The notes under the pieces were generated by a model. That model was given only the letters and a program-made list of their open reading frames with translations, ran no database searches and was not told where the DNA came from. Shown one piece after another: positions 1 through 64,000 of a stretch of DNA of 64,000 nt. Location of the stretch: the NCBI RefSeq assembly GCF_009742705.1, contig NZ_WPCU01000005.1:673194-737193 (forward strand), read 5' to 3'. How positions within the stretch are numbered: position 1 is the stretch's first letter; every line of letters starts with the position of its first letter. The DNA comes from Auraticoccus cholistanensis. GTDB lineage: Bacteria; Actinomycetota; Actinomycetes; Propionibacteriales; Propionibacteriaceae. Made by a program: the position numbers and the translations under genes.

Positions 1-30
1 ATCGAGGGACCCCGCCTGATCGAGGGACAT
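1..30 (-). CDS. 5' end of an unidentified gene running off the left edge
   Basis: An ATG on the minus strand at 28-30 is preceded by a perfect AGGAGG Shine-Dalgarno (plus-strand 39-44) with an 8-nt spacer. Ten codons are inside the window and read MSLDQAGSLD. The short direct repeat ATCGAGGGAC (1-10 and 20-29) simply encodes the two SLD stretches. The gene lies 76 nt downstream of the VOC gene on the same strand and could share its transcript. Too little is visible to name a function; the call rests on the ribosome binding site and open frame only. Confidence 0.45.
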   Translation of the reverse strand, partial: MSLDQAGSLD

Positions 31-106
31 GGTGCGTGCCTCCTGTCCTGCCGGCGCCTCACCGGCCCCCGCGAGCCTACGTCGACACCCCGGGTCCGGG
101 TGCGGC

Positions 107-823
107 TCAGCCCCGGTTGGGCAGCAGGCAGAACTCGTTGCCCGACGGGTCGGCCAGCAGGGTCCACGGCAGCCGGGCGCCGGCCGGCTCGAGGACGCTG
201 CCACCGCCGGCGACCACCTGCTCCAGCACGGCGTCGGCGTCGTCACCGGGTTCGAGCCGCAGGTCGAGGTGCAGCCGGTTCTTCACCTGCTTGGGTCCCC
301 GTTCGGGGGTGAAGGACAGCAGCGGTCCCCGGCCGGACGGGTGGCGCAGCAGCCGCGGGTCCGAGGCCTCCGGGCGCCAGCCGCTCAGCCCGGCCCAGAA
401 GGCGGCGTCCCGGTCGGGGTCGCGGGCCTCCACCGGGATCTCGCCCAGCGGCCCGGCGCCCTCGTGGCGCTCCCGGCGCTCGAGCACGCAGAAGGGCGTC
501 CCCTCCGGATCGGCCAGCACGGTCCAGGGCACGTCGGGGCCCTGGCCGATGTCGAGGCGACGGGCTCCCAGCCCGAGCAGCCGCTCCACCACCGCCTCCG
601 GCTCCGGCAGCCCGGACAGGTCGAGGTGCAGCCGGGACGGTGCGGTCGCCGGCTCGGGCACCGGCTGCACGCACAGGTCGAGGACCGGCCCGCCGGGCAC
701 CTCGAGCCGGGCCTCGTAGCCGTCCGCGTCGTCGGTCAGCACCTCCAGCCCGAGCGCCTCGGTCCAGAACCGCCCGACCAGCCACGGGTCCGCGGCGTCC
801 AGCACCAGGTTCTCCAGGTACAC
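107..823 (-). CDS. Two-domain VOC (glyoxalase/bleomycin-resistance fold) protein
   Basis: This 238-aa protein consists of two tandem VOC modules, roughly residues 1-115 and 125-238. Each ends in the typical edge strand (PWTVLADPEGTPFCVLE in the first, PWTLLADPSGNEFCLLP in the second). VOC proteins bind a divalent metal or sequester small ligands such as antibiotics; the substrate here cannot be read from sequence. The GTG start at 823 is supported by a TACCGT box 6 nt upstream. It is transcribed divergently from a TetR-family gene 56 bp away, an arrangement often seen when the regulator controls its neighbour. Specific function is unknown. Confidence 0.85.
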   Translation of the reverse strand: MYLENLVLDAADPWLVGRFWTEALGLEVLTDDADGYEARLEVPGGPVLDLCVQPVPEPATAPSRLHLDLSGLPEPEAVVERLLGLGARRLDIGQGPDVPWTVLADPEGTPFCVLERRERHEGAGPLGEIPVEARDPDRDAAFWAGLSGWRPEASDPRLLRHPSGRGPLLSFTPERGPKQVKNRLHLDLRLEPGDDADAVLEQVVAGGGSVLEPAGARLPWTLLADPSGNEFCLLPNRG

Positions 824-829
824 GGCCCC

Positions 830-835
830 ACGGTA
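830..835 (-). promoter_or_regulatory. -10 box of the VOC gene (leaderless)
   Basis: TACCGT on the minus strand lies 6 nt before the GTG start of the VOC gene. This predicts transcription starting at or next to the start codon. No clear -35 is visible. Confidence 0.5.
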
Positions 836-866
836 GACGAGCGGCGGGCGCCGCGGGGCGAGGCAC

Positions 867-872
867 TACCCT
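867..872 (+). promoter_or_regulatory. -10 box of the TetR gene (leaderless)
   Basis: TACCCT lies 7 nt upstream of the GTG at 880. The two divergent -10 boxes of the VOC and TetR genes are only 31 bp apart, so a single TetR dimer bound between them could repress both. Confidence 0.5.
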
Positions 873-879
873 GCTCCGC

Positions 880-1491
880 GTGGACACCGCACGAGCCCAG
901 CGCCTGCCGCGCGACCAGCGCCGGGCCCAGCTGCTGGCGGCCGCCACGCGCGCGTTCAGCGACCGCGGCTACCACGCGGTGGCCATGGACGACGTGGCGG
1001 AGGGGGCCGGGGTGTCCAAGCCGGTGCTGTACCAGCACTTCGCCTCCAAGCTCGAGCTGTACCTGGCGCTGCTCGACAGCGCCTGCCAGGAGCTGGTGGA
1101 CATGGTGGCCGGCGCGCTGGCCTCCACCACCCGCAACAGCGACCGGGTGGCCGCCGCGATGGCCGCCTTCTTCGGCTTCGTCGCCGCCCGCGGCAGCAGC
1201 TTCCGCTTCGTCTTCGAGTCCGACCTGCGCACCGAGCCGGAGGTGGCGCTGCGGATCCGCGCCGTGCACCAGGAGCTGGCCGCGCAGATCGGCGCGGTGA
1301 TCGCCGCGGACACCGGGCTGGAGCAGCCGGAGGCCGAGCTGCTGGGTTTCTCGCTGATCGGGATGGCCGAGACCGGCGCCCGGTACTGGCTGGACGAGCC
1401 GGCCGGCGTCGCCCGCGAGCGCGCCGTCGAGCTGGCGAGCACGCTGGCCTGGCGCGGGGTGCGCGGGTTCCCGCGGGCCAGCGCCGAGTGA
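880..1491 (+). CDS. TetR/AcrR-family transcriptional regulator
   Basis: This 203-aa regulator has an N-terminal helix-turn-helix domain at residues 8-55 (RRAQLLAAATRAFSDRGYHAVAMDD, then a recognition helix in GVSKPVLYQHFASK) and a helical ligand/dimer domain after that. Its length is typical of the family. I chose the GTG at 880 over upstream starts because the TetR homology begins a few residues later and a TACCCT -10 box sits 7 nt before it. It is divergent from the VOC protein gene and may control that gene and itself. The inducer is unknown. A GGGGGA-CGAC-TCCCCC hairpin follows the stop. Confidence 0.88.
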   Translation: MDTARAQRLPRDQRRAQLLAAATRAFSDRGYHAVAMDDVAEGAGVSKPVLYQHFASKLELYLALLDSACQELVDMVAGALASTTRNSDRVAAAMAAFFGFVAARGSSFRFVFESDLRTEPEVALRIRAVHQELAAQIGAVIAADTGLEQPEAELLGFSLIGMAETGARYWLDEPAGVARERAVELASTLAWRGVRGFPRASAE

Positions 1492-1504
1492 GCCCGCGGG
1501 CCCC

Positions 1505-1520
1505 GGGGGACGACTCCCCC
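1505..1520 (+). terminator. Small hairpin after the TetR gene
   Basis: GGGGGA, a CGAC tetraloop and TCCCCC form a 6-bp stem 14 nt after the TetR stop codon. There is no U-tract, as is usual in high-GC actinobacteria, so terminator function is only plausible. Confidence 0.35.
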
Positions 1521-1570
1521 ACCGTGCACACTGGTGCCGGGCTCCGTCCGCGACGGCGTTCCTGGGGCGG

Positions 1571-1606
1571 GAAGGGTTCGTGCGCCGGGAAGGGTCCGTG
1601 CGCCGG
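1571..1606 (+). repeat. Tandem 18-bp repeat carrying repeated ribosome-binding/start modules
   Basis: Two consecutive 18-bp units (1571-1588 and 1589-1606) differ at one base. A third, degenerate unit begins at 1607. Each unit contains a purine-rich Shine-Dalgarno-like GAAGGG followed by an in-frame GTG (1580, 1598, then 1616/1622). Because the unit is six codons long, all these GTGs share the reading frame of the GlnX-like gene. The array may therefore provide alternative starts, or may be a recent slippage product. Confidence 0.7.
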
Positions 1607-1621
1607 AAAGGGGGTGTGGTC

Positions 1622-2998
1622 GTGACCGAGCAGGAGGTGGCCGAGCGGCCGCGACGGGCGGCCCAGCCGCTGGCCCCGCAGGCCAGCGCCCCCGGGTACC
1701 TGCAGCAGCGGGTCGCCTTCCCGGCCCCGACGGTCGCCCACGACCTCCCGCCGCAGGTGATCACCCGGCCGGGCCGCGTCCGCGACGTCGGCCGTCGCGG
1801 CACCCGGCTGACGACCCCGCAGCTGCTCACCGTCCTCACCACCGCCTGCGTGCTCACGGTGCTGCTGCTGGGCACCGTGGCCACCACCTTCCTGGTGCGC
1901 GGCGCGGACGCCCTCCAGCGCGCCCGCCACGACGCCCAGCAGCTGGTGCGGGTGCAGCAGATCGAGGCCGACCTGCTCCGCGCCGACGCCCTGGCGGCCA
2001 GCTCCTTCCTGGTCGGGGCCTCGGCCGGGGCGCAGGACCGGGCCGACCACGCCGCCGCCGTGGACGAGGTCTCCCGGCTGCTGGTGGAGGCCGCCCGGGC
2101 CCAGCCCGCCGACGCCCCCGCCCTGCAGGAGGTCAACAGCGAGCTGGTCCGCTACACCGCCGCGGTGGCGCAGGCCCGCGCGCAGCGGGGATCGGACCGC
2201 GCCGCCGCGGCCGCCGCCCTGCAGGACGCCGGCGCCCGGCTCCGCTCCACCGCCGTCCCCCGGCTCGAGGCCACCGCCGAGGCCAACGCCGCGCGGGTCG
2301 GCGCGGGCGTGCCGGACCTCGCCCTGGTCGCGGTCCCGGCCGTGGCCCTGCTGACCCTGGCCGTGCTGGGCTGGACGCTGCGCACGGTGGCCGTCCGCTT
2401 CCACCGCCGGGTCAACGTCGGACTCGCGGCCGCCGCCGTCCTGGTGCTGCTCGGCGGTGCCGTGCCGACCGCCGTGCTGGCCTCCGCCGCCGGCGTCGTG
2501 GCCGACCTCGACCGGGGCGCCCTCGCCGACGTCCGCCAGCTCTCCGCCGCCCGCGCCTCCGCCCACGACGCCCGGGCGCTGGAGGGCCTGGCCCTCGTCA
2601 GCCCCGGCGCGGCGGCCGGCCACGAGGACGCCTGGCAGCAGCGCTCGGAGCAGGTGCTGGCCGCGCTCCACGCCGCCGGGGCCCAGGAGCTGGTCCCCGC
2701 CTGGCAGCGCCACCTGGACGCCCACCGCCAGATCCGCACCCTCGCCGACCGGGGCGACCGGACGGGCGCCGTCGCGGCCGCCACCGGTCAGGGCGAGGGC
2801 TCCTCACGGGCGACCGCCGAGGAGTTCCAGACCGCACTCGCCCCCGTGCTCGCCCGCGACGTGGCGGCCGCCGACGCGGCCCTGACCCGGCAGCGCGGCG
2901 TGCTGCTGGCCGTCGTCGCGGGCTCGGTGCTGGCGACCGCGGCCGCCGGCGCCGCCGCGCTGGCCGGCCTGCGGGCCCGCGCCCGGGAGTACGAGTGA
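1622..2998 (+). CDS. glnX: GlnX-like four-helix membrane protein upstream of PknG
   Basis: This 458-aa protein (from GTG 1622) has an N-terminal membrane helix at about 66-92, a predicted extracytoplasmic helical segment, two helices near 230-255 and 262-290 flanking a short basic cytoplasmic loop, a second helical outer segment, and a last helix close to the C-terminus. This layout, next to pknG, matches mycobacterial GlnX, which relays amino-acid signals from the lipoprotein GlnH to PknG. GTG 1622 is preferred because AAAGGGGG lies about 8 nt upstream; in-frame GTGs at 1580, 1598 and 1616 are alternatives. The stop overlaps the PknG start by 4 nt. No glnH gene lies between them. Confidence 0.7.
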   Translation: MTEQEVAERPRRAAQPLAPQASAPGYLQQRVAFPAPTVAHDLPPQVITRPGRVRDVGRRGTRLTTPQLLTVLTTACVLTVLLLGTVATTFLVRGADALQRARHDAQQLVRVQQIEADLLRADALAASSFLVGASAGAQDRADHAAAVDEVSRLLVEAARAQPADAPALQEVNSELVRYTAAVAQARAQRGSDRAAAAAALQDAGARLRSTAVPRLEATAEANAARVGAGVPDLALVAVPAVALLTLAVLGWTLRTVAVRFHRRVNVGLAAAAVLVLLGGAVPTAVLASAAGVVADLDRGALADVRQLSAARASAHDARALEGLALVSPGAAAGHEDAWQQRSEQVLAALHAAGAQELVPAWQRHLDAHRQIRTLADRGDRTGAVAAATGQGEGSSRATAEEFQTALAPVLARDVAAADAALTRQRGVLLAVVAGSVLATAAAGAAALAGLRARAREYE

Positions 2999-5154
2999 GC
3001 ACCCCGCCGCCTCCGGCCGCCACTCCCGGGCCGCCGCACGAGGCCGACCTGCTGGACGGTCCCGCCTCCGGGTCCGGCACCAGCCGCGGCTCGGCCCGGC
3101 TCGGCTCGGTGCGGCTGGGCTCGGCGCGCGTCCGCGGCGCGCGCGCGGCGGCCCGCCGCGGCACCGCCTCGGCACGGCTGCGGCACGCCCGGATCGGCGC
3201 CGGGCTGACCGAGGTCCCCCCGGCGCCGGTGGTGGACGCCGCCGCCGCGGTGATGCGCGACCCCACGGTGCCGGAGCGGCGCCGCAGCTGCCCCACCTGC
3301 GGGGCGGCGGTGGGCCGGTCGCGCGACGGCCGGCCGGGACGGACCGAGGGCTTCTGCCCGCAGTGCCGCAGCCCGTACTCCTTCACCCCCAAGCTCTCAC
3401 CGGGCGAGCTGGTGGCCGGGCAGTACGAGGTGGTGGGGTGCCTGGCCCACGGCGGCATGGGGTGGATCTACCTGGCCAGGGACAGGAACGTCTCCGACCG
3501 CTGGGTGGTGCTGAAGGGCCTGCTCAACTCCGCCGACCCCGACGCGCTCGCCGCCGCGCTGGCCGAGTCCCGCTTCCTGGCCCAGGTGCAGCACCCGCTG
3601 ATCGTCGAGATCTACAACTTCGTCAGCCACGACGGCGCCGGCTACATCGTGATGGAGTACGTCGGCGGCCGCTCCCTCAAGGAGCTGCTCAAGGACCGGA
3701 TGCGCGCCAACGGCGGGGTCTACGACCCGCTGCCCCCGGACCAGGCCATCGCCTACGTGCTCGAGGTGCTGCCGGCCTTCGCCTACCTGCACGACCTCGG
3801 CCTGGTCTACTGCGACTTCAAGCCCGACAACGTGGTGCAGGTCGGCGACTCGCTCAAGCTGATCGACCTCGGCGGCGTCCGCCGGGTCGACGACCAGGAC
3901 TCCGCCATCTACGGCACGCTCGGCTACCAGGCGCCCGAGGTGGCCACCCAGGGCACCTCGGTGGCCTCCGACATCTACACCATCGGCCGCACGCTGATGG
4001 TGCTGTGCACCGAGTTCCGGGGGTACCAGACCACCTACCTGCACAGCCTGCCGCCGGTGGCCGAGACCGAGCTGTTCGCCCGGCACGACTCGCTGTACCG
4101 GCTGCTGGCGCGCTGCTGCGCCCCCGACCCGGCCGACCGGTTCACCTCCGCCGACGAGCTGCGGCTGCAGCTGCTGGGGCTGCTGCGCGAGGAGGTCGCG
4201 GCCCGCACCGGGGCCACGCCGCTCACCTCGGCCGCCTCGATGCTCTTCGAGACCCCCAGCGCGAGCACCGAGACCCTCGGCTGGCACGACCTGCCGCGGC
4301 TGCGCCCCGACACCGGCGACCCGCAGCACGCCTGGCTGCAGGGCGTCGACCTGCCCGACCCGCGGGAACGGCTGCGGGTGCTCGAGCAGCACGCCCCGGA
4401 GCGCTCGGCCGAGGTGCTGCTGGCGCTGTGCCGGGCCGCGCTGGAGCTGGGCGACCGGACCCGGCTGGAGGACGGGGTCGCCGAGCTGCTGGCCGCCGAC
4501 CCCTGGGAGTGGCGGGCGGTCTGGATGGCCGGGCTGGGCGCGCTGCAGGCCGGGGACGCCGAGACCGCCAAGGCCTCCTTCAACGCGGTGTACGGCCAGG
4601 TGCCCGGCGAGCTGGCGCCCAAGCTGGCGCTGGCGCTGGCCTGCGAGCAGGGCCCCGACAGCGACCTCGCCGAGGTGCTGTACCGCCGCTGCGCCAGCAC
4701 CGACGCCGCCTACGTCTCCCCCGCCGCCTTCGGGCTGGCGCGGATCCGGGCCCGGGCGGGCGACCTGCCGGGCTCGCTGGCCGCCCTGGACCTGGTGCCC
4801 GCGACCAGCCGCGGCTACGCCGACTCGCGCCGGCTGCGCGCCCAGCACCTGGTCGTCCTCGGCACCACGATGGCCGACTACGCCGAGGCGCTGCGCAGCC
4901 TCGACGACGCCGACCTGGGCGACTCCGAGCGGGACCGCCTCACCGTCGACGTGCTGCAGGCGGCGCTGCACCTTCGCCGCCGGAGCCCGGCCGAGCCGCT
5001 GGTGCCGCTGGGGCCGTGGAGCTCCGACGAGGGCGGCCTGCGCGACGGCCTGGAGCACACGTACCGCAGGATGGCCCGCCGGACCTCCGACCGCGCCGAG
5101 CGGATCCGGCTGGTCGACACCGCCAACGCCGTCAGGAAGTGGTCCCGCACATGA
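2995..5154 (+). CDS. pknG: Serine/threonine protein kinase PknG
   Basis: This 719-aa kinase has the full PknG architecture. A rubredoxin-like zinc site is at C99/C102 and C121/C124. The kinase domain spans about 140-400, with AHGGMGWIYLA as glycine loop, K174 in VVLKG, D274 in the non-RD catalytic loop YCDFKPDN, and DLGG at 291. TPR-type helices with the diagnostic PGELAPKLALALA segment fill residues 430-719. In mycobacteria and corynebacteria PknG phosphorylates the FHA protein GarA/OdhI to control 2-oxoglutarate dehydrogenase and glutamate metabolism. GTG 2995 overlaps the GlnX stop by 4 nt and is far more plausible than upstream starts. The PP2C gene overlaps its end by 4 nt. Confidence 0.95.
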   Translation: MSTPPPPAATPGPPHEADLLDGPASGSGTSRGSARLGSVRLGSARVRGARAAARRGTASARLRHARIGAGLTEVPPAPVVDAAAAVMRDPTVPERRRSCPTCGAAVGRSRDGRPGRTEGFCPQCRSPYSFTPKLSPGELVAGQYEVVGCLAHGGMGWIYLARDRNVSDRWVVLKGLLNSADPDALAAALAESRFLAQVQHPLIVEIYNFVSHDGAGYIVMEYVGGRSLKELLKDRMRANGGVYDPLPPDQAIAYVLEVLPAFAYLHDLGLVYCDFKPDNVVQVGDSLKLIDLGGVRRVDDQDSAIYGTLGYQAPEVATQGTSVASDIYTIGRTLMVLCTEFRGYQTTYLHSLPPVAETELFARHDSLYRLLARCCAPDPADRFTSADELRLQLLGLLREEVAARTGATPLTSAASMLFETPSASTETLGWHDLPRLRPDTGDPQHAWLQGVDLPDPRERLRVLEQHAPERSAEVLLALCRAALELGDRTRLEDGVAELLAADPWEWRAVWMAGLGALQAGDAETAKASFNAVYGQVPGELAPKLALALACEQGPDSDLAEVLYRRCASTDAAYVSPAAFGLARIRARAGDLPGSLAALDLVPATSRGYADSRRLRAQHLVVLGTTMADYAEALRSLDDADLGDSERDRLTVDVLQAALHLRRRSPAEPLVPLGPWSSDEGGLRDGLEHTYRRMARRTSDRAERIRLVDTANAVRKWSRT

Positions 5155-6215
5155 CCGATGCCCTCCGCTGCCCCCACTGCGGTGCAGCCGTCGCCGCCCA
5201 CGACAGCTTCTGCGAGACCTGCGGCGGTCAGCTGGTGCCGACCGAGCAGGTGCCGGCCGGGACCGGCGGCGAGGCGCCGATCGACCTCAGCCGCTCCTCC
5301 CGGCAGAGCGGGCCCGTGGACGGTCCCGGCTGCCCCACCTGCGGCGGCGCGCTCGACGCCGACGGCTCCTGCCCCCGCTGCGGCGCCGACGGCACGCCGG
5401 CCCGGGACCACTTCGAGCTCTCCCCCTCGTCGTGGGTGGGCGGGGTCTGCGACCGCGGCCGCCGCCACCACCGCAACGAGGACGCGATGGCGCTGCACTC
5501 CGACCCCGAGCCGGGGCGGCGCGCCGTCCTGGTGGTGTGCGACGGCGTCTCCACCGCACCCGACTCCGACCGCGCCTCGCTCGTCGCCGCGACCACGGCC
5601 CGCGACCTGCTCAGCCGCCACCGGCCCTCGGGGATGGGCACCCCGGAGAGCCGGACGGCGGCGCTGGCCAGCGGGCTGGTCGAGGCCGGCCGGGCCGCCG
5701 ACGAGGCGGTCGGCGCGATCAGGGCCGAGGGCAGCAGCGACGGACCCTCCTGCACCTTCGCCGCCGCCGTCGTCGAGGGAGACCTCTGCGTGTACGGGCT
5801 GATCGGTGACTCGCGGGTGTACTGGCTGCCCGACGACGGCCCGCCGCGCCAGCTCGGCGAGGACGACTCGGTGGCGGCCATGCGGGTGGCGGCCGGGGTC
5901 GACCGCGACACCGCGGAGAGCAGCCCGGGGGCCCACGCCATCACCCGCTGGCTCGGACCCGACTCCCCCGACACCCGCGCCCAGACCGGCGCGGTGCCGC
6001 TGGACCGGCCCGGCTGGGTGCTGGTGTGCAGCGACGGGCTGTGGAACTACGCCTCCGACCCGCAGCAGCTGCAGCAGCTGGTGCGGGCGCAGGTGGGGGC
6101 GGGCGCCACCGGCCCGACGCAGCTGGCCGCGGCGCTGGTGGCCTGGGCCAACGAGCAGGGCGGCCGGGACAACATCACCGTGGCCCTGGCGCGGGCCGGC
6201 GCTGCGGCATACTGA
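5151..6215 (+). CDS. PP2C-type protein phosphatase with two N-terminal zinc ribbons
   Basis: This 354-aa protein opens with two zinc-ribbon knuckle pairs (C7/C10 with C21/C24, and C61/C64 with C74/C77). A PP2C domain follows from about 95 to the end and keeps the metal-binding signatures: RNEDA, CDGVS, GDSRVY, DGLWNY and GGRDNITV. It should remove phosphate from Ser/Thr residues, most simply from PknG or its targets. The ATG overlaps the PknG stop as ATGA, implying translational coupling. Two zinc ribbons before a PP2C domain are unusual and mirror the zinc sites in the flanking kinase and FHA proteins. Confidence 0.92.
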   Translation: MTDALRCPHCGAAVAAHDSFCETCGGQLVPTEQVPAGTGGEAPIDLSRSSRQSGPVDGPGCPTCGGALDADGSCPRCGADGTPARDHFELSPSSWVGGVCDRGRRHHRNEDAMALHSDPEPGRRAVLVVCDGVSTAPDSDRASLVAATTARDLLSRHRPSGMGTPESRTAALASGLVEAGRAADEAVGAIRAEGSSDGPSCTFAAAVVEGDLCVYGLIGDSRVYWLPDDGPPRQLGEDDSVAAMRVAAGVDRDTAESSPGAHAITRWLGPDSPDTRAQTGAVPLDRPGWVLVCSDGLWNYASDPQQLQQLVRAQVGAGATGPTQLAAALVAWANEQGGRDNITVALARAGAAAY

Positions 6216-6298
6216 CCAGCGTCACCGCCGGAGGCGGCCGCGCCCGCGGGCCGGTCCTCGGGCGCCCCTCCTGCCACACCCCCGGATCCGGAGCCGAG

Positions 6299-6979
6299 AT
6301 GACGACCAGCCCCCCAGGTGAGCAGTCCCCGGCGTGCCCGCGCTGCCGGACGGTCAACGTCCCCGACGCGCTCTACTGCGAGGGCTGCGGCCACGACCTC
6401 ACCGACGGCTCCGGCGTCCCCGCCGCGAGCTCGATCCCCACGCCCAGCCGCCCGGAGGAGACCGACGAGGTGCCGGCGGCCCGTGCGCAGGGCCCGGCGG
6501 GGCAGGACGGGGCGAGCACGGGGCAGGACGGGGCGAGCACGGGGCAGCCGGAGTGGGTGGCCGAGATCTGGGTCGACCCCGACTGGTACGCGGTGCAGAA
6601 CAGCGCCGACCCGATGCCGGCGCCGGGCCGGACCGAGGTGGTCGCGCTGCGTCAGCCGTCGCTGCTGGTGGGGCGCGCCTCACGGCACCTGGGCGTGCAC
6701 CCCGACATCGACTGCGAGGCCGACTCCGGGGTGAGCCGCCGGCAGGCGCAGCTGAGCCGCGACGGCGGCCGCTGGTTCGTGGAGGACCTGCGCTCGGCCA
6801 ACGGCACCTACCTGGCCGCCGACGGGGCGCCGCTGCCCCGCGACCCCATCGCCCCCGGCCGGCGCGTCGAGGTGGGACCCGGTGACCGGCTCTACCTGGG
6901 CGCCTGGACCCGGATGGTCATCCGCCCCGCGGCGCCCGGCGAGGTCGACCCCGTCGCCCGGGACGGTGCCGCAGGCTGA
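6299..6979 (+). CDS. Zinc-ribbon FHA-domain protein of the PknG operon
   Basis: This 226-aa protein has a zinc ribbon (C13/C16 and C27/C30), a low-complexity linker with a duplicated GQDGAST heptapeptide at about 68-81, and a C-terminal FHA domain at about 115-210. The FHA keeps GR (125-126), S146-R-R and N168-G, but the conserved SRRH reads SRRQ, so a structural histidine is replaced by glutamine. FHA domains bind phosphothreonine, so the protein is a candidate scaffold or substrate of the kinase/phosphatase pair. It lacks the N-terminal ETT-type phospho-acceptor motif of GarA/OdhI. The ATG has GGAG 9-12 nt upstream and is separated from the PP2C gene by 83 nt. Confidence 0.85.
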   Translation: MTTSPPGEQSPACPRCRTVNVPDALYCEGCGHDLTDGSGVPAASSIPTPSRPEETDEVPAARAQGPAGQDGASTGQDGASTGQPEWVAEIWVDPDWYAVQNSADPMPAPGRTEVVALRQPSLLVGRASRHLGVHPDIDCEADSGVSRRQAQLSRDGGRWFVEDLRSANGTYLAADGAPLPRDPIAPGRRVEVGPGDRLYLGAWTRMVIRPAAPGEVDPVARDGAAG

Positions 6980-6994
6980 CGAGGTCGGCCCGGG

Positions 6995-7013
6995 GCCGCC
7001 GGTGCCCGGCGGC
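6995..7013 (+). terminator. Hairpin closing the PknG operon
   Basis: GCCGCCGG, a TGC loop and CCGGCGGC form a perfect 8-bp stem beginning 16 nt after the FHA gene stop. It is a likely terminator or 3' stabiliser; no U-tract follows. Confidence 0.45.
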
Positions 7014-7139
7014 TGCGCCGTGGGCGAACACCTCCGCGGCCGCCACCGGCTCCGTGGCAGGCTGGGCGGCGACGACACGAGCCGGGCAGACGCGCAGCGC
7101 ACCAGCGCTGCGCCGCCGACCCGGGCACAGGAGGAGCAC

Positions 7140-7364
7140 GTGGACATCAAGGTCGGGATCCAGCACATCGGGCGCGAGGTCAGCGTGGAGTCGCCCTCCG
7201 ACGCCGACACCGTCCAGGCCGAGCTGGAGAAGGCGCTGGCCGACGACGGCCTGCTCTCCCTGTCCGACACCCGCGGACGCCGGGTGCTGATCCCCGCGGC
7301 CAAGATCGCCTACCTCGAGATCGGCGAGGAGTCCACCCGCCGCGTCGGTTTCGGTGCCGTCTGA
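7140..7364 (+). CDS. DUF3107 small protein
   Basis: This 74-aa protein (IQHIGREVSVES near the start, KIAYLEIGEES near the end) matches the DUF3107 family, known in mycobacteria as the abundant antigen TB9.4. Its biochemical function is not established. The GTG start is preceded by AGGAGG. The next gene begins inside the last codons (11-nt overlap), so the two are probably co-translated. DUF3107, a ferritin-like protein and a DEAD-box helicase occur close together in mycobacteria as well. Confidence 0.88.
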   Translation: MDIKVGIQHIGREVSVESPSDADTVQAELEKALADDGLLSLSDTRGRRVLIPAAKIAYLEIGEESTRRVGFGAV

Positions 7365-8055
7365 GCCGAGCCCCGCGGCGGACCCGTCCGGTCCCGGGGC
7401 GTCCTACTCCCGCGGCACCGTCGACCTGCTCGGACTGGTCGCCTACGGCGAGCTCTGCGCCTTCGAGCGGCTGGCCGAGGACGCCCGCACCTCCCCGTCG
7501 CTGGCCGACAAGGTGCAGATCGCGGCGATGGCGGCGGGTGAGTTCGGCCACTTCGAGCTGGTCCGCGACCGGCTGTCCGCCCTCGGGGTGGACGCGATGG
7601 AGGCGATGGCCCCCTTCCGCACGCCGTTCGACACCTTCCACCGGCTGACCGCACCGCGGTCGTGGCTGGAGGGACTGGTCAAGACCTTCGTCGGCGACGG
7701 CTTCGCCGCCGACTTCTACCGCGAGGTGGCCGCCTACGTCGACGCCGACACCCGGGCCTGCGTGCACACCGTGCTGGCCAACGAGGCCCAGTCCGACTAC
7801 ATCGTGGCCAGGGTCCGCGCCGGCATCGCCGAGGACCCCACGGTGGCCGGACGGCTGGCCCTGTGGGGGCGCCGGCTCGTCGGCGAGGCCCTCAGCCAGG
7901 CCCAGCGGGTGGCCGCCGACCGCGACGACCTGACGGGGCTGCTGGCGGGCACGGTCGACCGTCCCGGCATGGACCTGGCGGCGATCTCGCGGATGTTCTC
8001 CCGGCTCGTGGAGGCCCACACCGCCCGGATGGACCTGCTGGGGCTCGCCTCCTGA
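7354..8055 (+). CDS. Ferritin-like-fold protein
   Basis: This 233-aa, largely helical protein has the spaced acidic/His pattern of a ferritin-like four-helix bundle (YGELCAFERL, MAAGEFGHFELV, ANEAQSDY, RLVEAHTARMD). It belongs to the actinobacterial family sometimes annotated as MiaE-like hydroxylase. The likely metal ligands are the Glu/His residues in those helices, but iron binding or tRNA hydroxylation has not been shown by anything visible here. The GTG at 7354 lies within the 3' end of the DUF3107 gene. The gene is followed by the helicase leader. Confidence 0.75.
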   Translation: MPSEPSPAADPSGPGASYSRGTVDLLGLVAYGELCAFERLAEDARTSPSLADKVQIAAMAAGEFGHFELVRDRLSALGVDAMEAMAPFRTPFDTFHRLTAPRSWLEGLVKTFVGDGFAADFYREVAAYVDADTRACVHTVLANEAQSDYIVARVRAGIAEDPTVAGRLALWGRRLVGEALSQAQRVAADRDDLTGLLAGTVDRPGMDLAAISRMFSRLVEAHTARMDLLGLAS

Positions 8056-8122
8056 GCCCGGTGGTCCCCCCGGCGGCGCGCCGCCCGGCACGGCCGCGGC
8101 CCGGTGGCTGCGGTGCGCAGGC

Positions 8123-8277
8123 TAGACTGGCTCGTGGCACGCACACACCTGTGCGTCCCCGCCCTGGCACCGCCGGGTCCGGACCGTGGGCGACGCCCCG
8201 GCAGGACGCGAGCTGACGTGCTGGGTGGGTTCGATGAACCGGTGCCCCGCGCACCGATCGCACAAAGGCTGAGAACC
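8123..8277 (+). promoter_or_regulatory. Promoter and structured leader of the DEAD-box helicase gene
   Basis: A TAGACT -10 box (8123-8128) predicts transcription from about 8134. At the RNA 5' end ACGCACA (8139-8145) pairs with TGTGCGT (8150-8156) across a 4-nt loop. About 145 nt separate this start from the probable CTG initiation codon at 8278, and AAAGG (8264-8268) lies 9 nt before that codon. The stretch is open in frame with the helicase but its translation is Arg/Pro-rich and unlike the family, so I read it as untranslated leader. A leaderless GTG at 8134 is the main alternative. Confidence 0.5.
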
Positions 8278-9972
8278 CTGACTGACCACAGCGAGCAGAA
8301 CCGCCCCGACGAGCACCCCACCCACGAGGTGCCCGTCTCCGGCCACGACGACGTCGTGGTCACCACCACCGCCGACGACGTCGTGCTGGACTCCAGCGAT
8401 GTCGCCGTGCACGAGGCCGACACCGTCGAGCCGGTGGCCGAGGTGACCTTCGCCGACCTCGGCGTCCACCCCGACATCGTGGCCGCGCTGGAGGCCAAGG
8501 GGATCCGCCACCCCTTCCCGATCCAGGCGATGGCCATCCCGCTGGCGCTGGCCGGCAGCGACATGATCGGCCAGGCCCGCACCGGCACCGGCAAGACGCT
8601 GGCCTTCGGGATCAGCCTGCTGCAGCGGGTGCGGCTCGAGGGCGAGGCCGGCTACGAGGAGCTCGCCAAGCCCGGCGCGCCGCAGGCCCTGGTGGTCTGC
8701 CCGACCCGCGAGCTGGCCTCCCAGGTCGGCAAGGACCTCGCCACCGCGTCCGCGGTGCGCAAGGCCAAGGTCCTCACCCTCTACGGCGGTGTCGGCTACG
8801 AGCCGCAGCTGGACGCGCTGGCCGCCGGCGTGGACGTCGTCGTCGGCACCCCGGGCCGGCTGCTCGACCTGGTGGGACGCCGCGCGCTGGACCTGCGCCA
8901 CATCAAGGTGCTGGTGCTGGACGAGGCCGACGAGATGCTCGACCTCGGGTTCCTGCCCGACGTCGAGAAGCTGCTGGCCCAGACCCCGGCCGGGCGCCAG
9001 ACCATGCTGTTCTCCGCCACCATGCCCTCGGCCATCGTGGGCCTCTCGCGGCGGCACCTGAACCAGCCGATGAACATCCGGGCCGAGTCCGCCGAGGACA
9101 CCACCACCGTCCCGGCCACCACCCAGTTCGTCTACCAGGCGCACGACCTGGACAAGCCCGAGATCGTGGCCCGCGTGCTGCAGGCCGAGGGCCGGGACCG
9201 GATGATGATCTTCTGCCGCACCAAGCGCACGGCGCAGCGGGTGGCCGAGGACCTGGCCGACCGCGGCTTCGACGCCGCCCCCATCCACGGCGACCTCAAC
9301 CAGGCCGGCCGCGAGAAGGCGCTGAAGAAGTTCCGCGACGGGAAGCTGGACGTGCTGGTGGCCACCGACGTGGCGGCCCGCGGCATCGACGTCACCGGCG
9401 TCACCCACGTGGTGAACTACGAGTGCCCCGACGACGAGAAGACCTACGTGCACCGGATCGGCCGCACCGGCCGTGCCGGGGCCACCGGTGTGGCGATCAC
9501 CTTCGTCGACTGGGCCGACACCACCCGGTGGAAGGTCATCAACAAGGCCCTCGACCTGGACTTCGACACCCCGCGGGAGACCTACTCCACCTCGCCGCAC
9601 CTCTACACCGACCTCGGCATCCCCGAGGGCGCCAAGGGCCGGATCGCCGCGCCCAAGGCCGTCGAGGAGCGACCCGACGGGCAGGCCCCGGCGAGTCCCC
9701 GCGGTGCTCGCAGCCACGGCAGCGAGGAGCGCGAGGTCCCCCGGACCCCGCGCAAGCGCACCCCCCGCAACCGCACCCGGACCCGCAACGGCGAGGTCGT
9801 CCGCGGCGAGGCCGGCACCCCCGGCGGCGAGGCGGCCGGCTCCACCGGTCCTGCGCCGAGCGGTTCGGGCGAGGTCGGTGCCGGGCGTCCCCGCCGCCGG
9901 CGTCGCCGTCGCAGCGGCGGTGGCGCCGAGGGAGCGACCAGCGGCGCCGCCGCCTCCGGCTCCGCGGACTGA
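8278..9972 (+). CDS. DEAD-box ATP-dependent RNA helicase
   Basis: This 564-aa helicase (from CTG 8278) has the Q motif near 58-90, motif I ARTGTGKT (100-107), PTRELASQ, TPGR, DEAD, SAT, TDVAARGID and HRIGRTGRAG, giving two RecA domains to about residue 400. A basic, low-complexity C-terminal tail rich in RRRRRR and RTRTRNG runs probably supports RNA binding. It unwinds RNA duplexes in ribosome assembly or mRNA decay. No ATG, GTG or TTG with a good ribosome site lies near the first conserved residues; in-frame GTGs at 8134 and 8218 are alternatives. The structured leader suggests post-transcriptional control. Confidence 0.92.
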   Translation: MTDHSEQNRPDEHPTHEVPVSGHDDVVVTTTADDVVLDSSDVAVHEADTVEPVAEVTFADLGVHPDIVAALEAKGIRHPFPIQAMAIPLALAGSDMIGQARTGTGKTLAFGISLLQRVRLEGEAGYEELAKPGAPQALVVCPTRELASQVGKDLATASAVRKAKVLTLYGGVGYEPQLDALAAGVDVVVGTPGRLLDLVGRRALDLRHIKVLVLDEADEMLDLGFLPDVEKLLAQTPAGRQTMLFSATMPSAIVGLSRRHLNQPMNIRAESAEDTTTVPATTQFVYQAHDLDKPEIVARVLQAEGRDRMMIFCRTKRTAQRVAEDLADRGFDAAPIHGDLNQAGREKALKKFRDGKLDVLVATDVAARGIDVTGVTHVVNYECPDDEKTYVHRIGRTGRAGATGVAITFVDWADTTRWKVINKALDLDFDTPRETYSTSPHLYTDLGIPEGAKGRIAAPKAVEERPDGQAPASPRGARSHGSEEREVPRTPRKRTPRNRTRTRNGEVVRGEAGTPGGEAAGSTGPAPSGSGEVGAGRPRRRRRRRSGGGAEGATSGAAASGSAD

Positions 9973-9985
9973 GCGCACGCACCCG

Positions 9986-10011
9986 CGGCGGGTGGGAATA
10001 GCCACCCGCCG
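9986..10011 (+). terminator. Terminator after the DEAD-box gene
   Basis: CGGCGGGTGG and CCACCCGCCG form a perfect 10-bp stem around a GAATAG loop, starting 13 nt after the helicase stop. The GGGAGG ribosome site of the next gene starts 2 nt after the stem, so this hairpin could also influence its translation. Confidence 0.6.
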
Positions 10012-10029
10012 TCGGGAGGTTGCCTGACG

Positions 10030-11094
10030 GTGACCGATCTCGCGCTCTCCGTCCTCGACCTCATCCCGGTGCGTTCCGGGCAGACCACCGCCCAGGCGCT
10101 CGCGGCCTCCACCCGGCTGGCCCGCACCGCCGACGCCCTCGGCTACCGGCGGTACTGGGTCGCCGAGCACCACAACACCCGGGCGGTCGCCTCGACCAAC
10201 CCGCCGGTGCTGATCGCGATGCTGGCGGCGGCCACCGAGCGGATCCGGGTGGGCTCGGGCGGGGTGATGCTGCCCAACCACGCGCCCCTCGTGGTGGCCG
10301 AGCAGTTCGCGCTGCTGGAGGCGGCCCACCCCGGGCGGATCGACCTGGGCATCGGCCGCGCCCCCGGCACCGACCCGGTCACCAACTGGGTGCTGCGGCA
10401 GGGCATGGACGAGGCCGCCGCGGTGCAGCGCTTCGAGGCCAACGTCGAGGAGGTGATGGCCATGATGCACCCCCGCGGCGCCGCGATCACGCTGCCCGGG
10501 CACGGCGGGCGTCCCGGCCGCACCCAGGCCCTGCTGGCCACCCCCGAGGCGGTCTCCAGCCCGCCGGTGTGGCTCCTCGGGTCCTCCGACTTCTCCGCCC
10601 GGCTGGCCGCGGAGAAGGGGCTGCCCTACGTCTTCGCCCACCACTTCTCCGGGCACGGCACCGCCGAGGCGCTGTCGCTGTACCGCCACGGCTGGCGGCT
10701 GGCCGGGCACGAGGGCGAGCCCACCACCTTCCTGACCGTCAACGTGGCCGTGGCCCCCACCGCCGAGGAGGCCGAGCGGCTGGCGCGGCCGCACCTGCTG
10801 TCGATGGTGGCGCTGCGCACCGGCGGCGAGTTCGGCCCGCAGGCCACTGTCGAGCAGGCCGCCGCCACCGAGCTGTCGGAGCCGCACCGGCTGCTGGCCG
10901 CGCGGATGACCGAGCGCTGGGTCGTCGGCGACCCGGCCCAGGTGGCGGCGCGGCTGCAGGAGCTGGCCCGGGAGTTCGGCGTCGACGAGGTGATGGTGCA
11001 CCCGGTCGCCGGCGCCTCGGAGGCCGACGAGCCCGACCGCTCCCCCGCCCGCGAGCAGACCCTCACCCTGCTGGCCGAGGCCCTCGCCGCCTGA
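10030..11094 (+). CDS. Luciferase-like (LLM class) flavin-dependent oxidoreductase
   Basis: This 354-aa TIM-barrel protein has the LLM-class hallmarks: RYWVAEHHNTRAVA near the N-terminus, VGSGGVMLPNHAPLVVAEQFALLEA, and PGRIDLGIGRAPGTDP. It belongs to the MsnO8-type group that uses reduced FMN (or F420 in relatives); the substrate is unknown. The GTG start has GGGAGG about 11 nt upstream. It is transcribed alone between the helicase terminator and the leaderless promoter of the next gene. Confidence 0.88.
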   Translation: MTDLALSVLDLIPVRSGQTTAQALAASTRLARTADALGYRRYWVAEHHNTRAVASTNPPVLIAMLAAATERIRVGSGGVMLPNHAPLVVAEQFALLEAAHPGRIDLGIGRAPGTDPVTNWVLRQGMDEAAAVQRFEANVEEVMAMMHPRGAAITLPGHGGRPGRTQALLATPEAVSSPPVWLLGSSDFSARLAAEKGLPYVFAHHFSGHGTAEALSLYRHGWRLAGHEGEPTTFLTVNVAVAPTAEEAERLARPHLLSMVALRTGGEFGPQATVEQAAATELSEPHRLLAARMTERWVVGDPAQVAARLQELAREFGVDEVMVHPVAGASEADEPDRSPAREQTLTLLAEALAA

Positions 11095-11127
11095 CGAGGG
11101 GGTCGGCCGCCCGCCACGACGGCTGGT

Positions 11128-11133
11128 TAGGCT
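11128..11133 (+). promoter_or_regulatory. -10 box of the Gfo/Idh gene (leaderless)
   Basis: TAGGCT lies 7 nt upstream of the GTG at 11141, the commonest form of the leaderless promoter in this window. Confidence 0.55.
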
Positions 11134-11140
11134 GCTGCGC

Positions 11141-12316
11141 GTGACCCTGCGCATCGGCATCATCGGCTTCGGCGCCCGGGCGGCGCTGTGGCGCCACGCC
11201 CACCGTCCCGGCCGGGGCGCGGAGGTGGTCGCGGTCTGCGACGTCTCCGAGCGGGGCCGGGCCGACGCCCGGGCCCAGCTCGGGCCCGACGTGGTGCTCA
11301 CCGACGACCTCGACCAGCTGCTCGGGCTGGGCCTGGACGCGGTGCTGGTGACCACCCCCGACCACCTCCACCACGGGCCCACGGTGGCCGCCCTCGAGGC
11401 CGGCACGGCGGTGTTCTGCGAGAAGCCGCTCGGCATCAGCATCGAGGAGTGCGACGACGTGCTGACCACCGCCCGGCGGACCGGCACCCGGCTCTACCTC
11501 GGCCACAACATGCGCCACATGCCGGTGGTGACGCTGATGCGCGACCTCGTCACCGCCGGTCGGATCGGTGAGGTCAAGGCCATCTGGTGCCGCCACTTCG
11601 TGGGCCACGGCGGCGACTACTACTTCAAGGACTGGCACGCCGACCGCAGCCGCTCGACCAGCCTGCTGCTGCAGAAGGGAGCCCACGACCTCGACGTCAT
11701 CCACTGGCTCGGCGGCGGCTACACCGCCCGGGTGCAGGCCATGGGCGACCTCGCCGTCTACGGCGCCGTCACCGACCGCCGCGACCGCAGCGAGGAGCGG
11801 ATGGCGGACTGGTTCAGCCTCGACAACTGGCCGCCGGCCAGCCAGCGCGGTCTCAACCCGGTGGTGGACGTCGAGGACATCTCGATGATGACCATGCGGC
11901 TGGACAACGGCGTGCTGGCCTCCTACGCCCAGTGCCACTTCACCCCCGACTACTGGCGCAACTACACCGTCATCGGCACCGAGGGCCGGATCGAGAACCT
12001 GGGCGACGGGCCGGGGGCCCGGATCGCCGTCTGGGACCGCCGCCACCCCTCCGGGCTGCCCGAGCCCGACGACGTGGTGACCGTGCCGGCCGCCGAGGGC
12101 GGCCACGGCGGCGCGGACCCCGAGCTGGTCGAGGAGTTCCTGCGGTTCGTGGCCTCCGGAGGGCCCACCCGGACGTCCCCGGTGGCGGCCCGGATGGCGG
12201 TGGCCGCCGGCGTGCTGGCGACCCGGTCGCTGCGCGGGGACGGCCGCACGCTCGACGTCCCGCCGCTGCCGCAGGACCTGGTCGACTACTTCGAGCGGGG
12301 TCAGGTCGAGCTCTAG
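11141..12316 (+). CDS. Gfo/Idh/MocA-family NAD(P)-dependent oxidoreductase
   Basis: This 391-aa protein has an N-terminal Rossmann fold (IGIIGFGARA), the conserved EKPLGISIEE motif with its catalytic-region lysine at about residue 106, and a C-terminal alpha/beta domain. The segment KGAHDLDVIHWLGGG carries the histidine used by sugar and inositol dehydrogenases of this family. It probably oxidises a sugar, inositol or deoxysugar; no neighbouring carbohydrate genes narrow this. The GTG start coincides with the predicted transcript 5' end. Confidence 0.88.
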   Translation: MTLRIGIIGFGARAALWRHAHRPGRGAEVVAVCDVSERGRADARAQLGPDVVLTDDLDQLLGLGLDAVLVTTPDHLHHGPTVAALEAGTAVFCEKPLGISIEECDDVLTTARRTGTRLYLGHNMRHMPVVTLMRDLVTAGRIGEVKAIWCRHFVGHGGDYYFKDWHADRSRSTSLLLQKGAHDLDVIHWLGGGYTARVQAMGDLAVYGAVTDRRDRSEERMADWFSLDNWPPASQRGLNPVVDVEDISMMTMRLDNGVLASYAQCHFTPDYWRNYTVIGTEGRIENLGDGPGARIAVWDRRHPSGLPEPDDVVTVPAAEGGHGGADPELVEEFLRFVASGGPTRTSPVAARMAVAAGVLATRSLRGDGRTLDVPPLPQDLVDYFERGQVEL

Positions 12317-12344
12317 CGTCCTCTCCCGCGGCGCCCTCGCGGCG

Positions 12345-12350
12345 TAGGGT
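12345..12350 (+). promoter_or_regulatory. -10 box of the YjbR gene (leaderless)
   Basis: TAGGGT lies 6 nt upstream of the GTG at 12357. Confidence 0.5.
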
Positions 12351-12356
12351 CGGGTC

Positions 12357-12758
12357 GTGGCCAGCCTCGACGACGTGCGACGCCGCGCCCTGTCGCTGCC
12401 GGGCAGCAGCGAGGGGACGTCCTACGGCAACGCCTGCTGGACGGTGCGCGGCCGGGCCTTCGTCTGGGAGCGGCCGTTCACCAAGGCCGACCTGCGCCGC
12501 TTCGGCGACCGGCCCGTGCCGGCGGGGCCGCTGCTGGCGCTGCGGGTGGCCGACCTCGACACCAAGGACGCCGTGATCGCCCAGGAGCCCGACCTGCTGT
12601 TCACCATCGAGCACCTGGCCGGCTTCCCGGCGGTGCTGACCCGCCTGGAGCCGCTGCCGGTCGACCGCCTGGTCGAGCTGGTGGACGACGCCTGGCTGGC
12701 CACGGCCCCGCCGCGGCTGGCGGCGGAGTGGCTCGAGCGCCTCGACCGGGGTCCCTAG
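12357..12758 (+). CDS. MmcQ/YjbR-family protein
   Basis: This 133-aa protein has the compact CyaY-like fold of the MmcQ/YjbR family: LSLPGSSEGTSYGN near the N-terminus, LALRVADLDTKDAVI in the middle, and a C-terminal DDAWLATAPPRLA helix. Members are often labelled DNA-binding on structural grounds, but no function is proven. It converges on the PHP gene; the two stop codons overlap by 4 nt, leaving no room for a terminator between them. Confidence 0.85.
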   Translation: MASLDDVRRRALSLPGSSEGTSYGNACWTVRGRAFVWERPFTKADLRRFGDRPVPAGPLLALRVADLDTKDAVIAQEPDLLFTIEHLAGFPAVLTRLEPLPVDRLVELVDDAWLATAPPRLAAEWLERLDRGP

Positions 12759-13615
12759 CCCGCCGGCGACCGCCGGGCGGCGAGCCGGGCGCGGATCTCG
12801 GCCAGCACCTCCGGCGCGGTGGTGTTGCTGGCGAGCTCGTGGTCGACCTTGCCCAGCCCGTGGTGGTCGCTGGAACCGGTGGGCAGCAGCCCCGTCCGCC
12901 CGGCCAGCGCCCGCAGCCGGCGGCGCTGCTCGGGGCCGTGGTCGTAGTGGTCCACCTCGATGCCGTCCAGACCGGCCTCGACCAGCTCCGGCCACAGCGG
13001 CTCCGGCAGCAGCCACTCCCGGTCCCGCCCCCAGGGGTGGGCGACCACGGTCACCCCGCCCGCCGCCCGGATCAGCCGGATCCCCTTGCGCAGCGGCGTC
13101 GCGTAGCGGGGCACGTGCGCCGGGCCGCCGTCGGCCAGGTAGCGGTCGAAGGCCTCGGCGCGGTTGGCGACGTAGCCGGCGGCCACCATCGCGTCGGCCA
13201 CGTGCGGGCGTCCCACCGACGGGCTGGCCCCCACGTGCACCCGCACCTGCTCCTCGCTCAGCGGCAGCCCCAGCTCGGCCAGCCGCTGCAGCAGCGGCGT
13301 CAGCCGGTCCTCGCGGCCGGCGCGGACCCGGACCAGCTCCGCGGTCAGCGCCGGGTCGTCGGTGCGGGCGCCGTAGCCGAGCAGGTGGACGCTGCGGCCC
13401 TCGTGCTGGGTGGACATCTCGATGCCCGGCACCAGCTGCACCCCGTGCCGCTCCGCCGCCTGCTGCGCCTCGGCCAGCCCGGCGAAGGTGTCGTGGTCGG
13501 TCAGCGCCAGCACGTCCAACCCCTCGCGCGCGGCCTTGGCCACCAGCGCCGCCGGCGCGTCCGTGCCGTCGGAGACCGAGGAGTGGGTGTGCAGGTCGAT
13601 GATCACGCTGCTCAT
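12755..13615 (-). CDS. PHP-domain metal-dependent phosphoesterase
   Basis: This 286-aa protein starts with the PHP motif DLHTHSSVSDGTD and continues with LTDHDTFAG, PGIEMS, HLLGYG, VVAHPWG and a terminal GSSDHHG. Together these supply the His/Asp/Glu ligands of a trinuclear metal site. It resembles TrpH/YciV-type 3',5'-nucleoside bisphosphate or oligonucleotide phosphatases. I favour the ATG at 13615; a GTG two codons upstream (13621) is also possible. It lies downstream of the glutamate dehydrogenase gene on the same strand. Confidence 0.88.
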   Translation of the reverse strand: MSSVIIDLHTHSSVSDGTDAPAALVAKAAREGLDVLALTDHDTFAGLAEAQQAAERHGVQLVPGIEMSTQHEGRSVHLLGYGARTDDPALTAELVRVRAGREDRLTPLLQRLAELGLPLSEEQVRVHVGASPSVGRPHVADAMVAAGYVANRAEAFDRYLADGGPAHVPRYATPLRKGIRLIRAAGGVTVVAHPWGRDREWLLPEPLWPELVEAGLDGIEVDHYDHGPEQRRRLRALAGRTGLLPTGSSDHHGLGKVDHELASNTTAPEVLAEIRARLAARRSPAG

Positions 13616-13672
13616 TCTCACCGACCGGTGCTGCTGGCGCCCGCCGGGGCGGGCGACCCGGCGGCGACGGGC

Positions 13673-16600
13673 TCAGGCCCGGGCGGCCAGCAGCGTCCGC
13701 ACCGTGCGCAGCCCCACCGACATCCGGGCCAGCGTGGGCTCGCCCTCGCAGATCTCCTCCAGCGCCCGGGTGGTCGCCTCCAGCGCCGGCGTCTGCGCCG
13801 ACCAGTCGGCGAGGGCGCGGGTCACCGCACCGACGGGGTCGCCGTCGCCACGGGGCAGCAGCTGCACCACGTCGGCGGTCAGCTGGGTGTGGACAGTGAC
13901 CAGCTCGTCGCGCACCGCGCTGCGCGCCATCGCGTCCCAGGGGTCGCTGCGGGGCAGCGCCGCCACCCGGCGCTGCAGCCGGTCCAGCCCCAGCAGCTGG
14001 CTGAGCTGGTGGTGCACCCGGGCGACCGTGACCGGGTCGCAGCCGGCCTGCTGGGCCGCCTGCACCACCGGCAGCGCCGACTGCAGGTACGGCAGCGCCG
14101 CGAAGGCGGTGGCCAGCTCACGGCCCAGCCCGGCGGCCAGCAGGTCGGCGCGGCGCTGGTCGAAGACCTCCGCGTCACGACCGGCCAGCAGCTCCGGCAT
14201 GGCCTGCGTGATCGCGCTCACCGCGCCCGAGAACTGCTCGATGGCGGCGCGGATGTCGATCGGCGCCCGCCGGTTGTACAGCACCCACCGGGTGGCCCGC
14301 TCGACGAGCGTCCGCAGCTCCACCCGGAGCCTCGTCTGCAGCCCGGCGTCGACCCGGAAGTCCAGCTGGCGCAGCTCCACCTCGTGACGCCCCGCGCTGA
14401 CGACCGACCGGGCCGCCAGCTGGGCCCGCATCACGTCCTCCGGCGCCGCGCCCGTCTCCTCCGCCAGCCGGTGCACCGCCGTGATGCCGGCGGAGTCGAC
14501 GAAGCGGTTGACCGCCACCGTGGTGATGATCTCGCGGTGCAGCCGGTGCTCGGGCATCCCCTCGCGGTGGTCGCGGCGCAGCGCCTCGGGGAAGTACTGC
14601 ACCAGCCGGTCGGCCAGGAACGGGTCGTCGGGCAGGTCGGTGGTGAGGATCTCCCGCTCCAGCCAGATCTTGGTGTAGCTGAGCAGGATGGCCAGCTCGG
14701 GCGAGGTGAGCCCGCGGCCCTCGGCGACGCGGCGGGCCATCTCCTCGCTGTCGGGCAGGTGCTCGATGGTGCGGTCCAGCAGGCCGAGGCGGGTCAGCCG
14801 CCGCATCCAGGCCTCGTGCACCGGGGCCATCGAGGCCGCCTGGTGCAGCGCGTTGGCCAGCGCCAGGTTCTGGTCGTAGTTGTGCCGCAGCACCAGCGCG
14901 GCCACGTCGTCGGTCATCGAGGCCAGCAGCGGCTCGCGGTCGGCGGCGGCCAGCCGGCCGGCGTCGATCTCGCCGGCCAGCAGGATCTTGATGTTGACCT
15001 CGTGGTCGGAGGTGTCCACCCCGGCCGAGTTGTCGATGAAGTCGGTGTTGATCCGGCCGCCGGCCGCGGCGTACTCGATGCGCCCGCGCTGGGTGAACCC
15101 GAGGTTGCCGCCCTCGCCCACGCAGCGGGCGCGCAGCTCGCGGCCGTCGACGCGGAGCGCGTCGTTGGCCTTGTCCCCCACCGCGGCGTGGCTCTCGTCG
15201 GCGGCCTTGACGTAGGTGCCGATGCCGCCGTTCCACAGCAGGTCCACGGGGGCGCGCAGCACGGCCGAGACCAGCTCGGTCGGCGGCAGCGCGGTGACGT
15301 CGTCGGGCAGCCCCAGCCGGGCCCGCACCGCGGGGTGCAGCGGGATGGACTTGGCCGTCCGCGGGAAGACGCCACCGCCCTCGGAGAGCAGCGTGGTGTC
15401 GTAGTCGGCCCAGCTCGAGCGGGGCAGCTCGAACAGCCGGCGCCGCTCCTCGAAGGAGGTGGCCGCGTCGGGGTCGGGGTCGAGGAAGACGTGCCGGTGG
15501 TCGAAGGCGGCCACCAGCCGGGTGTGGCGGCTGAGCAGCATGCCGTTGCCGAAGACGTCGCCGGACATGTCGCCGATGCCCACGCAGGTGAAGTCCTCCT
15601 GCTGGCAGTCCACGCCCATCTCGCGGAAGTGGCGCACCACCGACTCCCAGGCGCCGCGGGCGGTGATGCCCATCGCCTTGTGGTCGTAGCCGACCGACCC
15701 GCCGGAGGCGAAGGCGTCGCCGAGCCAGAACCCGCGTTCCAGCGAGATCGCGTTGGCCAGGTCGGAGAAGGTGGCGGTGCCCTTGTCCGCGGCCACCACC
15801 AGGTACGGGTCGTCGGCGTCGTGGCGCACCACCTGCTGGGGTGCGACGACCTCACCGCCGACGATGTTGTCGGTGACGTCGAGCAGGCTGGAGATGAAGA
15901 CCCGGTAGCAGGCCTGCCCCTCGGCCAGCCACGCCGGCCGGTCCGAGGGGTCGGGCAGGTGCTTGCAGAAGAAGCCGCCCTTGGCCCCCACCGGCACGAT
16001 GACGGTGTTCTTCACCATCTGCGCCTTGACCAGGCCCAGCACCTCGGTGCGGTAGTCCTCGGGCCGGTCGGACCAGCGCAGCCCGCCGCGCGCCACCGCC
16101 CCGAAGCGCAGGTGGACGCCCTCGACCCGCGGGGAGCAGACGAAGATCTCGAAGGCCGGCCGCGGTGCGGGCAGGTCGGGCAGCCGGGTGGGCAGCAGCT
16201 TGAAGGCCAGCGCCGGACGTCCGGGCTGGAAGGCGTTGGTGCGCACCATCGCCATCACCACGGCCAGGAAGGAGCGCAGGATGCGGTCCTGGTCGAGGCT
16301 GGCCACGGCGTCGAGGCCGGTGCGGACCTGCTCGGCGAGGGCCGCGACCTCCTCCTCGGCCGGCGGGGTGCAGGACGCGTCGCGGGGTGCGAAGCGCAGC
16401 TCGAAGAGCCGCACGAGCAACCGGGCCAGCTCCACGTTGGCCACCAGCGCGGTGCTGATGTAGGTCTGGCTGAAGCTGACCCCGGCCTGGCGCAGGTAGC
16501 GCGAGATCGCCCGCAGCCAGGACACCTGGCGCCAGCTGAGCCCGGCGGCCAGCACCAGCCGGTTGAGGCCGTCGCTCTCGGCCCGGCCGCCGTGGACGGC

Positions 16601-18646
16601 GGCGAAGGCCTCGGTGAAGCGGTCGCGGTCCTCGGCGCGCCAGCGCTCGTCGAGGGCGGCGACGCCGCCGGGGACCCGCAGCCCGAAGTCCAGCACGTAG
16701 GCCCGCCGCCCGCCGGGCAGCCGCAGCTCGTAGGGGCGCTCGTCGAGGACCTCGACGCCGAAGGCGCTCAGCAGCGGCAGCACCTGCGACAGCGGCATCG
16801 GGGTGGTCCGGAACACCTTGAGCCGCAGGTCGGCCGGGTCCTCCGGCTCGTCGGGCCGGTACATCGCCTGGGCCATCGGCGGCCCCGACTCGTCCCGGTC
16901 GGCGGGGACGCCGTCGGTGCCGGCCCGCTCGTCGGCGGCGTCGCCGAGGGCCAGCAGGGCGGCCAGGTCGAGCACGGCCTGCTCGGGGCGGAAGTCCTCC
17001 TTGTAGCCCTCCGGGAAGATGCGCTCCAGCTCGGGGACCGTCCGCAGCCCAGGGTGGCGGGCCACCTGCTCGCGGAGCAGGTCGTTCCAGGACCGGGTGG
17101 CCGCGGTCAGCTCTCGCTCCAGGGCGGTGACGTCGTAGCCGCCCAGCCGCCGGTCGGCCGGCATCCGGGCCACCAGGTGCAGCCGGGCCAGCACCGACTC
17201 GCTGACCTGCGCGGTGGCCTCCACCGACTCCGCACCCACCGCGCGCTGCAGCACGCCCTCGATCCGCAGCCGCACCTCGGTGGTGTAGCGGTCGCGCGGC
17301 AGGTAGACCAGGCAGGACAGGTAGCGCCCGTAGGGGTCGCGCCGGGCGAAGAGCCGCACCTGGCGCCGCTCCCGCAGCCGCGAGATCTCCTCCACGACCG
17401 GGGTCAGCTCGCGGGCGGTCGCCTGGAACATGTCGTCGCGCGGGTAGGAGCTGAGGACCCGCATCACCGCCTTGCCGCCGTGGCTGTCGGGGGCGTATCC
17501 GGTGCGGGCCAGCACCTCCGCGGCCTTGTCGCGCAGCACCGGCACGCGGGTGACCTGCTCGGTGTAGGCCGAGTGGGCGAACAGCCCGAGGAAGCGGTGC
17601 TCGGCCACCACGGCGCCGTCGGAGCCGAACCGGCGGACGCCGACGTAGTCCAGGTAGGCCGGCCGGTGCACCCGGGAGCGCAGGTTGTCCTTGGTCACCA
17701 CCACCAGGGCGGGACGCTCGCTGGTCGGCGGGTTGGCCGAGAACCGTCCCTCGACGTCGGTGTCGCCGCGCAGGATGCCCAGTCCCGTCCCGGGGACGGG
17801 CTGGTAGGAACGGGTCCCGTCACCCACCACCAGCGCGTAGTCGCGGTAGCCGAGGAAGGTGAAGTGGCCCTCGGCCAGCCAGCGCAGCAGCTCCACCGCC
17901 TGGTCCCGCTCCTCCGGCGGCACACCCGGCGGGTCGTCGGCGAGCTCGGTGCAGACGTCCTCGACGCGCTGCCGCATGGCGTCGAAGTCCTCCACCGCCA
18001 CCCGGACGTCGGAGAGCACCTGCTCCAGGCCGGTCCGCAGCTGCTCGAGCTCGGCCGCGCCGGTCACCCCGCTGCGGCCCGGCACCAGCTCGACGTGGAT
18101 CCACGACTCGGCCACCGCCCGGGGCTCGACCGCGGCCTGGTGGCCGTGCAGCACCGCCTCGAGGCGGCCGTCGGCGTCGCGCAGCACCCAGAACTGGGGG
18201 TGGAACAGCTCGCGGATCACCCAGCCCTGGCGGACGATCTCCATCGTGACCGAGTCGACCAGGAACGGCCGGTCCTCGTTCACCACCTGCAGCACCGTGG
18301 CCTGCTCGGGGGCGCACCAGCCGTCGGCGTCCGGCGTCGGCGTGGCCACCGAGATCACCGGGTCGGGACCGGGCCGGGAGACCGCCAGCCGGAAGTGCGC
18401 GGCCACCAGGCCGAGCACGTCGCCCGGGTCGCGGCCCAGCAGCACCTCGTCGGCGTCCACGTGGCGGAAGTAGTGCTGCAGGAAGGCCTCGGCGCGCTCC
18501 GGCGGCTGCTGCATGGCCGCGGCCAGCTCGGCGCCGCGGCGGGCGAGCTCGGCGATCCGCTCCCGCGCCAGGGCCGACAGGTCGCGGCGCTCCGTAGCCG
18601 TGGTGCCGTCCTCGACAGGTGGTGTGCCAGCCGTCTCCGTGCTCAC
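13673..18646 (-). CDS. gdh: Large NAD-specific glutamate dehydrogenase
   Basis: This 1657-aa protein belongs to the GDH180-class family (bacterial NAD-GDH, Pfam Bac_GDH) found in Streptomyces and mycobacteria and catalyses glutamate to 2-oxoglutarate plus ammonium. The long N-terminal region holds ACT-like regulatory segments. The catalytic core is in the second half, with VPVGAKGGFFCKHLPDP and the nucleotide-binding region IGDMSGDVFGNGMLLS. GTG 18646 is preferred because GAGGA precedes it and the protein length then fits the family. In actinobacteria PknG signalling controls glutamate/2-oxoglutarate flux, so its presence 8 kb from the pknG operon is suggestive but not proof of linkage. Confidence 0.95.
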   Translation of the reverse strand: MSTETAGTPPVEDGTTATERRDLSALARERIAELARRGAELAAAMQQPPERAEAFLQHYFRHVDADEVLLGRDPGDVLGLVAAHFRLAVSRPGPDPVISVATPTPDADGWCAPEQATVLQVVNEDRPFLVDSVTMEIVRQGWVIRELFHPQFWVLRDADGRLEAVLHGHQAAVEPRAVAESWIHVELVPGRSGVTGAAELEQLRTGLEQVLSDVRVAVEDFDAMRQRVEDVCTELADDPPGVPPEERDQAVELLRWLAEGHFTFLGYRDYALVVGDGTRSYQPVPGTGLGILRGDTDVEGRFSANPPTSERPALVVVTKDNLRSRVHRPAYLDYVGVRRFGSDGAVVAEHRFLGLFAHSAYTEQVTRVPVLRDKAAEVLARTGYAPDSHGGKAVMRVLSSYPRDDMFQATARELTPVVEEISRLRERRQVRLFARRDPYGRYLSCLVYLPRDRYTTEVRLRIEGVLQRAVGAESVEATAQVSESVLARLHLVARMPADRRLGGYDVTALERELTAATRSWNDLLREQVARHPGLRTVPELERIFPEGYKEDFRPEQAVLDLAALLALGDAADERAGTDGVPADRDESGPPMAQAMYRPDEPEDPADLRLKVFRTTPMPLSQVLPLLSAFGVEVLDERPYELRLPGGRRAYVLDFGLRVPGGVAALDERWRAEDRDRFTEAFAAVHGGRAESDGLNRLVLAAGLSWRQVSWLRAISRYLRQAGVSFSQTYISTALVANVELARLLVRLFELRFAPRDASCTPPAEEEVAALAEQVRTGLDAVASLDQDRILRSFLAVVMAMVRTNAFQPGRPALAFKLLPTRLPDLPAPRPAFEIFVCSPRVEGVHLRFGAVARGGLRWSDRPEDYRTEVLGLVKAQMVKNTVIVPVGAKGGFFCKHLPDPSDRPAWLAEGQACYRVFISSLLDVTDNIVGGEVVAPQQVVRHDADDPYLVVAADKGTATFSDLANAISLERGFWLGDAFASGGSVGYDHKAMGITARGAWESVVRHFREMGVDCQQEDFTCVGIGDMSGDVFGNGMLLSRHTRLVAAFDHRHVFLDPDPDAATSFEERRRLFELPRSSWADYDTTLLSEGGGVFPRTAKSIPLHPAVRARLGLPDDVTALPPTELVSAVLRAPVDLLWNGGIGTYVKAADESHAAVGDKANDALRVDGRELRARCVGEGGNLGFTQRGRIEYAAAGGRINTDFIDNSAGVDTSDHEVNIKILLAGEIDAGRLAAADREPLLASMTDDVAALVLRHNYDQNLALANALHQAASMAPVHEAWMRRLTRLGLLDRTIEHLPDSEEMARRVAEGRGLTSPELAILLSYTKIWLEREILTTDLPDDPFLADRLVQYFPEALRRDHREGMPEHRLHREIITTVAVNRFVDSAGITAVHRLAEETGAAPEDVMRAQLAARSVVSAGRHEVELRQLDFRVDAGLQTRLRVELRTLVERATRWVLYNRRAPIDIRAAIEQFSGAVSAITQAMPELLAGRDAEVFDQRRADLLAAGLGRELATAFAALPYLQSALPVVQAAQQAGCDPVTVARVHHQLSQLLGLDRLQRRVAALPRSDPWDAMARSAVRDELVTVHTQLTADVVQLLPRGDGDPVGAVTRALADWSAQTPALEATTRALEEICEGEPTLARMSVGLRTVRTLLAARA

Positions 18647-18810
18647 TGTTCCTCGCCGATCCGATCGTCGCGCCACACGCCCGGGCACGTCGTCGTGCCC
18701 CTTCCCACCCTAGGCGACGTCGCCCGCCGCCGGGGCGGCACCGCGAAGCCCGCGGCGCGCCGCCGGGTCGGGCGCCGGGGTCGCACCCCGGGACCGGCAG
18801 AATGGCCGCC

Positions 18811-19284
18811 ATGGACATCTCCACCCGCGCAGAGTTCCCCGCCGGACCGGCCGAGGCCTACGGCATGCTGACCGACGAGGAGTACCTCACCGAGGTGTGC
18901 CGGGCCAGCCGGGCCCGCGACTTCACCGTGACCGTGGACGGGTCCACCACCCGCACGCAGCGGGTGCTGGAGGCCCCCGCCGCCGCCGCCAAGTTCACCG
19001 GCCCGACCCTCGACGTGGTCGAGGAGATCAGCTGGGGGGAGCCGGACGCCCAGGGCAACCGCCGCGGCACCATCACCATCACCGTCCCGGGGCAGCCGGT
19101 CACCATGCACGGCACGACCTCGCTGACCGCCGGCGGCGCCGGCTCGGTGCTCGAGGTCAGCGGCGACCTGAAGGTCAACATCCCGCTGCTGGGCCGCAAG
19201 CTCGAGCAGTCCGCGGCCCCGGCCGTGCTGGCCGGGGTGGACGTCCACGAGGAGGTGGGCCGGCGCTGGCTGGCCCGGGGCTGA
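18811..19284 (+). CDS. DUF2505 family protein
   Basis: This 157-aa protein matches the DUF2505 actinobacterial family, a START/SRPBCC-like fold predicted to hold a hydrophobic ligand. The N-terminal MDISTRAEFPAGPAEAYGML and the late VSGDLKVNIPLLGRKLE segment are typical. No function is established. ATG 18811 is chosen because a CAGAAT box lies 7 nt upstream; the in-frame ATG at 18802 would add three residues. It is divergent from gdh, with 164 bp between the start codons. Confidence 0.8.
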   Translation: MDISTRAEFPAGPAEAYGMLTDEEYLTEVCRASRARDFTVTVDGSTTRTQRVLEAPAAAAKFTGPTLDVVEEISWGEPDAQGNRRGTITITVPGQPVTMHGTTSLTAGGAGSVLEVSGDLKVNIPLLGRKLEQSAAPAVLAGVDVHEEVGRRWLARG

Positions 19285-19320
19285 GCGCGCCTGCCAGCAC
19301 GGCGCCTCCCTCGTCAGGGC

Positions 19321-19566
19321 TCAGCGCACCTCGTCCGGCGGGACGGGGGCGCTGACGCCCGACATCGGGTCCGACACCTCCAGCCGGGGACCGCCCTCGC
19401 CGACCAGCTCCTGCAGCAGCTCCACGGGGGCGTCGGTCTGCACCACGTGCTGGCGACCCCCGTCGGCCGGCTCGGTGACCACGTCGGCGGCCCAGCCGGC
19501 GGCGGTCAGCGTGCCGACCAGCTCGGCGGCCTCCGCGGCGTCGGTGGTGGCCAGCCGGCTGATCAC
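19321..19566 (-). CDS. 81-aa unknown protein coupled to pruA
   Basis: This short gene overlaps the end of pruA by a GTGA tetranucleotide, the coupling signature used by real gene pairs elsewhere in this window. The product is acidic and begins ISRLATTDAAEAAELVGTL, with a predicted helix, a short strand and a hydrophilic end. I recognise no family. The alternating helix/strand pattern could fit a small ferredoxin-like domain. Given the coupling, it may modify or partner the dehydrogenase. No homologue can be asserted. Confidence 0.55.
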   Translation of the reverse strand: MISRLATTDAAEAAELVGTLTAAGWAADVVTEPADGGRQHVVQTDAPVELLQELVGEGGPRLEVSDPMSGVSAPVPPDEVR

Positions 19567-21218
19567 TCCGCCTCCCCGGGGGCGACGGGCTCCGCGCCCA
19601 TGTGCGGGTACTCCACCGTGGTGGGCGGCAGCAGCGTCTCCTTGATCGAGCGCGGGCTGGCCCAGCGGATCAGGTTCCACATCGACCCGGCCTTGTCGTT
19701 GGTGCCGGAGGCCCGCGAGCCCCCGAAGGGCTGCTGGCCGACCACCGCCCCGGTCGGCTTGTCGTTGACGTAGAAGTTGCCGGCCGCGTGCCGCAGCCGG
19801 TGCCCGGCCAGCCGGACCGCCTCGCGGTCCTCGGCGATCACCGCGCCGGTCAGCCCGTACGGGGTGGCCTCGTCGACCAGGTCGAGCACCGACTCGTAGC
19901 CGGCGTCGGGGTAGACGTGCACGCCGAGGATGGGTCCGAAGTACTCGGTGCGGAAGATCTCGTCGGCGGGGTCGTCGGAGGTGATCACGGTGGGGCGGAC
20001 GTACCAGCCCACCGAGTCGTCCACGGTGCCGCCGGCCAGCACCTGGCAGCTGCTGCTCGACCGGGCCCGCTGCAGGGCGTCGCGGTGGCGGCTCCAGGCC
20101 CGCTGGTCGATCACCGCCGAGGTGAAGCTGGACAGGTCGCGCACGTCCCCCACCGCCAGCGACTCGGTCTGCTCGACCAGGTCCTCGCACAGCCGGTCCC
20201 ACACGCTGCGCGCGATGTAGGCCCGCGACGCCGCCGAGCACTTCTGCCCCGAGTACTCGAAGGCGCCGCGCACCAGCGCGGTGCGGGCCACGTCGACGTC
20301 GGCGCTGGGGTGCACGACGACGAAGTCCTTGCCGCCGGTCTCCCCCACCACCCGCGGGTAGGCCCGGTACCCCGCGATGTTCTGGCCGATCCGCTGCCAC
20401 AGGTGCTGGAAGGTGGCGACCGAGCCGGTGAAGTGCAGCCCGGCCAGGTCGGGGTGCTCGAGCACCACGTCGGAGACGGCCAGGCCGTCGCCGGGGAGCA
20501 TGGTGATCACCCCGTCAGGCAGCCCGGCGGCGCGCAGCAGCTGCATCGTGTGGTGGGCCGACAGCTGCTGGGTGGGGCTGGGCTTCCAGACCACGGTGTT
20601 GCCCATCAGCGCCGGGGCGGTGGGCAGGTTGCCGGCGATCGCGGTGAAGTTGAAGGGGGTGACGGCGTAGACGAAGCCGTCCAGCGGCCGGTAGTCGGTG
20701 CGGTTCCACACCCCGGGCGAGGACAGCGGCTGGACCTCGTGGATCTGCTGGGCGAAGGCGACGTTGAACCGCAGGAAGTCGACCAGCTCGCAGGCGGAGT
20801 CGATCTCGGCCTGCTGCACGGTCTTGCCCTGGCCCAGCATGGTGGCGGCGTTGAGGGTGTCGCGCCAGGGCCCGGCCAGCAGCTCCGCGGCGCGCAGGAA
20901 GATCGCGGCCCGCTCGTCGAAGGGGGTGTCGGCCCAGTCCCGGGCCACCCGGCGGGTGGCCTCGACCGCCGTCCGGGCGTCCTCGGCGGTGGAGTGGGCG
21001 GAGCGTCCCAGGACGTGGTGGTGGTCCGAGGGCATGGTGACCTCGAACGGCGCCCCGCCGGGCAGCCGCTGCTGGGAGCCGAGGTCGGCGGTCAGCTCGA
21101 CGGTCTGCGAGGCCAGCTCCGCCAGCCGGGCGGTGAGGGAAGCCCGCTCGGGGCTCCCGGGGGCGTAGCCGCGGACCGGCTCGTTGACGGGTGGTGGGAC
21201 CGAGGTGCGGGCGTCCAT
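19563..21218 (-). CDS. pruA: L-glutamate gamma-semialdehyde (P5C) dehydrogenase
   Basis: This 551-aa aldehyde dehydrogenase catalyses the second step of proline catabolism, P5C/glutamate semialdehyde to glutamate with NAD. The nucleotide-binding region AVTPFNFTAIAGNLP, the general base in VGETGGKDFVVV and the catalytic cysteine in YSGQKCSAASR are all present. Length and sequence fit the monofunctional PruA group. The ATG has a TACGTT box 6 nt upstream. No proline dehydrogenase (putB) is adjacent in the window. Its product glutamate is the substrate of the neighbouring Gdh. Confidence 0.95.
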   Translation of the reverse strand: MDARTSVPPPVNEPVRGYAPGSPERASLTARLAELASQTVELTADLGSQQRLPGGAPFEVTMPSDHHHVLGRSAHSTAEDARTAVEATRRVARDWADTPFDERAAIFLRAAELLAGPWRDTLNAATMLGQGKTVQQAEIDSACELVDFLRFNVAFAQQIHEVQPLSSPGVWNRTDYRPLDGFVYAVTPFNFTAIAGNLPTAPALMGNTVVWKPSPTQQLSAHHTMQLLRAAGLPDGVITMLPGDGLAVSDVVLEHPDLAGLHFTGSVATFQHLWQRIGQNIAGYRAYPRVVGETGGKDFVVVHPSADVDVARTALVRGAFEYSGQKCSAASRAYIARSVWDRLCEDLVEQTESLAVGDVRDLSSFTSAVIDQRAWSRHRDALQRARSSSSCQVLAGGTVDDSVGWYVRPTVITSDDPADEIFRTEYFGPILGVHVYPDAGYESVLDLVDEATPYGLTGAVIAEDREAVRLAGHRLRHAAGNFYVNDKPTGAVVGQQPFGGSRASGTNDKAGSMWNLIRWASPRSIKETLLPPTTVEYPHMGAEPVAPGEAE

Positions 21219-21224
21219 CCGCCC

Positions 21225-21230
21225 AACGTA
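21225..21230 (-). promoter_or_regulatory. -10 box of pruA (leaderless)
   Basis: TACGTT on the minus strand lies 6 nt before the pruA ATG, between Ku and pruA. Confidence 0.5.
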
Positions 21231-21268
21231 CTCCCGGCGAGCGCCGCCGCGGACGCCGGGACGAGGGG

Positions 21269-22255
21269 TCAGCTGGCCTTGCGCGCCGGGGTCCGGCGGG
21301 CGGTGGTCTTCTTCGCCGCGGTCTTCTTGGCCGCGGTCTTCTTGGCCGGCTTCTCCTCGGCCGCCGCCCCGTCGGTCGGGCCGGCGTCGGTCTTCTTCGT
21401 GGTGCTCCGGCGCGTCGTGGTCCGCTTCGCCGGGGCCGGCTCCGGCTCGGCGGCGGCCTCGCCGGCGGACTCGGCGCGTCGCCGCTTCGCCGCCTCGACC
21501 GAGGCCCGCAGCGCCGCGACCAGGTCGACCACGTCGGCCTGCTCGCCGGTGTCCTCCTCCACCGAGGCCACCGCCTGCCCGCTGAGCTTGGCCTCGACCA
21601 GCGTCTCCAGGGCCTCGCGGTAGGCGTCGTGGAACTGCTCGGGCTCGAAGGGCCCGGAGAGGGCGTCGATGAAGGACCCGGCCATGGTGACCTCCGCGTC
21701 GCTGACCGTGACGTCCTCGGCCGGGGAGGCGAACTCGCCGTCGCGCAGCTCGTCGGGCCACAGGATGGTGTGCATCAGCAGCAGGTCGTCCTTGGCCCGG
21801 ATCATGGCCAGCGTCTCGCGCGAGCGCAGCGCCACCTTGACGATGGCGACCCGGCCGCTGCGGACCAGCGCGTCGCGCAGCAGCACGTAGGGCTTGGCGC
21901 CGGGGCCGTCGGCCTCGAGGAAGTAGGTCGAGTTGATGTAGGTCGGGTCGACCTCCTCGGCGTCGACGAACTGCACCACGTCCACGGCCTTGGTGGTGCG
22001 CAGCGGGAGGTCGTCGAAGTCCTCCTTCTGCAGCACCGCCATCCGCCCGTCCGGGGTCTCGTAGCCCTTGGCGATCTCGGCGTAGGGGATCTCCTCGCCG
22101 CACACCTCGCAGACGCGCTTGTACTTGATCCGGCCGCCGTCGGCCGGGTGCACCTGGCGGAACGAGATGTCCTTCTGCTCGGTGGCTCCGTAGACCTTGA
22201 TCGGGATGCTGATCAGGCCGAAGGAGATCGCGCCCTTCCAGATCGAACGTGGCAT
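21269..22255 (-). CDS. ku: Ku protein of non-homologous end joining
   Basis: This 328-aa protein begins with the bacterial Ku signature MPRSIWKGAISFGLISIPIK and contains YKRVCEVCGEEIPY and the ring-forming core to about residue 255. A lysine/alanine-rich C-terminal extension follows (repeats of TAAKK), as in the extended Ku forms that bind DNA without ends and recruit LigD. Ku homodimers ring double-strand ends. The partner ligD is 27 kb away rather than adjacent. Confidence 0.95.
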   Translation of the reverse strand: MPRSIWKGAISFGLISIPIKVYGATEQKDISFRQVHPADGGRIKYKRVCEVCGEEIPYAEIAKGYETPDGRMAVLQKEDFDDLPLRTTKAVDVVQFVDAEEVDPTYINSTYFLEADGPGAKPYVLLRDALVRSGRVAIVKVALRSRETLAMIRAKDDLLLMHTILWPDELRDGEFASPAEDVTVSDAEVTMAGSFIDALSGPFEPEQFHDAYREALETLVEAKLSGQAVASVEEDTGEQADVVDLVAALRASVEAAKRRRAESAGEAAAEPEPAPAKRTTTRRSTTKKTDAGPTDGAAAEEKPAKKTAAKKTAAKKTTARRTPARKAS

Positions 22256-22328
22256 GCAGTCAGTGTGTCACCCGCCGCGCCGACGCGGGGGTGCACCGCG
22301 CGGGCCGGGTGCCCCGGGCGGGCGGCGC

Positions 22329-22832
22329 TCAGCGGTGCAGGGCCAGCACGTCGGGCAGCTCGGTGGGCAGGAACCACAGCAGCGGGTGGTCCTCGAGCAG
22401 CTCGGTCACCGGCGCCGGCAGACCGGGCTCGCCGACCCGTCCCGGGTGCCCGGCGAGGGCGGCGCGGGCGGCGGCCAGCGCCGGTGCGGACTGCGGCTCG
22501 TCGACGAAGACCGCGGTCGCCCACCCCCAGTCGGCGGGGTCGAGCCGGATGTGGCCGATGGCCTCCTCCACCACGGTGACCGCGGCGCGCTCGGCGTCCA
22601 GGGCGACCACGACGCGGGGGCCCTCGCCGAGCAGCAGGCTGTCCAGCGAGGCCAGCGACTGCGCCAGGTAGTCGGCCTCCTCCTCGTCGGGACCCGTGCC
22701 GTGCTGGGCCAGCAGGGTGCGGGTGGCGGCGCGGCCGTCCAGCGCGGCGCCCCCACCGCCGTCGGCCAGCTGCTCCAGACCCTGCAGGGTGACCCCGCAG
22801 AACACCATCCGCCTCGACGACCTCGCGCTCAC
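22329..22832 (-). CDS. DUF6912-like hypothetical protein
   Basis: This 167-aa acidic protein has the pattern I associate with DUF6912: a pair of beta-alpha units (VVVALDAERAAVTVVEEAIGHI, TAVFVDEPQSAPALAAARAAL) and a C-terminal HPLLWFLPTELPDVL that resembles the family's ELLWYATQEI motif. No function is known. The GTG at 22832 fits a TAGGCT box 6 nt upstream; an ATG at 22808 would match the shorter start of relatives. The CACAGCCG array lies immediately upstream of its promoter. Confidence 0.65.
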   Translation of the reverse strand: MSARSSRRMVFCGVTLQGLEQLADGGGGAALDGRAATRTLLAQHGTGPDEEEADYLAQSLASLDSLLLGEGPRVVVALDAERAAVTVVEEAIGHIRLDPADWGWATAVFVDEPQSAPALAAARAALAGHPGRVGEPGLPAPVTELLEDHPLLWFLPTELPDVLALHR

Positions 22833-22838
22833 CCGGGC

Positions 22839-22844
22839 AGCCTA
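22839..22844 (-). promoter_or_regulatory. -10 box of the DUF6912-like gene (leaderless)
   Basis: TAGGCT on the minus strand lies 6 nt before the GTG at 22832. The nearest copy of the CACAGCCG motif is 47 bp further upstream, inside possible operator distance. Confidence 0.55.
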
Positions 22845-22891
22845 GCGACGGATGCGTCCTCCACGCGCCGCCCCGCCTCTGGCACCATCTC

Positions 22892-23223
22892 CACAGCCGC
22901 TGCCCCCACCGCCTCCACAGCCGCTCCCCGCACCGCCTCCACAGCCGCTGCCCCCACCGCCTTCACAGCCGCTCGCCCATCCTCACAGCCGTTGCAGCGG
23001 CTGTGGAGCGCCAGCACCGGCTGTGAAGGCGCCCCGAACCGGCTGTGAAGACCGCGCGACGGCCCCACCAGGCCCGAGCCCACCCGGGCAGACTCCCTCC
23101 CCCAGATCCGCCGCCCTCACAGCCGCTCGCCCCTCCTCACAGCCGTTGCAGCGGCTGTGAAGCGCCAGCACCGGCTGTGAAGCCGTGCCGGACGGGCTGT
23201 GAAGGGGTGTTGGACGGGCTGTG
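22892..23223. repeat. Regularly spaced CACAGCCG / CGGCTGTG array in a 421-bp intergenic region
   Basis: Fourteen copies of an 8-bp motif lie in 332 bp. CACAGCCG starts at 22892, 22916, 22940, 22964, 22984, 23118 and 23138. Its reverse complement CGGCTGTG starts at 22998, 23018, 23040, 23152 and 23172, and the variant GGGCTGTG at 23194 and 23216. Steps are 24, 24, 24, 20, 14, 20, 22, then 78, then 20, 14, 20, 22, 22. Forward copies precede reverse copies, meeting in two near-perfect palindromes (22984-23005 and 23138-23159). A 74-bp unit (22954-23027) is repeated at 23108-23181. The extended consensus is CYTCACAGCCG. Open frames crossing it are Pro/Gln-rich or Cys/Ala-rich shadows. Confidence 0.9.
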
Positions 23224-23253
23224 AAGAGGTGGCCGCCGGAGGCGGGCGGCGGC

Positions 23254-23820
23254 TCAGGAGTTCCAGTGCACCAGCGCGGGACGGCCCTTGCGCTCCCCCA
23301 GCACCGACAGGGTGCCGGTCTCCATCGGGAAGGACTCCCCCCGCTCGAGGTCCAGCTCCAGCCAGATGAGCGTCAGCGCCCGCAGCGAGTGCCCGTGGCC
23401 GAAGCAGAGCACCCGGTCCAGCCCGCTGCCGCGGACCCGCTCGACGACGCGGCCGAGCCGTTCGCGGACCTGCGCCGGCGTCTCGCCGCCAGGGGTGGGG
23501 TGGGTCCACACCGTCCAGCCCGGGTCGCGCTCGCGGATCTCCTCGCTGGTGATCCCCTCGTAGTCGCCGTAGCCCCACTCGGCCAGGTCCTCGGTGACCT
23601 CGACCTGCTCGGCGGGGAAGCCGGCGATGCGGGCGGTGTCGAGGGCGCGGCGACGGGGGCTCGACAGCACGAGGCCGGGCTGCAGGTCGGCCAGCCGGTC
23701 CCGCAGCCGCTCGGCCTCGCGGCGTCCCACCTCGGTGAGCTCGAGGTCGGTGGCGGAGGTGTGGCGGCCGTCGCGGCTCCACTCGGTCTGGCCGTGGCGG
23801 ACCAGGTACAGGTCGGTCAT
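23254..23820 (-). CDS. Histidine phosphatase (phosphoglycerate mutase-like)
   Basis: This 188-aa protein has the phosphohistidine motif LVRHGQTEWS at the N-terminus, SSPRRRALDTA, the general acid region EWGYGDYEG and the second catalytic histidine in CFGHGHSLRA. The GDYEG version is typical of actinobacterial acid phosphatases and of GpmB-like members rather than the glycolytic mutase, so a broad phosphatase is the safer call. Its ATG overlaps the upstream acyltransferase stop as ATGA, so the two are co-translated. The repeat array begins 30 bp beyond its stop. Confidence 0.85.
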   Translation of the reverse strand: MTDLYLVRHGQTEWSRDGRHTSATDLELTEVGRREAERLRDRLADLQPGLVLSSPRRRALDTARIAGFPAEQVEVTEDLAEWGYGDYEGITSEEIRERDPGWTVWTHPTPGGETPAQVRERLGRVVERVRGSGLDRVLCFGHGHSLRALTLIWLELDLERGESFPMETGTLSVLGERKGRPALVHWNS

Positions 23821-24761
23821 CGTGCTCCTCCCGAGGGCAGCGGGGCGGTGCCCTCCGCGGTCACCCAGCCGGAGCCGTCGCGGATCCGCCCGACCACGAG
23901 GCGCTGCAGCCGGGTGTCGGTGGGCAGCCGGTCGAGGTCCACGTCGCCGCGGGTGCGGAAGGTGAAGAAGAGGGCGTCGGCGTCGCCCGGCGAGCTGCGC
24001 CCGGTCAGCTGCCAGCGCTGCTGGAAGGCGGCCAGGTTGGACCCGGGCAGCTCGCGGGCCAGCGTCGGGTCGAGCAGCCACGACGAGCAGTGCAGCCGCT
24101 CGGCCGGGTAGCCGGGGTGGTGCCGGGCGAAGAGCTCCTCCAGCCCGGCCAGCGACTCGTCCACGGCCGCCGGGGTGAGAGGTCCGGACTCGGGGATGTG
24201 GACCGAGAGCTGCCAGCGCCCGGGCAGCCGCCCGCCGTCGTCGTCGGTCATCGGGATGAGGTTGGCCTGCAGCCGCCCCACCCAGTGCAGCGCGCCGGAC
24301 CAGGCGGTGGTGAGCCAGCCCTGGGTGTGCAGCCCGAACTCGCCGTAGGTGCGGCGGTGCACCCACACCTGCTGGCCGAGGTCGGACAGCGAGCGCCAGC
24401 TCTGCTCCTCCTCGATGCCGTGCCCGGCGGAGAAGGCGACGACGTCGGGGGCCGTCGCGGTGAGGGCGAGCAGCGCGAGCCCGCCCTGGACGCGGTGCCC
24501 CAGCGCCCGGGAGTGGTGGTCGGTGCCCTCGGGGCCGGCGAAGACCGAGTCCCCGCCGTCGGCGAAGCGTCCGACGCCGGCCCGCAGCCCCGACACCAGC
24601 CCGGCCACCCGGGCCGAGGCCTCCGGGTCGGCCAGCACCTCCTCGACCAGGATGGCGGTGTCCGCGGCGTCGTCGGGCCGGAACCCGAGCAGCGCGGCCA
24701 GCCGGTCCGGGCTGGTCCACGGCTGCAGCCGCTCGGTCAGGTCGGAGGGCAGGACGGTCAC
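23817..24761 (-). CDS. GNAT-like acyltransferase-domain protein
   Basis: This 314-aa protein matches the actinobacterial family with an N-terminal NAT_N/DUF5596 domain and a C-terminal GNAT_C domain. The diagnostic segment is LHCSSWLLDPTLARELPGSNLAAFQQRW near residues 225-252, followed by FFTFRTRGDVDLDRLP. Substrate and acyl donor are unknown. It overlaps the phosphatase gene by 4 nt; an acyltransferase paired with a phosphatase suggests two steps in one small-molecule pathway, which is inference. Confidence 0.75.
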   Translation of the reverse strand: MTVLPSDLTERLQPWTSPDRLAALLGFRPDDAADTAILVEEVLADPEASARVAGLVSGLRAGVGRFADGGDSVFAGPEGTDHHSRALGHRVQGGLALLALTATAPDVVAFSAGHGIEEEQSWRSLSDLGQQVWVHRRTYGEFGLHTQGWLTTAWSGALHWVGRLQANLIPMTDDDGGRLPGRWQLSVHIPESGPLTPAAVDESLAGLEELFARHHPGYPAERLHCSSWLLDPTLARELPGSNLAAFQQRWQLTGRSSPGDADALFFTFRTRGDVDLDRLPTDTRLQRLVVGRIRDGSGWVTAEGTAPLPSGGAR

Positions 24762-24856
24762 CCGGTCACTGTAGGGCGCCCGGGGCGGCGGCGTGGGAGC
24801 GGGAGGCAGCAGAACCCGCTTGCCCGCGCGAGGGCCGCCCGAGGACGATCCGCAGC

Positions 24857-25795
24857 GTGAGCAGCTCTCCCACCACCGCCGTGCCCGCCGCCCTCGAAAG
24901 GGTGGCCGGGCGGTGCCGCACCGATCCCGCGCTGGCAGCCACCTGCTGCCTGCTCGCCGCCGTCGACGGGGTCGAGGTCGCCGCCCACGACCTGCACGGC
25001 CACGGCCTCGACAACCCCGCCGAGACGATCGCCAGCGTGACGAAGTCGCTGCTGTCCTCCCTGGTCGGGCACGCCCTCGACCAGGGGGCCCTCGAGCTCG
25101 GCACGACGCTGGGCGAGCTGCTGGGCGGTCGGGTGCCCGGACCCCGCCGGTCCGCGACGGTCCACCAGCTGCTGACCATGACCTCCGGGGCGGCCGGGGG
25201 CCTGCTGGAGATCGACGCCGTGATGGAGCTGCCCGGCGGCTGGGTGGAGGAGCTGCTCGCCGCCGAGCAGCTGGACGAGCCCGGCACGCGCTTCCGCTAC
25301 GACAACGGCACCTGGCACCTGCTGGCCGCGGGGCTGCAGCAGGCGGTCGGGGGCGACCTGCTGGGCTGGGCCCGGTCGGGGCCGCTGGCCGCCGTCGGTG
25401 CCGCGGACGTCGAGTGGCCGGTCGACCCCGACGGCGTGCCGTACGGCTTCGGCGACGCCCGGCTCTCCCCCCGCGCCCTGCTCGCCCTGGGCGAGGCCTG
25501 GCGCACCGGGACGGGGGTGCCGGGGTGGTACCGGGAGCGCGCGTGGCGGGCCTGGACGCCGGGCGGCCCGCCGGAGCACCGCGGCTACGGCTACGGCTGG
25601 TGGGTGGGTGCCGACGCGGGCGAAGCCACCCGGCTGGCCGCCGGCTGGGCCGGCCAGGCGGTGCTGGTGGCGCCCGGGCCCGGGCTGTGCGTGGTGGCCA
25701 CCGGCTGCCCGTCCCGGTGGCGCGAGGGCTCCACCCGTCCGGTGCTCGCCGAGCTGGCCGAGGTCGTGGCGGCGTCCCGCGACGGGCGTTCGTGA
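24857..25795 (+). CDS. Serine hydrolase (class C beta-lactamase/DD-peptidase fold)
   Basis: This 312-aa protein has the active-site tetrad SVTK (SxxK) at residues 60-63 in a TIASVTKSLLSSLVG context and the second motif YDN near residue 150; the third motif is degenerate. The TVHQLLTMTSG segment is typical of class C beta-lactamase-like esterases. There is no signal peptide, so it is probably a cytoplasmic esterase or peptidase rather than an antibiotic-resistance enzyme. The GTG at 24857 is the only plausible start. It is divergent from the acyltransferase gene. Confidence 0.8.
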   Translation: MSSSPTTAVPAALERVAGRCRTDPALAATCCLLAAVDGVEVAAHDLHGHGLDNPAETIASVTKSLLSSLVGHALDQGALELGTTLGELLGGRVPGPRRSATVHQLLTMTSGAAGGLLEIDAVMELPGGWVEELLAAEQLDEPGTRFRYDNGTWHLLAAGLQQAVGGDLLGWARSGPLAAVGAADVEWPVDPDGVPYGFGDARLSPRALLALGEAWRTGTGVPGWYRERAWRAWTPGGPPEHRGYGYGWWVGADAGEATRLAAGWAGQAVLVAPGPGLCVVATGCPSRWREGSTRPVLAELAEVVAASRDGRS

Positions 25796-25990
25796 GCGCG
25801 ACCGCAGGAGCCTGGGGCGAAGTCCGGCTTTCGGCTCCGTGACGTCCTCCCGCCGACGGTTCGGATCGAGGGCATGGCCGACGGAGGCCTGGGTAGCCAC
25901 CGTGGTGACGGTGTCGGCATCGATGACCGACACCCTCGGAACCAGAGGCGCCGCACGGCCCGCACGGGCACGGCGGCTGCGTGATGGGAG

Positions 25991-26920
25991 ATGAGCGTGA
26001 GCAGCTACACGAACCAGCCTGATCCTCAGAACCAGGGGTGGCAGCCTGGCGGGGACCTGCCCCCCGTCGACCCAGCGGGTCCCCCCGGGACCGACCCCAT
26101 CGGCGCGGGTCTGCAGACCCCGCCGAGCAACGACTTCCAGGGCACCGGCTTCCAGGGCGACGACTTCCAGGGCGGCAGCTCCCAGGGTGGCGGCTCGACC
26201 GCCGACGTGGCCAAGCAGGAGGCCGCCAACGTGAAGGACACCGCCGTCGGGGCGGGCAAGGACGTCGCCAGCACCGCCGTGCAGGAGGCGGGGCACGTGG
26301 TCGGCGAGGCCAAGGAGCGCGCCGGCGACCTGCTCAGCACCGTGGTCGGCGAGCTCCGCGGGCAGGTGGGCAGCCAGCAGCAGCGGCTCGCCGACGGCCT
26401 GCACTCGGTGGCCAGCGAGCTCGGCGAGATGGCCTCCAAGGCCGAGGGCTCCGGCCCCGGCAGCCAGCTGGCCCACGAGGCCTCCCGGCGCATCGGCTCG
26501 GTCAGCCACTGGCTGCAGGACCGTGAGCCCGAGGACGTCCTGGAGGAGGTCCGCGAGTTCGCCCGCCGCCGTCCCGGCGTCTTCCTGACCGGCGCGGCCG
26601 TGGCCGGTCTGCTGGTGGGGCGTCTCACCCGCAGCGTGGCGGCCAGCCGCACCAGCCTGGACTCCGGCTCCACCGGCGTGACCGGGCGGCGCAGCGCCGA
26701 CGCCCCGGGCGACTACACCTCCAGCGGCTACGTCACCAGCGGCAGCGAGAGCGGCTGGGCCCCGACCGGGGCCTCCACGGTCCGCGACCCCGCCCAGCCC
26801 GTGCCGACCACCCCCGCTCCCGCCTCCCTGACGGAGGAGGACATGACGAACCGGCCGACCGACCCCGACCCGCTGACCAACCCCTGGGTCGACGACACCC
26901 GGAACGACGTGACGCGATGA
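25991..26920 (+). CDS. Membrane-associated protein with helical repeats, first gene of a stress-type operon
   Basis: This 309-aa protein has a Gln/Gly/Pro-rich N-terminus with repeated FQG units, then an amphipathic helical stretch (about 70-190) of the LEA/YtxH type. A hydrophobic segment at about 195-215 (PGVFLTGAAVAGLLVGRL) follows, and a disordered tail ends the protein. Function is unknown. Together with the two next genes it resembles actinobacterial clusters of YtxH/DUF883-like, holin-X-like and DUF3618 proteins, usually linked to envelope stress. GTG 25997 has GGGAG 6 nt upstream and may be the true start. It overlaps the next gene as ATGA. Confidence 0.75.
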   Translation: MSVSSYTNQPDPQNQGWQPGGDLPPVDPAGPPGTDPIGAGLQTPPSNDFQGTGFQGDDFQGGSSQGGGSTADVAKQEAANVKDTAVGAGKDVASTAVQEAGHVVGEAKERAGDLLSTVVGELRGQVGSQQQRLADGLHSVASELGEMASKAEGSGPGSQLAHEASRRIGSVSHWLQDREPEDVLEEVREFARRRPGVFLTGAAVAGLLVGRLTRSVAASRTSLDSGSTGVTGRRSADAPGDYTSSGYVTSGSESGWAPTGASTVRDPAQPVPTTPAPASLTEEDMTNRPTDPDPLTNPWVDDTRNDVTR

Positions 26921-27351
26921 GCGAGTCCATGGAGCCCACGCCGAGCCGCGGCATCGCCGAGTCGGCCGATGGCCGGAGCATCGGCCAGCTCTTCGCCTCG
27001 GTCACCAGCGACCTCTCGACGCTGATGCGTCAGGAGGTCGCGCTGGCCAAGGCCGAGCTGCGCCAGTCCAGCGTCAACGCCGGCAAGGGCATCGGCATGC
27101 TCGTCGGCGCCGCCGTGGCCGGTCTGCTCGTCCTGGTCTTCATCAGCCTCAGCCTGATGTGGGGTCTGGGCCAGTTCATGGAGCTGCAGTGGTCCGCGCT
27201 GATCGTGGTCCTGGTGTGGGCGCTGATCGGCGCTGCGCTGGCGAACACGGGTCAGAAGGAGCTCAAGCGCGTCCGCGGCGTCCCCGACACCACCGACACC
27301 CTCAGCAAGGTCCCCAACGCCCTGAAGGGGCAGGAGGAGAAGAACCGATGA
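26917..27351 (+). CDS. Phage-holin-family (Actinobacterial holin-X, DUF1469) membrane protein
   Basis: This 144-aa protein has an N-terminal amphipathic helix (SIGQLFASVTSDLSTLMRQEVALAKAEL) and two membrane helices at about 50-75 and 82-103. These are the holin-X features (Pfam PF07332). Despite the family name these chromosomal proteins are not known to lyse cells and are usually found in stress or envelope operons. It overlaps both neighbours by ATGA, so all three are translated from one mRNA. Confidence 0.88.
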   Translation: MSESMEPTPSRGIAESADGRSIGQLFASVTSDLSTLMRQEVALAKAELRQSSVNAGKGIGMLVGAAVAGLLVLVFISLSLMWGLGQFMELQWSALIVVLVWALIGAALANTGQKELKRVRGVPDTTDTLSKVPNALKGQEEKNR

Positions 27352-28055
27352 GCACCACCGATCCCGTCTCGAGCAACGACCCGGAGCAGATCCGGGCCGA
27401 GATCGCCCGGACCCGGGCCGAGCTCAGCAACGACGTCGACGCCCTCGCCGACACCGCCAACCCGAAGAACATGGCCCGCCGCCAGACCGACAAGGTCAAG
27501 GGTGCCGCCAGCGGGCTCAAGGACCGCGTGATGGGCAAGGCCAGCGACGCCGGCCACGGCGCGGCGGGCATGGCCCAGGGTGCCGGTGGGGCCGTCTCCG
27601 GTGCGGCCCACTCCGCCGGCGGTGCCGTGGCGGGTGCCGCCCAGTCCGCCGGTGGCGCGGTCTCCGACGCCGCCTCCACCGTCGGCGGCGCGGTCGCCGG
27701 GGCGCCGGGTGCGGTCAAGGACCGCGCCCAGGGCAACCCGCTGGCCGCCGGGCTGATCGCCTTCGGCGCCGGTCTGCTGCTGGCCGGGCTGATCCCGTCC
27801 AGCCAGAAGGAGCAGCGCGCCGTCTCCGAGCTGACCGACAAGCTCGAGCAGCCGCTGCGCGAGGGCGCCCAGCACGCCGTCCAGGAGGTCGCGGAGAACC
27901 TCCGCGAGCCGGCCCAGGAGGCCGTCCAGTCGGTCAAGGAGACCGCCACCGACGCCGTCCAGACGGTGAAGGAGGAGGGCGCCTCGGCGGCCCAGGACGT
28001 CCAGGGCCAGGCCCAGGAGTCCAAGGACTCCGTGCAGGAGTCCCGCAACAGCTGA
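27348..28055 (+). CDS. DUF3618 protein with Ala/Gly-rich tandem repeats
   Basis: This 235-aa protein has the DUF3618 N-terminus (DPEQIRAEIARTRAELSNDVDALAD). Four imperfect copies of an SAGGAVxGAA-type repeat follow at about 80-125, then a hydrophobic segment (AAGLIAFGAGLLLAGLIP) at about 142-160, and a charged apolipoprotein-like amphipathic helix to the end. It probably peels along the inner face of the membrane. Function is unproven. It is the last gene of the operon and is followed by the strongest terminator in the window. Confidence 0.85.
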   Translation: MSTTDPVSSNDPEQIRAEIARTRAELSNDVDALADTANPKNMARRQTDKVKGAASGLKDRVMGKASDAGHGAAGMAQGAGGAVSGAAHSAGGAVAGAAQSAGGAVSDAASTVGGAVAGAPGAVKDRAQGNPLAAGLIAFGAGLLLAGLIPSSQKEQRAVSELTDKLEQPLREGAQHAVQEVAENLREPAQEAVQSVKETATDAVQTVKEEGASAAQDVQGQAQESKDSVQESRNS

Positions 28056-28060
28056 ACCGC

Positions 28061-28096
28061 GGACAGGGACGCCCACCTCGGTGGGCGTCCCTGTCC
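28061..28096 (+). terminator. Strong terminator of the DUF3618 operon
   Basis: GGACAGGGACGCCCAC and its exact complement form a 16-bp perfect stem around a CTCG tetraloop, beginning 5 nt after the DUF3618 stop. The run after it is only mildly pyrimidine-rich. Confidence 0.85.
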
Positions 28097-28136
28097 TGTC
28101 CCTGGGCCGGTGTGTCCGTGAGCGAGAGGTGGAGCC

Positions 28137-29114
28137 ATGTCGTCGACCGAAGAGCGGGCGGGGTCCGCAGGAGTGCCCGGCGAGGGCGCCGACACGCCGC
28201 GGGAGATCCCCCGCCGCGGCTGGGTGCAGATCGCCAAGCGGGGCTGGGCCGAGGCCAAGGCCGACCAGGTGCCCCTGCTGGGCGCCGGGGTGGCCTTCTT
28301 CGCCTTCCTGTCGCTGTTCCCCGCGCTGGTCGCGCTGGTGGGCCTGTACGGGCTGTTCGCCGACCCGGCGGTCATCGCCACCCAGGTCGGCTCGCTGACC
28401 CAGGCGCTGCCCGAGCAGGCCCGCACCCTGATCACCGACCAGATCAGCTCGCTCACCTCCGGCGGGCGGTCCGGGCTGGGGATCAGCGTGGTCATCTCGA
28501 TCCTGGTCGCGCTGTGGAGCGCCTCGGGCGGGGTGAGCAACCTGATGGCCGCGGTCAACGCCGCCTACGACGAGGAGGACAACCGGGGCTTCGTCAAGAA
28601 GCGCGGGCTGGCCCTGCTGCTGACCGTGGGCGCCATCATCTTCTTCGCCCTGGTGCTGGCCCTGCTCGCGGTGGTCCCGCCGCTGCTGGAGTCGCTGCTC
28701 GGCGACAGCCCGGTGGTGCGCTTCCTGCTGCTGGCCGCCCGGTGGGTGCTGCTGGTGGTGCTGATCGCCGTCGCGCTGGCCATCCTCTACCGGGTGGCGC
28801 CGGACCGCGACGCCCCCAAGGTGCGCTGGGTGTCGGTGGGCGCCGTGGTGGCGACGCTGCTCTGGCTGGTGGCCTCGATCGGGTTCTCGATCTACGTCTC
28901 GACCTTCGGCAACTACGCCAAGACCTACGGCGTCTTCGCCGGCATCATCGTGCTGCTGCTGTGGCTGTGGATCACCTCCTACGCCGTGCTGCTGGGCGCG
29001 GAGATCAACGCCGAGTCCGAGGAGCAGACCGCCAAGGACACCACCCGGGGCCCGGAGCAGCCCCTCGGTCAGCGCGACGCCGTCAAGGCCGACTCGCTGC
29101 CCCGCGGGGAGTGA
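28137..29114 (+). CDS. YihY/BrkB-family inner membrane protein
   Basis: This 325-aa protein has the YihY/virulence-factor BrkB fold with about six membrane helices. The conserved GAGVAFFAFLSLFPALVALVGLYG opens the domain, and the late GIIVLLLWLWITSYAVLLGAEINAE motif closes it. Family members were once thought to be RNase BN; that is no longer accepted and the function is unknown, with envelope roles suspected. GAGGTGGAGCC precedes the ATG. Its last 32 nt overlap the 3' end of the convergent YczE gene. Confidence 0.92.
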   Translation: MSSTEERAGSAGVPGEGADTPREIPRRGWVQIAKRGWAEAKADQVPLLGAGVAFFAFLSLFPALVALVGLYGLFADPAVIATQVGSLTQALPEQARTLITDQISSLTSGGRSGLGISVVISILVALWSASGGVSNLMAAVNAAYDEEDNRGFVKKRGLALLLTVGAIIFFALVLALLAVVPPLLESLLGDSPVVRFLLLAARWVLLVVLIAVALAILYRVAPDRDAPKVRWVSVGAVVATLLWLVASIGFSIYVSTFGNYAKTYGVFAGIIVLLLWLWITSYAVLLGAEINAESEEQTAKDTTRGPEQPLGQRDAVKADSLPRGE

Positions 29115-29826
29115 CCCCCGCTGCGGTGGCCGGCAGCGCGACGACCACCCAGGGCAGCACCGCCTGGGTGACGGGTCCGATCGCCAGCGCGTAGACCACG
29201 GTGCCCACCCCGACGGGACCGCCGAGCACCCAGCCCACGAGCACCACGCCCACCTCGAGCACGGTGCGGACCAGCCGCACCGACCGGCCGGTGCGCCGGG
29301 CCAGGCCGGTCATCAGGCCGTCACGGGGCCCGGGTCCGAGCTGGGCACCGATGTAGAGGGCGGTGGCGGCGCCGTTGAGCAGCACGCCCGCGACCAGCAG
29401 CACCACCCGCAGCACGAGGGACGGCTGGTCGGGCAGCAGGGCCAGACCGAGGTCCACCCCCACGCCGACCAGCAGCGCGTTGGCCACCGTGCCCAGACCC
29501 GGCCGCTGACGCAGCGGGATCCACAGCAGCAGCACGGCCACCGACACCACCACGATCACCGTGCCCAGGCTCAGCCCGGTGTGCAGCGCCACGCCGAGGT
29601 GCAGCACGTCCCAGGGGGCGCTGCCCAGCCCGGACACCACCAGCATCGCCAGCGAGACGCCGTACACCGCCAGCCCTCCCCCGAGCTGCAGCAGCCGGCG
29701 GGGCAGCCGGCCGGCCCGGAGCTGGGCCAGCGGGCCCAGCGTGGTCAGCTGCGCGCGGGCGGTCGGGACCTCGGCGGGGTCGGGACCCGCGGGCGTCGAG
29801 CCGGCGGGGGCGGGGGTACGGGTCAC
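29083..29826 (-). CDS. YczE/YyaS/YitT-like integral membrane protein
   Basis: This 247-aa protein has six or seven hydrophobic segments beginning at about residue 45. The YczE-type signature is VSGLGSAPWDVLHLGVALHTGLSLGTV, and GPGPRDGLMTGLARRTGRSVRLVRT lies between the fourth and fifth helices. Its function is unknown; relatives may be transporters. GTG 29826 is preceded by GGAGGAG. It converges on and overlaps the YihY gene by 32 nt, an arrangement in which the two transcripts are antisense at their 3' ends. Confidence 0.82.
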   Translation of the reverse strand: MTRTPAPAGSTPAGPDPAEVPTARAQLTTLGPLAQLRAGRLPRRLLQLGGGLAVYGVSLAMLVVSGLGSAPWDVLHLGVALHTGLSLGTVIVVVSVAVLLLWIPLRQRPGLGTVANALLVGVGVDLGLALLPDQPSLVLRVVLLVAGVLLNGAATALYIGAQLGPGPRDGLMTGLARRTGRSVRLVRTVLEVGVVLVGWVLGGPVGVGTVVYALAIGPVTQAVLPWVVVALPATAAGVTPRGAASRP

Positions 29827-29928
29827 GCAGCCATCGTCTCCTCCCGGGCGCGCCGGCGGGGCCCGTCCCGGCCGGCGGTCGCCCGGGCGGTCTCCCGCGG
29901 CGGCGTGCTCGGGTGCGATGATGCCCGG

Positions 29929-31470
29929 GTGAGCGAGAAGCAGCCGACCAACCCGAACCGACGCACGCCCTTCTCCGATGCCTTCCGCAGCTTCATCCCG
30001 CAGGGCTGGGCGCCGTACGACACCACCCCGCTGACCCGGCTGCCCGCCGCCGAGGCCGCCCGGGCCCGACGCGCCGCCATCTCGGCGCAGTTCCCGGGCG
30101 AGCGCCTGGTGGTGCCGGCGGGCGGGTTCAAGGTCCGCTCGAACGACAGCGACTACCGCTTCCGGCCGCACTCGGCCTTCGCCCACCTGAGCGGCCTGGG
30201 CACCGACCGCGAGCCGGACGCCGTGCTGGTGCTCGAGCCGGTGCCGGCGGGCTCCGCCGACGAGCCCGGGGTCGACGGCGGCCACCGGGCGACGCTGTTC
30301 TTCATGCCGCGGGCGCCGCGGGAGGCCGAGCAGTTCTACGCCGACGCCCGCTACGGCGAGATGTGGGTCGGGCAGCGGGAGTCGCTGGAGGAGATGCACC
30401 AGCTCACCGGGCTCGACTGCGCGCCGTCCGGCGAGCTGGCCGAGTCGCTGGCCAAGGAGGCCGACACCGTCCGCGTCCGGGTGCTGCGTGACGCCGACGC
30501 CGACGTCACGGCCCAGGTCGACAGCATCCGCGCCGCCGCGACCGGCACGCAGACCACCGGTGAGCAGTCCGCCGAGGAGCGGCGCGAGGCCGAGCTGGCC
30601 GCCGACGCCGAGCTGGCCACCGCGCTGAGCGAGCTCCGTCTGGTCAAGGACGCCTTCGAGGTGCAGCAGCTGCGGGAGGCCTGCGAGGCCACCGCCCGCG
30701 GCTTCGAGGCCGTGGTGGCCGACCTGCCCGAGGCGCTGCGCCGGGGCCGGGGCGAGCGCTGGGTCGAGGGCGTCTTCGGGCTGCACGCGCGCCACGCCGG
30801 CAACGCCGTCGGCTACGACACCATCGCCGCCTCCGGCGACCACGCCTGCACGCTGCACTGGATCCGCAACGACGGCGACCTGCGCGAGGGCGACCTGCTG
30901 CTGCTGGACGCCGGCGTGGAGCTGGACACTCTCTACACCGCCGACGTCACCCGGACGCTGCCCGTCAGCGGGCGCTTCTCCGAGGCCCAGCGCCGCGTCT
31001 ACGAGGCCGTGCTGGAGGCCCAGGAGGCCGCCATGGCCGTCATCCGTCCGGGGGTGGCCTTCGCCGAGGTGCACCGGGCGGCGATCACCGTGATCGCCAC
31101 CCGGCTCGAGGAGTGGGGGCTGCTCCCGGTCAGCGCCGAGGAGAGCCTGTCGGAGGAGGGCGGCCAGCACCGGCGCTGGATGGTGCACAACACCTCCCAC
31201 CACCTCGGCCTCGACGTGCACGACTGCGCGCGGGCCCGCACCGAGAACTACCGCGACGGGGTGCTGGCCGAGGGGATGGTCATCACCGTGGAGCCGGGGC
31301 TGTACTTCAAGTCCACCGACCTCCTGGTGCCCGAGGAGCTGCGCGGCATCGGGGTGCGGATCGAGGACGACGTGCTGGTCACCGCCGACGGCTACGAGAA
31401 CCTGTCGGCGATGCTGCCCCGCACGCCGGACGACGTCGAGGCCTGGATGGCGCCGCTGCTGGGCCGCTGA
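29929..31470 (+). CDS. pepP: Xaa-Pro aminopeptidase (aminopeptidase P)
   Basis: This 513-aa M24 metallopeptidase has the N-terminal creatinase-like domain (FKVRSNDSDYRFRPHSAFAHLSGLG) and a C-terminal pita-bread domain. The dinuclear metal ligands are in LLDAGVELDTLYTADVTRT, HHLGLDVHD, VITVEPGLYF and RIEDDVLVT. It removes N-terminal residues preceding proline in the cytoplasm. GTG 29929 is chosen because the family N-terminus follows closely. It is divergent from the YczE gene. Confidence 0.93.
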   Translation: MSEKQPTNPNRRTPFSDAFRSFIPQGWAPYDTTPLTRLPAAEAARARRAAISAQFPGERLVVPAGGFKVRSNDSDYRFRPHSAFAHLSGLGTDREPDAVLVLEPVPAGSADEPGVDGGHRATLFFMPRAPREAEQFYADARYGEMWVGQRESLEEMHQLTGLDCAPSGELAESLAKEADTVRVRVLRDADADVTAQVDSIRAAATGTQTTGEQSAEERREAELAADAELATALSELRLVKDAFEVQQLREACEATARGFEAVVADLPEALRRGRGERWVEGVFGLHARHAGNAVGYDTIAASGDHACTLHWIRNDGDLREGDLLLLDAGVELDTLYTADVTRTLPVSGRFSEAQRRVYEAVLEAQEAAMAVIRPGVAFAEVHRAAITVIATRLEEWGLLPVSAEESLSEEGGQHRRWMVHNTSHHLGLDVHDCARARTENYRDGVLAEGMVITVEPGLYFKSTDLLVPEELRGIGVRIEDDVLVTADGYENLSAMLPRTPDDVEAWMAPLLGR

Positions 31471-31488
31471 GCCGGGCCGGGCGCCGCC

Positions 31489-31992
31489 TCACTCGAAGGC
31501 CCGCGCCCGCTCCCCCGGCAGGGTGTCCAGCAGCTCGCGGGCCTGCTGGGCCACCTTGTGCTCGCAGAGGATCTCGTACTTGGTGGCCACGGTCTGCGTC
31601 AGCGACTCGAAGTCGCGCCGGCCGCCGGTGAAGGCGTAGGCCACGGCCTGCATGATCACGTTGAACACGATGCCGAGCAGGACCGCCACCAGCAGCACGA
31701 CCAGGGCGTTCACCCCGGGGATGAACAGGATCGCCAGCAGGCCGAACAGCAGACCCACCGAGACCCCGGAGCTGACGCCGCGCAGCAGCACGGTGCTCCA
31801 GGTGCGTCGTCCCGTGACCCGCTCGACCGACTTCAGCTCGGTGCCGACGATGGCCAGGTTCTCCACCGGGAACTTCTGGTCGGCCAGGTGGTCGACGGCC
31901 TTCTGCGCCTCGGCGTACTTGTCGTAGACCCGGACCGACTGCGGGAACTCCAGCTCGAACAACGAGCCGAGCTGCGGGTGTGACATCGACAT
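31489..31992 (-). CDS. General stress protein 17M-like membrane protein
   Basis: This 167-aa protein has an N-terminal YflT/GSP17M-type alpha/beta domain (RVYDKYAEAQKAVDHLADQKFPVENLAIVG). A glycine-zipper pair of membrane helices (GVSSGVSVGLLFGLLAILF and VVLLVAVLLGIVFNVIMQA) lies at about 72-120. Actinobacterial homologues are stress-induced in name only; the molecular role is unknown. The ATG at 31992 has a TAGATT box 6 nt upstream. Its start is 35 bp from the divergent MgtE-like gene. Confidence 0.82.
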   Translation of the reverse strand: MSMSHPQLGSLFELEFPQSVRVYDKYAEAQKAVDHLADQKFPVENLAIVGTELKSVERVTGRRTWSTVLLRGVSSGVSVGLLFGLLAILFIPGVNALVVLLVAVLLGIVFNVIMQAVAYAFTGGRRDFESLTQTVATKYEILCEHKVAQQARELLDTLPGERARAFE

Positions 31993-32027
31993 GTGAGCAA
32001 TCTACCCAGCCCGGATAGTCTCTCGTC
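31993..32027. promoter_or_regulatory. Overlapping divergent leaderless promoters
   Basis: Within 35 bp there are two -10 boxes facing away from each other: TAGATT (minus, 31999-32004) and TAGTCT (plus, 32016-32021), each exactly 6 nt from its start codon. Any -35 contact of one promoter must fall on the start codon region of the other gene, so polymerase should be unable to occupy both at once. Confidence 0.65.
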
Positions 32028-33347
32028 GTGAGCGCCACCTCCATCTTCGTCTCCCGCATCCGCGGGCTGCCGGTCGTCGACAGCGACGGCGACCAGATCG
32101 GCAAGCTGCGTGACGTCGTGGTGGCCCAGCGCAGCGGCAGCGAGACGCCCCGGGTGCGCGGTCTGGTGGTCGAGCTCTTCGCCCGCTACCGGATCTTCGT
32201 GCCGATGCTGCGGGTGCACTCCATCGACGCCGTCCAGGTGGTCATCTCCGGCGTGGTCAACACCCGCCGCTTCTCGCGCCGGGACGCCGAGACGCTGGTG
32301 GTGGAGGACCTCGTCGAGCGCCCGGTCACCCGTCGGGACCAGCGGCAGCCGCAGGTGATCTTCGACGTCTCCATCCGCCAGGTCCGCAACCGCGACTGGG
32401 AGGTGGCCGAGGTCGCCCTCCGCGAGGCGGGACGTCCCCGCTTCCGCCGCCGCGGCCACGTCACCATCGTGCCCTGGCGCGACGTCCTGCTCGGCGGGCA
32501 GCAGCAGGGCCAGGACACCGAGCGGGTGGTGGCCGAGATGGAGGAGATGAACGCCGCCGACATCGCCCGCGAACTGCACGACATGACGCCGCGCCGGCGC
32601 GGGGACGTCGTGCAGGCCCTCTCCGACGACACCCTGGCCGATGCCCTCGGCGAGCTGCCCACCGACGAGCAGGTCGCCCTGATCTCCTCCCTCGACACCG
32701 AGCGGGCCGCCGACGTGCTGGAGGAGATGGACCCCGACGACGCCGCCGACCTGCTCGGCGAGCTGGCACCCGAGCTGGCCGAGCGGCTGCTCGGCGAGAT
32801 GCAGGTCGAGGAGGCCGAGGACGTCCGGCGGCTGCTGCGCTACGAGGAGTCGACCGCGGGCGGCCTGATGACGCCCGAGCCGGTGATCCTGCCCACCGAC
32901 GCCACCGTGGCCGAGGCGCTGGCGCTGGTCCGCAACGAGGACCTGAGCCCCGCGCTGGCCAGCATGGTCTACGTCACCCGGAGCCCCCACGAGACGCCCA
33001 CCGGCACCTTCGTGGGCGGGGTGCACATCCAGCGGCTGCTCCGCGAGCCGCCGTCGCTGCTGGCCTCGGGTCTGGTGGACACCACGCTCGAGCCGCTCCG
33101 GCCCGACGCCTCGCTGGCGGAGGTGAGCCGCTACTTCGCCACCTACAACCTGGTGTGCGCACCGGTGGTCGACGAGGACCACCACCTGGTGGGCGCGGTG
33201 ACGGTGGACGACGTGCTCGACCACATGCTGCCCGAGGACTGGCGCGGCGACCAGATGGACGGGCTGGTGCCCGAAGAGGACGAGGAAGCCGCAACGGCTG
33301 CCGGTGAGGGAGGCGCGGACCGTGGCCGTACGACCCAGCTCCGCTGA
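32028..33347 (+). CDS. PRC-barrel/MgtE N-domain/CBS protein without a transport domain
   Basis: This 439-aa soluble protein starts with a PRC-barrel-like segment (LPVVDSDGDQIGKLRDVVV). It continues with an MgtE intracellular N domain (EMNAADIARELHDMTPRRRGDVVQAL through LLGEMQVEEAEDVRRLL) and ends with a CBS pair (TAGGLMTPEPVIL, then YFATYNLVCAPVVDEDHHLVGAVTVDDVLDHML). The membrane pore of true MgtE is absent, so it is a sensor or regulator rather than a channel. M. tuberculosis Rv1232c is comparable from memory. It precedes a DUF1003 membrane gene that may be its partner. Confidence 0.88.
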   Translation: MSATSIFVSRIRGLPVVDSDGDQIGKLRDVVVAQRSGSETPRVRGLVVELFARYRIFVPMLRVHSIDAVQVVISGVVNTRRFSRRDAETLVVEDLVERPVTRRDQRQPQVIFDVSIRQVRNRDWEVAEVALREAGRPRFRRRGHVTIVPWRDVLLGGQQQGQDTERVVAEMEEMNAADIARELHDMTPRRRGDVVQALSDDTLADALGELPTDEQVALISSLDTERAADVLEEMDPDDAADLLGELAPELAERLLGEMQVEEAEDVRRLLRYEESTAGGLMTPEPVILPTDATVAEALALVRNEDLSPALASMVYVTRSPHETPTGTFVGGVHIQRLLREPPSLLASGLVDTTLEPLRPDASLAEVSRYFATYNLVCAPVVDEDHHLVGAVTVDDVLDHMLPEDWRGDQMDGLVPEEDEEAATAAGEGGADRGRTTQLR

Positions 33348-33918
33348 GCGGCTCAACACCCCCGGGAGGCGCCGGCCCGCGCTGCTGCCCCGCTGGCGGG
33401 TGGACCCCGACGCGTTCGGCCAGTTCGCCGAGGGCTTCGCCCGCTTCATGGGCACCGCCCGCTTCCTCGCCTGGATGACGGTCATCATCGTCGTCTGGCT
33501 GGTGCTCAACGTGGTGGGCGGCGACCGCGCGCCCGACCCGTTCCCGTTCATCTTCCTCACCCTGCTGCTGTCGCTGCAGGCCTCCTACGCCGCCCCGCTC
33601 ATCCTGCTGGCGCAGAACCGGCAGGAGGCGCGGGACCGCATCAGCATCGAGGCCGACCGGCGGCAGGCCGCGCAGTCCCGGGCCGACATGGACTTCCTGG
33701 CCCGCGAGATCGCCGGCCTGCGGATGAACGTGGGCGAGCTGGCCACCCGCGAGTTCATCCGCAGCGAGATCCGCAACGAGCTGCGGGCGCTGCTGGCCGA
33801 GCTCGAGGACGACGAGGACGGCGAGGAGGCCCCGCCCCGGCGCCCCGACCGGCGTCCGCGGACCCCGGGAGAGCGGGCCCGTCCCGGCGATTCGGCCGGC
33901 GCCCGGGAGCGCGCGTAG
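33322..33918 (+). CDS. DUF1003 membrane protein
   Basis: This 198-aa protein has the DUF1003 core: FARFMGTARFLAWMTVIIVVWLVLN, a short loop with PDPFPFIFLTLLLSLQASYAAPLILLAQNRQ, then a charged coiled region. Two membrane helices are at about 48-68 and 78-102. GTG 33322 is preferred because GGGAGG lies 8 nt before it; GTG 33304 is possible. It overlaps the end of the MgtE-like gene, implying coupling. A joint role in divalent-metal homeostasis is inference. Its TAG stop forms the first half of the next gene's -10 box. Confidence 0.88.
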   Translation: MAVRPSSAERLNTPGRRRPALLPRWRVDPDAFGQFAEGFARFMGTARFLAWMTVIIVVWLVLNVVGGDRAPDPFPFIFLTLLLSLQASYAAPLILLAQNRQEARDRISIEADRRQAAQSRADMDFLAREIAGLRMNVGELATREFIRSEIRNELRALLAELEDDEDGEEAPPRRPDRRPRTPGERARPGDSAGARERA

Positions 33919-33921
33919 TCT
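33916..33921 (+). promoter_or_regulatory. -10 box of mrp, overlapping a stop codon
   Basis: TAGTCT lies 6 nt before the mrp GTG start at 33928. Its first three bases are the TAG stop codon of the DUF1003 gene. Confidence 0.6.
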
Positions 33922-33927
33922 GGAACG

Positions 33928-35106
33928 GTGCCAGATCTGACCACCACCTCCCCCGACCACCCGCTGCTGCCGGCCGTCACCGAGGCCCTCGGCCGGGTGG
34001 ACGACCCCGAGATCAAGCGCCCGATCACCGAGCTCGGGATGGTGGCCTCGGTCGACATCGACGCCGACGCCCGGGTCCGGGTCGAGGTGCTGCTCACCAT
34101 CGCCGGCTGCCCGCTCAAGGACACCCTGACCCGTGACGTCACCGAGGCCGTGTCGGCGGTGCCGGGAGTGGCTGCGGTCGAGGTCGCGCTCGGCGTGATG
34201 AGCGCCGAGCAGCGCGCCGGTCTCAAGGAGCGGCTCAGCGGCGGCCAGGCCGAGCGGGAGATCCCCTTCGCCCGGCCCGACTCGCTGACCCGCGTGCTGG
34301 CCATCGCCTCCGGCAAGGGCGGGGTGGGCAAGTCCTCGGTGACGGTGAACCTGGCCCTCGCGCTGGCCCGCTCCGGGCAGAGCGTGGGCGTGCTGGACGC
34401 CGACATCTACGGCCACTCGGTGCCGCCCATGCTCGGGGTGGCCGACGCGCGACCCACCTCCATCGAGGAGATGATCCTGCCGGTCCCGACGATGGGGCTG
34501 AAGGTCATCTCCATCGGCATGCTCAAGCCCCGCCGCGACCAGGTGGTCGCCTGGCGCGGTCCCATCCTCGACCGGGCCATCCACCAGATGCTGGCCGACG
34601 TGTACTGGGGCGACCTGGACCACCTGCTGATCGACCTGCCGCCCGGCACCGGCGACGTCGCGATCTCGCTGGGTCAGAAGCTCCCCAACGCCGAGGTGGT
34701 CGTGGTGACCACCCCGCAGCAGGCCGCGGCGGAGGTGGCCGAGCGGGCCGGCACGATGGCCTCGATGATGAACCAGCGGGTGGTCGGCGTGGTCGAGAAC
34801 ATGTCCGGGCTGTCGGTGCAGTGCCCCCACTGCGGCCAGCGCCACACCCACGACGTCTTCGGCAGCGGCGGGGGACAGGACACCGCCGACGGGCTCACCA
34901 CCCGGCTGGGCTACGAGGTGCCGCTGCTGGCCCAGATCCCGCTGGACCCGAGCCTGCGGATCGGGGGCGACGAGGGCTCCCCGGTGGTCGCCGACCCGGC
35001 CGAGGGCGGGGCCGGCGAGGCCCTGCGGGCGCTGGCCGAGCGGCTGGGACGACGCAACCGGCCGCTGCAGGGGTTGCAGCTGGGTCTCAGCCCGGTCGGT
35101 CGCTGA
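33928..35106 (+). CDS. mrp: Mrp/NBP35-family Fe-S cluster carrier ATPase
   Basis: This 392-aa protein has an N-terminal DUF59/MIP18 domain (DDPEIKRPITELGMVASV, about 24-110). A deviant Walker A P-loop ASGKGGVGKSSV is at about 126-137, with LDADIYGHSVPPMLG, LIDLPPGTGD, and a C-terminal CPHCG that would hold a bridging iron-sulfur cluster. ApbC/Mrp proteins transfer Fe-S clusters to apoproteins in the cytoplasm. It has its own leaderless promoter inside the end of DUF1003 and converges on tatB. Confidence 0.95.
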   Translation: MPDLTTTSPDHPLLPAVTEALGRVDDPEIKRPITELGMVASVDIDADARVRVEVLLTIAGCPLKDTLTRDVTEAVSAVPGVAAVEVALGVMSAEQRAGLKERLSGGQAEREIPFARPDSLTRVLAIASGKGGVGKSSVTVNLALALARSGQSVGVLDADIYGHSVPPMLGVADARPTSIEEMILPVPTMGLKVISIGMLKPRRDQVVAWRGPILDRAIHQMLADVYWGDLDHLLIDLPPGTGDVAISLGQKLPNAEVVVVTTPQQAAAEVAERAGTMASMMNQRVVGVVENMSGLSVQCPHCGQRHTHDVFGSGGGQDTADGLTTRLGYEVPLLAQIPLDPSLRIGGDEGSPVVADPAEGGAGEALRALAERLGRRNRPLQGLQLGLSPVGR

Positions 35107-35112
35107 CCGGCG

Positions 35113-35128
35113 CCGGCCCCCGGGCCGG
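35113..35128. terminator. Hairpin between convergent mrp and tatB
   Basis: CCGGCCC and GGGCCGG face each other with two bases between them in the 24-bp gap separating the two stop codons. It could terminate both transcripts. Confidence 0.45.
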
Positions 35129-35130
35129 AC

Positions 35131-35595
35131 TCAGGTGGCGTCGGGGTCGAACGGGGCTCCGGCGCCGGTCAGCACGGTGGCCCCGGCCACCGTGGTCGGG
35201 ACCGCCAGCGAGCCGGCCCCGTCGGAGCTGGCGGTGATCGAGCCGCGGACGTCGGCGTTGGCGTGGGCCAGGTCGTCCTTGACGCTGCGCAGGTCCTCGG
35301 TGGTGTCGGCGAAGGTGGCCTTGGTGGCCTCGAGCTCGGTCTTGACGTCGGCGGTGATCGGGTCGATCTGCTCGTTGATCTTCTTGCGGATGAACCCCTT
35401 GGGGTCGCGGATGTCGAAGTCCTCGAAGCCCGGGCCCAGCTCGTTCTGGATCGAGGCCTGGGCGTTGTTGGCGATGCCCCGCACGTAGACCACCACCCGG
35501 GCGGCCTTGCGGGCCAGGTCGGGCAGCTTGTCCGGCCCGAAGAGCAGGATCCCCACGATGATCAGCAGCACGATTTCTGCTGCGTTGACGTTCAT
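35131..35595 (-). CDS. tatB: Twin-arginine translocase subunit TatB
   Basis: This 154-aa protein has the TatA/B layout. A short N-terminal membrane helix (ILLIIVGILLFGPDKLPDLAR region, residues 6-22) runs into an amphipathic helix, and a longer acidic tail follows. TatB rather than TatA is favoured by length and by the tatB position next to htrA/sigE in actinobacteria. It recognises Tat signal peptides with TatC. The ATG has a TAGGGT box 6 nt upstream, so it can be expressed independently of htrA 58 bp upstream. Confidence 0.88.
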   Translation of the reverse strand: MNVNAAEIVLLIIVGILLFGPDKLPDLARKAARVVVYVRGIANNAQASIQNELGPGFEDFDIRDPKGFIRKKINEQIDPITADVKTELEATKATFADTTEDLRSVKDDLAHANADVRGSITASSDGAGSLAVPTTVAGATVLTGAGAPFDPDAT

Positions 35596-35601
35596 GGGCG
35601 C

Positions 35602-35607
35602 ACCCTA
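35602..35607 (-). promoter_or_regulatory. -10 box of tatB (leaderless)
   Basis: TAGGGT on the minus strand is 6 nt before the tatB ATG. Confidence 0.55.
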
Positions 35608-35653
35608 GCGCCCGTCGCCACGCGAGCACGACCGCCGCTGCCCACCGACCGGC

Positions 35654-37183
35654 TCACCCGACCTGCCCGTCCAGCTCGACCGCGACGTCCTGGGTCCGGC
35701 CGTCGCGGAGCACGGTCAGCGTGACGGTGTCCCCGGGCCGGTGGGTCCGGATGGCGACGATCAGCTCGACGGTCTCCCAGACCCGGCGGCCGTCGATGGC
35801 CTGCACCACGTCGCCCGCGCGCAGCCCCGCCCGCTCGGCGGGCCCGCCGGGGTTGACGTCGCTGAGCAGCACCCCGGAGTCGTCTGGCTGGGTGCGGACG
35901 TTGGCCCCGATCACCGGGTACGAGGCCTGCCCGTCCTCGATCAGCAGCTGGCCGATCTGCATGGCCTGGTCGATCGGGATGGCGAACCCGACGCCGATGT
36001 TGCCGCCCTGCGACCGGCCGTCGTCGCCCAGGCTGAGGATGGCGGAGTTGACCCCGATCACCCGGCCCTCGGCGTCGACGAGCGGGCCGCCGGAGTTGCC
36101 GGGGTTGATCGGGGCGTCGGTCTGGATGGCGTTGATGTAGGCCGAGGCGCCCTGCGCGTCGGCGCCGCCGCCGACCACCACGGGGCGGTCGAGGGCGGAG
36201 ATGATGCCCTCGGTCACCGTGCCGCCCAGCCCCAGCGGGGAGCCGACCGCCACCGCGGGCTGGCCGATCGCGGCGTCCTCGGAGCTGCCGATCTGCACGG
36301 GCACCACGGGACCCTCCTGCACCCGGATGACGGCCAGGTCGTAGCTGGGGCTGCGTCCGACGATCGTGGCCTGGACGCGGGTGCCGTCGTCGAAGATCAC
36401 CTTCACCTGCCCGGAGCCGCCGGCCCCGGCGGCCTCGGCCACCACGTGGTTGTTGGTCATGATCGTGCCGTCGTCGCCGATCACGAACCCCGAGCCGGTC
36501 GAGCTGCTCGACTCGATGGTCACGGTGCTCGGCAGCACCGCGGCCGCCACCCCCACGGCCGGCTGGGTGGGCCGCGAGCTCGGGACCTGACCAGGGCTGG
36601 GCGCCGGCTGGGAGGGCTGCGGGCGGGGCGCCTGAGGAGCCGTCGAGGGCGCCGGCCCGGCCAGCAGCTGCTCGCCCACCACCGCCCCACCCACACCGGC
36701 GGCACCGCCGACGAGCAGGGCGGTCAGGGCGGCCACCGCCACCACCCCACGACGACGCCCCGCCGGCGCCTCCTCGGCCCGGCGGGGAGCCGGCGCCGGG
36801 CGTCCCCAGGGACCGGCCGGCGGGGCGCCCTGCCAGGCCGGCGCCGCCGCGGGAGCGGGGCGCTGCTCCCCCGGCGGCCGGGTGAAGAAGGGCGGGGCGG
36901 AGGTGTCGGGGCCCGGGGTGTGGGGGCTCGGGCCTGGGCCTGGGCCGGTCGCGGGCGCGCCGGTCGGGGCGGAGAGGGGCGCGGCCCAGTCGTCGGGACG
37001 CCCGTGGGCCCCCGGGCCGGCCGCCGGGCGCGGGCCCCAGCCGGGCACCGGACCCGGCGGCACCGCGCCCATCACCACGGTGTCGGTCACGTCGGCGTCG
37101 TCGCGGCCCCGGGGCTCGGGCGGGGTACCCGGCTCACGCAGCGGCTGCGGCGGCTGCCAGCCGCCGGACTGCTCCTCGTTCAC
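35654..37183 (-). CDS. htrA: HtrA-type membrane serine protease with PDZ domain
   Basis: This 509-aa protein has a Pro/Gly-rich cytoplasmic N-terminus of about 140 residues and one membrane helix at about 146-169. A trypsin-like protease domain follows with H246 (TNNHVV), D282 (SYDLAVI) and S364 (NPGNSGGPL), and a C-terminal PDZ domain (about 410-505) ends the protein. DegP/HtrA proteases degrade or sense misfolded envelope proteins; in mycobacteria htrA sits beside sigE/rseA. GTG 37183 overlaps the stop of the anti-sigma gene as GTGA. The long proline-rich head is typical of actinobacterial HtrA. Confidence 0.95.
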   Translation of the reverse strand: MNEEQSGGWQPPQPLREPGTPPEPRGRDDADVTDTVVMGAVPPGPVPGWGPRPAAGPGAHGRPDDWAAPLSAPTGAPATGPGPGPSPHTPGPDTSAPPFFTRPPGEQRPAPAAAPAWQGAPPAGPWGRPAPAPRRAEEAPAGRRRGVVAVAALTALLVGGAAGVGGAVVGEQLLAGPAPSTAPQAPRPQPSQPAPSPGQVPSSRPTQPAVGVAAAVLPSTVTIESSSSTGSGFVIGDDGTIMTNNHVVAEAAGAGGSGQVKVIFDDGTRVQATIVGRSPSYDLAVIRVQEGPVVPVQIGSSEDAAIGQPAVAVGSPLGLGGTVTEGIISALDRPVVVGGGADAQGASAYINAIQTDAPINPGNSGGPLVDAEGRVIGVNSAILSLGDDGRSQGGNIGVGFAIPIDQAMQIGQLLIEDGQASYPVIGANVRTQPDDSGVLLSDVNPGGPAERAGLRAGDVVQAIDGRRVWETVELIVAIRTHRPGDTVTLTVLRDGRTQDVAVELDGQVG

Positions 37184-38694
37184 CGCTGCAGCACCAGCGA
37201 GCCGACCCGCTGCCACCCCTCGAGCACCCGGTCGACCGGGGTCCGGTCCTCCGGCTCCTCGTGCGGCAGCTGGGCGACCGCGCTCCAGACCGTCCCGTCG
37301 GCGGCGTCCGTGGTGACGGTGATGACCCGGTCCCCGCTCTGCCAGACCAGCTGGGCGGGCAGGCTGTCGGTGCTGCGCCACGCGGCGAGGGCGGGGTCCC
37401 AGCTGGAGCCGGCGGGCGCGCCGGTCAGCACGCCCCGCTGCTGGCTCACCGCGACGGTGTGGACGCCGTCGCTGTAGGCGCTGTGCAGCGCTCCGTCGCT
37501 GGTCGTGCGCAGCTGCACCAGCGGCAGCCCGGCCAGCTCCTCGGCGCAGGACCAGCCCTGCGCGGACAGCCGCGGCGCCTCCGACAGCGCCACGGGGCCG
37601 GAGCCGCTGAAGGTGGCCAGCCGTGGCCCCAGCCGGGCCGAGAAGGTGTCGGTGCCGATCTCGACGGTCTCGAAGCCCGCGACCGCCGACGCGCGGCCGT
37701 CGGCGTCGTAGCGCTCGGTGCGCAGCAGCAGCCCGCTGGCGGCGTCGACCCACCACCGCGCGACGGGGGTGCCGTCGTCCAGCGCCTCCACCACGGTGGT
37801 CTCCCGGCCGGCGACGGTGTCCGCCTGCAGGTAGCCGCGCAGCGTGTGGGTGGCCCCGAGCAGCTCGACCGAGGTCGGCGCCTCGGCCACCGCCAGCGAG
37901 CCCGCGGCCAGCCGCTCGCCGGACCCCGAGACCACGCTCACCTGGGTGCTCTGCCCCGGCTGCACGACGACGTCGACCCACGCGCGCACGGTCTCGCCGC
38001 CGACCCGGACCTGCACCTGCTGGGTGCCCGAGCGGGGCAGCATCGCCCCCGCCACGGCGCTGCTGCGCAGCACCACCAGCGCCTCGTCGGCGGTGATCGG
38101 GTGGTCGCGGACGACCCCGGCGCCGGCCGAGCTGGGCGCACCGCGACCGCGCAGCTGGTCGATGCCGGTGGTGCCCGAGAGCACCAGCGCCGCCATGCCC
38201 TCGGTGGCCAGCGGCAGCTGGCCGAGGGCGGAGCCGAAGAAGTCCTCCGCGCGCGGACCCGGGTCGCCCACCGGGGCGCCGGCCTCGGGGGCGGCCGTCC
38301 AGCCCACCGTGGTGAACGCCAGCAGCAGCACCGTGGCCAGCAGCCCGACCCGGCCCAGCCGCCGGCGCCGCACCTGGTAGCTGAGCGGCAGCGCGCCCAC
38401 GCCGTCGCGGACGGGGTCGAAGGGCCGGGTCCACAGCGGCGTGGTGGCGTCGGCGCCGGCGATGTCGACCAGCCGACGCGACAGGTCGTCGGGGGCCACC
38501 GGCTCGGTGCGGCCGGTGCCGGCCAGCAGGTCGCGGACCCGACGCAGCTCCTCGGCCTCGGCCCGGCAGTCCGCGCAGTCGGCGAGGTGGACCAGCAGAC
38601 GCTCCCGCTCGGCGTCGCCGAGGGCGCCGTCCACCAGGGCGGACAGCGTCTCGGGCTGGGTCCCGCAGGGGCGGGAGGCGGGGGTCGCCGGCAT
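37180..38694 (-). CDS. rseA: Anti-sigma factor fused to an RseB/MucB-like outer domain
   Basis: This 504-aa protein joins two functions in one chain. The cytosolic N-terminus is a zinc-binding anti-sigma (ZAS/zf-HC2) domain with H36-x3-C40-x2-C43. A membrane helix lies at about 113-133. The outer part, from about 150, resembles the MucB/RseB lipoprotein-sensing domain (VVVQPGQSTQVSVVSG, SVELLGATHTLRGYLQADTVAGRETTVVEA, WWVDAASGLLLRTERYDADGR). In E. coli these are the separate RseA and RseB. It should hold SigE inactive until an envelope signal arrives. Its ATG shares one base with the sigE stop, and it overlaps htrA by 4 nt. Confidence 0.88.
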   Translation of the reverse strand: MPATPASRPCGTQPETLSALVDGALGDAERERLLVHLADCADCRAEAEELRRVRDLLAGTGRTEPVAPDDLSRRLVDIAGADATTPLWTRPFDPVRDGVGALPLSYQVRRRRLGRVGLLATVLLLAFTTVGWTAAPEAGAPVGDPGPRAEDFFGSALGQLPLATEGMAALVLSGTTGIDQLRGRGAPSSAGAGVVRDHPITADEALVVLRSSAVAGAMLPRSGTQQVQVRVGGETVRAWVDVVVQPGQSTQVSVVSGSGERLAAGSLAVAEAPTSVELLGATHTLRGYLQADTVAGRETTVVEALDDGTPVARWWVDAASGLLLRTERYDADGRASAVAGFETVEIGTDTFSARLGPRLATFSGSGPVALSEAPRLSAQGWSCAEELAGLPLVQLRTTSDGALHSAYSDGVHTVAVSQQRGVLTGAPAGSSWDPALAAWRSTDSLPAQLVWQSGDRVITVTTDAADGTVWSAVAQLPHEEPEDRTPVDRVLEGWQRVGSLVLQR

Positions 38695-39341
38695 CAGCCA
38701 GTGGCCCCCTCGACGGACACGCCCCGGTAGCGCTCCTGGCCGGACTGGGGCTGGCGGTGCGCCAGCGCGGCCCGCAGCTGCGCACGGCCGCGGTGGATCC
38801 GGCTGCGCACCGTGCCCAGCTTGGTGTCCAGCACCGCGGCGACCTCCTCGTAGCTGAGCCCCTCGATGTCGCACAGCACCACCGCGGCGCGGAACTCCGG
38901 CGACAGCGCGGCCAGCGCGGCGGCCACGTCGTGGTCGAGGCTGAGGTCGGCGAGCTGCTCGGCCGGCGCGGGGTCGGTGGAGGCGATCCGCTCGGCCGAG
39001 GCGTCGGCCAGCCCGTCGAAGCGGATCTTCTGCCGCCGCCGGGCGCCGTCGAGGAAGAGGTTGGTGGTGATGCGGTGCAGCCAGCCCTCGAAGGTGCCGG
39101 GCTGGAAGGTGTGCAGCGAGCGGAACACCCGGACGAAGACGTCCTGGGTCAGGTCCTCGGCGTCGTGCGGGTCGCCGGTGAGCCGGTAGGCCAGCCGGTA
39201 GACGCGGGCGGAGTGCTCCTGCACCACCTGCTCCCAGGTGGGCGGCGTCCAGTCCTGGGCGGGGGTCTCGGCGGGCGCCGGCGGGGTGCTGGCGGGCTCG
39301 TCGACGCGGGCTCGGGAGCGGACCCTGGTCCATGCCGCCAT
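38694..39341 (-). CDS. sigE: ECF RNA polymerase sigma factor SigE
   Basis: This 215-aa sigma-70 relative of the ECF group has region 2 ([52 protein letters not shown]) and region 4 ([48 protein letters not shown]). Its operon with anti-sigma, htrA and nearby tatB is the conserved actinobacterial sigE envelope-stress locus. ATG 39341 has GAGGGG about 7 nt upstream; longer in-frame forms starting with GTG exist and alternative SigE isoforms are known in mycobacteria. Three phased ACCTGT elements lie 61-88 bp upstream of the start. Confidence 0.93.
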
Positions 39342-39401
39342 CTCTGCACCCCTCTCGTCCTCGCCCGCCGGTGCGGGCCGGGCCACCACTGTGACCGACC
39401 C

Positions 39402-39429
39402 ACCTGTGCAGAACCTGTGGAGCACCTGT
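39402..39429 (-). promoter_or_regulatory. Three ACCTGT repeats at 11-bp spacing upstream of sigE
   Basis: ACCTGT occurs at 39402-39407, 39413-39418 and 39424-39429 (ACAGGT on the sigE strand), exactly one helical turn apart in the 137-bp gap between the FGE gene and sigE. Same-face direct repeats upstream of a stress sigma factor look like an operator. A TAGACT hexamer lies further upstream on the sigE strand. No matching regulator is identifiable here. Confidence 0.5.
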
Positions 39430-39478
39430 CCACCGTCCGGGCCCAGTCTAGGAGAGCCTGCCGACAGCCGGGGTCGCC

Positions 39479-40516
39479 TCAGCGGTCGACGACGACGCGG
39501 AAGCCGGTGTGGCCCAGTGAGGAGTCGTCGGTCACGGACGTCCGCGCGGCGACCCGGTAGCGGTTGCAGTAGGAGCGGTGGCACAGGTACGAGCCGCCGC
39601 GGACGACCCGGCTCAACCCGTACCGGGGTCCCTGCGGGTTCTCGCGGGTGGCCGGCTTGTCGTGGCGGTGGTAGGTGGCCGAGAACAGGTCCGAGGTCCA
39701 CTCCCAGACGTTGCCGGAGGTGTTGTGCAGGCCGTAGCCGTTGGGCTCGAAGGCGTCCACCGGCGCGGTGCCGAGGAAGCCGTCCTCGAGGGTGTTGCGC
39801 TCGGGGAACACGCCCTGCCAGATGTTGGCCCGGTGCTGCCCGCCGGGGGTGAGCTCGTCGCCCCACGGGTAGGTGGCCTGCTCGAGGCCGCCCCGGGCGG
39901 CCCGCTCCCACTCGGCCTCGGTGGGCAGCCGGGCGCCGCGCCAGGCGACGTAGGCCTGCGCGTCGGCGTAGGAGACGTGCACCACCGGGTGGTCCAGCAG
40001 CCCGTCCAGGTCCGAGCCGGGGCCGCCGGGGGCCGACCAGGTGGCGCCGCGCACACCGCGCCACCACGGGGCACCGGGGACGGCCGCGTCGACGACGTGC
40101 TCCCGGGCCCCGGGGTGGACCAGCAGGTGGAAGACGAAGGACCAGCCGAAGCGCTCGGCGTCGGTGCGGTAGCCGGTGGCCGCCACGAACTCGGCGAAGT
40201 CGGCGTTGGTGACCGCGTGGGCGGCGATGGCGTAGGCGCCGGTCGAGACCTGCCGGACGGGTCCCTCCCCGTCGGCGGGGAACACCTCGTCGGAGTCCGA
40301 GCCCATCCAGAACGACCCGGCCGGGATGTCCACCAGGGGTGAGCGCGGGCTCGGGTCCACCGCGCCGGCCGGTGCCGTGACGGCCGGCGCCGCCGCCGCG
40401 CGGGGGGCCGTGGGGACGAGGGGCTCCACCTCGGGCGCCGACGGCACCGAGGCGGGGCCCAGCAGGTCGGTGCGGGTGGGCCCGCAGCAGCCCGCCCCGG
40501 TCTCCGCCGCGGTCAC
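39479..40516 (-). CDS. Formylglycine-generating enzyme (copper oxidase of the SUMF1 family)
   Basis: This 345-aa protein is a true FGE by its active site: [17 protein letters not shown] carries C312 and C317, the copper-binding pair, with the family core ([52 protein letters not shown]). FGE converts cysteine in CxPxR to formylglycine in sulfatases. No sulfatase is in the window. Its own disordered N-terminus reads CCGPTR, and residues 11-15 (CGPTR) fit the substrate motif. The GTG lies 19 nt downstream of dapA, so it is probably co-transcribed with dapA and the biotin carrier. Confidence 0.9.
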
Positions 40517-40535
40517 CGCGTCCGCCGCCCTGCGC

Positions 40536-41426
40536 TCACAGCAGCCCCAGACCGCGCAGCTGGCCGGCGAACACCTCTCGCTGCTCGTCGGTGGCGGGCA
40601 CCATCGGCAGCCGGACGCCGCCCACCCGGTAGCCCTGCAGGGCCAGGCCGGCCTTCACCATCGAGCAGCCCTGGGTGGCGAACACGCCGGTCAGCACGGG
40701 CAGCAGCCGGCGGTGCAGGTCCAGCGCCCCGGCCACGTCCCCGCGGCCGTGGGCGGCGATCAGCTCCGCCATCCCCCGGCCGGTGAAGTGGGTGGAGGTG
40801 CCCACCACGCCGACCGCCCCCACCGCCAGCAGCGGCAGCGTCATCGCGTCGTCCCCGGAGTACCACTCCAGACCGGTGCGGGCGATCACCTCCGAGCTGG
40901 CCACCGGGTCGCCCTTGGCGTCCTTGACCGCCACCACGCGCTCGTGCTCGGCGACCCGCACGAAGGTCTCGGTGTCGATGGCCGTGCCGGCGCGGTGCGG
41001 GATGTCGTAGAGCATGATCGGCAGCCGGGTCCGCTCGGCCACGGTGGTGAAGTGGGCGACCAGCCCGGCCTGGGTCGGCCGGGAGTAGTACGGCGTGACC
41101 ACCAGCAGCCCGTGGGCGCCGGCCTCGGTCATCTGCTCGGCCAGCCCCACGGTGTGCTCGGTGTCGTAGCTGCCTGCCCCCGACACCACCCGGGCCCGGT
41201 CGCCGACCTCGTCGACCACGGCGCGGACGAGCGCGGCCTTCTCCTCCGTGGTGGTGGTGGGCGACTCCCCCGTGGTGCCGTTGACCACCAGGCCGTCGTT
41301 GCCGAGGTCGTCGACCAGGTGCCGGGCGAGCACGCGGGCCGCCTCGAGGTCCAGCGAGCCGTCCTCGGCGAACGGCGTCACCATGGCGGTCAGCAGCCGC
41401 CCGAAGACGGGTTCGGCGGCGCTCAT
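40536..41426 (-). CDS. dapA: 4-hydroxy-tetrahydrodipicolinate synthase
   Basis: This 296-aa TIM-barrel enzyme condenses aspartate semialdehyde with pyruvate in lysine/diaminopimelate synthesis. NGTTGESPTTTTEEK, the tyrosine in TPYYSRPTQ, LYDIPHRAG and the Schiff-base lysine in VVAVKDAKGD are all present. The ATG overlaps the biotin-carrier stop as ATGA. With dapD and dapE at 59-61 kb the window holds three steps of the succinylase branch of DAP synthesis. Confidence 0.95.
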   Translation of the reverse strand: MSAAEPVFGRLLTAMVTPFAEDGSLDLEAARVLARHLVDDLGNDGLVVNGTTGESPTTTTEEKAALVRAVVDEVGDRARVVSGAGSYDTEHTVGLAEQMTEAGAHGLLVVTPYYSRPTQAGLVAHFTTVAERTRLPIMLYDIPHRAGTAIDTETFVRVAEHERVVAVKDAKGDPVASSEVIARTGLEWYSGDDAMTLPLLAVGAVGVVGTSTHFTGRGMAELIAAHGRGDVAGALDLHRRLLPVLTGVFATQGCSMVKAGLALQGYRVGGVRLPMVPATDEQREVFAGQLRGLGLL

Positions 41427-41650
41427 GCGCGGTCCGGGGTGATGACCACCAGCGGGTCGCCGTCGCGGACCACGTCACCGGTGCGGGCCACGACCTCGGC
41501 GACCGTGCCGGCCACCTCGGCCAGCACCGGGATCTCCATCTTCATCGACTCCAGCAGCACCACCTCGTCCTGGGGGCCGACCTGCTGGCCCACGCTCACC
41601 CCCACCTTGAGGACGCTGGCGACGAGCTCGGCCGAGACGGTGTGACTCAT
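41423..41650 (-). CDS. Stand-alone biotin carrier protein (TB7.3-like)
   Basis: This 75-aa protein is a single biotinyl domain with the attachment motif ESMKMEIPVLAE (K37). It is close in length and sequence to mycobacterial TB7.3 (Rv3221c). Stand-alone carriers can serve acyl-CoA carboxylases, but the cognate carboxylase is not in the window. It has its own TACGAT promoter and is coupled by ATGA to dapA, an association I cannot explain by pathway logic. Confidence 0.92.
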   Translation of the reverse strand: MSHTVSAELVASVLKVGVSVGQQVGPQDEVVLLESMKMEIPVLAEVAGTVAEVVARTGDVVRDGDPLVVITPDRA

Positions 41651-41657
41651 GCGCCCG

Positions 41658-41663
41658 ATCGTA
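41658..41663 (-). promoter_or_regulatory. -10 box of the biotin carrier-dapA-FGE operon (leaderless)
   Basis: TACGAT on the minus strand is 7 nt before the ATG at 41650. Confidence 0.55.
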
Positions 41664-41752
41664 GGCCCCCGCCGGCGGCAGCGCCCAACGCCACGACCGC
41701 GTCCCCACCCCGCCACGCCCCGCGCGCACGGGCCTGCGGGGCGGTGATGGCC

Positions 41753-41758
41753 TAGGCT
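41753..41758 (+). promoter_or_regulatory. -10 box of the O-methyltransferase gene (leaderless)
   Basis: TAGGCT lies 7 nt before the GTG at 41766, divergent from the biotin-carrier promoter 90 bp away. Confidence 0.55.
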
Positions 41759-41765
41759 GTCGCGC

Positions 41766-42416
41766 GTGAACGAGTCCCACGGCACCAGCGCCCCCAGCCC
41801 CGACCTGTGGGCCTGGACCGAGACCTTCGTGCCCGAGTCCGCGGCCGCCGCGGCGGCCCGCGAGCAGGCCGCCGGTGCCGGGCTGGCCTCGGTCAGCCGC
41901 GGCAGCGCCAGCCTGCTGACGCTGCTGGCGCGCACCGTCTCGGCCCGCGCCGTGGTCGAGATCGGCACCGGCTCGGGGGTGGCCGCGCTGGCCCTGTTCG
42001 ACGGGATGGCCCCCAACGGGGTGCTGACCAGCGTCGACCCCGAGGCCGAGGACCAGGTGCACGCCCGCCGGACCCTGCTGGCCGCGGGCATCCCCAGCAA
42101 CCGGTTCCGGCTCATCACCGGTCGCCCGCTCGACGTGCTCCCCCGGCTGAGCGACGGCGTCTACGACCTCGTGCTCGTCACCGGCGACAAGCTGGAGTAC
42201 GTGGAGTACGTCGCCCAGGCGCTGCGGCTGCTGCGCCCGGGCGGGCTGGTGGTGCTCGAGGACGTGCTGTGGTCCGGGCGCACCGCCGACGCCAGCAACG
42301 AGGAGGACGAGACCATCGTCATCCGCGAGGCGCTGGAGGCGGTCGCCGACAGCGAGGAGCTCACCTACGCCCTGCTCCCCGTGGGCGACGGCGTGCTGGT
42401 GGCCGTCAAGCACTGA
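41766..42416 (+). CDS. Class I SAM-dependent O-methyltransferase
   Basis: This 216-aa protein has the SAM-binding motif VVEIGTGSGVAALAL, the acidic residue of motif II in TSVDPEAEDQ and the LLRPGGLVVLEDVLWSG motif of the catechol-type O-methyltransferase family. In mycobacteria an equivalent gene (Rv1220c) lies divergent to sigE. Here the FGE-dapA-biotin carrier block separates it from sigE. Substrate unknown. Confidence 0.88.
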   Translation: MNESHGTSAPSPDLWAWTETFVPESAAAAAAREQAAGAGLASVSRGSASLLTLLARTVSARAVVEIGTGSGVAALALFDGMAPNGVLTSVDPEAEDQVHARRTLLAAGIPSNRFRLITGRPLDVLPRLSDGVYDLVLVTGDKLEYVEYVAQALRLLRPGGLVVLEDVLWSGRTADASNEEDETIVIREALEAVADSEELTYALLPVGDGVLVAVKH

Positions 42417-42457
42417 CCCGCGCCCGGCCCGCCGGGAGCCGCCTCGGGGCCCCGGCG

Positions 42458-42463
42458 TACCGT
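42458..42463 (+). promoter_or_regulatory. -10 box of the SDR gene (leaderless)
   Basis: TACCGT lies 6 nt upstream of the ATG at 42470. Confidence 0.5.
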
Positions 42464-42469
42464 CGGGAC

Positions 42470-43414
42470 ATGGACGCACCCCTGGCCCTGGTCGCCGGCG
42501 CCTCGCGCGGGCTCGGACTCCTCATCGCCACCGAGCTGCTGCGACGCGGCCACCGGGTCGCCATCTGCGCCCGGGACCGCACCCAGGTCGACGCCGCCGT
42601 GGAGCGGCTCTCGGCCGAGGGCACGGTCAGCGGGCACGTCTGCGACGTGGCCGACCGCGAGCAGGTCGCCCGGCTGGTCGCCGAGGTCGAGGCCGAGCAC
42701 GGGCCGGTCGAGGTGCTGGTCAGCGTCGCCGGGGTGATCCAGGTGGGGCCGGCGGAGTCGATGACCCTGGAGCACTTCGAGGAGGCCATCGGCATCATGC
42801 TGTGGGGGCCGGTGCACCTGGCCTGGGCGGTGCTGCCGGGGATGCGGGAGCGCGGCCGGGGCCGGATCGCCAACATCTGCTCCATCGGCGGGGTCGTCGC
42901 CCCACCCCACCTGCTCCCCTACGCCACGGCCAAGTTCGGCGCGGTCGGCTTCTCCGAGGGGCTGACGGCCGAGCTCGCCGGCACCGGGATCACCGTCACC
43001 ACCGTGGTGCCCGGGCTGATGCGCACCGGGGCCCACGAGGTCGCGGAGTTCACCGGCCAGACCGGACGCGAGTACGCCTGGCTGGCGACCTCGGACTCGC
43101 TGCCGCTGATCAGCATGGACGCCGGCCGGGCGGCCCGCCGGATCGTCGACGGCCTGCTCCGCGGGCGCACCCGCGTCACGCTGACCCCGCTCGCGCAGGT
43201 GGCCACCCGGGTCAAGGGGCTGGCGCCGGCGACGACCACGGTGCTGCTCGGCGTGGCCAACCTGCTGCTGCCGGACGCGCCCGCCGACGGCACCCAGGAG
43301 ACGGTGCCCGGGCACGTGGCGGCGAAGCGGCTCGGGTCCAAGGTGGTCGGCGCCCTCACCGTGCTCGGGTCGGCGGCCGCCCGCGGCCTGAATACCCGCA
43401 CCGGACGCCGCTGA
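42470..43414 (+). CDS. Short-chain dehydrogenase/reductase
   Basis: This 314-aa SDR has the cofactor motif GASRGLG, an arginine in CARDRTQ that favours NADP, the serine in ICSIGG and the catalytic YATAK. A C-terminal extension of about 70 residues beyond the normal SDR core includes a mildly hydrophobic LLGVANLLLP segment. The role is unknown; steroid, fatty-acid or quinone substrates are all possible. It converges on glgC. Confidence 0.87.
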   Translation: MDAPLALVAGASRGLGLLIATELLRRGHRVAICARDRTQVDAAVERLSAEGTVSGHVCDVADREQVARLVAEVEAEHGPVEVLVSVAGVIQVGPAESMTLEHFEEAIGIMLWGPVHLAWAVLPGMRERGRGRIANICSIGGVVAPPHLLPYATAKFGAVGFSEGLTAELAGTGITVTTVVPGLMRTGAHEVAEFTGQTGREYAWLATSDSLPLISMDAGRAARRIVDGLLRGRTRVTLTPLAQVATRVKGLAPATTTVLLGVANLLLPDAPADGTQETVPGHVAAKRLGSKVVGALTVLGSAAARGLNTRTGRR

Positions 43415-43440
43415 GGCAGCACCCGCCCCGGGCAGCCGGC

Positions 43441-44664
43441 TCAGAACGCGTGGACGTGCACCTTCTTGCCGACCACGGTGATGCCGCCGTCGGAGACGGT
43501 GAAACCGCGCTCGGCGTCGCGCTGGCGGTCCACGCCGATCTCGGCGCCCTCGTCGACCACCACCCCCTTGTCGAGGATGGCGTTGCGGATCACCGCGTTG
43601 CGGCCCACCTGCACGCCGTCCATGAGCACCGAGTGCTCGACCTTGGCCCACTTCTCCACCCGGACCCGCGGGGACAGCACCGAGGAGTCGACGTCGCCGC
43701 CGGAGATGATGCAGCCCGGGCTCACGATCGAGTCCTCGGCGGTGCCGCGCAGCACGAACTTGGCGCCCGGCTCCTGCGGCACGGAGGTCCAGATCGGCCA
43801 GTCGGTGTTGTAGAGGCTGAACGCGGGCTTCACCGAGACCAGGTCCATGTGGGCGTGGTGGTAGGCGTCGATCGTCCCCACGTCGCGCCAGTAGTTGCGG
43901 TCCTCCTCGGTGGCGCCGGGGACCAGGTTGTCCCGGAAGTCGTAGACCTGGGCCTGCGACCGGCCGACGAACCAGGGGATGATGTCGCCGCCCATGTCGT
44001 GGCGCGAGGTGGGGTCGGCGGCGTCGGCGGTCAGCGCCTCGGCCAGCATCGCGGTGGTGAAGATGTAGTTGCCCATCGAGGCGAAGGACTCCTCCGGGTT
44101 GTCCGGCAGCCCCGGCGGGTCGGCGGGCTTCTCCAGGAAGCCCGCGATCCGGTTCTCCGCGTCGGCGTCGATGATCCCGAAGGCGGTGGCGTCGCGGCGC
44201 GGCACCCGGATGCCGGCCACCGTGCAGCCCAGCCCGGAGTCGATGTGCTGCTGCAGCATGTGGCCGATGTCCATCCGGTAGATGTTGTCGGCGCCGAAGA
44301 CGACCACGTACTCCGGGTCCTCGTCGATGACCAGGTTCATCGACTGGTAGATCGCGTCGGCGCTGCCCTGGTACCAGCGCGGACCGAGCCGCTGCTGCGC
44401 CGGGACCGGCGTGACGTAGTTGCCGAGCATGGTGGAGAAGCGCCAGGTGAGCGAGATGTGGCGGTCCAGCGAGTGCGACTTGTACTGGGTGAGCACCGCG
44501 ATCTGGCGCAGGTTGGAGTTGGCCAGGTTGGACAGCACGAAGTCGATCAGGCGGTAGGTGCCGCCGAACGGGACGGCGGGTTTCGCCCGGTCCATCGTCA
44601 GGGGCATCAGCCGCTTACCCTCGCCACCGGCGAGCACGATGGAGAGCACCCTTGGTCTGGCCAT
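43441..44664 (-). CDS. glgC: Glucose-1-phosphate adenylyltransferase
   Basis: This 407-aa enzyme makes ADP-glucose for glycogen and alpha-glucan synthesis. It has the pyrophosphorylase motif [13 protein letters not shown] with AKPAVPFGG, the substrate region [19 protein letters not shown] and [10 protein letters not shown], and a left-handed beta-helix C-terminus that normally carries allosteric control. It is divergent from glgA with 77 bp between start codons, so the two can be co-regulated. Confidence 0.96.
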
Positions 44665-44670
44665 GACGTG

Positions 44671-44676
44671 AACCTA
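44671..44676 (-). promoter_or_regulatory. -10 box of glgC (leaderless)
   Basis: TAGGTT on the minus strand is 6 nt before the glgC ATG. On the other strand, CACCAT lies 6 nt before the glgA ATG and may be its weaker -10. Confidence 0.5.
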
Positions 44677-44741
44677 GTGGACGGCTGGCGCGGCGGCACC
44701 AGCCCACCGGTGGACGCGCCGGGATGTGTCACCATGCGAAC

Positions 44742-45959
44742 ATGAGCGAAGGAGCCGGCGACGGGCTGCGGGTGTCGGTGCTGACCCGGGAGTACCCCCC
44801 GACGATCTACGGCGGGGCCGGGGTGCACGTCGCCCAGCTGGTGCCCCAGCTGCGCCGGCTGTGCCAGGTGGACGTGCAGTGCATGGGCGAGCCGCGCGAG
44901 GGTGCCACCGCCCACGCCGAGGACTTCCCGCCCGGCGCCAACGCCGCGCTGCGGGTGCTGGGAGCCGACCTGTCGATGGTCGCCGCGCTGGAGGCCGGCG
45001 GCCCGGTGGACGTGCTGCACTCCCACACCTGGTACGCCAACCTGGCCGGGCACCTGGGCGGGCTGCTGCTGGACGTCCCGCACGTGGTGACGGCCCACTC
45101 CCTCGAGCCGCACCGGCCGTGGAAGGCCGAGCAGCTCGGTGGCGGGTACCGGCTGTCGTCGTGGGCGGAGCGGACGGCCTACGAGGGCGCAGACGCGGTG
45201 GTGGCGGTCAGCGCCGGGATGCGCCAGGACGTGCTGGCCTCCTACACCGACCTCGACCCGGACAAGGTGCACGTGGTCCGCAACGGGATCGACACCGAGG
45301 AGTTCCGGCCCGACCCGGGCACCGACGTGGTGCGCTCGCTCGGGATGGACCCCGAGCGTCCGTCGGTGGTGTTCGTCGGCCGGGTGACCCGGCAGAAGGG
45401 CCTGATCCACCTGGTCCGGGCCGCCGAGCGGCTCGACCCCGGCACCCAGGTGGTGCTGCTGGCCGGCGCGCCGGACACCCCCGAGATCGCCAGGGAGTTC
45501 ACCGAGGCCTTCGAGGCGCTGCGCTCGCGCCGCGGCGGCGGCGTCATCTGGGTCCCGGAGATGCTGCCCCGGGCCAGCGTGCGGCAGGTGATGACCCACG
45601 CCACCGTCTTCGCCTGCCCCTCGGTCTACGAGCCGCTGGGCATCGTCAACCTGGAGGCGATGGCCTGCCAGACGGCCGTGGTGGCCAGCGCGGTGGGCGG
45701 GATCCCCGAGGTGGTGGTGGACGGCGAGACCGGGCTGCTGGTCGACTACGACCCCGCCCGGGCCGACGACCCCGCCGCGGTGGCGCAGTTCGAGGCCGAC
45801 CTGGCGGCGCGGATCGACGAGCTCACCGCCGACCCCGAGCGGGCACGGCGGTTCGGGCGGGCCGGCCGCCGGCGCTGCATCGAGGAGTTCTCCTGGAGCA
45901 GGATCGCCGGCCAGACGGTCGACGTCTACCGGGCCGCGCAGGCCCGCCGGGCCGGCTGA
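44742..45959 (+). CDS. glgA: GT4-family glycogen synthase / maltose-1-phosphate synthase
   Basis: This 405-aa glycosyltransferase has TREYPPTIYGGAGVHVAQL at the N-terminus, FVGRVTRQKGL in the linker and the C-terminal sugar-nucleotide site FACPSVYEPLGIVNLEAMACQTAVVASAVGGIPEVV. Its mycobacterial relatives (Rv1212c, GlgM) transfer glucose from ADP-glucose to glucose-1-phosphate to give maltose-1-phosphate. That activity is likely here given the GT4 rather than GT5 sequence. ATG 44742 is preferred over ATG 44724. Confidence 0.93.
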   Translation: MSEGAGDGLRVSVLTREYPPTIYGGAGVHVAQLVPQLRRLCQVDVQCMGEPREGATAHAEDFPPGANAALRVLGADLSMVAALEAGGPVDVLHSHTWYANLAGHLGGLLLDVPHVVTAHSLEPHRPWKAEQLGGGYRLSSWAERTAYEGADAVVAVSAGMRQDVLASYTDLDPDKVHVVRNGIDTEEFRPDPGTDVVRSLGMDPERPSVVFVGRVTRQKGLIHLVRAAERLDPGTQVVLLAGAPDTPEIAREFTEAFEALRSRRGGGVIWVPEMLPRASVRQVMTHATVFACPSVYEPLGIVNLEAMACQTAVVASAVGGIPEVVVDGETGLLVDYDPARADDPAAVAQFEADLAARIDELTADPERARRFGRAGRRRCIEEFSWSRIAGQTVDVYRAAQARRAG

Positions 45960-45990
45960 GCGGCGGGTCTGCCTCGGGCTCCGGGCGCGG

Positions 45991-46025
45991 CGACGGCCCC
46001 GCACCTCCCGGGTACGGGGCCGTCG
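45991..46025. terminator. Bidirectional terminator between glgA and DUF3117
   Basis: CGACGGCCCCG (45991-46001) pairs perfectly with CGGGGCCGTCG (46015-46025) across a 13-nt loop in the gap between the two convergent genes. Confidence 0.7.
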
Positions 46026-46067
46026 TCGCGGCGCACGGTGGGGTCCTCCGCGCCAAGGGACCGGGAC

Positions 46068-46235
46068 TCAGCCGACGACGCCCTTGAGGGCCCCGGCCAG
46101 GTCAGCGGCCTCCTCGGCGTTCAGCTCGACGACCAGTCGACCGCCACCCTCCAGAGGGACACGCATCACGATCCCGCGGCCCTCCTTGGTGACCTCCATG
46201 GGACCGTCACCCGTACGGGGCTTCATTGCAGCCAT
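46068..46235 (-). CDS. DUF3117 small protein
   Basis: This 55-aa protein (MAAMKPRTGDGPMEVTKEGR at the start, LNAEEAADLAGALK near the end) is a clear DUF3117 member, conserved across actinobacteria and next to tag and glgA in mycobacteria as Rv1211. It has no known function. The ATG at 46235 is preceded by GAGGA. An in-frame ATG three codons later is also possible. Confidence 0.92.
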   Translation of the reverse strand: MAAMKPRTGDGPMEVTKEGRGIVMRVPLEGGGRLVVELNAEEAADLAGALKGVVG

Positions 46236-46311
46236 GCCATCCTCATCTCTGTCTCCGACGGAACGCACACCAGTATCCCGCACGGGAAGAGCAGATGGGG
46301 GTACCGGGTGG

Positions 46312-46797
46312 TCAGGAGGGTTTCGGGTCCTCACCGGGCGGGTGCGCGGCGCAGTGGCGCAGCGCCACCTCCGACAGCGCGCGGAGGCTGCGCCGCAGCG
46401 CCCGGCGCGCGACCGGCCCGGCCAGCGGGACGGCCCTGACCACCAGCGCCGGACCGGTGACGTCCTCAGTGCAGGTGATGCGGGTGCCGGCGCTGCCCTC
46501 GTCCACCAGCCGGAACTCCCCGCGGCCGCGGAACTGCGGTCCGAGGTGCTCCACCTCCAGCAGGTGGCCGGGGATGATCCGGCTGACCCGCATGCGGTCC
46601 ACCAGCCCCAGCCGGCGACGCCCCGGCCCGGGACGGCTGACCGCCAGCACGCGGTCGCCGACCTCGCGGCCGGTGCCCTCGACGACCTCGACCGAGGTCA
46701 TCGGGATCCAGCGGTGCTGCCCGGACCAGTCCAGCAGCACCTCCCAGATCTGCTCGGGCCGGGCGGGGCTCAGCACCTCGGCGCTCAGTCGGTACAT
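46312..46797 (-). CDS. SRPBCC-family (START-like) protein
   Basis: This 161-aa protein has the SRPBCC/polyketide-cyclase-like pattern: an N-terminal strand YRLSAEVLSPARPEQIWEVLLDWSGQHRWIPMT, beta strands in the middle and a long C-terminal helix. The fold binds hydrophobic ligands; the ligand is unknown. Its ATG shares one base with the tag stop (TGATG), so it is coupled to the glycosylase gene. Confidence 0.82.
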   Translation of the reverse strand: MYRLSAEVLSPARPEQIWEVLLDWSGQHRWIPMTSVEVVEGTGREVGDRVLAVSRPGPGRRRLGLVDRMRVSRIIPGHLLEVEHLGPQFRGRGEFRLVDEGSAGTRITCTEDVTGPALVVRAVPLAGPVARRALRRSLRALSEVALRHCAAHPPGEDPKPS

Positions 46798-47414
46798 CAC
46801 GCTCCTGCGCTGCGGGCCGGCTGGACCGGACGGGTGGGCACGTGGCAGTCGACGAGGTGGTCGTCGACCAGGCCGACCGCCTGCATCAACGCGTACGCGG
46901 TGGTCGGCCCGACGAAGCGTACGCCCCTGGCCTTGAGGGCGCGGGCCAGCGCCGCCGAGGCGGGGGTGCTGGCGGGGACGTCGGCCAGCCGCTGCGGGCG
47001 GGGGCGTCCTGGTGACGCGGCGGCCAGCACCAGGGCGGGGAACTCCTCCCCCAGGGCCACCACCGCGCGCGCGTTGGCCACCGCCGCCTCGATCTTGAGC
47101 CGGTTGCGGACGATGCCGGCGTCGGCCATCAGCCGGGCCACGTCGGCCTCCCCGAAGGCGGCGACGCGGGCGGGGTCGAAGCCGGCGAAGGCGGCCCGGA
47201 AGGCCTCCCGCTTGCGCAGGATCGTCAACCAGCTCAGCCCCGACTGGAAGGCCTCCAGGGTCAGCCGCTCGTACAGCCCGGCGGCGCTGGTGACCGGCCG
47301 GCCCCACTCCTCGTCGTGGTAGCGCACGTACTCCGGCGCCGACAGCGCCCACGGGCAGCGCAGCAGGCCGTCCTCGCCCCGCACCGCGCCCGAGGGGGTC
47401 ACCTCGGCGGTCAC
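46797..47414 (-). CDS. tag: DNA-3-methyladenine glycosylase I
   Basis: This 205-aa enzyme removes 3-methyladenine from alkylated DNA. It has the family N-terminus RCPWALSAPEYVRYHDEEWGRP, the FQSGLSWLTILRKREAFRAAF helix and the zinc-binding C-terminus with DDHLVDCHVP. GTG 47414 is chosen because it overlaps the DivIVA-like stop by GTGA; a GTG at 47432 would add six residues. Confidence 0.93.
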   Translation of the reverse strand: MTAEVTPSGAVRGEDGLLRCPWALSAPEYVRYHDEEWGRPVTSAAGLYERLTLEAFQSGLSWLTILRKREAFRAAFAGFDPARVAAFGEADVARLMADAGIVRNRLKIEAAVANARAVVALGEEFPALVLAAASPGRPRPQRLADVPASTPASAALARALKARGVRFVGPTTAYALMQAVGLVDDHLVDCHVPTRPVQPARSAGA

Positions 47415-47743
47415 CGTCCCGGCTCCGGCCACGACGGCAGCTCACCGGGCCCGAGGCGGCGCTCGTCGAGCTGCTGCTCCAGGCCGGCGATCCGGGCGTC
47501 GCGCTCGGCCAGCTCGCGTCCCAGCCGCTCCAGCACGTCGTCGACCTGGGCCATCGAGTAGCCCCGCAGGGCGACCCCGAAGCGCAGCCCGGCGACGTCC
47601 TGAGCGGTCAGCGGCAGGTCGGGCAGCTGCTGGCGGTAGGTGTCGCGCACCGGCTCCTCCTGCATGCCTCCCAGGCGGCCGGTGGCCGCCACCGCGCCGA
47701 TGCCGAGCACCGCCACCGCGACCACCACCAGCGCCCACTCCAT
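47411..47743 (-). CDS. Membrane-anchored DivIVA-domain protein
   Basis: This 110-aa protein has one N-terminal membrane helix (residues 2-24) and a short DivIVA motif (LPLTAQDVAGLRFGVALRGYSMAQVDDVLERL), then a coiled-coil segment. It corresponds in position and size to mycobacterial Rv1209 beside tagA. It may recruit proteins to curved or septal membrane, but this is inferred from the motif. ATG 47743 fits the start of the membrane helix. Confidence 0.85.
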   Translation of the reverse strand: MEWALVVVAVAVLGIGAVAATGRLGGMQEEPVRDTYRQQLPDLPLTAQDVAGLRFGVALRGYSMAQVDDVLERLGRELAERDARIAGLEQQLDERRLGPGELPSWPEPGR

Positions 47744-47799
47744 GGCAGGTGATGGTGCCACAGGTGCCGGGGCAGGACCGGCCGAGCGAGGGAGGACGC

Positions 47800-48696
47800 T
47801 CAGTCGATCGAGCTGGCGGGCGGCTCCCCGAGCTGCTCCAGGTCGCTCCAGAAGGTCTCCGGGACGGGGGTGGCCAGCAGCCGCTCGAGCTGCACCAGCC
47901 GCTGCCGGGTGGAGATGCCGACCACCGTGGAGTCCACCAGCGGGTCGCGCAGCGAGAAGTGCAGCGCGGCGGCGGCCAGGTCGACGGCGTGGTCGGCGGC
48001 CAGCCCGCGCAGCTGCTGCAGCCAGCCGGCCAGCTCCTCAGGGATGGGGGCGTAGCCGTAGGTGTCCTTGCTGGGGTCGGCCAGCACACCGCCGCCGAAG
48101 GGGGCGGCGTTGAACACGGTCATGCCGAGCTCGCGCGCGGTCTCCATCAGCGGGCGCGCGCTGCGGTCGGCGAGGGTGTAGCGGTTGTGCGTCAGGACGG
48201 CGTCGAAGGCCCCGGTCCGCACGTACTCGTGCACCATCTCGCGCGGACCGGCGGCGATGCCGATGGCGCCGACGACGCCCTGGTCGCGCAGCGAGGCCAG
48301 CGTCTCGACCGGTCCGCCGGGGGCCATCATCTCCGCGACCGGGCGGGGCTGCGGGTCGTGCAGGTGGTACAGCGGGAGCGAGTCCAGCGCCAGGCGCCGC
48401 AGCGACTCCTCCAGCGAGGCCAGGACCCGGGCGGCGTCGAAGTCGCCGGTGTCGGGGTCGGCGTCGGCCTTGGAGTAGATGATCTTGCCCTCCGGCAGCC
48501 CGCCGGCCCGCACCACCGCGGCGCCCAGGTGCCGCTCGCTGTGACCTCCGGCGTAGGCGTTGGAGGTGTCGACGGCGCCCAGCTCCGAGCGCAGCAGCGC
48601 GTCGGCGAGCAGGGCCGCCTCGCTCTCGTCGCCGCGGCCGCCGAGGGAGGAGGTGCCGAGGGTGACGGGGGTGGTCGGGACCGCTGCAGCTGCCAT
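47800..48696 (-). CDS. Aldo/keto reductase
   Basis: This 298-aa TIM-barrel oxidoreductase carries the catalytic tetrad: D and Y in VDTSNAYAGGHSER, K in IIYSKAD and H in LYHLHDP. The late GISTRQRLVQLERLL segment is the NADP-binding end. It is most like the L-fucose/D-threo-aldose dehydrogenase subgroup, but the substrate is unproven. It has a TAGCCT promoter 6 nt before its ATG. Confidence 0.88.
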   Translation of the reverse strand: MAAAAVPTTPVTLGTSSLGGRGDESEAALLADALLRSELGAVDTSNAYAGGHSERHLGAAVVRAGGLPEGKIIYSKADADPDTGDFDAARVLASLEESLRRLALDSLPLYHLHDPQPRPVAEMMAPGGPVETLASLRDQGVVGAIGIAAGPREMVHEYVRTGAFDAVLTHNRYTLADRSARPLMETARELGMTVFNAAPFGGGVLADPSKDTYGYAPIPEELAGWLQQLRGLAADHAVDLAAAALHFSLRDPLVDSTVVGISTRQRLVQLERLLATPVPETFWSDLEQLGEPPASSID

Positions 48697-48702
48697 GGCG
48701 GC

Positions 48703-48708
48703 AGGCTA
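48703..48708 (-). promoter_or_regulatory. -10 box of the aldo/keto reductase gene (leaderless)
   Basis: TAGCCT on the minus strand lies 6 nt before the ATG at 48696, in the 16-bp gap after the LOG gene. Confidence 0.5.
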
Positions 48709-48712
48709 CCGC

Positions 48713-49483
48713 TCAGCCCTCGACGGGCGTCCGGGACGGCAGCCGCGGGGTGCGGTTGGTCCGCATGATCTCGACCACCTCGTCGATGTCGTCGGTGAGC
48801 TGCAGCAGCTCCAGGTCGACGGGGTTGATGCAGGACTCCGCCAGCACCTGGTCGGCGAGCCAGTCCAGCAGCCCGCGCCAGTAGGAGGTGCCGAAGAGCA
48901 CGACCGGGAAGCTGGTCACCTTCTCGGTCTGCACCAGGGTCAGTGCCTCGAACAGCTCGTCCAGGGTGCCGAAGCCGCCGGGCATCACCACGAAGCCCTG
49001 GGCGTACTTGACGAACATCGTCTTGCGGGCGAAGAAGTAGCGGAAGTTGATGCCGAGCGTGACGTGGTCGTTGAGCCGGCTCTCGAAGGGCAGCTCGATG
49101 CCGAGCCCGATGGACTGCCCGCCGGCCTCCGCCGCGCCCTTGTTGGCCGCCTCCATGATCCCCGGCCCGCCGCCGGTGATGACCGCGTAGCCGGCCCGCA
49201 CCAGCCGGCGTCCGATCTCCTCCGCGGCGGCGTACATCGGGTGGCCGGGGCCCAGCCGGGCGGAGCCGAAGACCGAGATGGCCGGTCCGGTCTCGGCGAG
49301 CGTGCCGAAGCCCTCGACGAACTCGGACTGGATCCGCAGCACCCGCCACGGGTCGGTGTGGACGAAGTCGCTGCCGGCCCGGGTGTCCAGCAGGTGCTGG
49401 TCCATGGTGCCGCCGTGCTGCTGGTCGGTGCGGCGCTCGACCGGGCCCTGCCGGCGTCGCTGCGCGGACGGTTCGCTGCTCAC
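48713..49483 (-). CDS. LOG-family (TIGR00730) nucleotide 5'-monophosphate phosphoribohydrolase
   Basis: This 256-aa protein has the LOG signatures GGGPGIMEAANKGA and PGGFGTLDELFEALTLVQT. These enzymes release free bases, in plants and M. tuberculosis Rv1205 active cytokinins, from nucleoside monophosphates. GTG 49483 is supported by a TAGGGT box 7 nt upstream; the in-frame upstream extension is unlikely. It starts 64 bp from the divergent ligD. Confidence 0.92.
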   Translation of the reverse strand: MSSEPSAQRRRQGPVERRTDQQHGGTMDQHLLDTRAGSDFVHTDPWRVLRIQSEFVEGFGTLAETGPAISVFGSARLGPGHPMYAAAEEIGRRLVRAGYAVITGGGPGIMEAANKGAAEAGGQSIGLGIELPFESRLNDHVTLGINFRYFFARKTMFVKYAQGFVVMPGGFGTLDELFEALTLVQTEKVTSFPVVLFGTSYWRGLLDWLADQVLAESCINPVDLELLQLTDDIDEVVEIMRTNRTPRLPSRTPVEG

Positions 49484-49490
49484 GCCCCAC

Positions 49491-49496
49491 ACCCTA
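49491..49496 (-). promoter_or_regulatory. -10 box of the LOG gene (leaderless)
   Basis: TAGGGT on the minus strand is 7 nt before GTG 49483. Confidence 0.55.
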
Positions 49497-49535
49497 ACGG
49501 CCCCCCACGACGCCGGCCGGACCCGCCGCCGTCCC

Positions 49536-49541
49536 TACGAT
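49536..49541 (+). promoter_or_regulatory. -10 box of ligD (leaderless)
   Basis: TACGAT lies 6 nt before the ligD ATG at 49548. Confidence 0.55.
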
Positions 49542-49547
49542 GAGCCC

Positions 49548-51566
49548 ATGACGGCGAGGGCGCAGCAGGTCACCGTGGACGGCCGCACGCTGCGGCTGAC
49601 GAACCTGGACAAGGTGCTCTTCGCCGGCAGCGGCACCACCAAGGGCGAGATGCTGCACTACTACGCCGAGATCGCCCCGCTGCTGCTGCCCCACGTGCGG
49701 GACCGCCCGGTGACCCGCAAGCGGTGGCCGGAGGGAGCCGGCCGCGCCGACGGCGGGCGGGAGATGGTGTTCTTCGCCAAGAACCTCGACTCCGGCACCC
49801 CCGACTGGGTGCGGCGGGTCCGGGTGGAGCACTCCGACCGTCCGGTGAACTACCCGGTGGTCGAGGACGCCGCCACGCTGACCTGGCTGGCCCAGCTCGC
49901 CGCCATCGAGCTGCACGTCCCGCAGTGGCGTTTCGACGCCCGTGGCCGGCCCCGCAACCCCGACCGGCTGGTGCTCGACCTCGACCCCGGGCCGGGGGTC
50001 GGTCTGGCCGAGTGCGCCCTGGTGGCGAGGAGCGCGCGTGAGCTGCTGGCCGAGCTGGACCTGGTCACCGTGCCGGTGACGAGCGGCAGCAAGGGCATCC
50101 ACCTGTACGCGGCGCTGGACGGCAGCCGCACCAGCGAGCAGGTCAGCCGGTGGGCCCGCGAGATCGCCGCGGCGCTGCAGCAGCTGCACCCCGACCTGGT
50201 CATCTCGGTGATGCGGCGCAGCGAGCGGGCGGGCAAGGTGTTCCTGGACTGGAGCCAGAACAACGCGGCCAAGACCACCATCGCGCCGTACTCGCTGCGC
50301 GGGCGTGGACGTCCCTGGGTGGCCGCCCCGCGGACCTGGGAGGAGCTGGACGACCCGGCGCTGGCCCAGCTGGAGCTCGCCGAGGTGCTGGAGCGGGCGC
50401 GGGAGCTGGGCGACCCGATGGCGGTGCTGCTCGACCAGGAGCCGCCCAGGCGGACCGGGCGCACCCGCGCGGCGGCCAGCCGTCGCGAGCCCGCTCCCCC
50501 ACCGGCCGAGCCGGTGGCGGAGCCCGGCGGCGGGGGCGTCGACCCCACCATCCAGCCCGAGCCCGCCGCGGGACCCCTGCCCGAGCCGGTGGTGCCGATG
50601 CTGGCCTCCTCGCCCGGAGGCCGGCGCGACGACTTCACCAGCCGCGGGGACTGGGAGTTCGAGATGAAGTGGGACGGCGTGCGCACCGTCGTGCACGCCG
50701 ACGCGGCCGGCGTCCGGCTCACCTCGCGGCGGGGTCTGCCGGTCACCGCGACGTACCCGGAGGTCGCGCAGGCGCTGGAGCCGCTCCGGGCCCGGCGGGT
50801 GGTGCTGGACGGTGAGGTGGTCGCCATCGACGAGCTCGGCCGGCCCAGCTTCGGGCTGCTGCAGCAGCGGATGAACCTGGCCAGGGCCGCCGACGTGGCC
50901 CGGGTGGCCCGCACGGTGCCGGTGCAGCTGGTGTGCTTCGACCTGCTCGCGCTGGACGGCGAGCCGTGCCTCTCGCTGCCCTACACCGAGCGCCGGGAGC
51001 GGCTCGAGCAGCTGGTGGCCGAGACCTCCCTCGACCCGCGGATCCAGGTGCCGCCGACGCTCGGGCCGGACTTCGCGCAGGCCATGGAGGTCAGCCGCGC
51101 CATGGGGATGGAGGGTCTGGTCGCCAAGCAGCGGGGGTCGCGCTACTTCCCCGGCGCCCGCAGCGAGCAGTGGCTGAAGATCAAGAACGTCCGCACCCAG
51201 GAGGTCGTGGTCGTCGGCTGGAAGAGCGGGCAGGGGAACCGCCGCGGCTCCCTGGGGTCGCTGGTGATGGCCGTGCCGGGGCCGGACGGGCTGCGCTACG
51301 CCGGCCGGGTCGGCACCGGGTTCTCCCAGGCGGCCCTGGCCGAGGCCACCCGGCTGCTGGAGCCGCTGGCCGTGGCGGAGTGCCCGCTGGACGACGTGCC
51401 GCGGGCCGACGCCGCCGGGGTGCACTGGGTGCGGCCCGAGCTGGTGGGCGAGGTGGAGTACATGGACTGGACCGGCCCGGGCCGGATCCGGCACCCGTCC
51501 TGGCGGGGCTGGCGCCCCGACAAGGCGCCCGAGGACGTCACCGTGGACGAGCCCGCAGCAGGCTGA
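49548..51566 (+). CDS. ligD: LigD: NHEJ polymerase-ligase without a phosphoesterase domain
   Basis: This 672-aa protein has an N-terminal primase-polymerase domain (about 1-300; LVLDLDPGPG with the catalytic DxD, SGSKGIHLYAAL, and SERAGKVFLDWSQNNAAKT). A Pro/Ala-rich linker of about 50 residues follows, then an ATP-dependent ligase (about 345-660) with nucleotidyl lysine K374 in FEMKWDGVR, and VLDGEVVAID, GMEGLVAKQRGS and WLKIKN. No 3'-phosphoesterase domain is present, unlike mycobacterial LigD. With Ku (21-22 kb) it should repair double-strand breaks. Confidence 0.95.
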   Translation: MTARAQQVTVDGRTLRLTNLDKVLFAGSGTTKGEMLHYYAEIAPLLLPHVRDRPVTRKRWPEGAGRADGGREMVFFAKNLDSGTPDWVRRVRVEHSDRPVNYPVVEDAATLTWLAQLAAIELHVPQWRFDARGRPRNPDRLVLDLDPGPGVGLAECALVARSARELLAELDLVTVPVTSGSKGIHLYAALDGSRTSEQVSRWAREIAAALQQLHPDLVISVMRRSERAGKVFLDWSQNNAAKTTIAPYSLRGRGRPWVAAPRTWEELDDPALAQLELAEVLERARELGDPMAVLLDQEPPRRTGRTRAAASRREPAPPPAEPVAEPGGGGVDPTIQPEPAAGPLPEPVVPMLASSPGGRRDDFTSRGDWEFEMKWDGVRTVVHADAAGVRLTSRRGLPVTATYPEVAQALEPLRARRVVLDGEVVAIDELGRPSFGLLQQRMNLARAADVARVARTVPVQLVCFDLLALDGEPCLSLPYTERRERLEQLVAETSLDPRIQVPPTLGPDFAQAMEVSRAMGMEGLVAKQRGSRYFPGARSEQWLKIKNVRTQEVVVVGWKSGQGNRRGSLGSLVMAVPGPDGLRYAGRVGTGFSQAALAEATRLLEPLAVAECPLDDVPRADAAGVHWVRPELVGEVEYMDWTGPGRIRHPSWRGWRPDKAPEDVTVDEPAAG

Positions 51567-51682
51567 GGCGGGAGCTGCTCGTCCGCGCTCGCACGCTGCC
51601 GCCGGGGGTCACCGACCGCACCCGGCGATCCGCGTCGCGCGCGGGTCGACCTCCGGGGTTGCGCCTACGTGGCTGGTGGTCG

Positions 51683-52396
51683 TCAGGCGCAGGTGAAGTA
51701 GTTGCTCTCGACGGTCGCGCCGCCGGCGTCCGTGGTGCGGAAGAACATCACGTGCCCGGGGATGCAGCCCACGTTGCCGTAGTGCAGCTCGAAGGTCCCG
51801 TCACCGGCGACCTGACCCCAGCTGACACGGCAGGCGCTCTCGCCAGGCACGCAGTACATGACCTCCGCGCCCGGCTGCAGGTCGGAGCCCACGACGTCGA
51901 ACGGGGCGCAGCTCAGAGAGTTGCCACCGGTCGACACGCACGGACCGTGGGTGATGACGAGCGACCCCACCACGACGTGCGTCGCCGACCCGGTCAGGGT
52001 GTGGGTCGCGCGGGCGGCGGCCTTGTTGGAGGTCGCCGTCAGGGTGGCGGTGTCGGTCCCACCGCCGGAGACGGGGGCGTAGGTCACCGTGACCGTGCAG
52101 CTCTTCCTCGGGCCGAGGCTCGTCCCAGAACAGGTGTCCTGGGTGATCGAGTAGGCACTCGAGCCGCCGAGGGTGATCTTCAGCGCGCTGGTCCCCGATC
52201 CTCCGCCGTTGCTCAGGGTGAAGGTCTGGACCGACTCGCTGCCGACGTCGACGGTGCCGTAGTCGTAGGCCGCGGTCCCGGTGGAAGGAGCCCATGAGAG
52301 AGCAGGGGCGGACCCGGCGTGCGCCGGTCCCGGGACGGTCATGGTGATGGCGAGGGTGCTGACGAGGGCCAGCAGGGCACGCAGAGCAAGCTTCAC
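51683..52396 (-). CDS. Secreted choice-of-anchor-D-type protein
   Basis: This 237-aa protein has a Sec signal peptide (KLALRALLALVSTLAITMTVPGPAHA, cleavage after AHA). An Ig-like repeat follows (YDYGTVDVGSESVQTFTLSNGGGSGTSALKITL through TVTVTYAP) of the choice-of-anchor D/ASH type, and then a C-terminal domain with six cysteines. It is exported and probably surface or matrix associated. Function is unknown. GGAGG precedes the GTG. Third positions are visibly richer in A/T than in neighbours, and the gene sits between two copies of the ligD 3' end, suggesting acquisition. Confidence 0.75.
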   Translation of the reverse strand: MKLALRALLALVSTLAITMTVPGPAHAGSAPALSWAPSTGTAAYDYGTVDVGSESVQTFTLSNGGGSGTSALKITLGGSSAYSITQDTCSGTSLGPRKSCTVTVTYAPVSGGGTDTATLTATSNKAAARATHTLTGSATHVVVGSLVITHGPCVSTGGNSLSCAPFDVVGSDLQPGAEVMYCVPGESACRVSWGQVAGDGTFELHYGNVGCIPGHVMFFRTTDAGGATVESNYFTCA

Positions 52397-52581
52397 GGTA
52401 GCCTCCGGGTCTCGCTCGGCGGGGGTGTCGAGCTGTTCTCGTCCACGGTAAGCAGGTCTGGACGATCCCGTGGGCTTTCGCCGGAACCCGTCGCGAGCGA
52501 TGCCGCCACGACGCCAGGTCCAGCGGACCAGCAGGTGCCGCCGACGCCCGGGCCGAGCTTCGCGGGGGCCAAGGAGGTCAG

Positions 52582-52616
52582 CCGACAAGACGCCCGAGGA
52601 CATCACCGTGGAGGCA
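52582..52616 (+). repeat. Relic copy of the ligD 3' end in a 300-bp gene-free gap
   Basis: The segment beginning CCGACAAG at 52582 repeats the last codons of ligD (51517-51551). Over the first 31 bases there are two differences. In the same relative frame it reads DKTPEDITVE against DKAPEDVTVD in LigD. The rest of the 52397-52696 gap shows no gene. The two copies are 1065 bp apart and bracket the secreted-protein gene, as expected of a partial duplication or of integration beside ligD. Confidence 0.65.
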
Positions 52617-52684
52617 GAGGCCACCGTCGGCTGGGCCGCCGGGACGCCCGTCCCGGGGTGGGCAGAACTGTCAGACCCGGTCCG

Positions 52685-52690
52685 TAGATT
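52685..52690 (+). promoter_or_regulatory. -10 box of the DUF222/HNH gene (leaderless)
   Basis: TAGATT lies 6 nt before the ATG at 52697. Confidence 0.55.
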
Positions 52691-52696
52691 CAGGTC

Positions 52697-54220
52697 ATGG
52701 ATCGAGGACGCGCCGACGCCGCCACCGTGCTGGCGGCGGCGCGCGAGCTGCGAGCCAGCGAGGACGCGGCCGCCGCCGCACTGCTCGACCAGGCGGCACG
52801 CTGGGCCGACCTCCACCCCGCGCTGGACGCCGAGCACGCCGCGACCTCCTACTTCCGCGGCATGGACACCGGTGCGCCGCTGGCCGGCGAGGGCACGCCG
52901 GCCGTGGCGGCCAGCTGTGTCGCCGAGCTCGCCGCGGCGCTGCACTGCTCCACCGAGAGCGGACGCACCCTCATCGGCCACGCGCTCGAGCTGCGCCACC
53001 GCCTCCCCCGCCTGTGGGCCCTGGTGCAGGGCGCCCGGGTGCCGGCCTGGCAGGCCCGGCGGGTCGCCTCCCGCACCATCTCGCTGAGCCGGGACGCCGC
53101 CGCGTTCGTGGACGCCCAGGTCGCCGCCATGGCCGGCCGGGTGGGTCCGGCCCAGCTCGACCGGCTGGTCACCACGGCGGTGCTCGAGTACATGCCGACC
53201 GAGGCCGAGCAGCGCAGGCGCGCCGCGGAGGACTCCCGCCGCTTCGACATCTGGCACGACCAGGACGGCTCGAGCTCGGGGATGGCCGCGGTGTCGGGCT
53301 GGCTCGACCTGCCCGACGCCCTCGACCTCGAGGCCGCGGTGACCGCGGGCGCGGCGGCCCTGGCCAGCTCGGGTTGCACGCAGTCCCTCGACGTCCGCCG
53401 CAGCCGGGCCGTGGGCGAGCTGGCCCGCCACCAGCCGGCGCTCGATCTCCTGCCCGCCGGGGCGGAGCCCGGCGTGGCCGACGGCGCACCGGAGCCGCCG
53501 GCGGACGGCAGCGCCGGCCGTCCCGTGCCCGCTCGACGGGTCACCCTCTACCTGCACCTGTCCGCGGACGCGCTGGCGGACGGCGGCTGCGCGCCCGGCT
53601 GGGTCGGCAACACCCGGGTGCCGGTGACCGCCGGACAGGTCCGCGACTGGTGCGGCCAGCCCGGCACGTCCGTCACCGTGCGCCCCGTCGTGGACCTGAA
53701 CCGGCCGCAGGGCACTGCCGGGTACGAGGTCCCCGACCGGATCCGGGAGCAGGTGGCCCTCCGCGACCGCACCTGCGTGTTCCCCTGGTGCCACCGGCCC
53801 GCCCACCCGCGGCCGCTGAGCAGCGCCTCCGGCGAGGACCGCTGGTCCCTCGACTGCGACCACGTCGTGGCCTTCGGCGCCGGCGGGACGACCTCCAGCG
53901 ACAACCTGGCGCCGCTCTGCCGGGGTCACCACCAGCTCAAGACGCACCACCGCTGGCGCTACCGGGCGCTCGCCGCCGGCCGCTACCTGTGGACCAGCCC
54001 CTCCGGCGCCCGCTACCTCCGAGACCGCGACGGCGGCACCAGCGAGCTGGCCGCGGCGCGTGCCCTTCGCCGCAGCGCCGGTGCATCCGCAGCCGGCCCA
54101 CCGGCCGACCGCGGGTGGTCCTCCACCACGACCGCCCCGGCACGCGGTGGGGTACCGCCGCCTCAGCAGCCGGTGTCCCTGTCGCCGTCACCTCGCTCCC
54201 CCGAGCCGGCGCCGTTCTGA
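52697..54220 (+). CDS. DUF222-domain HNH endonuclease-like protein (13E12 type)
   Basis: This 507-aa protein has an N-terminal DUF222 helical domain (about 10-240) and a C-terminal HNH domain (about 350-430) with CVFPWCHRPA, the catalytic region CDHVVAFGAGGTTSSDNLAPLCRGHHQLKTHHRW and two zinc-type cysteine pairs. Such genes exist in many copies per actinobacterial genome, and in M. tuberculosis they form the 13E12 repeat family. They are often associated with genome islands. The biological target is unknown. It lies beside the compositional island after ligD. Confidence 0.9.
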   Translation: MDRGRADAATVLAAARELRASEDAAAAALLDQAARWADLHPALDAEHAATSYFRGMDTGAPLAGEGTPAVAASCVAELAAALHCSTESGRTLIGHALELRHRLPRLWALVQGARVPAWQARRVASRTISLSRDAAAFVDAQVAAMAGRVGPAQLDRLVTTAVLEYMPTEAEQRRRAAEDSRRFDIWHDQDGSSSGMAAVSGWLDLPDALDLEAAVTAGAAALASSGCTQSLDVRRSRAVGELARHQPALDLLPAGAEPGVADGAPEPPADGSAGRPVPARRVTLYLHLSADALADGGCAPGWVGNTRVPVTAGQVRDWCGQPGTSVTVRPVVDLNRPQGTAGYEVPDRIREQVALRDRTCVFPWCHRPAHPRPLSSASGEDRWSLDCDHVVAFGAGGTTSSDNLAPLCRGHHQLKTHHRWRYRALAAGRYLWTSPSGARYLRDRDGGTSELAAARALRRSAGASAAGPPADRGWSSTTTAPARGGVPPPQQPVSLSPSPRSPEPAPF

Positions 54221-54322
54221 CCTCAGGCCGCCACACGCCGCTCAGCGGTGGCCGAGCACGTCGACCACCCTGCCGGGGTCGACCCCTGCACCACTCCGGC
54301 GCTCACGCACCCGCGAGGCCGC

Positions 54323-54328
54323 CTAGGC
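54323..54328 (+). promoter_or_regulatory. -10 box of the hemerythrin gene (leadered)
   Basis: TAGGCT lies 46 nt upstream of the ATG at 54375. Here, unlike most genes in the window, a leader with an AAGGAGG ribosome site is predicted. Confidence 0.45.
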
Positions 54329-54374
54329 TGCTGCGCGGCCGGCACCGTACCGGCCGTCGAAGGAGGCCGTCCGC

Positions 54375-55025
54375 ATGAGCGACCCGTCCGGCACGGCCGG
54401 GCAGCCGACCGCCCCCGCGCCCGAGCCGCTGGGGGTGCTCCCCACCGCCCCGCCGGCGACGAGGCTGGCCCGCACCGGCCTGCTCGACGAGGCGGCACGG
54501 CCCACCGCCGGACCGCCGGCCGCCGGCGTCCGCTACACCGCCCAGCAAACGGCGACCGCCCAGCACCTGGTCGACGTCCACGACCACCTGCGCGCCGAGC
54601 TCGAGCAGGTGCGCGCCATGGCGGACCAGGTGCTGGAGGGCGCCCTCACCCCCGGGCTGGCCCGTTCGGCCATCAACCAGCTGACCATGCGGCAGAACAG
54701 CTGGACCCTGGGCGCCTACTGCCAGTCCTACTGCCGACTGGTCACCGCCCACCACACCTACGAGGACCGGGGCATGCTGCCCCACCTGCGCCGCGCGCAG
54801 CCGTCGCTGGCCCCGGTGGTGGACCAGCTGCAGGCCGAGCACGAGGTCATCCACGAGGTGCTGGAGCGTCTCGACCGGGCCCTCGTCGCCCTGGTCGACG
54901 GGCCGGGCGGCGGCGAGCAGGTCCGCGAGGCCGTCGACCTGCTCACCGACACGCTGCTGTCCCACCTCTCCTACGAGGAGCACCAGCTCGTCGAGCCCCT
55001 GGCCCGGCACGGCTTCGGCTACTGA
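54375..55025 (+). CDS. Hemerythrin HHE-domain protein
   Basis: This 216-aa protein has a 60-residue Pro/Ala-rich head and a four-helix hemerythrin domain. Likely iron ligands are in HDHL (about 72), HHTYEDRGMLPHL (about 119-131), EHEVIHEVL (about 150-158) and LLSHLSYEEHQLVEPL near the C-terminus. It may bind oxygen or sense redox or iron. AGGAGG precedes the ATG by 8 nt. It lies next to, and convergent with, an iron-uptake operon, but co-regulation is not visible. Confidence 0.88.
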   Translation: MSDPSGTAGQPTAPAPEPLGVLPTAPPATRLARTGLLDEAARPTAGPPAAGVRYTAQQTATAQHLVDVHDHLRAELEQVRAMADQVLEGALTPGLARSAINQLTMRQNSWTLGAYCQSYCRLVTAHHTYEDRGMLPHLRRAQPSLAPVVDQLQAEHEVIHEVLERLDRALVALVDGPGGGEQVREAVDLLTDTLLSHLSYEEHQLVEPLARHGFGY

Positions 55026-55032
55026 GGCGGCA

Positions 55033-55067
55033 CCGGTACGCCGTCTCCCCCGAGGACGGCGTACCGG
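55033..55067. terminator. Bidirectional terminator between hemerythrin and siderophore ABC operon
   Basis: CCGGTACGCCGTC (55033-55045) and GACGGCGTACCGG (55055-55067) form a perfect 13-bp stem with a 9-nt loop in the gap between the convergent stops. Confidence 0.8.
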
Positions 55068-55085
55068 CTCCGAGCCGGCGGACGG

Positions 55086-55844
55086 TCAGCTGAAGTAGAC
55101 CGCCACCGGCTGGTCCTCCACGTGGTGCACCGGCACGGTCAGGTCGTAGACGGCCTGCAGCACGTCGGTGCACACGATCTGCTGCGGGGTCCCGGCCGCC
55201 ACCACCCGGCCGTCCCGCATCGCCACCACGTGGTCGGCGTGGGCGGCGGCGAAGTTGATGTCGTGCAGCACGACCACCACGGTCTTGCCGCGGGTGGTGA
55301 CCAGGTCGCGGAGCCGTCGCATCATCTGCACCGCGTGGCGCATGTCGAGGTTGTTCAGCGGCTCGTCCAGCAGCACGTGGTCGGTGTCCTGGGCGAGCAC
55401 CATGGCGATGAAGGCCCGCTGGCGCTGGCCGCCGGAGAGCTGGTCCAGGTAGCGGTCACGCAGGTCGTCGAGCTCCATGTAGGCCAGCGCCTCCGCCACC
55501 GCGGCGTGGTCCTCGGCCCGCAGCCGCCCCCTGCAGTAGGGGAAGCGCCCGAACCGGACCAGGTCGACCACGCTCAGCCGGGCGGCCACCCGGTTGTCCT
55601 GCCGGAGCACCGCCAGCCGCTGCGCCACCTCGGTGTCGCGGGCGGTGAGGACGTCCATCCCGTCCAGGTGCACCGTGCCGGCGTCGGTGGGCAGCAGCCG
55701 GGAGGCGATCGAGAGCAGCGTGGACTTGCCGGCTCCGTTGGGGCCGACCAGCGCGGTCAGCTTTCCGTCGGGCACGGTGAGGCAGACGTCGTCGAGCACG
55801 GTGACGTCGTCGTAGCGCTTGGTGATGCCGTCCAGGGTGATCAC
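55086..55844 (-). CDS. Ferric-siderophore ABC transporter ATPase
   Basis: This 252-aa FepC/FhuC-type ATPase has Walker A GPNGAGKST, signature LSGGQRQRAF, Walker B HVLLDEP and the H-loop in VVLHDINFAAAHAD. It energises import through the two permeases encoded upstream. The GTG overlaps the second permease stop as GTGA. It is the last gene of the four-gene operon. Confidence 0.95.
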   Translation of the reverse strand: MITLDGITKRYDDVTVLDDVCLTVPDGKLTALVGPNGAGKSTLLSIASRLLPTDAGTVHLDGMDVLTARDTEVAQRLAVLRQDNRVAARLSVVDLVRFGRFPYCRGRLRAEDHAAVAEALAYMELDDLRDRYLDQLSGGQRQRAFIAMVLAQDTDHVLLDEPLNNLDMRHAVQMMRRLRDLVTTRGKTVVVVLHDINFAAAHADHVVAMRDGRVVAAGTPQQIVCTDVLQAVYDLTVPVHHVEDQPVAVYFS

Positions 55845-56887
55845 AGCCGAGCCGTCCTCATCAGCAGGTACAGGAAGTAGAGACCGCCCACCAGGTTGAC
55901 CACGACGCTGAGGGTGGTGGTGAGGGCGAAGACGTGCACCACCACGGTCTGGCCCAGCACGGTGCAGATCGCGCCCACCAGGGCGGCCGCCGGCACCAGC
56001 ACGGCGTGACGGTGGGTCGGCAGCAGCTGGCGGGCCAGGTTGGCCACGATCAGGCCGAGGAAGGTCATCGGGCCCACCAGGGCGGTGGAGCTGGCCACCA
56101 GCACGGTGACCAGCACCAGGCTGGTCAGCACCACCCGGTGGTAGCCGACGCCGAGACCGGTGGCGGTGTCGTGGCCGAGGTCGACGATGTCGAGGCGGCG
56201 CAGCAGCGGCACGAACCCCAGGCAGGCGGCCGCGGTGATCACCGCGGTGACGCCCAGCAGGTCGGCGTCGACGGTGGTGAAGCTGGCGAAGGCCACGTCC
56301 TGCAGGGTCAGGTAGTCGTTGGGGCTGAGCAGCCGGGAGGCGAAGCTGGTCAGCGCGGCGAACAGCGACCCGCAGACCACGCCGATCAGCACCAGCACGA
56401 ACAGGTTGCGCGAGCTGCGGCGGAACAGCCACCGGAACAGCAGCAGGCCGAACATGGTCAGCAGCACCAGGTTGACCAGGAACCGGTTCTGCGCACCGAG
56501 GGAGAGGAAGGTGGCGGTGCCGAAGACGTAGACCACCACCGTCTGCACCAGCAGGTACAGCGAGTCGAAGCCCATCACGCCCGGGGTCAGGATGCGGCTG
56601 CCGGCGATGGTCTGGAACACCACGCTGGACGCCCCGACCGCCACGCCCACCACGAGCAGGGCCGCGACCTGGCGGGCGCGGAGCCCGAGCGCGTACTCCC
56701 AGGAGCCCTTGAGGTCGATGAAGCCGAAGGCCAGCACCGCGGCCACGGTGAGCGCCGCCAGCGCCACCAGGGTGAGCCGCACCCGGCGACGACGGCCGCA
56801 CTCGACGTCGCTGTGGACGACCGCCGGCTCCTGCGGCGACAGACCCGGAGCGCCCCGCCCGGTGGTGGCGGGGGCGGAAGCGCTCAC
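55841..56887 (-). CDS. FecCD-family siderophore permease (second subunit)
   Basis: This 348-aa protein has about nine membrane helices of the BtuC/FecCD fold. FecCD landmarks are ARQVAALLVVGVAVGASSVVFQTIAGSRILTPGVMGFDSLYLL and the late GLIVANLARQLLPTHRH loop, which contacts the ATPase. Its position between the first permease and the ATPase and the GTGA overlap on both sides indicate a heterodimeric channel. Confidence 0.93.
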   Translation of the reverse strand: MSASAPATTGRGAPGLSPQEPAVVHSDVECGRRRRVRLTLVALAALTVAAVLAFGFIDLKGSWEYALGLRARQVAALLVVGVAVGASSVVFQTIAGSRILTPGVMGFDSLYLLVQTVVVYVFGTATFLSLGAQNRFLVNLVLLTMFGLLLFRWLFRRSSRNLFVLVLIGVVCGSLFAALTSFASRLLSPNDYLTLQDVAFASFTTVDADLLGVTAVITAAACLGFVPLLRRLDIVDLGHDTATGLGVGYHRVVLTSLVLVTVLVASSTALVGPMTFLGLIVANLARQLLPTHRHAVLVPAAALVGAICTVLGQTVVVHVFALTTTLSVVVNLVGGLYFLYLLMRTARL

Positions 56888-57930
56888 AGCGTGCTCCCGG
56901 CGTTGCGCGGCGACCCGGCGGCTCTGAGGATCAGCAGCACGAAGACCACACCGCCGACCACCCCGGCGATGGTGCTCGCCGGGATCTCGTAGGGGAAGCG
57001 GAGCAGCCGGCCGACGACGTCGCAGACGAGCACGAACCCGGCACCGGCCAGCGCGGTCACCGGCAGCACGGCACGCACGTTGTCGCCCAGCAGCAGGCTC
57101 ACCACGTTGGGCACCACCAGCCCCAGGAAGGGCAGCGCGCCGACCACCACCGTCACCACGGCGGCCATCACCGAGACCACCACCAGCCCGGTGTACAGCA
57201 CGACCCGGTAGTTGACCCCCAGGTTGGTGGCGAAGTCCGCGCCCATCCCCACCACGGTGAAGCGGTCGGCGAACAGGTAGCCGACCACCCCGGCCAGCAC
57301 CACCACGAAGATCGGCTCGTAGCGGCCCTCGAGCACGCCGGAGAAGGAGCCGGTGGTCCACACGTCCAGCATCTGCAGCAGGTCGAGCTGGTAGGCCACG
57401 AAGGTGGTCACCGCGCTGATCACGCCGCCGTACATGATCCCGACCAGCGCGACGACGATCCCGTCGTTGTGCCGGATCCCCTCGAGCAGCCGCAGGAACA
57501 CCAGCGTGCCGGCGATCGAGGTGACGATGGCCACGAGCATCTTGACCACCAGCGGCGCCGAGGCCATCAGCAGGGTGGCCAGCAGGATGCCGAGCACCGC
57601 CGACTCGACCGTGCCGGAGGTGGAGGGGCTGACGAACCGGTTCTGGGTGATCCGCTGCATGATCAGCCCGGCGACGCTGAGGGCGGCACCGGCCAGCAGC
57701 ACGGCCAGCAGCCGCGGCACCCGCGACACGGCCAGCAGCTCCCACTGCTCCGGCGTGGGGCTCAGCAGGTCGTGCGGGCGCAGGTTCGACACGCCGACGC
57801 CCAGGCTGAGCCAGGACGCCAGCAGCAGCCCGGCCGTCATCACGGCCAGGTGCCAGGGACGCAGGCCGGAGCGGACGCCAGGCGTCCGCTCCGGTCTGGT
57901 GCCCCGCTCCCCGCGGGTCGAGGTGGTCAC
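56884..57930 (-). CDS. FecCD-family siderophore permease (first subunit)
   Basis: This 348-aa protein has the FecCD signature VSRVPRLLAVLLAGAALSVAGLIMQRITQNRFVSPSTSGTVESAVLG and about nine helices. The ATPase-contact loop is GLVVPNVVSLLLGDNVR. Codons about 13-22 contain a 29-nt palindrome (57866-57894), capable of a strong mRNA hairpin just inside the gene. The GTG overlaps the binding-protein stop as GTGA. Confidence 0.93.
   Translation of the reverse strand: MTTSTRGERGTRPERTPGVRSGLRPWHLAVMTAGLLLASWLSLGVGVSNLRPHDLLSPTPEQWELLAVSRVPRLLAVLLAGAALSVAGLIMQRITQNRFVSPSTSGTVESAVLGILLATLLMASAPLVVKMLVAIVTSIAGTLVFLRLLEGIRHNDGIVVALVGIMYGGVISAVTTFVAYQLDLLQMLDVWTTGSFSGVLEGRYEPIFVVVLAGVVGYLFADRFTVVGMGADFATNLGVNYRVVLYTGLVVVSVMAAVVTVVVGALPFLGLVVPNVVSLLLGDNVRAVLPVTALAGAGFVLVCDVVGRLLRFPYEIPASTIAGVVGGVVFVLLILRAAGSPRNAGSTL
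57866..57894 (-). promoter_or_regulatory. 29-nt palindrome in the 5' coding part of the first permease gene
   Basis: CCGGAGCGGACGCC and GGCGTCCGCTCCGG are perfect 14-nt arms around a single A, located 37-65 nt into the permease gene. In RNA this would form a stable hairpin (loop of a few nt). It could stall ribosomes or protect the binding-protein mRNA from 3' decay. Alternatively, it could be a DNA-level protein site. Confidence 0.6.
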
Positions 57931-58928
57931 GAGGCCGAGAAGGCCCGGTCGACGTCGGCGGTCATCTGCTCGATGGAGGACGGTGCGGCGTTGGCCAGGT
58001 ACCAGGCGAACCCGTCGACCTCGAGGACCTTGCCGTTGCGGGCGGCGGTGGTGGAGTTCACCAGGCCGTTGTCGAGCACGTCGAGGGCCGGGGTCTCGTC
58101 GTCGCCGATGGCCTTGGCGCGGTCCAGGACGTAGACCACGTCGGGGTCGTACTCGGCGAAGAACTCCGCGGAGATCTCCTGGCCGTGGCCGCCCTCGTCG
58201 TCGACGGGGGCGTCGGTGGGCACGAAGCCGTAGTCGGAGTAGATGGTGCCGAAGCGGGAGCCGGGGCCGTAGGCGCTGGCGGTGCCGCCGGAGACCTGGA
58301 CGAACATGGCCGTCTCGCCGGACTCCTCGGCCTTGGCCGCGACCTCCTCGACGGCGGCCGTGGCCTCGGCCATCCGCTGCTCGGCCTCGGCCTCCAGGCC
58401 GAAGATCGACCCCAGCTGCACCACGCGCTCGGTGGTCAGCGGCAGGGTCTGCTCCGGCGTCTCGGGACGCACCGACATGTCGACCACGGCCGGGGTGATC
58501 TTCTCCATCTCGGCCACGATCTCGGGCGTGCCCGAGCGGGAGCCGACCAGCACCACGTCGGGCTCCAGGGCGTTGATCGCCTCGTAGTCGAGCTCCTTCA
58601 CGCCGCCGATCTTGGGCACCTCGTCACCGGCGTAGCGGGCCAGGTCCTCCGGCAGCGCGCCGGCCGAGGACGGCACGGCGTCGACCTCGACACCGAGGTC
58701 GTTCAGCGTGCGCACCACGCTCCAGTCGGTGGCGACGACGACCTCGGGGTCCTTCGGCACGGCCACGGTGCGGCCCTGGGAGTCGGTGATCGAGACGGTC
58801 TCGACGGGCCCGGTCTCGGCGTCGGCGGTCCCGGTGCCGCAGCCCGCGGCGGTCAGGGCCAGCGCGGCGGCGATCGCGGGGACGGTGAGCAGACGACGTC
58901 CGCGGGCACCGAGGTGCAGGTCGGTCAT
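57927..58928 (-). CDS. Iron-siderophore ABC transporter substrate-binding lipoprotein
   Basis: This 333-aa protein has a lipoprotein signal peptide with lipobox TAAGC at about residue 30 and a FepB/FhuD-type two-lobed fold: GRTVAVPKDPEVVVATDWSVVRTLNDLGVEVDAV, ALEPDVVLVGSRSG, and YDPDVVYVLDRAKAIGDDE. It captures a ferric siderophore outside the cell and delivers it to the permease. ATG 58928 has AAGGA 9 nt upstream; an upstream in-frame GTG would bring iron-box DNA into the gene and is rejected. An iron box lies 34-52 bp upstream. Confidence 0.95.
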   Translation of the reverse strand: MTDLHLGARGRRLLTVPAIAAALALTAAGCGTGTADAETGPVETVSITDSQGRTVAVPKDPEVVVATDWSVVRTLNDLGVEVDAVPSSAGALPEDLARYAGDEVPKIGGVKELDYEAINALEPDVVLVGSRSGTPEIVAEMEKITPAVVDMSVRPETPEQTLPLTTERVVQLGSIFGLEAEAEQRMAEATAAVEEVAAKAEESGETAMFVQVSGGTASAYGPGSRFGTIYSDYGFVPTDAPVDDEGGHGQEISAEFFAEYDPDVVYVLDRAKAIGDDETPALDVLDNGLVNSTTAARNGKVLEVDGFAWYLANAAPSSIEQMTADVDRAFSAS

Positions 58929-58961
58929 GACCGGCGGTCCTTCCAGATAGGTGAACCTCAC

Positions 58962-58980
58962 TTAGGTGAGACAAACCTAA
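58962..58980 (-). promoter_or_regulatory. IdeR/DmdR (DtxR-family) iron box
   Basis: TTAGGTGAGACAAACCTAA matches the 19-bp iron box TTAGGTTAGSCTAACCTAA at 16 of 19 positions. A second TAGGTGA half-site lies at 58949-58955. On the operon strand TTGTCT with CTATCT 18 nt downstream could be -35/-10, so the box overlaps the promoter and would repress when iron is plentiful. Confidence 0.8.
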
Positions 58981-59053
58981 AGCCGCTCCCACGGTGGTGG
59001 CCACTCCGTCTCAGGTGGGATGGATCACACCCCACCCCGTCGTCCGGAGTCCG

Positions 59054-60124
59054 TCAGACACCGAGCCAGCGGCGCAGCGCCTCCGCGCAGGTCTCGAGGT
59101 CGGCCACCGGGCAGAACTCGTCGTCGGCGTGGGCCTTGCTGGGGTCGCCGGGGCCGAAGTTCACCGCCGGGACCCCCACGGCGGAGAAGCGGGCCACGTC
59201 GGTCCAGCCGAACTTGGCCTGCGGCTCACCGCCGACGGCGGCCACGAAGGCCGCGGCGGCGGGCTGGTCCAGACCGGGACGGGCCCCGGCGGAGAGGTCG
59301 ACCACCTCCAGCGCGTGGGGGGCGAAGAAGTCGCGGACGAACTCCACCGCCTGCTCGGGGCTGCGGTCGGGGGCGAAGCGGAAGTTGACGTCGACCACGC
59401 ACCGGTCGGGGATGACGTTGCCGGCGATGCCGCCGCTGATGGCCACCGCGTTGAGGCCCTCGTGGTAGCGCAGGCCGTCCACCACGACCTGGCGCGGCTC
59501 GTGGTCGGCGAGCCGCTGCAGCACGTCGGCGGCGTCGTGGATGGCGTTGTGACCCATCCAGGCCCGGGCGGAGTGGGCGGCGGTGCCGCTCAGCTCGATC
59601 CGGGTCCGCAGCGTGCCCTGGCAGCCGCCCTCGACGCGGGCGTTGGACGGCTCACCCAGCACCGCGAAGGACCCCTCCAGCCACTCGGGGTGGTTGCGCG
59701 AGATGCGGCCGAGCCCGTTGCGCTCGGCCTCGACCTCCTCCTGGTCGTAGAAGATCCAGGTCACGTCGTGCACCGGCGTCACGGCCCGGGCGGCCACGGC
59801 CAGCGCGACGGCCACACCGCCCTTCATGTCGCAGCTGCCGCGCCCCCAGACGGCGTCGACGCCGTCGACCAGCAGCCGTCGCGACGGGAGGTTCCCGGCC
59901 ACCGGCACCGTGTCGAGGTGGCCGGCGACCACCACCCGCTCCGCCCGGCCGAGCTCGGTGCGCGCCACCACCGTGTCGCCGTCGCGGTCGACGCGCAGGT
60001 GGCCGCAGCCGCGCAGCGCCTGCTCGACCTCGTCGGCGATCCGGGCCTCGTCCCCGCTGACGGACTCGAGGTCCACGAGGGCCTGCAGCAGGTCGGGCAG
60101 CGGGGCGGTGAGGTCGAGGGCCAT
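59054..60124 (-). CDS. dapE: Succinyl-diaminopimelate desuccinylase
   Basis: This 356-aa M20 metallohydrolase has the zinc and base residues: [10 protein letters not shown] (His, Asp), [10 protein letters not shown] (bridging Asp), [14 protein letters not shown] (Glu pair) and the C-terminal SKAHADDEF His. It hydrolyses N-succinyl-LL-diaminopimelate in lysine and peptidoglycan precursor synthesis. The leaderless TAGGGT promoter faces away from dapD, so the pair is divergent, as in mycobacteria (Rv1201c/Rv1202). Confidence 0.93.
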
Positions 60125-60131
60125 GGCCGCG

Positions 60132-60137
60132 ACCCTA
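60132..60137 (-). promoter_or_regulatory. -10 box of dapE (leaderless)
   Basis: TAGGGT on the minus strand is 7 nt before the ATG at 60124. Confidence 0.5.
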
Positions 60138-60193
60138 TCCGCGCCCGGCCGCCGTCCGGGTGCCAGCCGGACGGCGCTGTCGCCGGCAGCCAC

Positions 60194-60199
60194 TACGCT
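60194..60199 (+). promoter_or_regulatory. -10 box of dapD (leaderless)
   Basis: TACGCT lies 7 nt before the ATG at 60207, 56 bp from the dapE box. Confidence 0.5.
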
Positions 60200-60206
60200 C
60201 TGCGCC

Positions 60207-61127
60207 ATGCCCGACGACATCCGCACCGCCTCCGGCTGGGGCCTGGCCACCGTCACCGACGGCGGCCAGGTGCTCGACACCTGGTTCCCCGCGCCCGCGC
60301 TGGGCGCCGCTCCGGCCGAGGCCCCGGCCGAGCTGGTCGCCGCCGAGGACCCGACCCGGCGCGTGCGCACCGAGGTCGTCCGCGTCGAGATCGACCTGGA
60401 CGAGTCGCCGAGCGGCACCGCGGACGCCTACCTGCGGCTGCACCTGCTCAGCCACCGCCTGGTCCGCCCGCGCGAGCTGAACCTCGACGGCCTGTTCGGC
60501 GTGCTGCCCAACGTGGTGTGGACGACCGCCGGCCCCTGCGCCGTCGACGGCTTCGAGCAGGTCCGGGCCGCGCTGCGGGCCCGTGACGGCCACGTCACCG
60601 TGCTCGGCGTCGACAAGTTCCCGCGGATGGTCGACTACGTGCTGCCGGCGGGGGTGCGGGTGGCCGACGCCGACCGGGTCCGCCTCGGCGCCCACCTGGC
60701 CCCCGGCACCACGGTGATGCACGAGGGCTTCGTCAACTTCAACGCCGGCACGCTGGGCGCCTCCATGGTCGAGGGGCGGATCAGCCAGGGCGTGGTGGTC
60801 GGGGACGGCTCCGACATCGGCGGCGGCGCCTCCATCATGGGCACCCTCTCCGGCGGCGGCACCGAGGTGGTCTCCATCGGCGAGCGCTGCCTGCTGGGCG
60901 CGCAGTCCGGGCTGGGCATCGCCCTCGGTGACGACTGCGTGGTCGAGGCGGGGCTGTACCTCACCGCCGGGACCAAGGTGACGCTGCCCGACGGCCGGGT
61001 GGTCAAGGCCCGCGAGCTCTCCGGCGCCGACGGGCTGCAGTTCTGGCGCAACTCCACCACCGGGGTGGTGGAGGCCCGTCCGCGCGCCGGCAGCTTCAGC
61101 CTGAACGCCGACCTGCACGCCAACTGA
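60207..61127 (+). CDS. dapD: Tetrahydrodipicolinate N-succinyltransferase
   Basis: This 306-aa protein is of the actinobacterial DapD type, with an N-terminal alpha/beta domain and a left-handed beta-helix ([45 protein letters not shown], then [32 protein letters not shown]). It succinylates tetrahydrodipicolinate from succinyl-CoA. ATG 60207 follows directly on the predicted transcript start. Confidence 0.95.
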
Positions 61128-61149
61128 GCCCGCCGCCGGACCAGCTGCG

Positions 61150-62040
61150 ATGCCACCGCCTGCACGACGGACCCGGCTGCTGCGCTCCCTCGGCTGCCTC
61201 GGGCTGGCCGTGGTGGTGCTGCTCGGCCTCGCGGTGGGCGGGTTCGCCCTGCTGCGCTCGCGCGGCCTGGCCGACCCCTCGCCGTTCGAGCCGCGCTGCG
61301 TCGCGGTGGCCAACGACCTCGCGGTGACGATCACCCCCGACCAGGCCCACTACACCGCCATCATCACCGGGGTGTCGGTCGAGCGGGGGCTGTCCCCGCG
61401 GGCGGCCTCGATCGCGATGGCGACGGTCTACCAGGAGACCGGGATCCGCAACCTCGACGGCGGCGACCGGGACTCGGTGGGGCTGTTCCAGCAGCGCCCC
61501 TCCCAGGGCTGGGGCACGGTCGAGGAGATCATGGACCCCTACTACAGCACCGGACGCTTCTACGACGCCCTGGTGGAGGTCGACGGCTGGGAGACCGGCG
61601 ACATCAACGACGTCGCCCAGGAGGTGCAGCGCAGCGGCTACCCAGAGGCCTACCGCGACCACGAGGCCGACGCCCGGGTGCTGGCCAGCGTCTTCACCGG
61701 CCACTCCCCCGCCGCGCTGCGCTGCTCCCACGGCGAGCTGGGCCGGGCCGACGTCGACGGGCTCACCGAGTCCCTCACCGACACCCTGGGAGACCTCGAG
61801 ACGACCGAGGCGCCGGCCGGCGAGGACGGCACCCCCGCGTCGCTGTCGGTCCGCGCCCCGCGGGAGACGCTGGCGTGGACGGTGGCCGCCCACGCCGTCG
61901 CCAACGCCGGCCGCCACGGCGTGCAGTCGGTCGAGGTCGCCGGCACCACCTGGACCCACGACCCCGACGGGCTCGGCGAGTGGCTGCCGAGCGCCGCCAC
62001 CGACCCCGACGCCGTCCGCATCACCTTCACCGCCGGCTGA
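61150..62040 (+). CDS. Membrane-anchored lysozyme-like/transglycosylase-fold protein
   Basis: This 296-aa protein has an N-terminal membrane helix (about 13-36) and an outer domain. Segments SPRAASIAMATVYQETGIRNLDGGDRDSVGLFQQRPSQGWGT resemble the catalytic Glu helix and QRPSQGW loop of lysozyme-like transglycosylases. The domain continues to about residue 195, and a variable tail follows. Homologues are usually annotated as hypothetical. Peptidoglycan cleavage is an inference from the Glu and loop; activity is unproven. Confidence 0.72.
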   Translation: MPPPARRTRLLRSLGCLGLAVVVLLGLAVGGFALLRSRGLADPSPFEPRCVAVANDLAVTITPDQAHYTAIITGVSVERGLSPRAASIAMATVYQETGIRNLDGGDRDSVGLFQQRPSQGWGTVEEIMDPYYSTGRFYDALVEVDGWETGDINDVAQEVQRSGYPEAYRDHEADARVLASVFTGHSPAALRCSHGELGRADVDGLTESLTDTLGDLETTEAPAGEDGTPASLSVRAPRETLAWTVAAHAVANAGRHGVQSVEVAGTTWTHDPDGLGEWLPSAATDPDAVRITFTAG

Positions 62041-62117
62041 GGGGCGCACCCGGCGAGGTGGCCACCATCACACCCCGGGCGGCCCTGCGAGGCCCCGCAC
62101 GTGGCACCCGCGCTCCC

Positions 62118-62123
62118 TAGGCT
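62118..62123 (+). promoter_or_regulatory. -10 box of the small lipoprotein gene (leaderless)
   Basis: TAGGCT lies 7 nt before the ATG at 62131. Confidence 0.55.
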
Positions 62124-62130
62124 GCCCGGC

Positions 62131-62598
62131 ATGTCGACCTCCTTCCGCCCGCTGTGGCTTGCCGTCCCCGCCGTCCTCCTGCTCGCCGGCTGCGGCAACG
62201 CCGCAGAGGTGGCGATCGGGGAACCGGCGGAGATCGCGAACGGGACGCTGACGGTGACCGAGGTGAGGCAGGGCACGGCGCAGGACGTCGAGGTCCTGGA
62301 CCTCGAGGACCTGCAGCAGCACACGCCCTACTTCGTCCGCTACCAGGTGGCCTTCGAGGAGGGCACCCCCGAGAACGAGCAGAACCTGTCGACCGCCCTC
62401 TGGGACGGGGAGGCGACCGGAGGCGAGATCTCGCCGGTGTGGGTGCAGCAGCTCGGTGACGTGTTCCCCTGCAACGGCGTGGCCGAGGTGACCGCCGGGA
62501 GGGGCGAGGGCTGCCAGCTCCTCATGGTCGAGCCCGGTGAGACCCTGGAGGCGGTGGAGTACGCCGGTCGCGCACGGTGGCCGGTCAACGGCAGCTGA
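62131..62598 (+). CDS. Small lipoprotein of unknown function
   Basis: This 155-aa protein has a lipoprotein signal (LAVPAVLLLAGC, cysteine at about 23). The acidic outer domain is beta-rich in pattern and includes the segment TLTVTEVRQGTAQDVEVLDLEDL; two more cysteines near the end (FPCNG, GCQLL) could form a disulfide. I do not recognise the family. It resembles antigen MPT63/DUF4352-like Ig-fold lipoproteins only in layout. Confidence 0.75.
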   Translation: MSTSFRPLWLAVPAVLLLAGCGNAAEVAIGEPAEIANGTLTVTEVRQGTAQDVEVLDLEDLQQHTPYFVRYQVAFEEGTPENEQNLSTALWDGEATGGEISPVWVQQLGDVFPCNGVAEVTAGRGEGCQLLMVEPGETLEAVEYAGRARWPVNGS

Positions 62599-62608
62599 CC
62601 GGCCACCG
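62575..62608. terminator. Terminator overlapping the lipoprotein stop
   Basis: CGGTGGCCGGTCA (62575-62587) and TGACCGGCCACCG (62596-62608) form a 13-bp perfect stem with an 8-nt loop. The TGA stop of the lipoprotein gene is inside the right arm. It lies before the convergent SDR stop. Confidence 0.75.
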
Positions 62609-62617
62609 CCGACCGGC

Positions 62618-63364
62618 TCAGGCCGGGCGCAGCCTCAGTGCCTGCATCCCGCCGTCGACCGCCAGCTCCACCCCGCTGGTGGACGAGCTGAGCGGGCTGG
62701 CCAGGTAGGCCACCGCCTGCGCGACCTCGTCGGGGCTGACCAGGCGCCCGTGCGGCTGACGGGCCTCCAGCGCCGCGCGCTCGGCGGCGGGGTCCTCGGC
62801 GCTGTCCAGCAGCCGCTGCACCCACGGGGTGTCGGCGGTGCCGGGGTTGACGCAGTTGACCCGGATGCCCTCGCGCAGGTGGTCGGCCGCCATGGCGCGG
62901 GTCAGCGCCGACACCGCGCCCTTGGTGGCGCTGTAGAGGGCCCGCTGCGGCAGCCCGGCCGTCGCGGCGATCGAGGAGGTGTTGACCACCGCCGCGGCGG
63001 GCGAGCGCCGCAGGTGCGGCAGGGCGGCGCGGGCCACCCGCACCATGCCCACCACGTTGACGTCGAAGACCCGGTGCCAGGTCTCGTCGTCGTTGGCGCT
63101 GACGTCGCCCTGGGCGCCGATGCCGGCGTTGTTGACCACCACGTCGAGCCGGCCGTGCCGCTCGACCACCGCGGCCACGGCCGCGTCCACCGACTCGGTC
63201 GAGGACACGTCGCAGCGGATGGAGGTGAAGGGGCTGTCGGGGTCCGGACGAAGGTCGAGCACCGCCACGGTGGCGCCGCGGCCGGCCAGCACCTCGGCGG
63301 TGCGGGCGCCGATGCCGGAGGCGCCGCCGGTGACCACGGCCACCAGGCCGTCGAAGTCGTTCAC
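62618..63364 (-). CDS. Short-chain dehydrogenase of the classical type
   Basis: This 248-aa SDR has TGGASGIG for NAD binding, an acidic residue in VLDLRPD that favours NAD, NNAG, the serine in NTSSIA and the catalytic YSATK, ending in the usual VDGGMQ. It is coupled by GTGA to a fumarylacetoacetate-hydrolase-family gene. Such pairs occur in sugar-acid (for example L-fucose, L-rhamnose or L-arabinose) oxidative routes. The exact sugar is inference. Confidence 0.88.
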   Translation of the reverse strand: MNDFDGLVAVVTGGASGIGARTAEVLAGRGATVAVLDLRPDPDSPFTSIRCDVSSTESVDAAVAAVVERHGRLDVVVNNAGIGAQGDVSANDDETWHRVFDVNVVGMVRVARAALPHLRRSPAAAVVNTSSIAATAGLPQRALYSATKGAVSALTRAMAADHLREGIRVNCVNPGTADTPWVQRLLDSAEDPAAERAALEARQPHGRLVSPDEVAQAVAYLASPLSSSTSGVELAVDGGMQALRLRPA

Positions 63365-64000
63365 GACTGCTCCCCGCTCCGGTAGATCTGACGCTGCCGT
63401 CCCAGACCGTCGATCTCCAGCTCGACCACGTCGCCGGGCTGCAGGTAGGGGAAGCGGCCGGACAGCGCCACGCCCTCCGGGGTGCCGGTGAGGATGAGGT
63501 CGCCCGGCTCGAGGGTCATGTACTGGCTCAGGTCGCGGACCAGGTCGGCGACGGAGAACACCATGTCGCTGGTGCTGGAGTCCTGGCGCGGTTCGCCGTT
63601 GACCCAGCTGCGCAGCCGCAGCGCGGCGGCGTCCACCTCGTCGGGGGTCGCGACGTAGGGACCGAGCGGCAGGAAGCCCTTGCAGCACTTGCCCTTGCTC
63701 CACTGCCCGCCGCTGAGCTCGATCTGGAAGGTGCGCTCGGAGAGGTCGTTGGCCAGCACGTACCCGGCCACGTGAGCCAGCGGGTCGTCGTCGGGGCCGA
63801 GGTTCGCGGCCTCGGCACCGATCACCACGCCGAGCTCGACCTCCCAGTCGGTCTTGGTGGAGCCGCGCGGGATGGTCACCTCGTCGTCGGGGCCGGCCAG
63901 CGTGGCCGGGGACTTGAGGAAGATGATCGGCCGGCTCGGCGGCTCCGACCCGCTCTCGGCGGCGTGGGCGGCGTAGTTCATGCCGATGCAGATGAGGGCG
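63361..64000 (-). CDS. Fumarylacetoacetate hydrolase-family protein, 5' end beyond the window
   Basis: At least 213 codons are present. The visible N-terminal part ALICIGMNYAAHAAESG is the usual family entry and continues to the edge, so the true start is outside. Metal ligands are in DWEVELGVVIG and the acidic NDLSERTFQ; LILTGTPEGVALS is the conserved end motif. FAH-family members include 2-keto-3-deoxy-acid dehydratases/hydrolases and acylpyruvases. With the coupled SDR a sugar-acid degradation step is the best guess. Confidence 0.9.
   Translation of the reverse strand, partial: ALICIGMNYAAHAAESGSEPPSRPIIFLKSPATLAGPDDEVTIPRGSTKTDWEVELGVVIGAEAANLGPDDDPLAHVAGYVLANDLSERTFQIELSGGQWSKGKCCKGFLPLGPYVATPDEVDAAALRLRSWVNGEPRQDSSTSDMVFSVADLVRDLSQYMTLEPGDLILTGTPEGVALSGRFPYLQPGDVVELEIDGLGRQRQIYRSGEQS

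Follow-up and report, generated by a model that had tools for sequence, protein, structure and literature searches.

The fullest descriptions of REP-type palindromes come from Proteobacteria, and both their recogniser and their role at gene ends are still debated. Plasmid-origin iterons combine direct repeats at 20-22 bp with inverted half-sites, and in CRISPR loci direct repeats of about 24-48 bp alternate with unique spacers of much the same length. REP and BIME elements, as portrayed in portions of PMC3733652 and PMC3116915, are extragenic, dispersed and clustered, and occur preferentially at the 3′ ends of genes and in convergent gaps; a portion of PMC1525189 was also drawn on for the REP/BIME/REPIN comparison. 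The string "actinobacteri" is absent from the main text of PMC3733652, and part of PMC6006769 gives Actinobacteridae only subclass 1.1 of the RAYT-related Y1 transposases. Streptomyces clt/TRS sites are 8-bp repeats bound by TraB, with chromosomal relatives (part of PMC4170104). Actinobacterial MtrA boxes are GTCACAgcg direct repeats (part of PMC4285127, with part of PMC2945938 also compared), the S. coelicolor repeats being 5-6 bp each with 5 bp between (part of PMC5650626). Titles and abstract openings among the open literature searched hold no description of our motif or of such arrays in the bacterial family.

The arrays described here, one of them in a window of 64,000 nucleotides from Auraticoccus cholistanensis (the whole stretch of DNA that was analysed), have a repeat layout like that of iterons but are dispersed over the chromosome, with no Rep gene among the neighbours scanned. 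Their 8-bp repeats are like those of clt/TRS but stand symmetrically head-to-head, and no TraB-like gene was found in the genome. The core TCACAGC is in common with the MtrA box, from which the arrays differ by a 20/22 bp step, by head-to-head palindromes and by a lineage-specific word. The earlier note had set aside CRISPR and simple tandem repeats, which fits the evidence: the word is 8 bp long, successive words are mostly separated by 12-14 bp, halves are inverted, spacing is fixed and the arrays form a dispersed family.

The closest known kind is the REP/BIME-type extragenic palindrome. The likeness lies in short, dispersed, lineage-specific palindromes, head-to-head and clustered (16 arrays, 23 palindrome places; extragenic apart from L018, which overlaps a called gene 3′ end; L012 lies at a contig end), and in a 3′-end and convergent bias, with 5/15 gaps convergent in this genome and 13/15 in G134, from another genus. 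The differences are a fixed four-half-site lattice with 22/20-bp extension, half-sites conserved without a partner, and the lack of both a regular GTAG/GTGG or CGTC tag and a RAYT-type match. A simple text check around the stem feet finds GTAG/GTGG in 1/22 units and CGTC in 2/22, and the Y1 transposase (RAYT) profile PF01797 has 0 matches in the genome, with 5/14 controls positive. Because the tag is not a feature and no RAYT-type transposase was found in this genome, we do not file the family as a classical REP.

Layout of the window array

The array lies in a gap between 2 genes on the reverse strand. F and R denote forward and reverse half-sites.

22892..23223, no strand: whole array, blocks F5R3 and F2R4, half-site CACAGCC[G/C]
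22892..22991, forward strand: block 1 forward half-sites at 22892, 22916, 22940, 22964 and 22984, steps 24, 24, 24, 20
22984..23005, no strand: palindrome 1, head-to-head, CACAGCCGTTGCAGCGGCTGTG
22998..23047, reverse strand: block 1 reverse half-sites at 22998, 23018 and 23040, steps 20, 22
22958..23031, no strand: core unit 1, F-20-F-14-R-20-R, entered in alignment A1
23118..23145, forward strand: block 2 forward half-sites at 23118 and 23138
23138..23159, no strand: palindrome 2, head-to-head, equal to palindrome 1 in sequence
23152..23223, reverse strand: block 2 reverse half-sites at 23152 and 23172, and one-off GGGCTGTG at 23194 and 23216
23112..23185, no strand: core unit 2, entered in alignment A1
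22954..23204: 97-nt duplication, copies 22954-23050 and 23108-23204, 91% identity, 154 bp apart
23254..23820, reverse strand: histidine phosphatase (His_Phos_1), upstream neighbour, stop 30 bp from the array
22329..22832, reverse strand: DUF6912 protein, downstream neighbour, start codon 22832, about 60 bp from the array start

The exact 8-mer CACAGCCG/CGGCTGTG occurs 12 times. The last two of the 14 copies counted in the earlier note, at 23194-23201 and 23216-23223, are each one base different from it. The spacings given there, 24-24-24-20-14-20-22 and 20-14-20-22-22, are correct on recomputation, with the last two steps resting on the one-off copies, and the order of forward before reverse copies is found in both blocks. 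The distance of 30 bp from the phosphatase stop at 23254 to the array end is also correct, and the duplicated segment is present, at the 97 nt and 91% identity listed above rather than the 74 bp first reported. A sigma-70 scan gives no promoter near the array, and no terminator is called in its region.

The 8-mer by itself is not rare, with 15 in the window against 7.4 expected and 1/100 shuffles reaching as many. The non-random feature is the clustering and the lattice, not the 8-mer frequency. The window array is a real feature, is not confined to this locus and does not arise from noise.

A dispersed family with a fixed lattice

The A. cholistanensis genome (G000; 3.80 Mb, 17 contigs) holds 16 arrays by looser-pattern searches (L009-L022, L028, L092), with 127 CACAGCC half-sites, 126 of them with full flanks; isolated same-strand CACAGCC pairs at C5:624010, C5:738964, C8:147261, C9:517099 and C17:643045 are left out of the array count. 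The genome-wide check proposed in the earlier note comes out as non-random clustering on a lattice. The word YTCACAGCCG occurs 90 times (80 in arrays, 10 outside) against 6 for a reversed control, the pair pattern 35 times against 0 in that control, and the palindrome with up to 3 mismatches 46 times counting both strands, which is 23 places, against 2 control matches. In seven sets of sequence sampled from relatives, a first-order Markov null gives 0 lattice matches every time. The L012 array is cut off by a contig end, so the number of copies assembled in long arrays may be wrong.

Within arrays, each run of forward copies gives way to a run of reverse copies; a return from R to F occurs 8 times, always across 27-113 bp, and marks a new block. 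The F-to-R step is identical in 20/23 junctions, and the other 3 are longer by exactly one 20-bp step. An arm walk from the 23 head-to-head centres (46 arms, one cut by the contig end; one mismatch is tolerated, and one or two outer matches may be chance) finds a first outward step of 20 bp in 44 of the 45 readable arms and 21 in one, and a second outward step of 22 bp in 14 of the 17 arms having one, so that 20 + 22 = 42 bp is four helical turns. Later steps vary more, from 19 to 24, the window array having three of 24 bp. The simplest arrays consist of F-20-F-14-R-20-R and nothing more.

The word is nearly invariant, with a C-Y-Y flank, and the spacers are low in information, fixed in length and weakly constrained in sequence. 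Ten duplicated blocks have motif differences at 8/282 positions and spacer differences at 59/380 (Fisher 1.7e-8), a P value that is optimistic because motif positions are set by near-match and some L018 blocks overlap. Between loci, 44 pairs of spacers are near-identical against 21 ± 5 after column shuffling. Spacer identity between loci is mostly accounted for by the weak consensus, and the excess points to some copying between loci.

Contigs C1-C4, 730 kb in all, have zero arrays, and all 16 lie on six other contigs totalling 3.06 Mb, which may be chance (about 0.03 by simple proportion) or may reflect a chromosome domain. Of the small contigs inspected, one is rRNA and five read as N. Near position 451 of L020, CCCGGACG is repeated at 17-bp steps, not related to the arrays.

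Gene context

With genes called by a simple codon-usage caller, 15/16 arrays have both neighbours, and their gaps are 5 convergent, 8 codirectional and 2 divergent. The convergent share of 5/15 compares with 8/76 background gaps of at least 62 bp (p 0.016) and with 9.7% of gap bases (p 0.011). We regard the convergent bias in this genome as weak because two arrays are divergent and 8/15 codirectional. Among the codirectional arrays 7/8 are closer to, or overlap, the 3′ end of the upstream gene, L013 being the exception. Among the 33 neighbour genes, the 32 scanned (30 and the window array's two; the remaining one adjoins a minor pair at L093) have no common function.

Some neighbourhoods deserve description on their own account. 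A FAD monooxygenase frame has its called 3′ end inside the array at L018:2970-3455; the last ~95 codons of the frame are array sequence, and it looks as if the array grew or inserted into the gene end. At L010:3191-3583 there is an RNase P RNA gene with its 3′ end toward the L010 array at ~74 bp. A Ku gene is one gene away from the window array, and the DNA-repair-like genes near the window, L016, L017 and L019 arrays are Ku, RecR, a Y-family polymerase and a spore photoproduct lyase. Ku relatives in the genome_contigs collection lie at at least 4 distant loci and are uninformative for the window gap.

Distribution of the exact word

The exact pattern has 1 positive among 57 genomes and 1 among 394 class genomes, in both cases A. 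cholistanensis itself, and 6 positives among 198 family genomes, with more than 3 matches in A. cholistanensis only. The other family matches, one each in G111, G014, G123 and G178 and three in an 18-bp tandem repeat in G143, are not arrays. The genome_contigs collection, from which this genome and near genomes may be left out, gave 0 stretches. A first search of viral contigs found 23 matches, each on its own and 22 with a 21-bp step, which we took as coding repeats, and two further searches found 0. Two plasmid/phage records, one covering 20% of the query and one 22%, were taken as chance, and a further search of plasmids and phages found no match.

The earlier note had named the same gap in close relatives as a test, and the array is missing from it in one relative, G015, where the phosphatase stop and a GTG, a potential DUF6912 start, are 31 bp apart. 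The same-genus genome G001 has no exact-word array; its region is rearranged, with the phosphatase and DUF6912 genes 2.1 kb apart and no array there or in the stretch after PhoH.

Relatives with other words

A sequence-only profile, R1, was built from 22 core units of A. cholistanensis and run over the 198 family genomes, scoring 24 candidates per genome, which makes the counts lower bounds. It matches in 8/198, A. cholistanensis included. In G134 at least 23 matches correspond to at least 13 units at at least 12 loci, with a best E of 4.7e-10. These units read CACACCCC at 20-14-20, their outer ends GTCCCCCACTTCACACCCC are nearly invariant, and the copies are alike, with 83% mean column identity. 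A 14th unit lies in the flank of a locus; in 7/14 all four half-sites are intact, and in the other 7/14 one of the inner half-sites is degraded. Two units with the word CACAACCC, spaced 19-14-19, occur in G029, and a single palindrome of ~70 bp in G015.

A reciprocal profile, R2, built from 14 G134 units, recovers 13/16 A. cholistanensis loci at E ≤ 0.001 (best 3.7e-10), L028 following at 0.002 and L013 at 0.08, and L092 being absent from the matches listed; it matches G015 at E 4e-15 and G029 at E 6e-8. It also finds two more G134 units in 200 kb of blindly chosen sequence, for 16 seen in total and an estimate of ~47 per genome with wide error. R1 on 780 kb of G001, G018, G020 and G004 stretches reaches a best E of 0.007, and R2 on 540 kb of G001 has nothing at E 0.1. 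By these matches, three other genera have related elements built on other words, multi-copy in G134, two in G029 and one in G015.

The G134 units occupy 15 gaps, of which 13 are convergent, 2 codirectional and 0 divergent, against a background of 12/86 (14%; gaps of at least 84 bp in blindly chosen stretches, with two element-bearing gaps counted in), p 6e-10. Both blind-sample units are in convergent gaps.

Several weaker candidates were set apart. The profile matches L225 and L228-L231 were dropped as chance or coding by eye, and the lattice matches L170 (G018) and L165 (G001) were dropped because they resemble coding repeats. G133, in the genus of G134, has a candidate palindrome at L245:12455-12520 with TGCGCCC half-sites at 20-14-20, and no second lattice match in 220 kb. 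G034, of another family in the same order, has one with a 19/20-bp in-arm repeat at L289:3080-3170. In G001, L143:15204-15972 is a six-fold tandem array of ~121-bp units containing palindromes with another word.

Palindromes in a further genus

In 280 kb of G004, from a further genus, 3/9 long palindromes have an exact 19-bp in-arm repeat, and two more have it on a looser reading (L253 by loose scan, L252 by eye), so that 3/5 pass the strict criterion. The five are:

L180 9758 and L180 9975: palindromes with 19-bp in-arm repeat
L252 17285: palindrome with 19-bp in-arm repeat
L253 2562: palindrome with 19-bp in-arm repeat
L254 16086: perfect palindrome with 19-bp in-arm repeat

They have a different word at each locus and 5/5 are in convergent gaps. 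With or without the in-arm repeat, 7/9 long palindromes are in convergent gaps against 13/112 background gaps, and the location is therefore not special to the in-arm repeat. In-arm lag counts over all sampled genomes peak at 19-20, with 8 counts from 7 palindromes against ~1.2 expected from shuffled arms, and any in-arm repeat is found in 7/24 long palindromes against a shuffled mean of 2.98 and maximum of 7 in 50 shuffles, a modest excess. A looser lattice scan gives 31 matches against a null of 7.5, and is noisy because the matches scatter over 25 centre/lag combinations. These figures weaken the case for in-arm repeats as a general feature. Because the word changes from locus to locus, a single sequence-specific protein fails to explain G004. 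A structural or mutational origin might account for its locus-specific words, and these palindromes, from small samples, may be a different phenomenon.

Duplex half-sites or hairpins

Single units fold into strong hairpins, with z from -3.8 to -7.8 in 6 sequences. Complementarity of left and right spacers is not above that of shuffled partners in 22 A. cholistanensis units (3.91 against 4.53 ± 0.34 of 10, P 0.97). Covariation is absent in the same number of units from this genome, with 75.3% of cells paired against 77.2 ± 0.9 shuffled, and in 14 G134 units, with 74.7 against 77.8 ± 0.9. All 5 of the 5 A. cholistanensis palindromes with one damaged half (L009, L014, two in L016, L017) retain an intact other half, and 39/127 half-sites have no pairing partner in their own block. 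The longest T-run within 30 nt after an array, or A-run before it, is 2 at 16/16 arrays, short of what an intrinsic terminator calls for. Rfam has nothing over the arrays (the window and 15 loci), its sole matches being rnpB, tRNA and a TPP riboswitch, all outside them. Half-sites read in duplex DNA are favoured over a conserved hairpin because the arms lack covariation and those 39/127 half-sites are unpartnered.

Interpretation

The family combines a strict geometry, a constrained motif and dispersal with a gene-end bias that is weak in A. cholistanensis and strong in G134, and it has other-word relatives in three genera. The reading that we prefer, at a probability of about one half, is a lineage-specific REP-like extragenic family that has expanded into arrays here, with a proposed role at gene ends and half-sites that would be recognised by a protein. 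The real unit would be the short half-site C-Y-Y-C-A-C-A-G-C-C-G, which a putative protein would read on the DNA duplex. Four half-sites would form the core, F-20-F-14-R-20-R over 62 bp, which could accommodate two symmetric dimers separated by about two helical turns. Further half-sites would extend the element outward, mostly in steps of 22 and 20 bp (42 bp, or four turns), and therefore the core can serve as a possible nucleation site with cooperative extension. The elements would be copied, by some mechanism, to many intergenic sites, mostly beside gene 3′ ends, with arrays growing by local duplication. The most likely host role would be to mark or insulate the ends of transcription units, above all between convergent genes. 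Against this reading stand the G134 units with one degraded inner half-site, the strong unit hairpins, the convergent placement of G004 palindromes with or without an in-arm repeat, the locus-specific words of those that have the repeat, and the weak bias in A. cholistanensis, and no cognate protein was found in the searches.

A purely selfish MITE- or REPIN-like element, whose half-sites are transposase sites, with no host function and with survival where insertion is harmless, as in convergent gaps, is rather unlikely. In its favour, the family is dispersed and lineage-specific, the array is missing from the G015 and G001 gaps examined, the G134 copies are uniform with nearly invariant outer ends, the L018 array extends into a gene end, and REPs favour convergent and unidirectional gaps in the account given in part of PMC3733652. 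It sits poorly with the absence of a RAYT-type Y1 transposase from A. cholistanensis and with a spacer length that is constant despite drifted spacer sequence; no target-site duplication was recognised by eye, and no autonomous element appears in the stretches taken.

That the elements work as RNA hairpins, terminating transcription in both directions with no U-tract, is distinctly unlikely. Strong folding of units agrees with it, as do the convergent placement in G134 and in 7/9 G004 long palindromes, including all five with in-arm repeats, and the good pairing of the G004 palindromes despite their differing words. Compensatory changes are absent from the units of A. cholistanensis and G134, and the unpartnered half-sites, the two arrays in divergent gaps, the short flanking T- and A-runs and the lack of a terminator call in the window region all count against it.

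It is very improbable that the arrays are operators through which a transcription factor controls the genes beside them. Direct and inverted half-sites at helical spacing would suit it, and some arrays sit upstream of regulator-like genes (TetR, NrtR-like, and an HTH with an EPSP-synthase domain), but 5/15 arrays face two 3′ ends and the flanking genes share no theme. The earlier note had offered a protein-binding array or a mobile repeat, which fits a motif conserved independently of pairing, fixed spacing and dispersal. The part of that proposal that made it an operator of DUF6912 is unsupported, because 15 further loci carry arrays, 5/15 of the classifiable arrays are convergent, and the neighbours are mostly unrelated housekeeping genes.

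A site for a segregation or DNA-transfer machine, ParB/Noc-like or TraB-TRS clt-like, is scarcely credible: clusters of an 8-bp word are dispersed over the chromosome, as for TraB in part of PMC4170104, but the arrays are symmetric, not polar, A. cholistanensis has one ParB_N match, as do most relatives (a diverged paralogue could be missed), and it has no small TraB-like FtsK above cut-off, its PF01580 matches above cut-off being only in open frames of 882 and 1694 aa, with one weak match below. A neutral minisatellite growing by slippage can be dismissed as just as improbable, since local duplications inside arrays are set against one word at 16 loci, a fixed lattice, head-to-head symmetry and motif constraint.

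Significance

Returning to the preferred reading of a protein-recognised family at gene ends, the same layout with differing words in relatives suggests fast-changing protein docking sites at gene ends. A wider proposal, tentative and with the odds against it, is that one actinobacterial family has a class of elements at gene boundaries that keeps a geometry of ~20-14-20 while the word turns over (CACAGCCG, CACACCCC, CACAACCC, and in G004 possibly per locus). If true, this turnover would imply either that a DNA-binding protein co-evolves rapidly with its word or that some mechanism creates such palindromes afresh between convergent genes. The arrays described here belong to an actinobacterial family of elements that follows a sharp geometric rule and has its own lineage-specific version in each of several genera, offering a comparative, testable system for the marking of convergent gene ends and for the co-evolution of a DNA word and its reader.
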